Assembly (NCBI GenBank): GCA_030156435.1
Contig: JASGMM010000009.1
Span: 1-40,447, forward strand
Direction of reading: 5' to 3'
DNA: 40,447 bases
DNA from: Clostridiales bacterium
Lineage (GTDB): Bacteria > Bacillota > Clostridia > Mahellales > Mahellaceae
Position 1 is the stretch's first letter, and every line of letters starts with the position of its first letter. This document shows positions 1 through 40,447 of the stretch, one piece after another. Under the pieces are notes generated by a model. That model was not told the DNA's origin, ran no database searches, and was given only the letters and a program-made list of their open reading frames with translations. Position numbers and translations under genes: made by a program.

Positions 1-713
1 ACGTTTGCTACGAAATCTACACCTGCTTTTTTTGCTATTTCGGTTGCTTCTATGTGAAATGGATTGCCTTCGACAATACAATTGTCAGCTTTAGGGTGTT
101 CTAATATACCAGGCATATGCATGTATTTGACCGTTTCTATAGAGGATATGCCCGGACATATAGACTTTCGACCTCCGGAGTAGCCGGCCATAAAATGAGG
201 TTCTATAAGACCGGTTATAATCTTTAGATCGCTTTGTACATAGTACTTGTTAACGTAAATGGGTATATTGTTTATAGACGTTTGCCCTAAATAGAGCATA
301 TCGTCCATCTTCTGCGAATAATGGTTGATGACGCGATAATTATCCACAATGTCTTGTCCCATGAGCTCTATCATTTCATCGCCCAAATTAGGTCTATGTA
401 TGCCTGTGGCTATCAGTACAGTTATATCATCCTTTGATATGCCCGCTGTTTCAAGGCAGCGTAGTATAGGCGGCAAAAGCAATTTATTCGGTACTGGCCT
501 TGTAATATCCGACACCACTATGCAGGCTGTGCGCTTGCCTTTAACCAATTCATATAACGGCAAGCCTGCTATAGGATTGAAGATCGATTCTTCAATGGCC
601 TTGTCTGCGTTATCTATGATCGGCATAGTATGCTTGCGTACTATTCCTGCAAGATTCTTGTCGGGTATATCCACATTTATACCTGTTTTCCCATATAAGA
701 AACGGGTTTTCAT
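1..713 (-). CDS. larA: LarA-family nickel-dependent lactate racemase (3' end beyond window)
   Basis: Reading the minus strand from 713 gives an open frame to the window edge (237 codons), so the gene is truncated by the window. The family interconverts D- and L-lactate, or related 2-hydroxyacids, in the cytoplasm using a nickel-pincer cofactor. The translation has the hallmark EPHFMAGYSGGRKSICPGIS stretch. Its His and Lys are ten residues apart, matching His174 and the pincer-bearing Lys184 of the Lactobacillus plantarum enzyme. GIHRP and SDITRPVPN motifs occur earlier. The ATG at 711-713 is preceded by AAAGGATG and a strong promoter. No lar maturation gene (larB/C/E) is in view, so the substrate could be another hydroxyacid. 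It is the host gene beside the left end of the mobile element. Confidence 0.88.
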   Translation of the reverse strand, partial: MKTRFLYGKTGINVDIPDKNLAGIVRKHTMPIIDNADKAIEESIFNPIAGLPLYELVKGKRTACIVVSDITRPVPNKLLLPPILRCLETAGISKDDITVLIATGIHRPNLGDEMIELMGQDIVDNYRVINHYSQKMDDMLYLGQTSINNIPIYVNKYYVQSDLKIITGLIEPHFMAGYSGGRKSICPGISSIETVKYMHMPGILEHPKADNCIVEGNPFHIEATEIAKKAGVDFVAN

Positions 714-745
714 CTGCGCTACATCCTTTACATCTTATATGCTTC

Positions 746-774
746 ATTTTATCAATTAAAGTATATATAGTCAA
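746..774 (-). promoter_or_regulatory. Sigma-A-type promoter of larA
   Basis: On the minus strand TTGACT (769-774) and TAAAAT (746-751) are separated by exactly 17 bp. This lies about 30 bp upstream of the larA ATG. It suggests larA has its own promoter, and that the mobile element inserted upstream of it without separating gene and promoter. Confidence 0.75.
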
Positions 775-885
775 GCTTATTTTTTGATTTTATCATAATT
801 ATGTTGTATTTTTGTTGTATTTGACATATAATAAAAGCCCCCTATTTTGAGGGTGCGTCTTAGGGATTTTCAATCCCGGAAAAAT

Positions 886-2660
<1,775 letters not shown>

Positions 2661-2822
2661 TTAAAAAGCCTTATTTAATTCAAGATTTGCTGTGCCGTTA
2701 AGTATCATTCGTTTCAGCTTGTCATAAGCAGTTTCTTTGGCAGTGCTGCTGACTGCCGATTCTATAATGTAGAGCGTATCACCGATTACCTTTTCGGTAA
2801 CGCAGATGGTTTTTTCAGCCAT
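2661..2822 (-). CDS. TnpW-like small transposon-encoded protein
   Basis: A 53-residue protein beginning MAEKTICVTEKVIGDTLYII, with a strong AAAGGAGAAG ribosome site before the ATG at 2820-2822. The order 'short beta-like segment, VIGDTLY, then TAKETAYDKLKRMI' resembles the TnpW family found in Tn4451-type elements and many Clostridia integrative elements beside serine recombinases. Its biochemical role is not established as far as I know. It lies 75 bp upstream of the recombinase on the same strand and probably shares its transcript. The 190-bp stretch upstream (2823-3015) holds no convincing gene; it contains a G-rich strand tract near 2847-2861 and may carry the promoter. Confidence 0.6.
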   Translation of the reverse strand: MAEKTICVTEKVIGDTLYIIESAVSSTAKETAYDKLKRMILNGTANLELNKAF

Positions 2823-3015
2823 AAGGCACTTCTCCTTTCTGACATTGGGGGTAGGGGGTAACAAATCCTTACACCCTTTCGATCGTGCAACGGGCGTGGG
2901 GTTTCGCGCAAAAAAACGCGGATTCAAACGGGGTATTAAGGGAACAACCGGGATAAAATGCGAATAATTGAAATAAACTTGGTGTGTATTTCATCTTGGG
3001 AAAGTTTATTCTTTA

Positions 3016-3055
3016 GAGAAAAGGCACAGCAGGATATTCCACTGTGCCTTTTCTC
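3016..3055 (-). terminator. Intrinsic terminator after the capsid gene
   Basis: A perfect 14-bp inverted repeat (3016-3029 and 3042-3055, arm GAGAAAAGGCACAG) with a 12-nt loop. On the minus strand the right arm ends CCTTTTCTC. It lies 7 bp beyond the capsid stop codon and separates the HTH-primase-capsid transcript from the TnpW-recombinase transcript. Confidence 0.8.
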
Positions 3056-3062
3056 GTATGTT

Positions 3063-4010
3063 TTAACTGTTGGTCTCGGTATTCATCTGAATTACCTTCA
3101 CTGCCTCCGGGCGGATAAGTTTTCCGTCAACAAATTCAAAGGCAAGGTAACCCATCTGGTCGAGCAGGGCAAACTTCTCTGAGAGTGCCCTCACGCTGAC
3201 AGGGCTTCTGCAGATGATCCAGTAGTAGCTAAAATCACCGAAGGCTATAGGCTTTGAATCAGACTCCATATCCGGCATAAACTCTGATATAAATACCTTT
3301 TTACCGAGGATGGTATCATCGCTGCTGCGCCAGAGGTAGTTTCCGGCTTCGTCTTTCAACGTACGCAAGGCAAGGGCTGTCTTATCGTTCATGAGCCATA
3401 CGGCATTTTTGCGGTATTCCGGCTTCACAGAGAAGTACAGGCGGATTATATCATCATAGGTGATTTTATCGACAGCATAGGCAACCTCAGCGCCGTTTGC
3501 ACCGTTTAAGATACCTGTCGGCATCTGTACGCCGGTACCGTTAATAAAGGCGTTGTCCTCAGCTCTGGCAAAGTTCCTGGCAAGGCGCTTTACAAGGTAG
3601 CTTTCGATGTCGAATGCGGCATCGCGGACAAAGTCCGAATTCATTTTTACAAGAGCAGCGAGTTTATGGCTTTCAACGGTGTACTGAATGAACTCATTTA
3701 GTCCGTTAAAAACAGGGATAGTGCCGCCTTCCGGTACAAACTGCGCAAGGTCATCATATTCCTTTGCAAGGATGTGATAACTGCCTTCATATACGTTAAA
3801 GGTTGTGCCGATTTTACGGAACAGGCTCTCGTTTATGACGGCTGCTTCATATTTGTTATTTGTGGCATTTGGCATGACATAAGTGCCCGTCTCGCTGCTG
3901 CGGCCTTCGGAAAGTCCGGAATAATCGCTTTCCTGGCCGCGCATGGCGTTCCAGAAGTGCCTGCTGTATTCCGGCTGACCGGTATATACTCTGACTTCAG
4001 TATAATTCAT
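3063..4010 (-). CDS. HK97-fold phage major capsid protein, short form
   Basis: A 315-residue protein whose pattern fits HK97-family major capsid proteins: an early EYSRHFWNAMRG segment, then SSETGTYVMPN, then the E-loop/P-domain-like run ending in FVPEGGTIP, SDFVRDAAFDIESYLVKRLARNFARAEDNAFINGTG and the C-terminal FVDGKLIRPEAVKVIQM. The roughly 100-residue N-terminal delta (scaffolding) domain usual in this family is missing: the mature-type sequence starts almost at residue 1. The ATG at 4008-4010 has an AAGGAGGGGAACGCC ribosome site. No portal, prohead protease, terminase or head-tail gene lies on either side. It is the last gene of the HTH-primase-zinc protein-capsid unit. It may build or remodel capsids with helper-phage parts, or be a remnant; the intact frame and strong ribosome site argue against simple decay. 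Confidence 0.85.
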   Translation of the reverse strand: MNYTEVRVYTGQPEYSRHFWNAMRGQESDYSGLSEGRSSETGTYVMPNATNNKYEAAVINESLFRKIGTTFNVYEGSYHILAKEYDDLAQFVPEGGTIPVFNGLNEFIQYTVESHKLAALVKMNSDFVRDAAFDIESYLVKRLARNFARAEDNAFINGTGVQMPTGILNGANGAEVAYAVDKITYDDIIRLYFSVKPEYRKNAVWLMNDKTALALRTLKDEAGNYLWRSSDDTILGKKVFISEFMPDMESDSKPIAFGDFSYYWIICRSPVSVRALSEKFALLDQMGYLAFEFVDGKLIRPEAVKVIQMNTETNS

Positions 4011-4023
4011 GGCGTTCCCCTCC

Positions 4024-4329
4024 TTAAATCTTATCGCAGAATGGACAGGCATAGAGACCGAGGTCATGGTAGCTGAGCGATCTTCCTACCTGTTTCAAGT
4101 GGTGGTGGCATTTCGGACACAGAATGTTATATGCCATAGCACCTTCAATGGTATGAGGATGCTTTGCATGGAGGCGGTATCGCATTTTTAACTTTCCTTT
4201 ATCGTCTTCGATGACAACATCGGAAAGATGCAGGTCGCACATGGCATGGGCATACTCATCGGAATAATAAGTGTGCTGCGGCCGCAGCAGAGTGCCTTCC
4301 TTGTTCATTTTCATAAGCGGATAATTCAT
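4024..4329 (-). CDS. Small zinc-ribbon-like protein of unknown function
   Basis: A 101-residue protein starting MNYPLMKMNKEG at the ATG at 4327-4329, preceded by GAGGAGGGAAAAAAC. The C-terminal half has a CPKC pair and a CPFC pair about 28 residues apart, with histidines between (CHHHLKQ), suggesting one structural zinc site. I do not recognise a specific family. It lies between the primase and capsid genes, 13 bp before the capsid start, and is almost certainly co-transcribed with it. HNH-type nucleases share the spaced CxxC layout, but I see no clear HNH catalytic core. Confidence 0.65.
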   Translation of the reverse strand: MNYPLMKMNKEGTLLRPQHTYYSDEYAHAMCDLHLSDVVIEDDKGKLKMRYRLHAKHPHTIEGAMAYNILCPKCHHHLKQVGRSLSYHDLGLYACPFCDKI

Positions 4330-4452
4330 GTTTTTTCCCTCCTCAAAATTAAGATGTTTGAATGTGGTTGATGATATTTCCTGTAGATCTAATTGCTGAG
4401 CGCTGATCATGACGTATCACTATAGCTGTTCCTCCCTCCAGTGATACTTCCG

Positions 4453-4748
4453 GTGACAGAAGTGACAGTTCAGTGACAGTAGTTTTGATGAACTGTCACG
4501 CTGAAAAGCGGCTCGTAGCAAGGCTTTTAAAGCTTCAGTGACGAAAGTGACAGAACTTTTCATTTCATACTCACAACAGCTCATAATCTTTTCCTTGTTT
4601 TCTGTACAATTCCAAACTTTATTTTCCCCGCCAAGAAGTTTGAAAGACTGTCACTTCTGTCACTTGCGGCTGGAAACCCTTGATATATGGGCGTTTTCGC
4701 GGTGACAGTTGCCTGTGAGAACTGTCACTCGACTGTCACTTCTGTCAC
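4453..4748. repeat. Mirror-symmetric GTGACAG iteron array, probable replication origin of the element
   Basis: Eleven exact copies of GTGACAG (or its complement CTGTCAC) lie here. Direct orientation: 4453, 4462, 4473, 4547, 4702. Inverted: 4493, 4648, 4657, 4722, 4733, 4742. One variant, GTGACGA, is at 4538. Left outer block spacing is 9, 11, 20; the right outer block is its exact mirror, 20, 11, 9. The inner pairs (4538/4547 and 4648/4657) mirror each other too. Every pair centres on 4600.5. The core (about 4554-4647) is AT-rich, with a CAAACTT/AAGTTTG hairpin at 4613-4642. The array abuts the primase-helicase stop codon. Iteron blocks flanking an AT-rich core, located 3' of a primase-helicase gene, is how SaPI-type satellite origins are built. 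The rest of 4330-4450 holds a GTATCAC/GTGATAC hairpin and no convincing gene. Confidence 0.75.
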
Positions 4749-4750
4749 TT

Positions 4751-7057
4751 TTAAGCAAGAAAATCCGTGCTGTCATAACCATAAGCCTTCTTGTACTGCT
4801 CCTTTGCCTCAATAGTGAGGGTGAGGTTTTTATAATAGGTGCCTTTATTGGTATGAACGGTCATCTCCTTAAAGGTGCAGCCGAGATGGGATGCCAATGT
4901 CTCTCTGAACTCTTTGGCTGTCTTGGCAAAGCCGTTATTGTTGTCATGGCACCATGCCCTGTAAACATCATAGATGCGGCTCGTTGTAGCGGAATCATTA
5001 AACTTGCCTTCTGACCGCTCGCACATACATTCCTCATAGAAGGAGATCACAGTATTGTTCTCTGACATATATTGCTCTCTTGCAAGGCTTACACTGTCCG
5101 GCTCGGAAAAGCTGTACCCGTTTGCAATAACCGTCTGCAGCGCCTTAACAGCCTTGTAGACGATGCCATCACGCTCGGCATACATTTTGTCAAGAAGTGT
5201 TTTGTCCTGCTTGTCCTTTGGAATGACATTAGGACAGCGCACCACCATGATGCGGTCATAGACCCATTTGCCATCATCGCCGCCAAACTTGGGAAGTCTG
5301 TTCATGCAAAACCAGAGCAGCCCGTTGTAGGTGAACTCAAAAGCCTGCTGTCCTTTGAACTCGGCATATAGGCTGTCGCCGCCGGTAATTTTCTTAAATG
5401 TTTTCAACTCATCTACGGATAGGAAACTCATATCCGAGCTACCGGCAAGGCGTGTGCCATATATCGCGCCGGTGCCGAAACGCGCTTCAATCTCCTTAAG
5501 GTCGATTCCTATGAAGTTACCCTTGCCGAGCAACCGCTCTACAAGACTCTTTAGCTGAGATTTGCCGGTGTCGCCATCGCCTACGAGGAAAAGCGCTTTT
5601 TTCATTCGCCATCCCTTGATGTTGGAGATGCATACACCGATAAACTCAAGGAGCAGGTGTTCTATGGCCTTGTCTCCGTCTGTGAGGGTGTGCATATACC
5701 TGTCGAAGACCGGCGTAGGCGTTTCCCTTCCTGTCCAGTTGCACGGAATTTGAATGGTGGAGAGGATATCCGGGGAGTGTGGTACAAGAATGGCGTTATC
5801 TGCAGTGATACGGAGCAGGCCATTTCTGAAGTTGATTAAATCCTCATCGGCGTTCAATTCATCCTGGCTAACATAATTAAGGTCAGTGGTGATATGCTGT
5901 AAAGTTTCGCTGACGATGCCCATTCTCACAAGTTCCTCGTCATAATCTGCGATGTACTGCTTGATAATGCCCATCAGCATATTGTCGGCATAGAGCCGAT
6001 AACAGCCGTTTTCGTAGACATATTTCAAAAGGCCCTGCTTTCCGTTATCCCTTACAAGCACATAGCGGAGGTGCTCGCGTACGTACTTTGCAAGGAGCGG
6101 AACGCTGACATAGGGTTCACCGGTCTGTTCGTGAAATTTGATGAAGTACGGATGCTCCATCCTGGATTTATGGAAAATGCCATGACAGGCATCGATACCG
6201 GCATTGATGGTGGCTTCTCTGTAATCGTCACGCTCCCATTTTTCGCGATAGAGGGCAGAACTGCGGAAGATTTCATCAATAGCCGCAGGATCAGGCCCGG
6301 TACGGAATGCAATCATGGAGCACAGCGCCGCGTCAGCCTCGGAGTGAGAGCCATATCCGGAGATATCTCCATCGTCATACAGCTTCTTGAATTTCTCTCC
6401 GTTTTTCTGCTTGCGTAAGTTGCAGACAATATCGAAATAGGCGCGGTCACCGTCACGCTTGGCGCTGTACTTGGCTTTTTCTTTGCGGCGCATATTTTTA
6501 TCAAGCGTCGTAAGGACTGCCGCGGTACATTCGCGCAGAGGCTTATCATTAATGATATTGCCGGTAAAGGCGGCAAAGCGGTTTGTAATGCCGCCGATAT
6601 ACAGTTCCAAATTGTTATGGGGATTCTTCGTATAGAACTGCCGATCGAGTTTTAAATTTCCGTTTTTATCAATGTAGGTAGGAATTTGTGTAAAGTCACA
6701 TTTGCCATATTGATGTATGCCTGTGCCGCTGACCGAGTATTCTGCATAAGAGTCATGCCTTGCTAAAATCGTCTGCACAAGCGGGTCTGTAATCGCTTTA
6801 TGGTCGATGTCTATGAAGTAATAGCCTTTCGGTATCTTGAAACCGATACCGGCGGCAACAGGATTATGCTCCTTTGCTTTTACTGCCTCATTGTATGTGA
6901 CCCATGTATGAGACCATTTATCATCTGTTCCGGTTGGGCCACCTCCAGCCGCAAAAGGTTTCTTCGTCGGCTTGCCTTTTTGATCTGTTCCCCATCGCCA
7001 TAGCATCCATATCTTCATATCCATCAGTTCCTGCATTGCGTTTGCCGTCTTGTCCAC
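4751..7057 (-). CDS. Prim-pol primase / SF3 helicase (phage/plasmid P4-D5 type replication protein)
   Basis: A 768-residue replication initiator. The N-terminus is an archaeo-eukaryotic primase-like domain: FIDIDH places metal-binding Asp83 and Asp85, and SGTGIH places a conserved His at about 115. A D5_N-type linker leads to the SF3 helicase with Walker A GDGDTGKS at 493-500, a SSDMSF region and the ITGGD..AEFKGQ stretch. Such proteins bind an origin, unwind it and prime synthesis, which fits the iteron array lying directly after this stop codon. The frame opens at a GTG (7055-7057) with GGAG five bases upstream; an ATG at codon 8 is an alternative start. The HTH gene ends 28 bp upstream, so the two likely share a transcript. 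Confidence 0.9.
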   Translation of the reverse strand: MDKTANAMQELMDMKIWMLWRWGTDQKGKPTKKPFAAGGGPTGTDDKWSHTWVTYNEAVKAKEHNPVAAGIGFKIPKGYYFIDIDHKAITDPLVQTILARHDSYAEYSVSGTGIHQYGKCDFTQIPTYIDKNGNLKLDRQFYTKNPHNNLELYIGGITNRFAAFTGNIINDKPLRECTAAVLTTLDKNMRRKEKAKYSAKRDGDRAYFDIVCNLRKQKNGEKFKKLYDDGDISGYGSHSEADAALCSMIAFRTGPDPAAIDEIFRSSALYREKWERDDYREATINAGIDACHGIFHKSRMEHPYFIKFHEQTGEPYVSVPLLAKYVREHLRYVLVRDNGKQGLLKYVYENGCYRLYADNMLMGIIKQYIADYDEELVRMGIVSETLQHITTDLNYVSQDELNADEDLINFRNGLLRITADNAILVPHSPDILSTIQIPCNWTGRETPTPVFDRYMHTLTDGDKAIEHLLLEFIGVCISNIKGWRMKKALFLVGDGDTGKSQLKSLVERLLGKGNFIGIDLKEIEARFGTGAIYGTRLAGSSDMSFLSVDELKTFKKITGGDSLYAEFKGQQAFEFTYNGLLWFCMNRLPKFGGDDGKWVYDRIMVVRCPNVIPKDKQDKTLLDKMYAERDGIVYKAVKALQTVIANGYSFSEPDSVSLAREQYMSENNTVISFYEECMCERSEGKFNDSATTSRIYDVYRAWCHDNNNGFAKTAKEFRETLASHLGCTFKEMTVHTNKGTYYKNLTLTIEAKEQYKKAYGYDSTDFLA

Positions 7058-7085
7058 CTCCTCTCCACTGCATTTTGTGCTGCCA

Positions 7086-7262
7086 TTATTCGTGCGCCGA
7101 GTTTATGACCAGCCACTCCTTAAAAGCTTCAACCGGAATCAGGATTCTCGTACCAACCCGTATGACTGGAAATCCCGGCTTTTTTACAAGTTCGTAGGCC
7201 TTCGGCAAACTAATGCCCATCTGCGCCGACAGTTCCTGCACACTCATGGTCGTCTTTTCCAT
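7086..7262 (-). CDS. Excisionase-family MerR-like HTH DNA-binding protein
   Basis: A 58-residue protein starting MEKTTMSVQELSAQMGISLP at the ATG at 7260-7262, preceded by AAGGAGGAAAGAGTAT. The layout 'SVQELSAQMGISLPKAYELV..PGFPVIRVGTRILIPVEAFKEWL' is a winged HTH (HTH_17/excisionase-like): helix-turn-helix, a wing with the RVGTRILIP signature, then a final helix. Such proteins act as recombination directionality factors or regulators. Here it is the first gene of the primase-capsid unit, so it may regulate excision or autoregulate the operon. A longer in-frame ORF begins at 7313 but lacks a ribosome site. Confidence 0.85.
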   Translation of the reverse strand: MEKTTMSVQELSAQMGISLPKAYELVKKPGFPVIRVGTRILIPVEAFKEWLVINSAHE

Positions 7263-7569
7263 ATACTCTTTCCTCCTTATCTTGATAGTTGTTTCGGTTT
7301 CCACATCCACCATTCGCTACCGTTCCTAAGGCAGCCACCTGCTCGTGGTCTCCCCGTATCCGATTGCAGCAGAAGCGCTCCGGCTTTCACCATCGTGGCG
7401 GCTACGCTGCAAAAGTATCTCTTGCGGGTGGACTATTCAGTTGTCAAGGAACCGGAATTTAAGTGGTTTTACAATTTGTTCTTGTTTTCAATGCCATTGT
7501 ATAATACAATGTAAGTGATGTTAAATTTTCAACGCTTACAATAACGATTACAGTCAAAGGATGATTGCC
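7263..7569. promoter_or_regulatory. Divergent intergenic region between phage module and plus-strand cargo
   Basis: About 300 bp without a convincing gene. Near the plus-strand gene it carries a promoter-like pair, TTGTTC (7476-7481) and TATAAT (7500-7505), 18 bp apart. The remainder, read on the minus strand, is a long leader for the HTH gene and is GC-richer; I see no recognisable RNA. Minus-strand promoter elements probably share the palindrome at 7495-7511. Confidence 0.5.
7495..7511. promoter_or_regulatory. Perfect palindrome over the -10 box, candidate operator
   Basis: CATTGTAT-A-ATACAATG is a 17-nt perfect palindrome that encloses the plus-strand TATAAT. Bound protein would block the promoter. 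It lies between divergent units, so the HTH protein at 7086-7262 or the Cro-like protein at 8660-8881 is a plausible binder. Confidence 0.5.
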
Positions 7570-8520
7570 ATGAAAAAACTGCCGGTAGAAAACCTCGGCT
7601 TTGTTGAAATTGGGGGAGTTGGCGAGATGATATATAGGGCTGTGCGATTTCCCGAGTATATCACGGACTATGACAATGACGGCGAAATAATTAAACCTAT
7701 CTTCACTGGGGGCCATGCTCCGGAAAGCGGTACTGATTATTCGCTTACCGGACAGGAGCTATTGGTCAGCCTATGTAATCTTTACGGAAAATTAAATAAC
7801 CCAGACAGCACTGTTCCGGTTACAGATGCCGTCTGGGATTGGTGCAGAAACAATATTCACCCCTACAACATAGACAGTCTTTATGAAATGCTGGATAGCG
7901 AGAAGTTTGCGCATATAACTTACATGGATTTGATTCAGAAAGATGCCGCATTCTATGTAAATCAATTCATAAAGGATTTATGCAGTCTGGGTACTGTATT
8001 TGAGTTTTACTTTGCCTTGAGAAGGGTTAAATACTACGGAGAGATTGACTACGCAAGGAATCTTTATTATGAAGGCAGGCTTTGCGACAGCCACGCTTTT
8101 CTTGAAAGATACCGACAATACGAGGATGATGAGGAATACAAGGCCCGTATATTAGAGAATTACAATGAACATATATCCCAAGTGATTGATATGTTCCCGG
8201 ACTTCCGTATGAGACTGAAATTGGATAAGAAAACCGGGAAAGTGATGTACGGCGCCGACATTCAATCGGTATTTGATATTTGCTGGTACACCTTTTCCAG
8301 AATGGTAGCTGACGTTGCGCCGCCGGTGGATGAAGATCTAAACTATTTCGAATCGCAAGGCTCGATACTGTCATGCCTTGCCTGCGGCAAATACTTTGTG
8401 CGGCATTCAAGCCGCCAGCTATATTGTAATAACTGGGACTGCCAGGCCGAGCGTAATCGCAGAAACAGGCGAGCGAGCTATGCTCGGAAGAAGGCGAAGG
8501 AAGTAGAAAACAAGGAATAA
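7570..8520 (+). CDS. Uncharacterised protein with C-terminal treble-clef-like zinc finger (DUF6076-like)
   Basis: A 316-residue protein. The ATG at 7570 (MKKLPVENLG) has AAAGGA at good spacing; the frame also holds an ATG at 7561 that sits on top of that site. The N-terminal 230 residues are mostly helical and acidic, without a motif I can name. The C-terminus has CLACGKYFVRHSSRQLYC followed by a further Cys five residues on, then a basic RNRRNRRASYARKKAKE tail: a C-x2-C...C-x4-C finger next to a basic patch, suggesting nucleic-acid binding. It resembles DUF6076/CGNR-type proteins of Clostridia mobile elements, but this is a pattern impression. It is transcribed alone, divergent from the phage module and upstream of the restriction operon, and could be a regulator or a cargo defence factor. 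Confidence 0.6.
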   Translation: MKKLPVENLGFVEIGGVGEMIYRAVRFPEYITDYDNDGEIIKPIFTGGHAPESGTDYSLTGQELLVSLCNLYGKLNNPDSTVPVTDAVWDWCRNNIHPYNIDSLYEMLDSEKFAHITYMDLIQKDAAFYVNQFIKDLCSLGTVFEFYFALRRVKYYGEIDYARNLYYEGRLCDSHAFLERYRQYEDDEEYKARILENYNEHISQVIDMFPDFRMRLKLDKKTGKVMYGADIQSVFDICWYTFSRMVADVAPPVDEDLNYFESQGSILSCLACGKYFVRHSSRQLYCNNWDCQAERNRRNRRASYARKKAKEVENKE

Positions 8521-8597
8521 AAATTAAACTCGCTACCATGCAGGGTACGAGTGTGGCGTTGCAAATGCTTTCGGATTAAAACTTATTCATGTATTTA

Positions 8598-8626
8598 TTG
8601 AAAATTTAATTGAAATGTGATATCCT
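8598..8626 (+). promoter_or_regulatory. Candidate promoter of the restriction-modification operon
   Basis: TTGAAA (8598-8603) and TATCCT (8621-8626) are 17 bp apart, with the operon's first ATG 34 bp downstream. The surrounding 8521-8659 gap also has a bulged CTCG/CGAG hairpin at about 8530-8553. Confidence 0.5.
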
Positions 8627-8659
8627 TTGTATAACTTCTCTTAATTGGAGGTATAACTT

Positions 8660-8881
8660 ATGGCTGTAAGTTATAAGAAGTTGCAACACTTAATGATTGA
8701 TAGAAATATATCTAATGCTGAACTTATGCGTAGAGCAAACATATCAGCAAATATAATCACGAAAATTAGAACAGGCCAATATATAGCGTTAGATAAAGTG
8801 GAAAGCATTTGTTTGGCAATGTGCTGTACACCTAATGATATTTTGGAGTTTGTTCCGGACGAGGAGCAGATGAAAAAATGA
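8660..8881 (+). CDS. Cro/C1-type HTH regulator (likely R-M controller)
   Basis: A 73-residue XRE-like protein: YKKLQHLMIDRNISNAELMRRANISANIITKIRTGQY, then the short 'LDKVESICLAMCCTPNDILEFV' segment typical of HTH_26-type Cro repressors. The ATG at 8660 has a TTGGAGGTATAACTT ribosome site. Its last codons overlap the next gene (ATGA at 8878), so the two are translationally coupled. Small Cro-like proteins at the head of restriction operons commonly act as controller proteins that delay nuclease expression until the host DNA is methylated. Confidence 0.85.
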   Translation: MAVSYKKLQHLMIDRNISNAELMRRANISANIITKIRTGQYIALDKVESICLAMCCTPNDILEFVPDEEQMKK

Positions 8882-9582
8882 CGAAACAGGTAAAATCCAA
8901 GAAGCGCGTTGCTGAGCATGGCGAGGTTTTTACAGCCGAACGCGAGGTTAAAGCCATGTGCGACTTGGTGAAACAGGAAACTGAAAGAATTGACTCACGA
9001 TTTTTGGAGCCTGCCTGCGGTAATGGAAACTTCCTTGCAGAAATACTTTCAAGGAAACTGGCTGTTGTGAGGAAAAAATATAAAAAAAGCCCTTATGATT
9101 GGGAACGCAATTCACTTCTGGCGCTGGGCAGCTTATATGGAGTGGATTTACTGATCGACAACTGCATCGAATGTAGGCAGCGGCTATTTGAAATGTGGGA
9201 TAAGGAATATAAGGCTATATGTAAAAAAGAGTGCAATGATGACACCCGCGAGGCCGCCAAGTTTATTCTTTCCCGTAACATCGTTTGCGGCAATGCGCTG
9301 ACACTCAAATGTGTCGATGAAAATGGAAAGGATACGAATGAACCCATTGTTTTTTCCGAATGGACTTTTCCGTTTAACAATGCTCTGATGCAGCGCAGCG
9401 ATTATACCTTTGCCGAACTGCTGGCTACTGAAGAGGAAAGGCCTAAACGTAAAAAGAAAAAAGACGAGCCTGAGCAAATATCACTCATGCTCGATGAAGA
9501 TATAAGAGAGGCGCCCTCGGATGAAGGAGTGTTCCTGAAGAAATGCATATCACATTATAGGAGGATACAGGAAAATGGCTGA
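8878..9582 (+). CDS. Methyltransferase-like protein with SAM motif but no catalytic NPPY
   Basis: A 234-residue protein. RFLEPACGNGNFLAEIL at about 41-57 is an N6-adenine methyltransferase motif I (SAM binding), preceded by a GEVFTAEREVKAM region that mirrors GEVFTPPDVV-like starts in M subunits. YGVDLLIDN and NIVCGNALT fit the next two Rossmann strands. Where D/NPPY should follow there is only IVFSEWTFP, and the C-terminus is a lysine-rich, acidic linker (PKRKKKKDEPEQ). So it looks able to bind SAM but not to transfer the methyl group. Its start and stop overlap both neighbours. I infer a non-catalytic partner of the following methyltransferase, comparable in logic to paired active/inactive methyltransferases. 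Alternatively it is a truncated duplicate. Confidence 0.7.
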   Translation: MTKQVKSKKRVAEHGEVFTAEREVKAMCDLVKQETERIDSRFLEPACGNGNFLAEILSRKLAVVRKKYKKSPYDWERNSLLALGSLYGVDLLIDNCIECRQRLFEMWDKEYKAICKKECNDDTREAAKFILSRNIVCGNALTLKCVDENGKDTNEPIVFSEWTFPFNNALMQRSDYTFAELLATEEERPKRKKKKDEPEQISLMLDEDIREAPSDEGVFLKKCISHYRRIQENG

Positions 9583-11140
9583 TACAGGATTATTTAATAA
9601 TGTATACAATCCGGACGTGCTGTCCTGCCTTGCAAATCTCTCAAACGATGAGGTTTTTACTCCGCCGGACGTAGTAAACGATATGCTTGATATGTTGCCG
9701 CAGGAACTCTTTCAAAACCCGGATACCACCTTTCTTGATCCCGCCTGCAAAACCGGTGTTTTTCTCAGGGAAATTGCCAAAAGGCTTATCAAAGGACTGG
9801 AGCCGCAGTTCCCGGACTTACAGGAGCGTATAGACCACATCTTCCATAAGCAGCTCTTTGGTATTGCAATTACGGAACTGACAGGTTTTTTATCCCGTCG
9901 GAGCGTTTATTGTTCGAAGTTCCCAAACACTGAATTCTCGGTATCGCTTTTTGATGATGAACAAGGTAATATTCGGTTTAGAAGAATTAAGCATACTTGG
10001 CGTGACGGAAAGTGTGTTTATTGCGGTGCATCTCAAAGCCAATACGATCGTAGCGACGATTTGGAGACGCACGCCTACGAATGGATACATACTAATAAGC
10101 CAGAGGAGATTTTTAATATGAAGTTTGATGTGATTATTAGCAACCCGCCTTATCAGTTGAATGATGGTGGTGGAACAGGATCTAGTGCTATACCCCTCTA
10201 TCATTACTTTGTTGAAAAAAGTATACAATTAAATCCCCGTTATTTAACAATGATAATACCATCACGCTGGTTTACAGGCGGTAAAGGATTGGACGATTTT
10301 CGAAGTAAAATGCTTAATGATGAGAGAATTAGAGAAATACATGATTTTATAAATGCAGGAGATTGTTTCCCTGGGGTTGCAATAGAAGGTGGAGTCTGCT
10401 ATTTTTTGTGGGATCGGGATAATAAAGGATTATGCAAAGTGGTTTCTTATGCAAATAATGAAATAGTTGCCGTTTCCGAACGACCACTTTTAGAAGAAGG
10501 TACCGATGTATTTATAAGATACAATGAAGTGATTTCAATTATAAGAAAAGTAAAATCACATAAAGAAAAAAGTTTTTCTCAAATAGTAAGCACAAGAAAC
10601 CCATATGGAATTAATAGTGCGGACTTTAAAAAAATGAAATCTCAAAATAGCAATCAATGCTACTCTGTATTAGGCATTGAAAACAATAAAAGAGTAATAA
10701 AGCATTTACCTTATAGCATTGTTCAAAGAAACTTTGATGAAATTAAACAATACAGACTCTTCATTTCTAAAGCAGATGGAGCTGCAGGACAGATTGGTTA
10801 TCCTATTCCAGCGCGAATCATAGGAAAGCCAGTAGTAGCAAAACCCAATATGGTATGTACAGAGACATTTTTACGTGTTGGGCCTTTCAGTACAGAAGAA
10901 GAAACTAATAATGTTAGAGATTATATGCAAACCAAATTTTTTCGTCTATTAGTAGGTGCTAGAAAAAACAAAAATATGACTCGGAGTACATACTCATTTG
11001 TTCCGATTCAAGACTTCTCAAAACCTTGGACAGACGACGAACTATATGCTAAATATGGCTTAACTCAAGAAGAAATAGACTTCATCGAATCAATGATTAA
11101 ACCGATGGACTTAGATGGAGGTGACGATAATGGCAACTGA
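9575..11140 (+). CDS. N6-adenine DNA methyltransferase (Eco57I/TaqI-like) with AT-rich specificity half
   Basis: A 521-residue DNA methyltransferase. Motif I is TFLDPACKTGVFL (about 48-60) and the catalytic motif IV is ISNPPYQLN (about 188-196), both typical of gamma-class N6-adenine enzymes. An insert between them has a CVYC pair. The region after motif IV contains IIPSRWFTGGKGLDDFR (motif VI-VIII area), then a long variable target-recognition part and a final acidic helix. It starts 8 bp inside the preceding gene and ends 11 bp inside the next. From about 9890 to 11110 the DNA is clearly more AT-rich than the first 300 bp and than the neighbouring genes, suggesting that the catalytic/recognition half was exchanged. 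It would protect host DNA from the nuclease-helicase encoded next. Confidence 0.88.
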   Translation: MADTGLFNNVYNPDVLSCLANLSNDEVFTPPDVVNDMLDMLPQELFQNPDTTFLDPACKTGVFLREIAKRLIKGLEPQFPDLQERIDHIFHKQLFGIAITELTGFLSRRSVYCSKFPNTEFSVSLFDDEQGNIRFRRIKHTWRDGKCVYCGASQSQYDRSDDLETHAYEWIHTNKPEEIFNMKFDVIISNPPYQLNDGGGTGSSAIPLYHYFVEKSIQLNPRYLTMIIPSRWFTGGKGLDDFRSKMLNDERIREIHDFINAGDCFPGVAIEGGVCYFLWDRDNKGLCKVVSYANNEIVAVSERPLLEEGTDVFIRYNEVISIIRKVKSHKEKSFSQIVSTRNPYGINSADFKKMKSQNSNQCYSVLGIENNKRVIKHLPYSIVQRNFDEIKQYRLFISKADGAAGQIGYPIPARIIGKPVVAKPNMVCTETFLRVGPFSTEEETNNVRDYMQTKFFRLLVGARKNKNMTRSTYSFVPIQDFSKPWTDDELYAKYGLTQEEIDFIESMIKPMDLDGGDDNGN

Positions 11141-14051
11141 ATTCTTTATTCAACGGCCTGCGATCACACCAACCATCTATGTGTATGAACTCATTGGCGT
11201 GGCCTCTCACAAGGGGTACATAAAAATCGGATATACTGAACGGGATGCGGCTACCCGCATCAAGGAGCAGCTGCACACTGCTGCTGTTCCTTTTAAAATC
11301 CTCTATCAAGAGAGCGCCATGAGGGAGGATGGCTCTGTCTTTACTGATAAGGATATACATCGAATCTTAGAGCGACGAGGCTTCAGACAGCTCAATGCAG
11401 TCGCTGACGATAACGAGTGGTACAACTGCACCCTAAATGATGTCAAGGCGGCTATTGTTGAGCTTAAAACCGGAAAAATCACTGCCGACAGCCGGACAGC
11501 TGCATTCCGTATGCGTCCGGAGCAGCAGGCGGCTGTAAAACGCACGGTCGAGTACTTTACCAAGGCCAAATACGACGAGCCGGACAGAGCGCCGAAATTT
11601 CTTTGGAATGCCAAAATGCGTTTTGGCAAAACCTTTGCAGCCTATCAGCTTGCAAAAAAGATGGGCTTTAAACGCGTGCTGGTGCTTACCTTTAAGCCCG
11701 CTGTCGAATCCGCATGGCGAGATGATTTGCTTTCTCATATTGATTTCGAAGGCTGGCAGTTTGTTTCCAATAAGGATGCGCACAACAATAACGTTAATAT
11801 CGATCAGGCCTACGCAAAGTGTGATAAAAAGAAGCCTATCGTCGTTTTTGGTTCCTTTCAAGACTTGTTGGGTACCAATGAGAATGGTGGCATAAAAGCT
11901 AAGAATGAATTTATCCATGCGGAAAACTGGGACTTGGTTATTTTTGATGAGTATCACTTTGGCGCATGGCGAGAAAATGCCAAAAAGCTCTTTGAGAATC
12001 CCGATGAGGAAGAAATAGTCGACTTTGATATAGAGAAGTACAAGAAGGACGAGGCTGATAACGCCTATAACGAAACCTTCCTTCCCATCACTGCCGGTTA
12101 TTATTTGTACCTTTCCGGCACACCTTTCCGCGCCATTAATAGCGGCGAATTTATAGAGGATCAGATCTATAACTGGACATATTCTGACGAGCAACGTGCA
12201 AAGGAAAGCTGGAAAGGCCCTGGCAATCCCTATTTATCGTTGCCGAGAATGGTCATGCTCACTTACCGGATACCTGATAGCATTCGCCAGATTGCCATGC
12301 AAGGCGAGTTTAACGAGTTCGACTTAAATGTATTCTTTTCTGCCAAGGGTAAAGGCAAAGATGCGCGGTTTGTTTACGAGAATGAAGTGCAGAAATGGCT
12401 TGATCTGATTCGTGGTTCTTATCTTCCATCCAATGTTGATGATATGAAGCTCGGGCAGGACAAGCGTCCTCCGATGCCTTTCTCCGATACACGACTTTTG
12501 AATGTTCTGAATCACACAATTTGGTTTTTACCAAATGTGGCATCCTGCCAGGCTATGTATAACCTGATGATGCAAAAGCAGAACGGGTATTATAACCAGA
12601 AATATAAAATTATCGTTTGCGCTGGAACAGAAGCCGGCATAGGCTTGGATGCCCTCTATCCTGTTCTTCACGCTATGGGAAATCCATTGGAGACATACAC
12701 CATCACCCTCACCTGTGGCAAGCTAACTACGGGTGTTACCGTAAAGCCGTGGACAGGCATATTCATGCTGCGTAACCTTAAGAGCCCAGAGACCTATTTC
12801 CAAGCAGCATTTCGTGTCCAATCTCCGTGGGTAGTTAAAGATGAAGAAGGTAAAGACCTGATTATGAAAGAAGAATGCTATGTCTTTGACTTTGCTTTGG
12901 ACAGGGCGCTGCGACAGATAGCTGACTACTCTTGCCGTTTGAATGTTGATGAAAGCAATCCCGAAAAGAAGGTAGCAGAGTTCATTAATTTCCTGCCGGT
13001 GTTGGCCTATGACGGCAGCACCATGCGGCAGATTAATGCGCAGGACATTCTCGACATCGCAATGGCTGGAACTTCTGCTACTCTGCTTGCAAAGCGCTGG
13101 GAATCTGCGCTACTGGTTAATGTTGATAATGACACTCTGCAACGCCTAATGAATAACAAAGAAGCTCTCGACGCTCTTATGAGCATAGAAGGTTTCCGCT
13201 CGTTGAATCAAGATATTCAGACTATTATCAACAAGTCAGAAGCGGTAAAGAAAGCCAAGAAAGAATCCGAGAAGATGACTCCGAAGGAGAAAAAGGAAAT
13301 CTCAGAAGAGGAAAAGGAATATAAGTCTCTTCGGAAGCAGATTCAGGAAAAGCTCATCAAGTTTGCTACCCGTATTCCGATATTTATGTATCTCACTGAT
13401 TATCGCGAGCGGTCACTCAGAGATGTTATAACTCAGCTTGAGCCGGGATTGTTTAAAAAGGTAACGGGCTTAAACGTAAAGGATTTTGAACTTCTTTGCA
13501 GCCTTGGGGTATTTAATGCAAGCCTGATGAACGATGCCATTTTCAAGTTCAAGCGTTACGAAGACAGCAGCCTTTCCTATACCGGTATCGACAAGCACGA
13601 AGGTAAGGATGTCGGTGGCTGGGATACCGTCATCAAACGCGAAGAATATGATAGACTGTTTTACAATCAACAGGCTACAATGGAATCCATAAACTCGGCG
13701 TTCGAAGAAGCAATTGAAAAAGATGTTAAGCCCGTTGCAGATGTGCCAAAGCCTGATCCAAAACCATCTGCTACAACATATGTTACGGGGCAGTTTGGAA
13801 TTAAGCCTCCGCTGTCGAAAGCAGCCGAGCATAAGAAACCTTATAGCACAAGCACGCAAGCCGATGAGGAAATGGAAGAGTTTGTTATACCGGAGATTTC
13901 GGAAGGCGATGCGGTTAAGCATAAGAGCTTCGGTGATGGTATAGTTACAAAACTCGATAAAGCTGGGAAACACATTCGTGTGAAGTTTGCAGTTGGGGAA
14001 AAACTCTTCTTATTCCCAGATGCTTTCAAGCAGGGTTACTTGAAGTTGTAA
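11130..14051 (+). CDS. GIY-YIG nuclease / SF2 helicase fusion (restriction subunit) with Tudor-like tail
   Basis: A 973-residue protein starting MATEFFIQRP at 11130 with GGAGGTGACGATA; an upstream in-frame ATG (11115) lacks a ribosome site. Residues 17-100 form a T5orf172-style GIY-YIG nuclease: YVYEL, GYIKIGYT, TRIKEQ, IHRIL and a closing NEWYNC. Residues 128-600 are an SF2 translocase: Walker A-like AKMRFGKT at 161-168, DEYH at 273-276, SGTPFRA at 329-335 and a later TTGVTVKPW segment with an FQAAFRVQSP motif VI-like run. A lysine-rich linker (about 690-720) and a helical domain follow. The last 55 residues (GDAVKHKSFGDGIVTKL...GEKLFLFPDAF) resemble the small Tudor/CarD-like tail of UvrD/PcrA-type helicases. 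It probably cleaves unmethylated DNA after translocation, with the two upstream proteins giving modification and specificity. Confidence 0.82.
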   Translation: MATEFFIQRPAITPTIYVYELIGVASHKGYIKIGYTERDAATRIKEQLHTAAVPFKILYQESAMREDGSVFTDKDIHRILERRGFRQLNAVADDNEWYNCTLNDVKAAIVELKTGKITADSRTAAFRMRPEQQAAVKRTVEYFTKAKYDEPDRAPKFLWNAKMRFGKTFAAYQLAKKMGFKRVLVLTFKPAVESAWRDDLLSHIDFEGWQFVSNKDAHNNNVNIDQAYAKCDKKKPIVVFGSFQDLLGTNENGGIKAKNEFIHAENWDLVIFDEYHFGAWRENAKKLFENPDEEEIVDFDIEKYKKDEADNAYNETFLPITAGYYLYLSGTPFRAINSGEFIEDQIYNWTYSDEQRAKESWKGPGNPYLSLPRMVMLTYRIPDSIRQIAMQGEFNEFDLNVFFSAKGKGKDARFVYENEVQKWLDLIRGSYLPSNVDDMKLGQDKRPPMPFSDTRLLNVLNHTIWFLPNVASCQAMYNLMMQKQNGYYNQKYKIIVCAGTEAGIGLDALYPVLHAMGNPLETYTITLTCGKLTTGVTVKPWTGIFMLRNLKSPETYFQAAFRVQSPWVVKDEEGKDLIMKEECYVFDFALDRALRQIADYSCRLNVDESNPEKKVAEFINFLPVLAYDGSTMRQINAQDILDIAMAGTSATLLAKRWESALLVNVDNDTLQRLMNNKEALDALMSIEGFRSLNQDIQTIINKSEAVKKAKKESEKMTPKEKKEISEEEKEYKSLRKQIQEKLIKFATRIPIFMYLTDYRERSLRDVITQLEPGLFKKVTGLNVKDFELLCSLGVFNASLMNDAIFKFKRYEDSSLSYTGIDKHEGKDVGGWDTVIKREEYDRLFYNQQATMESINSAFEEAIEKDVKPVADVPKPDPKPSATTYVTGQFGIKPPLSKAAEHKKPYSTSTQADEEMEEFVIPEISEGDAVKHKSFGDGIVTKLDKAGKHIRVKFAVGEKLFLFPDAFKQGYLKL

Positions 14052-14105
14052 CAGACTTCTATGTGTAAGCAATACTGTCGGACGTATAATATTACTTATC
14101 AACGA

Positions 14106-14147
14106 GAAAGACTGCGCTAAAGGTTTTATCCTTCAGTGCAGTCCTTT
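14106..14147 (+). terminator. Terminator of the restriction-modification operon
   Basis: GAAAG-ACTGCGCTAAAGG pairs with CCTTCAGTGCAGT-CCTTTC around a short TTTTAT loop, with one G-T pair and one mismatch, followed by TTTGCTG. It lies 55 bp past the helicase stop. A weaker ATTTAC/GTAAAT hairpin at 14182-14201 followed by TTTTG on the minus strand may end the pyrophosphatase transcript. Confidence 0.6.
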
Positions 14148-14243
14148 CTTTGCTGTCTCCGCTTGAAGAGTGCCGGTCAAAATTTACTTGTTTTCGTAAA
14201 TCCCTATGACTAACTCTCTTTTATAGGAGGCTTTATTCAAACT

Positions 14244-16343
14244 TCAAAACAACGATATCTGCAATATAAATGCCGCAAATACAACCGATACCATAGACAG
14301 CAACTTTATCAGTATATTAATTGACGGACCGGATGTATCCTTAAACGGATCACCCACAGTATCTCCGACCACAGCCGCCTTATGGCTGTCAGACCCCTTG
14401 CCACCGTATTCGCCGCTTTCGATATATTTCTTGGCATTATCCCATGCGCCGCCCGAATTGGCCATCATAACCGCCAGTATAAATCCACTGACTGTAGCGC
14501 CGGCAAGCATACCGGCTACACCGTTTATACCGAGCAAAAATCCTATCAGGAGAGGAGCTGTGATAGCCGTTAAGGCAGGCGCTATCATTTCCTTTTGGGC
14601 GTTGCGCGTGCATATATCGACGCACCGCGCGTAATCGGGTTCGGCTTTGCCCTCCATAAGCCCTCTTATCTCCTTAAACTGACGACGTACTTCCATAACT
14701 ATGCTTTGTGCTGCTCTGCCGACAGCACTCATGGTCATGGACGAGAACAGAAACGGTAACATGCCGCCCACAAACAGTCCCACAAGCGTAGGCGGATTGA
14801 GTATCGATATATCCAGCTTAAAGTCCAATCCCTGGGTCTGCACTATACGCGCAACTTCATCGGTAAACGACGCTATCAGGGCCAGAGCTGTCAGAGCTGC
14901 CGAGCCTATGGCAAATCCCTTGCCAGTAGCGGCTGTAGTATTGCCGAGTGAATCCAACGCATCGGTGCGACGGCGAACCTCGGGATCCTGATGAGACATT
15001 TCGGCTATACCGCCGGCATTATCGGCCACCGGACCATAAGCATCGGTAGCAAGCGTTATGCCCAATGTGCTGAGCATGCCTACTGCCGCTATAGCCACAC
15101 CGTACAAGCCCATATTGAAATCCTTTGCGCCGCCTGCCAAAAAGTAACTGGCCAATACCGCCGCGCCCACTACTATAACAGGCACAGATGTGGAACGCAT
15201 GCCCAGCGATAGACCCCCTATAATGACAGTAGCCGGACCGGTAGTGGATGTGCCCGCCAAATCACGCGTCGGCTTATATGAATCGGACGTAAAGTATTCT
15301 GTAGAGTATCCTATTATGACGCCGGCCAACAGGCCGCTCAATATGGCGAAATAGACGCCTATGTGCTCCATGCCCAGCACCTGCCACACCAAGAAAAACG
15401 ATATGACAGCTATAAGCGCTGCGCTTATGTAGGTACCCCGACGCAATGCAGCGAGCAATACGCTCTGCTTTGCGTCCTCTTCGGCATGAACGAAAAACGT
15501 ACCTATTATCGACGCTATAACACCGATAGCAGCCATTGTCATAGGTATACTGACACCGTCGACGCCAAGCCCTGCCGCCACCGCCAGCGCGCTGGTCGAT
15601 ACGATAGATCCCACGTACGATTCGTACAGGTCAGCGCCCATACCGGCCACATCGCCGACATTATCGCCGACATTATCGGCTATGACGGCCGGGTTGCGCG
15701 GGTCATCTTCGGGAATTCCGGCTTCCACCTTGCCTACAAGGTCAGCGCCGACATCCGCCGCCTTGGTGTATATGCCACCGCCCACCCTGGCAAATAGCGC
15801 CATCGAGCTGGCACCCATGCCGAATGTCAGCATAGCGCTGGTGACATTCTGTATGCGGACAGCCGCATCCAAATCCCTATAAACCCACGTTAAGAAATAA
15901 TACCAAAAACTTAAATCTAAAAGGCCGAGACCAACCACCACCATGCCCATAACGGTACCGGCCGAAAAAGCTACTCGCAAACCTGCATTAAGGCTCTGCT
16001 TTGCAGCGTTGGTTGTTCTGGCATTGGCGTTAGTGGCCATCTTCATGCCGAGGAACCCCGACAAGCCCGAAAAGAAACCGCCTGTCAAAAAGGCAAATGG
16101 AACGAATATAGTCAAGAAACCGCTGAGTGCCAGTATGAGCAATACCACGAACATGACAGCGAAAAATATGGCCACGCCCGTATACTGCCGCTTAAGATAA
16201 GCATTGGCGCCCTCTCTGACAGCCCGCGCTATGCGTTGCATATCCTCGGTACCCTCGCCGTGTTTCATTACCGTATAAGCCATATAAGCCGCAAACAGCA
16301 AGGCCAGGATAGAACCGATAGGGGCTAACAACAAAAGATCCAC
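14244..16343 (-). CDS. hppA: Membrane-bound ion-translocating pyrophosphatase
   Basis: A 699-residue polytopic protein with about 15-16 hydrophobic segments. It hydrolyses pyrophosphate to pump H+ or Na+ across the cytoplasmic membrane. The substrate signature DVGADLVGKVEAGIPEDD, followed by NPAVIADNVGDNVGD, is intact, as are the second acidic site (DAYGPVADNAGGIAEM) and the C-terminal DTVGDPFKDTSGPS. In GNTTAATGKG the position that is Lys in K+-independent enzymes is Ala, which indicates the K+-stimulated subfamily. Whether it pumps Na+ or H+ cannot be decided by eye. The start is GTG (16341-16343) eight bases after GGAGG. It is transcribed alone, downstream of the split Rad50 operon. Confidence 0.95.
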   Translation of the reverse strand: MDLLLLAPIGSILALLFAAYMAYTVMKHGEGTEDMQRIARAVREGANAYLKRQYTGVAIFFAVMFVVLLILALSGFLTIFVPFAFLTGGFFSGLSGFLGMKMATNANARTTNAAKQSLNAGLRVAFSAGTVMGMVVVGLGLLDLSFWYYFLTWVYRDLDAAVRIQNVTSAMLTFGMGASSMALFARVGGGIYTKAADVGADLVGKVEAGIPEDDPRNPAVIADNVGDNVGDVAGMGADLYESYVGSIVSTSALAVAAGLGVDGVSIPMTMAAIGVIASIIGTFFVHAEEDAKQSVLLAALRRGTYISAALIAVISFFLVWQVLGMEHIGVYFAILSGLLAGVIIGYSTEYFTSDSYKPTRDLAGTSTTGPATVIIGGLSLGMRSTSVPVIVVGAAVLASYFLAGGAKDFNMGLYGVAIAAVGMLSTLGITLATDAYGPVADNAGGIAEMSHQDPEVRRRTDALDSLGNTTAATGKGFAIGSAALTALALIASFTDEVARIVQTQGLDFKLDISILNPPTLVGLFVGGMLPFLFSSMTMSAVGRAAQSIVMEVRRQFKEIRGLMEGKAEPDYARCVDICTRNAQKEMIAPALTAITAPLLIGFLLGINGVAGMLAGATVSGFILAVMMANSGGAWDNAKKYIESGEYGGKGSDSHKAAVVGDTVGDPFKDTSGPSINILIKLLSMVSVVFAAFILQISLF

Positions 16344-16364
16344 GATAACACCTCCAAAGTATGT

Positions 16365-16392
16365 ATTTTATGAAATTGATACATTAATACAA
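16365..16392 (-). promoter_or_regulatory. Candidate promoter of hppA
   Basis: On the minus strand TTGTAT (16387-16392) and TAAAAT (16365-16370) are 16 bp apart, 22 bp before the GTG start. This gives hppA a start independent of the recA operon. Confidence 0.55.
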
Positions 16393-16429
16393 CAGTCTCT
16401 ATATATTTTAGTATTGAGCAATGGATTTA

Positions 16430-17092
16430 TCAATAGTCGGTTATAGATACTTTACTGGCGTTTTCATCATAATCTACGGTATATATACGATCGGCCACCT
16501 CGCTCAGCACACGGTTATGCGTCACCATTATCACTTGACGGCCAAACGTCCTGCTTATCTCTTTCAAGAATTCAGATACGTTGTTTATGTATTCTTCACT
16601 GACATGTTTGGCAGGCTCATCCAATACCAATGGACCGGCAATAGGCGGATTATAGGATTGGAGCATGGCTATACGTATAGCTAATGATATAATATCTACC
16701 ACTCCGCCGCCGCGCGATTCCTGTGGTCGTACCTTCATCGTATCGCCTTGATAGCTTGAAATAACATAAAACTCGGCTTCAGGACGCTTGCGCAGTTCTG
16801 AAAGCTCTATTTCAAAACGTATATCGCTTTGAAATATAAATTGCAGGCAACTGGTAACCAACCTCTCTATCTGATTTTTGGCCTGCTGCCTCGCAAAGTC
16901 TGCAGCATGATCGAGTAAAATTCTGGCCTTTTCAAGTATATCCAACTGCTTTTGCGCTTCGTCCTTTTGCTTTTGAACTTGCTGCCTCATGGCTAGCAGT
17001 TGATCGCATTTAGACTTTTCTGTCATGTAGACGTCCTGGGCTCGCCTGTATAGTTGTTTTATATCGTCAAGCTGCTGCTTATTCGCATCCAT
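16430..17092 (-). CDS. Rad50/SbcC-like ATPase, C-terminal half (signature and Walker B)
   Basis: A 220-residue protein corresponding only to the distal ATPase lobe of a Rad50/SMC-type enzyme. Residues 1-75 are a charged coiled coil. The ABC signature appears in variant form, ESRGGGVVDIISLAIRIAML. Walker B with the catalytic Glu is PLVLDEPAKHVS, and the switch histidine is VTHN. There is no Walker A, which is on the separate 17370-18824 product. Together the two would make a complete ATPase head. The ATG at 17090-17092 has GAGG 11 bases upstream; an in-frame ATG at 17101 is too close to that site. It is the last gene of the recA-recX-nuclease-ATPase series. Confidence 0.85.
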   Translation of the reverse strand: MDANKQQLDDIKQLYRRAQDVYMTEKSKCDQLLAMRQQVQKQKDEAQKQLDILEKARILLDHAADFARQQAKNQIERLVTSCLQFIFQSDIRFEIELSELRKRPEAEFYVISSYQGDTMKVRPQESRGGGVVDIISLAIRIAMLQSYNPPIAGPLVLDEPAKHVSEEYINNVSEFLKEISRTFGRQVIMVTHNRVLSEVADRIYTVDYDENASKVSITDY

Positions 17093-17105
17093 AATATGCA
17101 TTACC

Positions 17106-17354
17106 TCAATGCTTTAATAAGTCTGGCGGCAAAAGTTCTCGAGCCTGCTTTATCAACATATCTATTTCATTTTGCAGTCGCTTTATCTCATCATCTAATT
17201 GCTCGGGTTCTATACCAAGTTCCGCCAATTCTTTTATAAGCTCATCGCGCTGTTTTTGAAGTTGTTCTAATCTGGTTTCCGCCTTTACCTTCATGGTCTT
17301 GGCCCTTTCCAAATCTTCTTTCAATAACGCCAATACCCTTTCATTATCATCCAT
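17106..17354 (-). CDS. Small coiled-coil protein within the split Rad50 locus
   Basis: An 82-residue protein, almost entirely a charged heptad-like coiled coil (ERVLALLKEDLERAKTMKVK, then EQLQKQRDELIKELAEL, then DDEIKRLQNEIDMLIKQA). The ATG at 17352-17354 has an ideal GGAGGTAAAGAAAC site. It lies between the genes for the N- and C-terminal ATPase halves, 15 bp after the former and 13 bp before the latter. It has no homologue I can name. By position and structure it may supply part of the descending arm missing from the short C-terminal half, or bridge the halves. Confidence 0.8.
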   Translation of the reverse strand: MDDNERVLALLKEDLERAKTMKVKAETRLEQLQKQRDELIKELAELGIEPEQLDDEIKRLQNEIDMLIKQARELLPPDLLKH

Positions 17355-17369
17355 GTTTCTTTACCTCCA

Positions 17370-18824
17370 TCATCTTTTATATGCCGACACTATATCTTCC
17401 ACAGTGGAAACATCTATCTTAGACATACATACAGGACACCGTCCAACTTTCATCAATATTTCTCCATAGCGCTCGGCTTTCTCATTTATTTCTTGCTCAA
17501 TCTGCGTTATATAGCGCTGTCCCTCCACTACATGCTTATCTACATCTTTGAGATGGCTGGATAAATCCCGTATTCTGTTCATCAATGCCATATATCGTTC
17601 GGTTTCCGATAGCATAGCTCGACATTTGTCGACTTGCTGTAATGCATCTTTAAGCGTTGCAGCCTTGCTTAATTCGGCATTCGATGTTTCAAGGCGTTTT
17701 TTTAATGTTTCTAAGCGCTTTAGATTCATAAGCGCATTCGATGCCGAATTGAGCCAACGCTGACAATCATCTAACATCTCCACCTTATGCAAAACTTCTT
17801 GCTGTTTTTTTATATCGCTATATACAGTCGTTAAAGCCAGGTTTATCTGAATATATTTATTGAGCAGACGGTTGGATGCCAATGCTTTCTCCACGCCGAC
17901 CTGTGCTTGAGGTAAACCTTGCATACTTTTTATTATCGCTATATCATGGGCAATATCGCTCTCGATGGCCAGCCATCTTCGATTTATATTTTTCAACACT
18001 TTAAGATTGGCCGTCAATGCCTCTACATTATGTATATGCTTCTCCATAACAGGTATAACATCGAGCCCGCTTAGAATCGCTTGATTCTGGAGTGATTCCA
18101 TTTCTATGGACTTTAAATTCCGATTTATTTCAGCAAGGCGATCCAAACGCGCGGTTAACTGGTCTAGGCGGTCTATACATCGACCTTCTTGCTCTATAGC
18201 TTGCTCTAACTGTGTAAGGTAATCGAATCGCTCTATAGACTGGCTCAGATTATCTATATCGCGATCCCATTGTTTTACCTGTTGCGACAGCCTCGTTATA
18301 TCAGTAACAGTACTTTGCATGGCCCGATCTATTATGTGTACGCCCACCAGACGGCCAAGGGCCTTGGCTCTCGTAGCCCCTGTTTCAGTCAGCATGAAAG
18401 GCCCTTCAAGCTGCTGCCCTATATTTATGCTAACAGCGTTGTTCTCATCCAATACTACTTTGCGTATGCCATGAGCATTCAATATCTCAGCCGGTATTTC
18501 ATTGCCAAAACCTTCAAACACCTGTTTCTGGCCATCCTGAGCTATTAAAATATATCGGTTATATGAGGAGGAACGCTCCCTCACTATAGTATAACCATTA
18601 GACATGCTCAGCGTTACCCGGCAGAAAGATGCTCCCTGTCTCATAAATTCCATGCCGCGCGGTTCATTATACAGCACCCACTTTATGGCCCTTATAATCG
18701 CCGTTTTACCGCTGTCAGAAGGACCTACAAATATATTAAGCCCTGGTGTTAAATCTAATTCTGTATGTTCATGCGATTGAAAATTCTCTAATAGTATCTT
18801 TTCAATATAATTAACTGCCATCAT
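17370..18824 (-). CDS. Rad50/SbcC-like ATPase, N-terminal half ending in a zinc hook
   Basis: A 484-residue protein that starts like Rad50/RecF-type ATPases (NYIEKILLENFQSHEHTELD), has Walker A GPSDSGKTAII at about 33-43 and a Q-loop region, and then runs for some 280 residues as helical arm. The arm appears to consist of four to five degenerate repeats of about 48 residues with the pattern 'LxxLxxINxxLxxI'. It ends with CPVC at 463-466, a Rad50 zinc-hook motif, only 18 residues before the stop. There is no signature or Walker B: those lie on the 16430-17092 product. The start codon shares one base with the nuclease stop (TAATG), so translation is coupled. Confidence 0.87.
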   Translation of the reverse strand: MMAVNYIEKILLENFQSHEHTELDLTPGLNIFVGPSDSGKTAIIRAIKWVLYNEPRGMEFMRQGASFCRVTLSMSNGYTIVRERSSSYNRYILIAQDGQKQVFEGFGNEIPAEILNAHGIRKVVLDENNAVSINIGQQLEGPFMLTETGATRAKALGRLVGVHIIDRAMQSTVTDITRLSQQVKQWDRDIDNLSQSIERFDYLTQLEQAIEQEGRCIDRLDQLTARLDRLAEINRNLKSIEMESLQNQAILSGLDVIPVMEKHIHNVEALTANLKVLKNINRRWLAIESDIAHDIAIIKSMQGLPQAQVGVEKALASNRLLNKYIQINLALTTVYSDIKKQQEVLHKVEMLDDCQRWLNSASNALMNLKRLETLKKRLETSNAELSKAATLKDALQQVDKCRAMLSETERYMALMNRIRDLSSHLKDVDKHVVEGQRYITQIEQEINEKAERYGEILMKVGRCPVCMSKIDVSTVEDIVSAYKR

Positions 18825-19807
18825 TACATCTCCGCATATTGTTCGGCTGCCGATATACGCCTCAATGCCTCTTTTTTTACTTCATCGCCTATATGCTCAT
18901 TATCGGCTACCTGTTGCACTATAGCCGACAGATCAAGGCGTTTGAACTCGCCCGCCGCCCCTATTTCCTGAAAGAATGTAGCCAGTTTCTGTTTTTTCAT
19001 CTGCTCCTGCTCTATGTATGTTCTATCCAACACTTCCATAGCAGGCTTGGCGCTTTTAAGGCATTCAAGCTTTACTGATATCCCCTCAGCTTTATCTATA
19101 TCCAAAATCAGTACTGCTGGCCATCGCTCCATTTCTGCCATGCTGCTGGTCATGCGTATAAGGCTGCCGGGATTTATAAAATATTTATCATTTACCCGCT
19201 TTATGCCGAATCCGGTATGAAAATGCCCGCTAAGCGTTACATCGGCTTCGGTATCGGCTATATCGTCTATAAGGGTGTAAGCTGCTCCTTCAAATATCCT
19301 CTTTTCCAACAACATTCCATGCACCATATGGACGGCGAAATCAACGTCAGCCGGCTTGGACACAGTATAATATTGTTTGCGCCGATCTTTATAATCTATA
19401 TCATACGTATAAGGTTGTCCCGTCAATTGTATTCGCACTGAAGCATCCTCGAATATAACAGGATTTGAGGGTTCTATTAACCTTACAACATTTACGCCGT
19501 CCAATAATCCTACCATGGTACGGCCTATGGTGGCCGGATTATGGCCGTATATATCGTGATTGCCAGCCACCCCGTATATAGGTTTGTCAAATTTCTGAAA
19601 TATGGCAGCGAATTCCCTGACTATGGAAGGCGAAATATCCGGGCGGTCAAAAAAATCCCCGCCGTGAAGCACTACATCCACATGCTGCTCATGCACGATA
19701 TCGCTTACTTCATTCAATTTGTTCTTTAACGTATCATATACATCGTCTAGCCTGCCCCTCGGAGCAGTACCGCGTATATGTGTATCGGTCAAAAAGAGAA
19801 ATCTCAT
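18824..19807 (-). CDS. Mre11/SbcD-like DNA repair nuclease
   Basis: A 327-residue calcineurin-like metallophosphoesterase with all Mre11 motifs in order: LTDTHIRG (DxH), LHGGDFFDRP (GDxxDR), VAGNHDIYG (GNHD), VHMVHG and SGHFHTGFG (GHxH). Together they build the two-metal site. The C-terminal 100 residues would be the ATPase-binding region. It should process DNA ends together with the ATPase halves encoded next. Its ATG overlaps the recX stop by four bases. It is shorter than classical SbcD (about 380-400 residues) and closer to the YhaO/Gp47-type nucleases. Confidence 0.9.
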   Translation of the reverse strand: MRFLFLTDTHIRGTAPRGRLDDVYDTLKNKLNEVSDIVHEQHVDVVLHGGDFFDRPDISPSIVREFAAIFQKFDKPIYGVAGNHDIYGHNPATIGRTMVGLLDGVNVVRLIEPSNPVIFEDASVRIQLTGQPYTYDIDYKDRRKQYYTVSKPADVDFAVHMVHGMLLEKRIFEGAAYTLIDDIADTEADVTLSGHFHTGFGIKRVNDKYFINPGSLIRMTSSMAEMERWPAVLILDIDKAEGISVKLECLKSAKPAMEVLDRTYIEQEQMKKQKLATFFQEIGAAGEFKRLDLSAIVQQVADNEHIGDEVKKEALRRISAAEQYAEM

Positions 19808-20277
19808 TTATCGCCCTCTGCACCTTCAACAAAAAAATTTTTCACTATAGCATACGCCATCGATCTATTAAAACCTCGGCGAATCAAAAAGGCCATAGCT
19901 TTGGGCATGGCCTTTTTATCATGTTTATCGAAACGTTTTTCTATAAGCTCACGAGCTATACCGCGCTCATCGATCTGAGCCTCGCGCCAAGCTTGATCTA
20001 TAATATCCCTATCTACTCCCTTGGCATAAAGCTCAGCGCATATAGCCGCATAACCCTTCGGGTTAAATCTCATGCGTTCTCTTATCCACATGTCGGCAAA
20101 TGCCGAGTCATTTATATAGCCCATATCCTGATATTTATTTATGAGATCGGATATATCTTCATCCTTACAGCCTTTATTACGAAGATACTGCTCTATTTCA
20201 TGACGGCTGCGTTGCCTATAGGATAAAAATTTGAGCAGAAGCGCTTCGGCGCTCGGCGGTTGAGAACGTTTTTGCAT
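19804..20277 (-). CDS. recX: RecX, modulator of RecA
   Basis: A 157-residue protein with the three tandem three-helix repeats of RecX: LLKFLSYRQRSRHEIEQYL, then DISDLINKYQDMGYINDSAFADMWI, later CAELYAKGVDRDIIDQAW and a final RGFNRSMAYAIV helix. RecX regulates RecA filament assembly. It begins 11 bp after the recA stop and its own stop overlaps the nuclease gene, so all five downstream genes are likely in the recA transcript. Confidence 0.92.
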   Translation of the reverse strand: MQKRSQPPSAEALLLKFLSYRQRSRHEIEQYLRNKGCKDEDISDLINKYQDMGYINDSAFADMWIRERMRFNPKGYAAICAELYAKGVDRDIIDQAWREAQIDERGIARELIEKRFDKHDKKAMPKAMAFLIRRGFNRSMAYAIVKNFFVEGAEGDK

Positions 20278-20288
20278 ATCAGCAATAA

Positions 20289-21326
20289 TTATTCGGCCGG
20301 CTCTTCGACTTCATCGACAGCCGATATAAGCTTTACCTTACCCAATTTATATTGTTCCCTTATTTTCTCTTCTATATCGCGGCATACCTCGGGATTATCT
20401 TTAAGAAACTGCTTGGCATTCTCTTTGCCCTGCCCTATCCTATTATCATTGTACGAATACCACGACCCGCTTTTTGATATAATGTCCTGGTCTACAGCCA
20501 GATCCAGTATGTCGCTTTCGCGCGATATGCCTTCGCCGTATATTATATCGAATTCGGCTTGCTTAAACGGTGGCGCAACCTTATTTTTAACTACCTTTAC
20601 CCTGGTATGGGTACCTATTACATCGGCACCGTTTTTAATAGTATCGGCTTTGCGCACATCCAGGCGTACTGATGCATAGAACTTGAGCGCCCTTCCCCCT
20701 GGTGTGGTTTCTGGATTACCGTAAATAACGCCTACTTTTTCGCGCAATTGATTTATAAATATGGCTACCGATTTAGACTTGCTTATAGCACCGGTCAATT
20801 TGCGAAGAGCCTGAGACATTAGCCTGGCCTGTAAACCGACATGGGCATCCCCCATCTCCCCGTCTATCTCGGCCTGTGGTACCAATGCAGCTACTGAATC
20901 GATGACAACCACATCCACGGCACCGCTTCTGACCAATGCTTCGGCTATCTCAAGGGCTTGCTCACCGGTATCCGGCTGCGATACTAAAAGATCATCTATA
21001 TTTACACCCAATCGTTTCGCATAGGCCGGATCCAGCGCATGCTCAGCGTCTATAAAGGCCGCTGTTCCACCGATTTTTTGTGCTTGAGCTACTATATGCA
21101 ATGCTACGGTGGTCTTCCCGGATGACTCCGGCCCAAATATTTCTACCACGCGACCTCTTGGTACACCACCGACCCCCAATGCTATATCGAGACTAAGTGA
21201 ACCGGTAGGTATTGCTTCAACATTAAGCCGAGCGGTATCATCACCTAACTTCATGATAGAACCTTTGCCGAATCGCTTTTCTATCTGGCTCAACGCTGTT
21301 TCCAGGGCATGTTCTTTTTCCATCAT
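20289..21326 (-). CDS. recA: RecA recombinase
   Basis: A 345-residue RecA. Walker [10 protein letters not shown] is at 65-73, with the conserved [16 protein letters not shown] and [20 protein letters not shown] loop segments and an acidic C-terminal tail. It forms the nucleoprotein filament for homologous recombination and activates the SOS response. The ATG at 21324-21326 (a second ATG follows directly) has AAAGGA 11 bases upstream. It follows cinA, a common Firmicute order, and heads recX and the Mre11/Rad50-like genes. Confidence 0.98.
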
Positions 21327-21358
21327 CAGTTTATCAATCCTTTCGAACAGTCAATATA

Positions 21359-21372
21359 CCGAACGTTTGTTC
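21359..21372. promoter_or_regulatory. LexA (SOS) box upstream of recA
   Basis: CGAACGTTTGTTCA matches the Firmicute SOS operator (CGAAC-N4-GTTCG) with the central GAAC-N4-GTTC fully intact and one outer mismatch. It lies 8 bp downstream of the recA -10 box, so LexA binding would block transcription. Confidence 0.88.
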
Positions 21373-21380
21373 ACCTTTCT

Positions 21381-21409
21381 ATTATACCCCTTAGTTCTTC
21401 CAGCGTCAA
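21381..21409 (-). promoter_or_regulatory. Promoter of the recA operon
   Basis: On the minus strand TTGACG (21404-21409) and TATAAT (21381-21386) are exactly 17 bp apart. The -35 box overlaps the cinA stop codon (21406-21408), so the promoter is packed against the upstream gene. Confidence 0.85.
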
Positions 21410-22647
21410 TCGTTATTTTTGAGCAAATGCAGGCGCAATAGGTTCAGTGCTGTAAGCGCACCTATTTCTTTTATCCGCCTGCGATTGCCGTTAAACACAT
21501 GTTTGCTGCTATATGCTCCATAGCTATCCGCTATAGCCATATATGCCAAACCGACCGGTTTGGACGGCGTACCGCCATCAGGACCGGCTATACCTGTAAC
21601 GGCTAATGCTATATCAGCATGGCTGTGAGCCAACGCCCCTAATGCCATCTCCTCAGCAGTCTGTGGACTTACTGCTCCAAAACGATTCAATGTATCATTC
21701 GACACGCCCAATAACTCCATTTTGGCTTCATTACTATAAGTAACAAAGCCCCTATCAAACGCCATGGATATGCCAGGTACATCTGTCAATTTATCGGATA
21801 TAAGTCCACCTGTACAAGATTCAGCCAACGCGAGTTTAAGCTCACGTTCTATAAGCATACGGCCTACCACTTTGCTCAGCGTGTCATCATCCACACCATA
21901 TACAGCATCACCCAAACGCTGTCTTATTTGCCGCTCGACGGGATCTATCAACGCATAAGCATCCTCGCCTTTACGCACCCGCGCGGTGATACGCAATGTA
22001 ACATCGCCATGACCAACCAAAGGGGCTATCGTAGGATTGTCCTGTTCATCCAGTAAATCCTTGACCATTTCTTCCACTTTTGACTCACCTATACCGAATA
22101 TGCGGACCACCTTGGACACGATGGTATAATCCGAGCATTTCTGTAAAAACGGCACTACAGTTTCTTCAAACATAGGTTGAAGTTCCAAAGGCGGCCCAGG
22201 CAATACTATAAATATACCTTTCTCATGCTCTATTATTACACCGGGTGCCGTACCGTTGGGATTGGGTATCGGTATGCTTCCTTTCGGCAGCAAAGCCTGT
22301 TTTATATTATTATCGCTTACTTGTCGACCAGTGCGATTAAAATGTTCCTTAATATGTTGCAAGCTAGGCTCATGCATTTGTAGCTCTAAACCTAGAAATT
22401 CGGCCACTGTTTCTTTCGTTAGATCATCGACCGTTGGGCCAAGCCCACCAGTAGTAATAATGAGATCGGCCCTCTTTACAGCTACATTCAAGGCATCCAG
22501 CAAACGTTGCTTGTTATCTCCCACGACCGTATGATAGTATACGTTTATCCCTAACTCAGATAATCTCTGTGATATATACTGGGCATCGGTGTTGGCAATC
22601 TGGCCTAAAAGCAACTCGGTCCCCACGCTTATAATTTCACAATCCAT
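21406..22647 (-). CDS. cinA: CinA: competence/damage-inducible protein with NMN amidase domain
   Basis: A 413-residue two-domain protein. The N-terminal 170 residues are MoaB/MogA-like (GTELLLGQIANTDAQYISQRL, then TTGGLGPTVDDLTKE) and in this family act as a nucleotide pyrophosphatase. The C-terminal domain from about 250 is PncC-like (LALAESCTGGLISDKLTDVPG, later GIAGPDGGTPSKPVGLAY), which deamidates NMN in NAD salvage. The ATG at 22645-22647 has AGGAGGCAGAATTAT. Its own promoter lies upstream and the recA promoter overlaps its stop. Confidence 0.95.
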   Translation of the reverse strand: MDCEIISVGTELLLGQIANTDAQYISQRLSELGINVYYHTVVGDNKQRLLDALNVAVKRADLIITTGGLGPTVDDLTKETVAEFLGLELQMHEPSLQHIKEHFNRTGRQVSDNNIKQALLPKGSIPIPNPNGTAPGVIIEHEKGIFIVLPGPPLELQPMFEETVVPFLQKCSDYTIVSKVVRIFGIGESKVEEMVKDLLDEQDNPTIAPLVGHGDVTLRITARVRKGEDAYALIDPVERQIRQRLGDAVYGVDDDTLSKVVGRMLIERELKLALAESCTGGLISDKLTDVPGISMAFDRGFVTYSNEAKMELLGVSNDTLNRFGAVSPQTAEEMALGALAHSHADIALAVTGIAGPDGGTPSKPVGLAYMAIADSYGAYSSKHVFNGNRRRIKEIGALTALNLLRLHLLKNND

Positions 22648-22683
22648 ATAATTCTGCCTCCTGTTTAACCTTTAACCTTAATC

Positions 22684-22712
22684 AGTATAGTACAATCCGC
22701 ATAAATTGGCAA
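22684..22712 (-). promoter_or_regulatory. Promoter of cinA
   Basis: On the minus strand TTGCCA (22707-22712) and TATACT (22684-22689) are 17 bp apart, 36 bp before the cinA ATG. Confidence 0.7.
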
Positions 22713-22753
22713 TAACTTAACAATAATTTAACCAATTCACAGTACAATATAAA

Positions 22754-22775
22754 AAGGACCGCTTAAGCGATCCTT
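22754..22775 (-). terminator. Terminator after the S1-domain gene
   Basis: AAGGA-C-CGCTT/AAGCG-A-TCCTT forms a 22-nt hairpin with one mismatch and essentially no loop beyond the stem centre. On the minus strand it is followed by TTTTTATATT. It ends the division/sporulation transcript before the cinA promoter. Confidence 0.75.
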
Positions 22776-22811
22776 AAAAATTTATCGTTATACTTATTGG
22801 TATCCTCCCCA

Positions 22812-23204
22812 TTATACATAACGCCTGCTATATCCGCCGCGTTGCTTGGCCTCTTGATTCTGCTTCAAATCATTCAACCGTTCTTCGCTATCTTTTAAGA
22901 ATTGGGCCAGCCTATCCTCAAAGGATAGCGCTTGTTCTTTATTTTGGTTATTCATTGATACATTCTCTGGCTGTTTGGCTTTTTTTATAGATAAACGGAT
23001 CTTGCCGTCATCGCCTATCGACAATACCTTTACCCTAACCCTATCGTTTTCTTTTAATTGATCCTTTATATCAGCAACGTAAAAATCCGCTATTTCAGAT
23101 ATATGGACCAAACCTGTACTACCATCGGGTAATTTAATAAAGGCTCCAAACTTGGTTATTCCAGACACTGTGCCATCAACTATATTCCCCACTTGTAAGG
23201 CCAT
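22812..23204 (-). CDS. yabR: S1-domain RNA-binding protein (YabR/YugI-like)
   Basis: A 130-residue protein with one S1 RNA-binding domain at residues 4-75 (VGNIVDGTVSGITKFGAFIK, GLVHISEIAD, VKVLSIGDDGKIRLSIKKA) and a basic, glutamine-rich tail ending RGGYSRRYV. The B. subtilis homologue is next to divIC, as here. It probably binds RNA or ribosomes; its precise role is unsettled. The ATG has AAAGGAGGATAATCTC. The 100-bp gap to divIC may contain its own promoter, which I cannot place confidently. Confidence 0.88.
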   Translation of the reverse strand: MALQVGNIVDGTVSGITKFGAFIKLPDGSTGLVHISEIADFYVADIKDQLKENDRVRVKVLSIGDDGKIRLSIKKAKQPENVSMNNQNKEQALSFEDRLAQFLKDSEERLNDLKQNQEAKQRGGYSRRYV

Positions 23205-23308
23205 AAAATGAGATTATCCTCCTTTTTTATTTAACACTAATGTTTTATATACAATATAAAAATAACCAGCTCTATAATGGGGCATCGTCTTGCATCGACC
23301 TAAGGAAC

Positions 23309-23593
23309 TTATTTGTCCAATTCAGAATCATCTAGGTATCTCACTTCTCCATCTTTAACCATGCCAAGCTGCTCCCGCGCTACTTTTTCAATATACTCGT
23401 CGGTATTGGATAGATCGATTTGGCGTTCTAATCGTTGGTTTTCTTCCTTAAGCTCTGCTATCTGCTCAGAGATCTGCTGCTTTTGTGAACGTATGTAATT
23501 GAACTGCGTTTGTTGATTTATCAACATCGCAGACACATACCCTATAAACAAAAGCAACAAGCCTATGCGCAAAAACTTCTTTCGCTTTTTCAT
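23309..23593 (-). CDS. divIC: DivIC/FtsB-family septum formation protein
   Basis: A 94-residue bitopic membrane protein: a basic N-terminus (MKKRKKFLRI), one transmembrane helix (about 8-25), then an extracytoplasmic coiled coil (QKQQISEQIAELKEENQRLE) and the family's closing DEYIEKVAREQLGMVKDGE motif. It belongs to the FtsL-DivIB-DivIC complex of the divisome. Position between yabQ and yabR matches B. subtilis. Confidence 0.92.
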   Translation of the reverse strand: MKKRKKFLRIGLLLLFIGYVSAMLINQQTQFNYIRSQKQQISEQIAELKEENQRLERQIDLSNTDEYIEKVAREQLGMVKDGEVRYLDDSELDK

Positions 23594-23660
23594 TTTCCTC
23601 TCCAGCTTGTCTAATGTTTATATATTAATATATTCGCCACAAATCTCAAAAATCCTTCTA

Positions 23661-24044
23661 TTATTTAAAATTTTTATGCCTACTGTGAACAAATTTATAA
23701 GGCAACAGTAACAAATTAGTTAAGCTTTTAGATATAGTTGCTATTACTTCCATTATTTTGGTAAACAGCGCAATAAAATATCGGCTTACAACGAGAAGAT
23801 AACACATCCAACCTCCCCCGAAAGCAAGGAATAGATAAAATCGTATTTCTGCATAATTAATCTTAAAAAGCACATAGAAACAAAACAACGCGGTTACCAG
23901 CCAAAATAGCAGATCCAGTAAACCTATTATCACCTTAGACGGCCTGCATTTCCACCGGAATACTCTGTATAGGTCATACACAATACCTACTAGGAAACCG
24001 CATATGATCATAATACCAAAAACATATGTCTGCTCTATATTCAC
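23661..24044 (-). CDS. yabQ: Spore cortex biosynthesis protein YabQ
   Basis: A 127-residue membrane protein with three to four hydrophobic helices (MIICGFLVGIVYDLYRVFRW, then LLDLLFWLVTALFCFYVLF, then FGGGWMCYLLVVSRYF) and a basic C-terminus. YabQ is needed for cortex formation and sits in the outer forespore membrane. Its start overlaps the yabP stop by four bases, so the pair is coupled. Confidence 0.92.
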   Translation of the reverse strand: MNIEQTYVFGIMIICGFLVGIVYDLYRVFRWKCRPSKVIIGLLDLLFWLVTALFCFYVLFKINYAEIRFYLFLAFGGGWMCYLLVVSRYFIALFTKIMEVIATISKSLTNLLLLPYKFVHSRHKNFK

Positions 24045-24346
24045 TTGAACATCTTACCTAAAAAACCGGATGTTTTACCGTGACTATCTATTTTATCTGT
24101 ATAATTGAGCCCATCTATGTAACCCTCTACCATCAGCTCGCCATCGTCCAGGCTCAGTTTGTTAATATGAAGACCGGTTCCTTTTACTATTACATAACCA
24201 CCGCTGGTGGAAACGCTTATAATTTCCTCGTTAAAGCTTTCCACATCATTCACTCCAGTAATAGTCAGCCTCTCTCTATTTTGCATTACAACGGTATGAG
24301 GCATATCTTTCACGATCTTTTTAGGCTCTAGTTCTTTAGCGGGCAA
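24041..24346 (-). CDS. yabP: Sporulation protein YabP
   Basis: A 101-residue YabP/YqfC-family protein: NRERLTITGVNDVESFNEE, STSGGYVIVKGTGLHINKLS and the closing DDGELMVEGYIDGLNYTDK are the family core. It starts at TTG (24344-24346) nine bases after GGGAG; no ATG fits. A 7-bp inverted repeat (TAGTTCT at 24349-24355, AGAACTA at 24413-24419) lies just before this start. Confidence 0.92.
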   Translation of the reverse strand: MPAKELEPKKIVKDMPHTVVMQNRERLTITGVNDVESFNEEIISVSTSGGYVIVKGTGLHINKLSLDDGELMVEGYIDGLNYTDKIDSHGKTSGFLGKMFK

Positions 24347-24428
24347 ATTAGTTCTCTCCCTTCATAGCCAATTTATATTATCGATAAATGATATGCCTGT
24401 ACCAAAATATTTAGAACTATTGCGTGCC

Positions 24429-25403
24429 CTAATCCCACATTTTAACGATGTCTATCCCCTTATAGTAATACTTTATTATTTCTGAGGCAGTCTGACCATC
24501 TTCAGCCATTTTATATGCGCCCCATTGGGACATACCCACTCCGTGGCCATACCCTTTACCTTTTATGATCAACTCCCCATTTTTGTATACCAACGATGTG
24601 AGCAGGGTAGACCGCATCTTTGTACTGCCTAACACCAGACGCAGCTCGGGCACTGATACAACGGCGTTATCAAATTTTATAGCTGTAGCCCTGCCTGACG
24701 GGCCTCTGGCAACTACTTTGGCGGTATCAAAATCATTTATGTTTACATTTAAGCTATGCAAAGCTCTCAGCACCTCATTTTCAGAAAATGTAGCTTCCCA
24801 GGCTTTACTATTGGCGGGTGCTTTATCCGACTCCTGCGATCTTACTACCTGTATATACGGCGGCTCCTTCTCTTTATAGTTAAGCCCTTCTTTGGCTGTA
24901 GCGGTCATACCGCCAGAATGCGCATGAAACCATGTATTGGCGAAATGCCCATCGTATACGATAACCTGACCACGTGTGCTTCTGACAGCTTGTTTTATAT
25001 GATCATTCACAGCAGAAGGATTCCACGCTTGAGCTTCTTCTATATCCGTAGATACATCGGCGTTTCCATACCTTGAACCGCCTTTTTCAACGATAAAATT
25101 CAAGACGAAGCTGCGCGCTATAATGGCTTGAGCTGCTAATGCTTGTAGCGGCCAATCATTTTTCATCTCGCCTGCCACGACCGCTGCTATATAATCTTCA
25201 AACTTCATCTCGTCAACTATACCTTTATCTTTATCATAAACCCTTAAAATTGGCTCTGCATTGTTTCCCGTGCTTATTTTAGTCGGTATAGCAGGCTTAT
25301 CGGGTTGCTTCGGCTGCGTAAGAGGCTCGGGCCCAGGGCGAGCACATGATGTAAGAACCAATAATACAACTGCTATTATAACAAAATTGCGTTTTTTGAA
25401 CAT
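24429..25403 (-). CDS. SpoIID/LytB-domain protein, predicted lipoprotein
   Basis: A 324-residue protein starting MFKKRNFVIIAVV at the ATG at 25401-25403 (AGGAGGATTGTAGT). The signal peptide ends in VLTSC, so Cys20 would be lipidated and the protein anchored outside the membrane. The SpoIID domain covers most of the rest: FEDYIAAVVAGEMKNDWP, LAAQAIIARSFVL, then THSGG-like FHAHSGGMTATAKE and the terminal GKGYGHGVGMSQWGAYKMAE. SpoIID is a lytic transglycosylase of forespore engulfment. The true spoIID is usually a bitopic membrane protein beside spoIIQ, so this is a paralogue or variant. It sits between yabP and rqcP, an insertion relative to B. subtilis. Confidence 0.88.
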   Translation of the reverse strand: MFKKRNFVIIAVVLLVLTSCARPGPEPLTQPKQPDKPAIPTKISTGNNAEPILRVYDKDKGIVDEMKFEDYIAAVVAGEMKNDWPLQALAAQAIIARSFVLNFIVEKGGSRYGNADVSTDIEEAQAWNPSAVNDHIKQAVRSTRGQVIVYDGHFANTWFHAHSGGMTATAKEGLNYKEKEPPYIQVVRSQESDKAPANSKAWEATFSENEVLRALHSLNVNINDFDTAKVVARGPSGRATAIKFDNAVVSVPELRLVLGSTKMRSTLLTSLVYKNGELIIKGKGYGHGVGMSQWGAYKMAEDGQTASEIIKYYYKGIDIVKMWD

Positions 25404-25478
25404 ACTACAATCCTCCTCATGATATATACGATCATAGTATCTCAATAAACGCAATCTATTAAACACAAATTATAAATG

Positions 25479-25724
25479 CTATATCACTTTATATAATTCT
25501 GAAACCTGTTCTTTAGACGGCGATTCCACTACCTGCAATATTTGATAACGCATGACTCTGTCGCCAAACTGTATTTCCAGTACATCGCCGACCTTAACCT
25601 CAGCAGCAGCCTTAGCCACACGACCGTTTATTTTAACCCTTCCTTGATCACATGCTTGATTAGCAATGGTACGCCTTTTTATAATGCGTGAAACTTTTAA
25701 GAACTTGTCTAAACGCATCGACAT
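25479..25724 (-). CDS. rqcP: RqcP (YabO), S4-domain ribosome quality control factor
   Basis: An 81-residue S4 RNA-binding protein: MRLDKFLKVSRIIKRRTIANQA, VKINGRVAKAAAEVKVGDVLEI. RqcP works with RqcH on the large ribosomal subunit in alanine tailing. The gene sits between mazG/hup and yabP as in Firmicutes generally. It follows the hup terminator closely. Confidence 0.92.
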   Translation of the reverse strand: MSMRLDKFLKVSRIIKRRTIANQACDQGRVKINGRVAKAAAEVKVGDVLEIQFGDRVMRYQILQVVESPSKEQVSELYKVI

Positions 25725-25743
25725 TTCCCCTCTGAATAAAAGT

Positions 25744-25768
25744 AAAGCTGCGAATTACTCGCAGCTTT
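25744..25768 (-). terminator. Terminator of hup
   Basis: A perfect 10-bp stem (AAAGCTGCGA/TCGCAGCTTT) with a 5-nt loop, followed on the minus strand by ACTTTTATT. It lies 7 bp past the HU stop codon. Confidence 0.85.
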
Positions 25769-25775
25769 CGGTACA

Positions 25776-26051
25776 TTAACCCTTGACGGCATCTTTTAAG
25801 GCTTTTCCAGCTTTAAATACCGGAGCTTTGGATGCTGGTATCATTATCTCCTTTTGCGTTTGAGGATCACGGCCCTTTCGAGCACTGCGAGGGCTAACTC
25901 TAAATGTCCCAAACCCTACTAATTGGACTGTATCACCATTAACCAATGCCTCGGTAACCGTATCCACAAAAGCGTTCAATGCTTTTTCAGCATCCTTTTT
26001 GGTCATCTCGCCTTTCTCTGCCATCTTTGCTATCAGTTCTGCTTTATTCAA
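25776..26051 (-). CDS. hup: HU DNA-binding protein
   Basis: A 91-residue [22 protein letters not shown] at the start, [20 protein letters not shown] and [17 protein letters not shown] at the end. It compacts and bends DNA. The frame upstream is open to 26123, but the family N-terminus falls on a TTG (26049-26051) nine bases after AAAGGAGG, so that is the start. It lies between mazG and rqcP, the usual Firmicute place. Confidence 0.95.
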
Positions 26052-26138
26052 TGGGTTTTTCCTCCTTTGTTTAATTAGTCTTGCTTTTACCATTATTTTT
26101 GCAGATTTTGAGCCAAAAATCAATACTTTTATTAAATT

Positions 26139-26924
26139 TTACAATTTAGCCTGCTCCCAAAGCTCGTCCATCTCCTTCAGCGACATATCTTCCAGCCTCT
26201 TACCGGCTCCTTTAGCGCTATTCTCAATATATTCAAATCGCTTTATAAATTTCTCCGTAGCTTCATTAAGCGCTAACTCAGGCTGTATATCCAAAAAGCG
26301 AGCCACATTTACTATGGCAAACAGCAGATCACCGAGTTCTTCTACTATTTTACCATAATTTTCACTCAAATATACATCCTTAAATTCCTGGAGTTCTTCA
26401 TCCACTTTACTAATAGCATCTTTCACATCATCCCAGTCGAAGCCCACCGCTGCAGCTTTTTTTTGAACTTTATAGCTCCTCATGAGCGCCGGCAATATAG
26501 ATGGTATAGCTTTCATCCTTTCTGTATGAGTATCAAAACCCTTTTCATCGGACTTAATCCTCTCCCAATTATCCAGTACCTGCGCCACCGTATCGGCAGT
26601 ATCGTCGCCAAATATATGCGTATGCCTGCTTATCATCTTACGGCATATATTATCTATAACATCTTGGATGGTAAATCTGTTTTGCTCGGCAGCTATTTGA
26701 GCGTGGAATACTACCTGAAGTAGCACATCGCCAAGTTCTTCTTTCAATTCATCGTCATCTTTATGGTTTATAGCATCTACTACCTCATAGCTTTCTTCTA
26801 ACATATACTGCCGAAGGCTTTCATGGGTCTGTTCCCTATCCCACGGGCAACCTCCCTCGCCGCGCAATTTAGCCATAATATCCAATAAATCCTTAAAATT
26901 AAAACGTTGCTCTTTGTCGCTCAT
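26139..26924 (-). CDS. mazG: MazG-family nucleoside triphosphate pyrophosphohydrolase
   Basis: A 261-residue MazG with two all-alpha MazG repeats. The first has GCPWDREQTHESLRQYMLEE and the metal-binding EESYEVVDAI...EELGDVLLQ, then RHTHIFG. The second has KVDEELQEFKDVYL...EELGDLLFAIVNVAR. It hydrolyses non-canonical or stress nucleotides. Its ATG overlaps the spoVB stop by four bases. The B. subtilis homologue YabN carries an extra N-terminal methylase domain that is absent here. Confidence 0.95.
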   Translation of the reverse strand: MSDKEQRFNFKDLLDIMAKLRGEGGCPWDREQTHESLRQYMLEESYEVVDAINHKDDDELKEELGDVLLQVVFHAQIAAEQNRFTIQDVIDNICRKMISRHTHIFGDDTADTVAQVLDNWERIKSDEKGFDTHTERMKAIPSILPALMRSYKVQKKAAAVGFDWDDVKDAISKVDEELQEFKDVYLSENYGKIVEELGDLLFAIVNVARFLDIQPELALNEATEKFIKRFEYIENSAKGAGKRLEDMSLKEMDELWEQAKL

Positions 26925-28534
26925 CGTAACATCCCCATTCTATAAAGTTTATCAGCCATTCCCTTTAAACGATCTATCTGACGGAGATCATTATAAGTCA
27001 CCGCTCCTATAGCCATAAGCATCAAACTGTATACTATTATACCTACCAGAATGGCCAGCAGAGTAGCCATACTACTGCTGTCCAAAAACACATATAACCA
27101 TCTATACGACACCCATACCGCTGCTATCATGACACCGGCGGATATAGCAGGCTTTACCAGAAATGATGTCGCATTGAATTTTATATGCGTATACCGCGCA
27201 ACCGCTAACAAATCCAAGACAGCCGCCAGCCCATAACATGCTATGGTACCGAAAGCAGCGCCTCTTATATTGAGCGCCGGTATACCCACTAATACATAAT
27301 TCATCACTATCTTAAGCAGCGCCCCCCAAAAAAGATTTATAACCGGTATACCCACTTTACCCACTCCTTGAAGTATACCAGCCGATGTCTGCACTAATGT
27401 AAGAAATATTATAGAGAACGCTAATATCTCGAGTATCTGACTGCTTATAGCTAATTGTTCTGCTGTCAATGTTTGATATAGCAGTTGTAATATAGGCTGG
27501 GCTAATACAGCCATGCCAAGCGCTGAAGGCAGGCCTAAAAGTATGGTTAATCGTATAGCAATATTAGCTTTTTCTTGCAAACCATTTATATCTTTTAATA
27601 TAACGGCTTCTGATATAGCCGGTACCAAGCTTGCCGATAGTGCTACAGTTATGACTTGAGGAAAATTGACCAAAGTATTGGCATAGCCTGTTAGATAGCC
27701 ATATAACTCGGTGCTTTGCTGTGTCGATAACCCCAATCCAGCTAGTCGCCTGGGTATTATCATAAGATCAGTAATATTGACCAATGGTATAACCAATCCT
27801 CCTATGGTTATAGGAATCGCTATTCTCAATAATTCTTGTAATATCGATTCTTTGCTCTCACGATATCGCCTGTTAAAGTCTCGCTGCACAGCTACTCTTA
27901 TATCATGGCGCTTAATATTGTATGTTATCACAAGCATTACAAAGGCCAGTACTTCGCTTATAGTCACACCCAGCACAGCGCCCATAGCCCCATACTGCAC
28001 GCCCTTGGGCATCCAGAGGCTGGCTAACCACAATCCGAATATCAGTTTTCCTAATTGTTCGATTATCTGGGACAATGCAGTGGGCACCATCTGCTGCATT
28101 CCTTGAAAATAGCCTCTGTAAGCCGATATCATTGAGACAAAAAATAATGATGGCGCTATGGCCAAAAGCGGATACAGCGACTTCTGATTCTTAAGGTACA
28201 AAGCCAGCAAAGGCGTAGCTAGCAGCAATAATACAGTTGTAATAATACCTAAGATCAACAACAGCTTGAATGATATCATAAAAACTCGATGAGCATCTCT
28301 TCGGTGCCCTAAAGCGATGCGTTCAGCCACCATCTTGGATATAGCGGTAGGTATGCCGGCTACCGATATATAAAGCAACGTAGTATATATTGGATAAGCC
28401 ATCTGATATAAGCCCATGCCTTCAGGACCTATTATGTAGGCCAGCGGAATTCTATAAAATGCACCTATTATCTTAACTAAAAGGCCAGCCAAACCCAATA
28501 TGGCAGCACCTTTTAAAAACGTTTGTTTGGTCAT
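26921..28534 (-). CDS. spoVB: SpoVB-like polysaccharide flippase (MOP superfamily)
   Basis: A 537-residue membrane protein with about 14 transmembrane segments, beginning MTKQTFLKGAAILGLAGLLV and IGAFYRIPLAYIIGPEGMGLYQMAYPIY, which are characteristic of SpoVB/YabM. These proteins flip lipid-linked oligosaccharides, and SpoVB is required for spore cortex. The ATG at 28532-28534 has GGAGAGCTGT; an in-frame ATG at 28546 has none. It leads the spoVB-mazG pair. Confidence 0.93.
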   Translation of the reverse strand: MTKQTFLKGAAILGLAGLLVKIIGAFYRIPLAYIIGPEGMGLYQMAYPIYTTLLYISVAGIPTAISKMVAERIALGHRRDAHRVFMISFKLLLILGIITTVLLLLATPLLALYLKNQKSLYPLLAIAPSLFFVSMISAYRGYFQGMQQMVPTALSQIIEQLGKLIFGLWLASLWMPKGVQYGAMGAVLGVTISEVLAFVMLVITYNIKRHDIRVAVQRDFNRRYRESKESILQELLRIAIPITIGGLVIPLVNITDLMIIPRRLAGLGLSTQQSTELYGYLTGYANTLVNFPQVITVALSASLVPAISEAVILKDINGLQEKANIAIRLTILLGLPSALGMAVLAQPILQLLYQTLTAEQLAISSQILEILAFSIIFLTLVQTSAGILQGVGKVGIPVINLFWGALLKIVMNYVLVGIPALNIRGAAFGTIACYGLAAVLDLLAVARYTHIKFNATSFLVKPAISAGVMIAAVWVSYRWLYVFLDSSSMATLLAILVGIIVYSLMLMAIGAVTYNDLRQIDRLKGMADKLYRMGMLR

Positions 28535-28575
28535 ACAGCTCTCCATCTATATTATTCATTTCAAAGACTTATTTA

Positions 28576-28604
28576 ATTTTACGATAAGATAGCATTTTTT
28601 GCAA
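28576..28604 (-). promoter_or_regulatory. Sigma-A-type promoter of spoVB-mazG
   Basis: On the minus strand TTGCAA (28599-28604) and TAAAAT (28576-28581) are 17 bp apart, 42 bp before the ATG. Vegetative expression would suit mazG, which is co-transcribed. Confidence 0.65.
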
Positions 28605-28626
28605 CACCGCTTGCCATATAAATAAA

Positions 28627-28654
28627 ATACCGGCAATCTAATGATCACCGGTAT
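28627..28654 (-). terminator. Terminator of spoVT
   Basis: ATACCGG (28627-28633) and CCGGTAT (28648-28654) form a 7-bp stem with a 14-nt loop, followed on the minus strand by TTTATTTATA. It lies 15 bp past the spoVT stop. Confidence 0.75.
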
Positions 28655-28668
28655 CTCATAGTTTGATG

Positions 28669-29232
28669 TCAGCCTTGCATCTGCTTAGCCAAAAAGTCTG
28701 CCGCAGACCGCGCCACTTTGATGTCCGACTCTCCGATAACTGTATTCGGTTCTTTGGACAATAGTATGACCGCTCCTACTCCTTTGCCGTCAAACGGCGT
28801 GACGATGGGAACGATAAGCTCAGCTGTATATTTAGCCTCATCATCATCGGCAACGATGCTGCAAGGTTTCCTATCAGTATTCTTATCAGCTATAAAGATT
28901 TCTTTACCAGTTATTACTTGCTCCAACTCACTGCTGATACGTTTATCTTGAAGATCCTTTTTTATGGCAGCACCTGATACGGCTATTATGTTATCTTTAT
29001 CAGCTATGCACACTATATACCCCAATATCTGAGAGATCGTATCGGCATATTCTTTGGCGAAATCATTTAATTCGCCTATAAACGAATACTTTCTCAGAAT
29101 CACCCCGCCTTCTTTATCGGTGAAAATCTCCAGCGGATCGCCTTCTCGTATCCTCAAAGTCCTACGTATCTCCTTAGGTATAACTACCCTGCCCAGGTCG
29201 TCTATACGTCTAACAATACCTGTAGCCTTCAT
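28669..29232 (-). CDS. spoVT: SpoVT, forespore transcriptional regulator
   Basis: A 187-residue protein with an N-terminal AbrB-type swapped-hairpin DNA-binding domain (MKATGIVRRIDDLGRVVIPK, TLRIREGDPLEIF) and a C-terminal GAF-like domain from about residue 55 (CIADKDNIIAVSGAA, KYTAELIVPIVTPFDGKGVG). SpoVT tunes sigma-G genes late in the forespore. The ATG at 29230-29232 has the perfect site AAGGAGG. That site and the first two bases of AUG are one arm of a 16-bp inverted repeat; a sigma-G-like promoter lies between the arms. Confidence 0.96.
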   Translation of the reverse strand: MKATGIVRRIDDLGRVVIPKEIRRTLRIREGDPLEIFTDKEGGVILRKYSFIGELNDFAKEYADTISQILGYIVCIADKDNIIAVSGAAIKKDLQDKRISSELEQVITGKEIFIADKNTDRKPCSIVADDDEAKYTAELIVPIVTPFDGKGVGAVILLSKEPNTVIGESDIKVARSAADFLAKQMQG

Positions 29233-29357
29233 ATATAAGCCTCCTTAATCTGTATTGTTTTACAAAACCATCCTTACCGCATTTATTATCTTACCAATGG
29301 GCAAGTTTTATTCACTATTTTTCACCAATGATACACAGACCAAGGAGGCTTATATAT
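29231..29357 (-). promoter_or_regulatory. Inverted repeat sequestering the spoVT ribosome-binding site
   Basis: Plus-strand positions 29231-29246 (ATATATAAGCCTCCTT) and 29342-29357 are perfect 16-bp complements, separated by 95 nt. In minus-strand RNA the upstream arm, touching the prsA stop codon, pairs with AAGGAGG through the AU of the spoVT start codon. Only a transcript reading in from prsA contains both arms. Confidence 0.75.
29284..29313 (-). promoter_or_regulatory. Sigma-G-like promoter of spoVT
   Basis: On the minus strand GAATA (29309-29313) and GATAATA (29284-29290) are 18 bp apart. They match the sigma-G consensus (gHATR, spacer near 18, CATnnTA) at all -35 positions and six of seven -10 positions. 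In B. subtilis spoVT is sigma-G dependent. Transcription would start near 29277, past the anti-Shine-Dalgarno arm. Confidence 0.55.
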
Positions 29358-30409
29358 TATTTATAATTTTTCTCGTATTTCTTTATATCCGATCCTTTTT
29401 TCCATTCCTCTATAAGTGCTGTTATCTTATCATTCTTCTTCTGTTGTAGTAACGTATCGTGTATCTCCTGTTTCTTCTCTTCAAACGTGTGAACTTTTGA
29501 AGGTATCTTTTCTTCCAATTTGATTATATGGTACCCATAGGACGTTTGGACAAGGCCGCTTATATCGCCCTTATTCTTTAATGCAAACGAGGCTTCTATA
29601 AAAGCCGGTTCTATTTGATCTTCGCGCGAAAATGTAAGCGTGCCGCCTTGATCCTTTGTACCTGCATCGTCCGAATACTGCTTAACCAGCTCAGCAAAAT
29701 CATCCCCGGCTTTGGCTTTAGCCAGAACCTGTTCGGCCTCGGGCTTTATCTTATCGTACTCCGCCTTTTTAGTGGCCTCATCGGCTGAATACTTGTCTTC
29801 AGGAATGCTTATCAATATGTGGCTCACTGTTACCATCTCTGGAACGGTAAACTCGGTATCTTTGTTCTCGTCATAATACTTTTTTACCTCGTCGTCAGTC
29901 ACTGTAACATCGGCCGTTAGCCCTTCGAACAGTTTCTGCTGCACAGCATCCTCCTGCAGCAATTGCTCGAATTCCGTCTCGGTCATCTGCTGCTGTTTAA
30001 GCATATCGGCAAAAGCTTCTTCGCCGTATGCATCCTTGTACTGCTGCAGCGTGTCTTTAATCTGCTGCTTATCATCATCAGTAAGAACGATGTTATTTTT
30101 CTTTACTTGTTCATCTATAAGTTTCTGTTCTATAAGCCATTCTATTATATCTTCTTTGGTTTGTGCCAACATGTCAGCATAATCAGCGCCAGTTTCCAAT
30201 ACTTCTTTGGTTATACCGTACTGCTGTTCCATAGTACTTACAAATATGTCGTATTGCTCCATATAATCAGCTTTGAGTATCTTATCGCCGTTGACCTCTG
30301 CTACTGGCAGTTGTTTTTCTTTTTCTGGATCCACTGTTACCAGCGAACAGCCTGCAAAAATAAAAATAGCTACCATTGCCAGCGCGGTCATCCTTACAAA
30401 ACGTTTCAT
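29357..30409 (-). CDS. prsA: PrsA/SurA-type peptidyl-prolyl isomerase lipoprotein
   Basis: A 350-residue secreted foldase. The signal peptide ends FIFAGC with the lipidated Cys21. A SurA_N-like helical region follows, then a parvulin PpiC domain at about 195-300 (EMVTVSHILISIPED, AELVKQYSDDAGTKDQGGTL, QTSYGYHIIKLEE), then a helical tail. It would fold exported proteins at the outer face of the membrane. The ATG has GGGAGGAGATAAATAAT. It follows mfd by 47 bp. Confidence 0.93.
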   Translation of the reverse strand: MKRFVRMTALAMVAIFIFAGCSLVTVDPEKEKQLPVAEVNGDKILKADYMEQYDIFVSTMEQQYGITKEVLETGADYADMLAQTKEDIIEWLIEQKLIDEQVKKNNIVLTDDDKQQIKDTLQQYKDAYGEEAFADMLKQQQMTETEFEQLLQEDAVQQKLFEGLTADVTVTDDEVKKYYDENKDTEFTVPEMVTVSHILISIPEDKYSADEATKKAEYDKIKPEAEQVLAKAKAGDDFAELVKQYSDDAGTKDQGGTLTFSREDQIEPAFIEASFALKNKGDISGLVQTSYGYHIIKLEEKIPSKVHTFEEKKQEIHDTLLQQKKNDKITALIEEWKKGSDIKKYEKNYK

Positions 30410-30456
30410 TATTATTTATCTCCTCCCATTTGATAAGGCTACATAATTATTATAAC

Positions 30457-33400
30457 TTAACACGCCACCGCTTGTAAACCTATAGTTTTCTCTAGTAATT
30501 CCTGTATATCCTTTAATATACCCTCAGAGGTCTCATTGCCGATTTTGAAATAAAATGACGGTTGATCAGTAGCCGCAAATCTAACGCGGCCTTTATATTC
30601 ATCCATAACCCTTATAAGGCCGCTTAGGTCGACATCTTTATCGTTTTTAAGCATAAAAACGATATCAGTGCCTTTTTGTTCGATAGATACAATACCTATC
30701 TTCTTGGATAATAGTTTTATATGCATTATCGACAATAGATTCCTGACGCTCTGCGGTATATCGCCAAACCTGTCTTCTATCTCTTCCTCCACATCATATT
30801 CCTCTTCTATGTCGCTTATGGACATTATACGCTTATATATCTCTATGCGTTGTGCTTCTGATGGTACATAATCATCCGGTATATAAGCATCCAGCTTTAT
30901 TTCTATAGACGTGTCCGTCTCTTCTTCAGGAGTCTCTCCTTTTAGCTGAGATATGGCCTCTTCTAAGAGCTTGCAGTACATGTCGTATCCGACAGCCGCC
31001 ATATGGCCATGTTGTTCGGCTCCCAGCAGATTACCGGCACCTCTTATCTCAAGATCTCGCAAAGCTATCTTAAACCCGGAACCGAATTCGGTAAACTCCG
31101 TAATAGCATGCAAACGTTTTTCGGCTTCTTCGGTCAATACACGGTCTTTCTTATAAGTAAAATACGCATACGCTAGCCTGTTGCTGCGCCCCACCCTTCC
31201 GCGCAATTGATACAGTTGCGCTAATCCGAAATGATCGGCATCGTAGACTATAAGGGTATTGACATTGGGTATATCCAAACCCGTCTCTATTATAGTGGTG
31301 CAGAGCAGCACGTCATAATATCCATCCATAAAATCCATCATAACGCGCTCCAGCTTATCATCCCCCATACGTCCATGAGCAACGGCTATACGGGCTTCAG
31401 GAACCAGCTCCTGTAAATGCATAGCCATGACATCTATGGAATTGATTCTATTATATACGAAATATACCTGCCCTCCTCTGCCAAGCTCTTTTAATATAGC
31501 ATCCCTTATAATATTTTCGTCATATTCCACAACATAAGTCTGCACAGGGTATCTATCTTCCGGAGGCGTTTCTATTATGCTTATATCCCTTATACCGGAT
31601 AATGACATGTGCAGTGTCCTTGGTATAGGTGTAGCAGTAAGCGTGAGCACGTCTACATTGTTTTTAAATCTCTTTATGGCTTCTTTATGGCTTACCCCAA
31701 ACCTCTGTTCCTCATCGACTATAAGAAGTCCTAAATCGTGGAATTTAACATTGCTGCTCAGCAAAGCATGAGTTCCTATTATTATATCGATATCGCCGCT
31801 TTTAAGCCCCTTTATTATATCCTTCTGTTCCTGAGCGCTTCTAAATCGGCTTATAACATCCACCTTTATAGGAAAACCAGCCAATCTATTGGTAAAGGTA
31901 TTGTAATGTTGTTGGGCTAAGACCGTTGTAGGCACTAATACGGCCACCTGCTTGCCATCCATTACAGCCTTAAAAGCTGCTCTTAACGCAACTTCAGTCT
32001 TACCGTAACCGACATCACCGCACAGCAGTCTGTCCATAGGTTTATCGCTTTCCATATCGGCCTTTATCTCTTCTATAGCCTGTAACTGATCAGGCGTTTC
32101 CTGATATGGAAACGATTCCTCCAGTTGAGCCTGCCAAACAGTATCAGGGCTAAATGCATGGCCCTTAGTGGTATATCGCGAGGCGTACAGCTTCAATAAC
32201 TCGCCAGCCATTTCCCTAACCGATTCTCTTACCTTAGCCTTGGTCTTGGACCATTCGCTGCCGCCCAGTTTGGATAACCTGGGCGATGCTCCATCTCCGC
32301 CGATATAACGCTGCACCAACGACATTCGATCGGTGGGCACATACAGATTATCGCCATCAGCATAGCGTATAAAGAGATAATCCCTCGATTTACCTTCCAC
32401 CGTAAGTTTTTTGATGCCCATGTATTGGCCTATCCCATAATTTTCATGGACCACATAATCGCCTATATTGAGATCCGAAAATGCCGTTACCCTCTGGCCC
32501 GCTTTCCGGGCTTTAACCTTCGAGCGCCGCCTTTGCATGCCGAACAGCTCTTGATCCGTAAGTATCACGCATTTAATATCTGGCCATTCAGTACCACTGC
32601 TCAACGGCATATCTATTATACATATCTGCCCCGGTCGCATATCGATATCCAGACGCCTCGTGAACCATGCTTCTATGCCGCTTTGTTGAAGCATATCCTG
32701 GATGCGCAGCCCTCTGTTATCGCTCAAAGTCGCTATTATTATAGTATACCCAGCAGACTTCCACTGGCGCAACTCATCGACTATAATATCCATATTCCCC
32801 TGGAAAGACGGTATCTTTTTAGCGTCTATTTTTATAGACGGTTTCGCGCCAGCTTGATGAAATGTTTCCAACATAACAGTGCGGTATCTATTCAAGCACG
32901 AACACAATGCGTCATAATCGCTTAGCAAATAAGCTTGCGAAGGCAATACCTGTCCTTTAATAAGTAGAGCCTTAAACACCTGCTCAAATTCTTCATGAAG
33001 CGTATGGTTTCTTTGTCTTATACGCTCCTCTTCTTCCATAAAAAACAATGTTCCGCTAGGCATATAATCTAATAAGCTAGCCGCTTTATTGTAAAAAAAC
33101 GGCATGTATCGCTCTACGTTCTCAAATCGGGCGTTTTGGCTTAGCAGTTCAATATCACCGCCCATCTGATCGTTGCCATTTATGCGTTCAAATTCCGAAC
33201 GCATAGCTTTAGCTGCTCTATCGGCTGTACCGCTGTCATATACCAGTTCCTTTACAGGCGATATTACGGCTTTGTCCACTTTATCAGTGGAACGCTGTGT
33301 ATCGGCATCAAACCTTCTGATAGAATCCACTTCGTCGTCGAAAAATTCTATCCGGTATGCCTCTTCACCGACGATAGGATAAAAATCAACTATATCCCCT

Positions 33401-33936
33401 CTTATGGCAAATTGCCCTTTGGCCTCTACCAATTCTTCTCTTTGATAGCCTGCTTCTAACAACCATCTTTCCATAACATCGCGTCCTATTATCTGCCCTA
33501 TCGATATTTCATGGAAGTATTTGTTAAATTCCTCAAATGGCATAAGTCTGGGCAGCAATGCATCTATCGAAGCTATAACTATCATATTTTCTTTAAAAGC
33601 CAGACGATTTTCTATTTCCAGCCTCTGAAATAACACCTCATTGCTTTTACCGCTTACGTCATATAAAATGGTTTCAGCGGCCGGAAAAAGATAAACCGGT
33701 ATATCTTTGAATATCGATGACATATCGTCATATAAATGCTTGGCACGCACTTCGTTGTGCGTAATAACAATGGCCGATTTAGCATTAATAATATTTACCA
33801 ATGCATACATCAGATAGGCTCTACCCTCATCCGGTACGCCATATATCTCCAACCGGTCCGAATCGTTTCTCAAAGAATCATGAATACGTTTTGATATATC
33901 GGAACGTTCAAAAACCCTCGTTAATAAATCACTCAT
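30457..33936 (-). CDS. mfd: Mfd transcription-repair coupling factor
   Basis: A 1159-residue Mfd with the full order of domains: UvrB-like N-terminus (GVPDEGRAYLMYALVN...), CarD-type RNA-polymerase-interacting domain at about 480 (DLNIGDYVVHENYGIGQYMG), SF2 translocase with Walker A CGDVGYGKTEVALRAAF and DEEQRFGV, then RGRVGRSNRLAYAYF and the C-terminal TRCF domain. It removes stalled RNA polymerase and recruits UvrA. The ATG at 33934-33936 (MSDLLTRVFERS) has AGGTGG and overlaps the preceding stop (ATGA); an upstream in-frame ATG at 33978 lies inside the preceding gene. Confidence 0.97.
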   Translation of the reverse strand: MSDLLTRVFERSDISKRIHDSLRNDSDRLEIYGVPDEGRAYLMYALVNIINAKSAIVITHNEVRAKHLYDDMSSIFKDIPVYLFPAAETILYDVSGKSNEVLFQRLEIENRLAFKENMIVIASIDALLPRLMPFEEFNKYFHEISIGQIIGRDVMERWLLEAGYQREELVEAKGQFAIRGDIVDFYPIVGEEAYRIEFFDDEVDSIRRFDADTQRSTDKVDKAVISPVKELVYDSGTADRAAKAMRSEFERINGNDQMGGDIELLSQNARFENVERYMPFFYNKAASLLDYMPSGTLFFMEEEERIRQRNHTLHEEFEQVFKALLIKGQVLPSQAYLLSDYDALCSCLNRYRTVMLETFHQAGAKPSIKIDAKKIPSFQGNMDIIVDELRQWKSAGYTIIIATLSDNRGLRIQDMLQQSGIEAWFTRRLDIDMRPGQICIIDMPLSSGTEWPDIKCVILTDQELFGMQRRRSKVKARKAGQRVTAFSDLNIGDYVVHENYGIGQYMGIKKLTVEGKSRDYLFIRYADGDNLYVPTDRMSLVQRYIGGDGASPRLSKLGGSEWSKTKAKVRESVREMAGELLKLYASRYTTKGHAFSPDTVWQAQLEESFPYQETPDQLQAIEEIKADMESDKPMDRLLCGDVGYGKTEVALRAAFKAVMDGKQVAVLVPTTVLAQQHYNTFTNRLAGFPIKVDVISRFRSAQEQKDIIKGLKSGDIDIIIGTHALLSSNVKFHDLGLLIVDEEQRFGVSHKEAIKRFKNNVDVLTLTATPIPRTLHMSLSGIRDISIIETPPEDRYPVQTYVVEYDENIIRDAILKELGRGGQVYFVYNRINSIDVMAMHLQELVPEARIAVAHGRMGDDKLERVMMDFMDGYYDVLLCTTIIETGLDIPNVNTLIVYDADHFGLAQLYQLRGRVGRSNRLAYAYFTYKKDRVLTEEAEKRLHAITEFTEFGSGFKIALRDLEIRGAGNLLGAEQHGHMAAVGYDMYCKLLEEAISQLKGETPEEETDTSIEIKLDAYIPDDYVPSEAQRIEIYKRIMSISDIEEEYDVEEEIEDRFGDIPQSVRNLLSIMHIKLLSKKIGIVSIEQKGTDIVFMLKNDKDVDLSGLIRVMDEYKGRVRFAATDQPSFYFKIGNETSEGILKDIQELLEKTIGLQAVAC

Positions 33937-34340
33937 GCAGAACCACCTATCGAAAAATACAAAATTGCCCGGTTCCATGCCATATGCAGCAATGTAGCCG
34001 AGATCAATGCCAAAATTATTTCACCACTAAACTTATATATACACACTGTAATAACGCCAAAAACAGCGTGAGTCACAATAGCCAATACGCCTGCCATAGC
34101 AGCTTGCCGTGAATGAGATTGCCATACCTCATACATTGCCTCCACTATGCCAAAACATACATGAACGCTCAACACAGATAAGCCTAATAAAAAAGCCGGC
34201 AACGTTTTCATACACTCTTCAGCAATGGGCCCTGTCCATATACTGGCGTCTGGTCCCATTAATTTTAGCATACATTTGTTTATGAACAATGTTGCAGCTG
34301 CGGCAAACACTATGTCAGCTATAAATATAAGATTAGACAT
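33933..34340 (-). CDS. Small PrsW-like intramembrane metalloprotease
   Basis: A 135-residue membrane protein with about four helices. It carries four PrsW/CPBP-like motifs in order: EECMK (Glu41, Glu42, Lys45), FGIVE (Phe63, Glu67), HAVFG (His91) and HMAWN (His119, Asn123). PrsW cleaves anti-sigma factors in B. subtilis, but typical PrsW is about 210-220 residues, so this is a minimal form. It sits between pth and mfd with 8-bp and 4-bp overlaps, the place taken by fin in B. subtilis. No anti-sigma gene is nearby, so the substrate is unknown. Confidence 0.68.
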   Translation of the reverse strand: MSNLIFIADIVFAAAATLFINKCMLKLMGPDASIWTGPIAEECMKTLPAFLLGLSVLSVHVCFGIVEAMYEVWQSHSRQAAMAGVLAIVTHAVFGVITVCIYKFSGEIILALISATLLHMAWNRAILYFSIGGSA

Positions 34341-34899
34341 CGCCGTTATATTTGCTCATGGCTATCTCTATGCCATCTTTAACTATCGCTTCAGCAGCAT
34401 CGGCCGCTCTCTCCATAGCCTTATATATAATCGGCTGTTCTTGTTCATCAAAACCAGATAATACATAATTTACCAAGTCCATGCTCGGACCAGGCCTATC
34501 TATGCCGACGCGTATGCGCGGAAAAGCATCGCTATTCAGCATATATATTATAGAGCGCATACCGTTATGCGTGCCTGCGCTGCCTTTAGTGCGTATACGA
34601 ATACGTCCCAGAGGCAAATCGATATCATCATATATTACTATAAGATGCTCTAAAGGAGGCTTAAAATAACGCACAATATCATAAACGCTTTCACCACTGG
34701 CATTCATAAACGTTTGAGGCTTGGCAAAAATAACCTTCTCCGCGCCTATCCATGCTTCACCCCACAGTGCTTTATAATCCAGCTTATTTAGTTTTATACC
34801 GTTGCGCTGCGCCAATATGTCTATTACCATAAACCCGACGTTATGGCGCGTATATTTATATCTATCGCCGGGGTTACCTAATCCCACTATTATATACAT
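34333..34899 (-). CDS. pth: Peptidyl-tRNA hydrolase
   Basis: A 188-residue Pth: VGLGNPGDRYKYTRHNVGF with Asn9 and the catalytic His19, AKPQTFMNASGESV, YDDIDLPLGRIRIR and KGSAGTHNGMRSI. It frees tRNA from stalled peptidyl-tRNA. Known as spoVC in B. subtilis, where it also precedes mfd. The stop overlaps the next gene by 8 bp. Confidence 0.97.
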   Translation of the reverse strand: MYIIVGLGNPGDRYKYTRHNVGFMVIDILAQRNGIKLNKLDYKALWGEAWIGAEKVIFAKPQTFMNASGESVYDIVRYFKPPLEHLIVIYDDIDLPLGRIRIRTKGSAGTHNGMRSIIYMLNSDAFPRIRVGIDRPGPSMDLVNYVLSGFDEQEQPIIYKAMERAADAAEAIVKDGIEIAMSKYNGDV

Positions 34900-34912
34900 A
34901 AACCCTCCGTCC

Positions 34913-35158
34913 TCATAAATGTAATATAGTGGCGCCCCAGTTATCCCAATCGTAGTGGTAATCCCCGGCGCTGTATCCCTCTTCTTCTATTACCCGTTTT
35001 ACCAATCGCTCCATACTTCCATTGCCAAATCCATGTATTATCCTTATCTTCTTTACATTTCTTTGATTACGGCACCTTCTTATAAAATACCGTAATTCAT
35101 GCTCCGCATCCTCAAAATCCACAAATTCCGGATGCAAATCTATCTCAGGCATCTCCAC
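34913..35158 (-). CDS. Stand-alone Smr-domain protein
   Basis: An 81-residue protein with an Smr-like core: IDLHPEFVDFEDAEHELRYF, then KKIRIIHGFGNGSMERLVKR and a closing ATILHL strand. The LDLH and HGxGxG motifs are those of Smr, found at the C-terminus of MutS2 and in small free-standing proteins acting on nucleic acids or ribosomes. The exact function is unknown. It leads the smr-pth-prsW-mfd-prsA series. The start is GTG (35156-35158) or the ATG two codons later; neither has a clean ribosome site. Confidence 0.75.
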   Translation of the reverse strand: MEMPEIDLHPEFVDFEDAEHELRYFIRRCRNQRNVKKIRIIHGFGNGSMERLVKRVIEEEGYSAGDYHYDWDNWGATILHL

Positions 35159-35202
35159 CGTACCGCATTGTTCCCTTCAGTATAAATATCATTTACAATA
35201 TA

Positions 35203-35230
35203 ATTATACACCATAAAGAAACTATATCAA
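35203..35230 (-). promoter_or_regulatory. Promoter of the smr-pth-mfd-prsA operon
   Basis: On the minus strand TTGATA (35225-35230) and TATAAT (35203-35208) are 16 bp apart, 45 bp before the first gene. It begins directly after the spoIVB stop codon, and I see no strong terminator between. Confidence 0.7.
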
Positions 35231-35238
35231 GTAGGCTC

Positions 35239-36585
35239 TCACATGCCAACAGCTTCTTTATATGGGCTAACCACCTCATCATCTGTCTCTATGCCTATCT
35301 CCTCCAGCATCCACTTGGCAAATACACCGTAACCGCGCTTAGGATCATTGATAAACACGTGTGTTACAGCGCCTACCAGTTTACCGTTCTGAATAATGGG
35401 ACTGCCGCTCATCCCTTGGACTATACCACCGGTTAATTTCAATAATGTAGGATCGGTTATCTCTACCACCAAACCTTTTCCGTTGGGCCGGCTTTGCCGA
35501 TTTACGCGTATGATTCTGACATCATAAGCTTTAACGCCCTGGTCATCTACAGTAGCCAGGATACTGGCCGGCCCTTCTTTTACCTCGCTTTGCAACGCCA
35601 CAGGTATAGGCTCTTTATATAATCTATTGGTTACCATGCTGTCGGCATATATATGGCCGAATATACCATATTCTGTATTAGCCTCTATGTTTCCTATTCT
35701 TTTTTCATCGTTTAAAAATACACCTTGCAATTCGCCAGGTTTACCTTTTTCCCCTTCTTTAACCGCTATAACCTCCGAATGCACTATTTCACCATTTTTT
35801 ATAGATAAAAGCGTGCCGGTATCCATATCGGTTATAGGGTGTTCCAAGGCCCCGTATATACGATTGTTAGGCTCATAAAACGTCATGGTACCCACGCCGG
35901 CCGTACTATCTCTTACCCATATGCCCAACTTATATTTATGTTCCTCCATATCCTTTACAGGCTTTATGGATAACGATATATGCTTATCATTTCTCAATAT
36001 ATCTAGTTTGACGGGGCTCCCATTTATTGAATTAACAATCTCGGCCAGATGGTCAGCATCTTTTATAATCATATCATTTGCTTTTTCTATTATATCACCT
36101 GGCATCAAGCCAGAGTCGTTAGCCGGATGATGTATAAGCCCGTCTTCTCCTCTAAATTCCGATACGCCCACCACTAACGCACCCTCTGTATACAGCGTAA
36201 CACCGATGGCCTGGCCTCCAGGCAGCACTTTCACAGGTGATACCACTCTCACCGACATATCTTTTATAGGTATGATTCCGAATAATCTAAACTGTAACGC
36301 CGCCTTGCCTTGTTGCTGGGGCTGTATTATAAGAGGACTGTCTACTTTTTGTTCTATTATAGCTTCCTCTAATGATTGACCGTTTATTTTTAACACATTT
36401 TTGTCATCAGCCTGAATTTTTACCTCCATTGGCAAACGGAACGGTATAATCTGGTATTGTCCTTCCGACATTTCCAATTCAGACGGAAATTTAATTATAT
36501 CCTGTACTACTGGCGAATAATATATCGCAAATACCAACAGCGATAATAAAATACCTATAATTTGCTTAATGTGCCATCTTTTCAA
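35239..36585 (-). CDS. spoIVB: SpoIVB, sporulation serine peptidase (S55 family)
   Basis: A protein of about 448 residues with one N-terminal membrane helix, a PDZ domain (IGVTLYTEGALVVGVSEF...GLMPGDIIEKANDM) and the peptidase S55 domain. The catalytic His is in YGALEHPITD, the Asp in EITDPTLL and the nucleophile Ser in QGMSGSPI. The forespore-secreted enzyme triggers pro-sigma-K processing via SpoIVFA. The most likely start is TTG (36583-36585), eight bases after GAGGGG; a GTG three codons earlier touches that site. A 9-bp inverted repeat covers the ribosome site. The next gene is not spo0A as it is in most relatives. Confidence 0.93.
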   Translation of the reverse strand: MKRWHIKQIIGILLSLLVFAIYYSPVVQDIIKFPSELEMSEGQYQIIPFRLPMEVKIQADDKNVLKINGQSLEEAIIEQKVDSPLIIQPQQQGKAALQFRLFGIIPIKDMSVRVVSPVKVLPGGQAIGVTLYTEGALVVGVSEFRGEDGLIHHPANDSGLMPGDIIEKANDMIIKDADHLAEIVNSINGSPVKLDILRNDKHISLSIKPVKDMEEHKYKLGIWVRDSTAGVGTMTFYEPNNRIYGALEHPITDMDTGTLLSIKNGEIVHSEVIAVKEGEKGKPGELQGVFLNDEKRIGNIEANTEYGIFGHIYADSMVTNRLYKEPIPVALQSEVKEGPASILATVDDQGVKAYDVRIIRVNRQSRPNGKGLVVEITDPTLLKLTGGIVQGMSGSPIIQNGKLVGAVTHVFINDPKRGYGVFAKWMLEEIGIETDDEVVSPYKEAVGM

Positions 36586-36594
36586 AAACTTCAC

Positions 36595-36665
36595 CCCTCG
36601 TATTTTTTATATCGCATCGGCGATATCATATAAATTAACCGCCTTAAAAACGATTTATACGAGGG
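36595..36665 (-). promoter_or_regulatory. Inverted repeat over the spoIVB ribosome-binding site
   Basis: CCCTCGTAT (36595-36603) and ATACGAGGG (36657-36665) are perfect 9-bp complements with a 53-nt loop containing an ATCGC/GCGAT hairpin (36611-36624). In minus-strand RNA the upstream arm lies 26 nt after the recN stop and pairs with the ACGAGGG ribosome site of spoIVB. Confidence 0.6.
36631..36660 (-). promoter_or_regulatory. Sigma-F-like promoter of spoIVB
   Basis: On the minus strand GTATA (36656-36660) and GGTTAATTTA (36631-36640) are 15 bp apart. The -35 matches the sigma-F consensus GYWTA fully and the -10 keeps GG, the central A and the final TW. The B. subtilis gene is read by sigma-F and sigma-G. 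The start would fall near 36624, after the upstream arm of the inverted repeat. Confidence 0.5.
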
Positions 36666-36691
36666 CATTTATGATGAGTATGGCAACTTGT

Positions 36692-38416
36692 TTACGATGC
36701 TGCAGTATTTGCTTTAAAAGCAGCGCTGGTATCCATCATCTCTCTGGCATAGCTCATGCTGGCAGAACTTAGTTCGATGCCTCCCAGCAAGCGGGCGATC
36801 TCTTTGAGTCTCTGATTAGGGTCAAGCAAATATGTCCTGGTATATGTCCTTTGACCTTTATTTTCTTTTTTTATCAAATAATGTGCATCAGCCATCGAGG
36901 CTATTTGAGCTAAGTGGGTCACACATATAAGCTGGTGCTCTCTAGATATACGAGCCAGTTTTTGTGCCACTTTATGGGCTGTTTTGCCGCTGATGCCGGC
37001 ATCTATTTCATCGAATATCATGGTCGGCACGCGATCGATATGGCCGAGTACAGCGTTTAACGCCAGCATTATGCGCGACATTTCGCCTCCCGAGGCTACT
37101 TTGGCAAGCGGTCTTAATGGTTCACCGGGGTTAGACGTCATCAAAAAACTTATATCATCGAAGCCGTTTTGAGTGTACCGCGCATCTTCCATATTTTCAG
37201 GCGAAATTATCGAAACTTTGAATATCGCATTTTCCATAGCTATATCCTTCAATTCAGCCATCACTTGGGATTCGAGCTGTGCTGCCGCCATTTTTCTCTT
37301 CTCGGATAATACCGAACATATACTATATAATTCCCTTTCAGTCTCGCATTTATCCTCCTCCAGGTTTTGTATATATTGTTGGCTATTTTGATAAATCTCA
37401 AGTTTTTCTATTAATTTATTTTTATAGGCCGATATATCTTCTATGGTATCTCCATATTTTCGCTTAAGGTTGTTTATAGTATTGAGCCTTTCTTCGATTT
37501 CATCGGCTTGTGCCGGATTGTATTCCATAGTATCCATATAATTGCTCACAGAGGATATCAGTTCTTCAACGTCATAGATTATACTGTCTATATCATCGCT
37601 TATTTTAGCGAGCTTTGGATCTATATCTGATATACCCTTCAATCCCTTTTGCAAGTCTCCCAGCACATCTATAAGCGGCGGTCGCTCTTCCTCACCGTTA
37701 TACAAGCTGGTATAAGCCTCCAACAGAACATCCATTATCCTTTGATAATTATTGTATATGGTCCTCTGCTGTTCCAATTCCGCATCTTCTCCAGGCCTCA
37801 AACGCGCGGCCTCGATTTCATTTATCTGATAAGATAAAAGATCCATTTCACGTTGGCGAATTTGAGGATCAGCCGACCATTTGGATAATTCTGCATTCAA
37901 TTTTTGCCATTTATTATAATATTTGCTGATTTCAGCTTTTAGCTCTTCCACTTCGACGCCCGCAAACCTATCCAAAAACAAGCCATGGTTTTGCGTGTCC
38001 AGCAATGCGTAATGAGAAGCCTGGCTGTGAAGATTGATCAATCGGCTGCTGATATCTTTAAGCATGGACAGTGGAACAGCCGCGCCGTTTATGCGACACA
38101 CGTTTTTACCCGACGCGTTGAGTTCTCGGCTTAATATCAGATACTCATCGTCGCTTAAGTCTATACCGTACAGGTCTAACAGATCCTTTACTTCTGTATA
38201 GCCAGTTATATCAAACAACCCTTCTATACGCCCTTTATCGCAACCCGAACGTATGGCATCCTTATCCGCCCGTTCGCCTAATAAAAGCGCTATAGCATCT
38301 ATTATGACAGATTTACCTGCGCCCGTTTCACCTGTCAATATATTAAGTCCACGGTCAAATGCTATATGCGCATAGTCTATCAGAACCAGATTCTCTATAA
38401 TAAGCTCTTTGAGCAT
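36692..38416 (-). CDS. recN: RecN DNA repair ATPase
   Basis: A 574-residue SMC-like protein: Walker A GETGAGKSVIIDAI near the N-terminus, coiled-coil arms (about 160-350), the ABC signature VASGGEMSRIMLAL, Walker B PTMIFDEIDAGISG and the VTHLAQIA switch. It tethers and protects broken DNA ends. The ATG has AAGGGGGTAAATC. It lies 11 bp after argR, as in B. subtilis. Confidence 0.96.
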   Translation of the reverse strand: MLKELIIENLVLIDYAHIAFDRGLNILTGETGAGKSVIIDAIALLLGERADKDAIRSGCDKGRIEGLFDITGYTEVKDLLDLYGIDLSDDEYLILSRELNASGKNVCRINGAAVPLSMLKDISSRLINLHSQASHYALLDTQNHGLFLDRFAGVEVEELKAEISKYYNKWQKLNAELSKWSADPQIRQREMDLLSYQINEIEAARLRPGEDAELEQQRTIYNNYQRIMDVLLEAYTSLYNGEEERPPLIDVLGDLQKGLKGISDIDPKLAKISDDIDSIIYDVEELISSVSNYMDTMEYNPAQADEIEERLNTINNLKRKYGDTIEDISAYKNKLIEKLEIYQNSQQYIQNLEEDKCETERELYSICSVLSEKRKMAAAQLESQVMAELKDIAMENAIFKVSIISPENMEDARYTQNGFDDISFLMTSNPGEPLRPLAKVASGGEMSRIMLALNAVLGHIDRVPTMIFDEIDAGISGKTAHKVAQKLARISREHQLICVTHLAQIASMADAHYLIKKENKGQRTYTRTYLLDPNQRLKEIARLLGGIELSSASMSYAREMMDTSAAFKANTAAS

Positions 38417-38427
38417 GATTTACCCCC

Positions 38428-38880
38428 TTATCGGGATCGTATATCGTTGAATCCCCTTATGAGCGTTTCTACCGTTTTTTCATTTCTCGCAATGATAAGC
38501 ACCGTATCGTCTCCAGCTATAGTCCCCAAAACGCCTGGCCAACTCATAGCATCTACCGCCGCCGCTGTTACTTGGGCCGAGCCTTGCAGCGTTTTCAGAA
38601 CGATCAGATTGCCTGTATAATCTATACTCAATATAGCTTCCGAAAATACGCGCAATAGTCGATCTACCGGCGATACAGTATCTTTATCCATGGCAGCGTA
38701 CTTATATCTGCCATCATGGGCTAACACCTTTATCAGCCCTAACTCCTTTATATCCCGGGAAATAGTGGACTGGGTAACATCAAAACCGGCTTTTTTTAAC
38801 TCGTCTGTAAGTTCTTCTTGTGTTTCTATTTCTTTATCTTTTATGATCTCCAGTATTTTCGATTGCCTATCTATCTTCAT
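38428..38880 (-). CDS. argR: Arginine repressor ArgR/AhrC
   Basis: A 150-residue ArgR: winged HTH (RQSKILEIIKDKEIETQEEL, VTQSTISRDIKELGLIKV) and the hexamerisation/arginine-binding domain (GTIAGDDTVLIIAR). It represses arginine biosynthesis and activates catabolism. It belongs to the nadK-argR-recN series. Confidence 0.95.
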   Translation of the reverse strand: MKIDRQSKILEIIKDKEIETQEELTDELKKAGFDVTQSTISRDIKELGLIKVLAHDGRYKYAAMDKDTVSPVDRLLRVFSEAILSIDYTGNLIVLKTLQGSAQVTAAAVDAMSWPGVLGTIAGDDTVLIIARNEKTVETLIRGFNDIRSR

Positions 38881-38898
38881 TAAAACACCTCTCTACCT

Positions 38899-39774
38899 TT
38901 AATCCCGAAGCCGCTGGGCATCGATATCATACAATTTTTCGTGCAGCAGCTTATAAAAACTTTTGCCGCTGACTCTGACCAAATGCGTATAAATACCTGC
39001 TTTCTTCAGCATAACTATATCACCGTTAGTCACACGAAAGCCCTCTTGTCCATCTATAGTCATTATTATATCACTGGAAGGATCATCAATGTATATTCTT
39101 ATAACCTCTTTATCGGATATAACCAGCGAACGGGAATTAAGGCTATGCGGGCATATCGGCGTAAGCAGGATAGATTCAAGGTTGGGGCTCACTATAGGTC
39201 CTCCCGCTGAAAGCGAATAAGCCGTAGAGCCGGTAGGCGTCGCTATGATAAGCCCGTCCGCTATATAATTATTAACGAATTCATCGTCTATATACGCCTT
39301 CAGGCGTATCAATCTGGAGAACGACCCCTTTGATATAACGGCATCATTGAGCGCATAGAACGCTTCCACCTCCATATCGTCCCTGATAACGGCTATCTGT
39401 AGCATCATGCGGTTTTCTATAGAATATCCGCCTTCCAGCACTTTCTCCAATGCCGGATACATATCCGATACCTCCACTTCCGTCAAGAAGCCGAGATGGC
39501 CAAGATTGATGCATAATATCGGTATTTGATATAAGCATACCTGCCTTGCTATGCTCAACAAAGTACCATCGCCACCCAATGCTATTATTATGTCGGGTTC
39601 GCTATACATGCTATGGCCCGAATATGCAAGATCCGGCCGTTCTATTTTTGAGGCCGTGCTTTCGTTGAGCATAACCGACACGCCGCGCATCTCCAGCCAT
39701 TGTACCAACTGTCTGGTTATATCAAGCCCTGCATCTTTATTGGCATTGGGAAATACGGCGATTTTTTTGATCAT
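38899..39774 (-). CDS. nadK: NAD kinase
   Basis: A 291-residue ATP-NAD kinase. It shows the conserved ALGGDGTLLSIAR motif, GFLTEVE, NDAVISKGSFSRLI and PTGSTAYSLSAGGPIV. It makes NADP from NAD. The ATG lies two bases after the dxs stop. In many Clostridia tlyA (yqxC) lies between dxs and nadK or argR; it is absent here. Confidence 0.95.
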   Translation of the reverse strand: MIKKIAVFPNANKDAGLDITRQLVQWLEMRGVSVMLNESTASKIERPDLAYSGHSMYSEPDIIIALGGDGTLLSIARQVCLYQIPILCINLGHLGFLTEVEVSDMYPALEKVLEGGYSIENRMMLQIAVIRDDMEVEAFYALNDAVISKGSFSRLIRLKAYIDDEFVNNYIADGLIIATPTGSTAYSLSAGGPIVSPNLESILLTPICPHSLNSRSLVISDKEVIRIYIDDPSSDIIMTIDGQEGFRVTNGDIVMLKKAGIYTHLVRVSGKSFYKLLHEKLYDIDAQRLRD

Positions 39775-39776
39775 TG

Positions 39777-40447
39777 CTAACCCCTGTTTCTAACTGTCAT
39801 ATTGCCGTTAATACGTTCATATATACGAGAAGCTATGCCTTGCGGAGTCATTTTGAGCTGATTCAATAATTTATCAATGCTGCCATGAGGCACAAAACTG
39901 TCCGGCATGGCTATGATATCCAGATCAACATCCTTTATATCATTATCGAAGATAAATTCAGCTATGCCGCTGCCGAAGCCACCTTTTTCTATATTGTCTT
40001 CTATGGTAACCAGCCGCTTGGTGTTGATCAAAATATCTGCTAGTGTCGATGACGGTAATGGCTTAATACACCGCGCATTATACACTGCTGCATTTACGCT
40101 CATCGTCTTTAATATGGCCGCGGCATTTAATGCTATATCGACCATACGCCCGACTGCTAATATAGCAACATCAGTTCCAAACTGCAAGCACTCCCAGTTC
40201 ATTACATCGATATCGGTTTGATGCGCATCGTGGCCATAGCAAGTCGCTCCCCTAGGATAACGTATGGCTACCGGCCCATCAGCATATAAGGCAAACTGCA
40301 GCATTTTATCCAGTTCTTGACCATCTTTAGGCGCGAGCACGCACATATTAGGCATACCCCGTAAGTAAGATATATCGAACACGCCATGATGTGTGGGCCC
40401 ATCTTCACCTACCAGCCCGGCCCGATCGACAGCAAATACAACAGGTA
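39777..40447 (-). CDS. dxs: 1-deoxy-D-xylulose-5-phosphate synthase, C-terminal part
   Basis: The last 223 codons of Dxs, open to the window edge. It starts within the pyrimidine-binding domain (VVFAVDRAGLVGEDGPTHHG) and continues with ISYLRGMPNMCVLAPKDGQE, AIRYPRG and the transketolase C-terminal domain (TIEDNIEKGGFGSGIAEF). It makes the first intermediate of the MEP isoprenoid pathway using thiamine diphosphate. It leads into nadK-argR-recN-spoIVB. Confidence 0.97.
   Translation of the reverse strand, partial: PVVFAVDRAGLVGEDGPTHHGVFDISYLRGMPNMCVLAPKDGQELDKMLQFALYADGPVAIRYPRGATCYGHDAHQTDIDVMNWECLQFGTDVAILAVGRMVDIALNAAAILKTMSVNAAVYNARCIKPLPSSTLADILINTKRLVTIEDNIEKGGFGSGIAEFIFDNDIKDVDLDIIAMPDSFVPHGSIDKLLNQLKMTPQGIASRIYERINGNMTVRNRG

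Follow-up and report, generated by a model that had tools for sequence, protein, structure and literature searches.

Complementarity between upstream DNA and the spoVT ribosome-binding site in Clostridia: a putative translational insulator at a forespore promoter

What becomes of a forespore gene when RNA polymerase may read into it from a housekeeping gene upstream? The question is raised by the spoVT locus of a member of the Mahellaceae (Clostridiales bacterium, assembly GCA_030156435.1, contig JASGMM010000009.1), from which we analysed a stretch of 40,447 nucleotides, here called the window. The genes mfd, prsA, spoVT and spoVB follow one another on its minus strand (Table 1), with an intergenic region of 124 bases separating spoVT from prsA, in which a pattern scan found no terminator. 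SpoVT was identified from its match to TIGR02851 (233.8 bits, slightly below the cut-off of 235.9) together with a Pfam SpoVT_C match above its cut-off, PrsA from its PPIC-type isomerase domains, and the products of mfd and spoVB were likewise assigned. No Rfam family matched above its gathering score in the window.

Table 1. Coordinates of genes, repeat arms and predicted promoter elements at the spoVT locus (SD, Shine-Dalgarno sequence)
Feature	Coordinates	Strand	Remarks
spoVT	28669..29232	minus	forespore transcription regulator, 187 aa
Downstream arm	29231..29253	minus	ACAGATTAAGGAGGCTTATATAT; holds the spoVT SD and the first two start-codon bases (ends on the T of ATG)
spoVT SD, AAGGAGG	29240..29246	minus	
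Predicted -10 element, GATAATA	29284..29290	minus	18-base spacer; predicted transcript start near 29276 (inferred)
Predicted -35 element, GAATA (TGAATA with preceding base)	29309..29313	minus	predicted forespore (sigma-F/G) promoter; positional homologues elsewhere
Upstream anti-SD arm	29335..29357	minus	ATATATAAGCCTCCTTGGTCTGT; starts at the final base of the prsA stop
prsA	29357..30409	minus	PrsA-type peptidylprolyl isomerase; co-directional, upstream of spoVT; no terminator found after it
Sigma-A-like promoter, TTTACA-18-TATAAT	30449..30478	minus	5' of prsA; 11/12 consensus bases; possible source of read-through

The inverted repeat and the promoter between its arms

The first-pass annotation, made from the sequence alone, had described a perfect 16-bp inverted repeat linking the end of prsA to the start of spoVT. 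This repeat is present in the 16 bases that adjoin the prsA stop and the spoVT start, but the description understates it, as the full arms measure 23 nt each and lie 81 nt apart. Because the two mismatches in the DNA become G-U pairs in the mRNA, the predicted helix comprises 25 uninterrupted pairs, which take in the SD as well as the A and U of the start codon. Folding of the read-through RNA, which had been proposed as a check, yielded the expected stable helix, with a minimum free energy of -59.8 kcal/mol compared with -33.6 +/- 3.7 kcal/mol for shuffled sequences (z -7.1; none of 200 shuffles was as stable). When pairing of the SD with upstream DNA was scored against shuffles, this locus, at z -9.5 to -9.7, came out ahead of all others in the set of 171 spoVT loci, and the spoVT orthologue in a close relative (G001) has the strongest pairing of the 1130 genes in the 1.6 Mb of that genome that were tested. 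A chance origin of the repeat in the window is excluded. An intrinsic terminator at the repeat was considered and rejected, the loop being 81 bases long, without a T run, and no terminator being called there.

The same annotation had placed a sigma-G-like promoter between the arms, and here comparison lends support, while its activity and transcript start are inferred. Of 184 clostridial spoVT loci, 163 have a forespore-type promoter whose spacer measures 17 or 18 bases, the -10 element ending at a median position of -46, in agreement with the control of C. difficile spoVT by sigma-F/G (PMC7438776, PMC3789822). The promoter of the window has counterparts at roughly equal distance from the start codon in five other loci, and homologues in other families. 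Since it lies between the arms, transcription from it is predicted to start near 29276, leaving the upstream arm out of the RNA. For a short leader starting at about this position, the mean predicted unpaired probability from the SD to the AUG at 37 °C is 0.67, as against 0.06 for the read-through RNA, and the difference persists at 50 °C (0.70 vs 0.07) and at 60 °C (0.75 vs 0.09).

These features suggest a mechanism in which RNA polymerase reading through from prsA would copy the upstream arm, which could then pair across the SD and start codon of spoVT, blocking ribosome loading, whereas sigma-F/G RNA polymerase, initiating between the arms, would produce a forespore mRNA that is free of the upstream arm and can be translated. 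In terms of protein output, the arm would be the equivalent of a terminator after prsA, placed in intergenic DNA that also holds the promoter.

Comparison within the genus adds little, as only three near-identical species of the order (that of the window, G001 and G002) could be compared. The core of the helix, GCCTCCTTGGTC/GATTAAGGAGGC, is unchanged in the sister species G001 and G002, in which one to three outer pairs are broken. The entire prsA-spoVT gap is nearly invariant in the genus, so that conservation there is not evidence for pairing. The first-pass annotation had pointed to covariation of the arms as a possible test; within the genus none was found in this nearly invariant region, whereas across the Clostridia differing arms do match their own SDs, as described below. 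The stretch between the arms (29253-29335 in the window), leader included, is itself nearly invariant in the three species, to a degree that exceeds what the promoter and the pairing seem to need.

Upstream complementarity among clostridial spoVT genes

The class-wide set comprised 187 spoVT starts, taken from 80 named contigs and from a draw across the class. Pairing of the SD with upstream DNA fell below z -3 in about one-sixth of the loci (29 of 171) and below z -2 in 51. Among control genes, those located upstream of spoVT gave z < -3 in only one case out of 63 (p=0.0008), and the other genes at the same loci gave none in 136, apart from five spoVB genes of one Clostridium group. The match is specific to each gene: in a swap test, a locus's own SD paired better with its upstream DNA than did the SDs of other spoVT genes, with a mean residual of -1.85 kcal/mol against a permutation standard deviation of 0.17, a value that none of 20,000 permutations approached. 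Pairs of many types flank the SD core in the 33 non-redundant strong loci; two examples are L092 (CACACCCTCCTTTGT/ACAAGGAGGGATGTGTG) and L094 (TTCGTGCCTCCTTTTG/TGAAAGGAGGCAC), in both of which the upstream gene is co-directional and no terminator is present. The arm is absent from many clostridial spoVT genes, and a strict ungapped Watson-Crick score exceeds the 99% level of the null at 19 of 184 spoVT loci but at only 1 of 30 sigG loci.

The position of the arm relative to the promoter varies. In loci resembling the window it lies upstream of the -35 element; in Lachnospiraceae and others it is found inside the promoter spacer, as in L069, where the arrangement GTATA-AAATTCCTCCATTTACA-AATACTA is accompanied by GCAAATGGAGGAATTTTA at the SD. 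In both arrangements, to judge from the predicted promoters, the promoter's own RNA should not contain the arm. Using promoter-defined windows, as a fixed upstream window had diluted the signal, we found that the complementarity of the non-transcribed DNA is concentrated on windows from -25 to +2 (t up to -5.5) and is much weaker towards the upstream leader and the coding region. The transcribed leader of the spoVT loci showed no pairing with its own SD (+0.05 +/- 0.25).

Terminators and alternative roles of the repeat

An arm that protects against read-through would be expected to pair more strongly at loci prone to it. Loci whose upstream gene is co-directional and lacks an intrinsic terminator have a mean residual of -3.48, and 32 of these 87 fall below -5; where a terminator is present, the mean is -0.11 and only 3 of 34 do so (p=0.002). 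Comparing read-through-exposed loci with all unexposed ones gave p=0.0025, or p=0.005 once similar sequences had been removed, and among the loci whose SpoVT sequence is most similar to that of the window a strong arm occurs in 15 of 30 without a terminator and in 1 of 17 with one. Given that terminators were called by a simple pattern and that the loci share ancestry, these p values are approximate. The relatives seem to use either an arm or an ordinary transcription terminator, as far as both can be predicted.

Blocked translation is not the only consequence that such a helix could have. Twenty-five uninterrupted RNA pairs are long enough for RNase III, and the helix might serve mainly as a substrate for this enzyme, the read-through RNA being cut and its spoVT part separated or destroyed, with the translation block secondary. 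Cleavage would fit the trade-off with terminators and would give the same comparative pattern. The helices of relatives, however, often consist of 11-18 pairs with bulges and are nevertheless focused on the SD and start codon, a focus that cleavage alone does not require, and we regard this as an unlikely account of the repeat.

The arms could also act as DNA, as two half sites around the promoter for a regulator such as SpoVT itself, which has an AbrB-type DNA-binding domain. A comparison of G-U with A-C asymmetry does not separate the two levels for spoVT, the gain being -1.95 in sense and -2.07 in antisense, with no RNA-specific signal, while sigG was weakly RNA-sense; a DNA-level role for the spoVT arms is thus not excluded by this test. 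It is rendered quite improbable by the fact that the arms differ among genes (spoVT, sigG, GerA-like, DacF-like) and among lineages, each matching its own SD, and by the lack of a DNA-binding reading of the trade-off with terminators.

Another possibility is a conditional switch, in which ribosomes terminating on prsA, a ligand or temperature would open the helix and allow spoVT to be translated in some vegetative state. As the arm begins on the prsA stop codon, a terminating ribosome would cover about half of it and could partly free the SD; masking the first 12 arm bases increases the predicted SD accessibility, to 0.43 for the window and 0.67 for the sister species, suggesting that busy prsA translation may leave the block leaky. 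The invariance of the intergenic sequence beyond the pairing also speaks for a switch. Against this stand the lack of an Rfam match, the predicted stability of the helix up to 60 °C, and the location of the arm in relatives, which is in the promoter spacer and not directly on the upstream stop codon, leaving a switch only a very slim chance. The idea of a prsA terminator remnant or a functionless chance repeat is disfavoured and barely tenable, for although the repeat lies directly after prsA, its folding z score, its first rank in G001 and its recurrence in relatives all weigh against it.

Our preferred interpretation is that the upstream arm is a translational insulator of spoVT, to which we assign a probability of roughly 0.77, with read-through, promoter activity and the difference in translation all being inferred. 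This was the mechanism put forward in the first-pass annotation, and it is well supported, as the comparative predictions held: the arm recurs, it matches its own SD, it resides in non-transcribed DNA, it is focused on the SD and start codon, and it trades off with terminators. It is the best-supported interpretation on grounds of anatomy and comparison only, read-through and differential translation being unmeasured. The locus would join a class of read-through-silenced genes with an internal promoter on the strength of three features: pairing of the SD and start codon with an upstream arm in the long RNA, which is met by prediction; an own promoter downstream of or over that arm, for which the evidence comes from sequence and comparison alone; and co-directional upstream transcription without a terminator, for which there is only the pattern scan.

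Other sporulation genes and known systems

In the G001 background set, pairing below z -3 was found in 4 of 47 genes with a good forespore-type promoter and in 13 of 834 without (p=0.01). Besides spoVT, the top of the list contains sigG and genes for a DacD/DacF-type carboxypeptidase, a GerA-family protein, a PBP2/SpoVD-like protein, dipicolinate synthase A and YunB; the last of these (at 1204758) had been considered as SpoIIR, an assignment that was rejected. For sigG, z < -3 was reached in 13 of 30 clostridial genomes, with the arm mostly over the forespore promoter and often in its spacer (for example GTATAAAAATGACCTCCATGGCAATAATG followed by TTGCCGGGAGGTTTTTTATATG in L297).

Several further cases were noted. 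In G001 an anti-SD arm overlies a sporulation-type promoter in front of the genes for the GerA-like, DacD/DacF-like and PBP2/SpoVD-like proteins and for dipicolinate synthase A. The spoVB genes of the Clostridium group mentioned above (five loci) carry an anti-SD arm of their own about 55 bases upstream, with z -5.0 to -5.6, which possibly guards this mother-cell gene against read-through from the forespore gene spoVT; 16 further spoVB loci, picked up by a motif search, have no such arm, which implies that the spoVB arm is lineage-limited. On contig C1 of G001, at about 1331819 on the minus strand, a gene without a named function, and with no obvious link to sporulation, has the SD GAGGTTACAAACG, which is complementary to the -35 region of an upstream sigma-A-like promoter.

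It is conceivable that anti-SD arms, within the sporulation promoter or immediately 5' of it, are common among clostridial sporulation genes of either compartment. The promoter DNA would then also serve as a translational insulator, RNA could be translated only if made with the sigma factor of the right cell type, and arm and terminator would be exchangeable in evolution. We put this generalisation forward tentatively, the balance of evidence lying somewhat short of even. The clear cases are spoVT and sigG; the GerA-like, DacF-like, PBP2/SpoVD-like and DpaA genes of G001, and spoVB in some Clostridium, are candidates.

The logic itself has precedents. The annotation had cited B. subtilis sigG (spoIIIG), and the example is genuine: according to PMC5942855, the read-through message from spoIIG was proposed to be blocked by a hairpin of more than 20 pairs (Sun et al., 1991), a structure that transcripts from PsigG are unable to form. 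The present case differs in that the gene is spoVT and its upstream neighbour the housekeeping gene prsA, and in that the clostridial arm is often found within the promoter spacer and shows a trade-off with terminators. A similar arrangement occurs in phage T4, in segB and in late genes including I-TevI, with early or middle read-through RNA hiding the SD in a hairpin and a late promoter between the arms giving RNA without it (PMC2988022); that system serves phage timing rather than cell fate and is not homologous. A 5-bp hairpin at the ribosome-binding site of the sigG leader likewise occludes the SD of a forespore gene, but it forms in the gene's own transcript and always dampens expression (Mearls et al., 2018, PMC5942855), whereas the spoVT leader has no pairing with its own SD. 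We found no report of such an arm for spoVT in the open-access literature, which does not prove its absence elsewhere. What we propose is a known logic in a new gene, spoVT, recurrent across the Clostridia, with the arm in or beside promoter DNA and apparently exchangeable with a terminator.

If this interpretation is correct, DNA within the promoter would confine the expression of spore genes to the proper cell type not only through transcription but also through translation, which would explain how sporulation genes can lie downstream of housekeeping genes without a terminator. It would also provide a sequence rule, a promoter spacer complementary to the SD, by which genes that need silencing of leaky transcription could be found.
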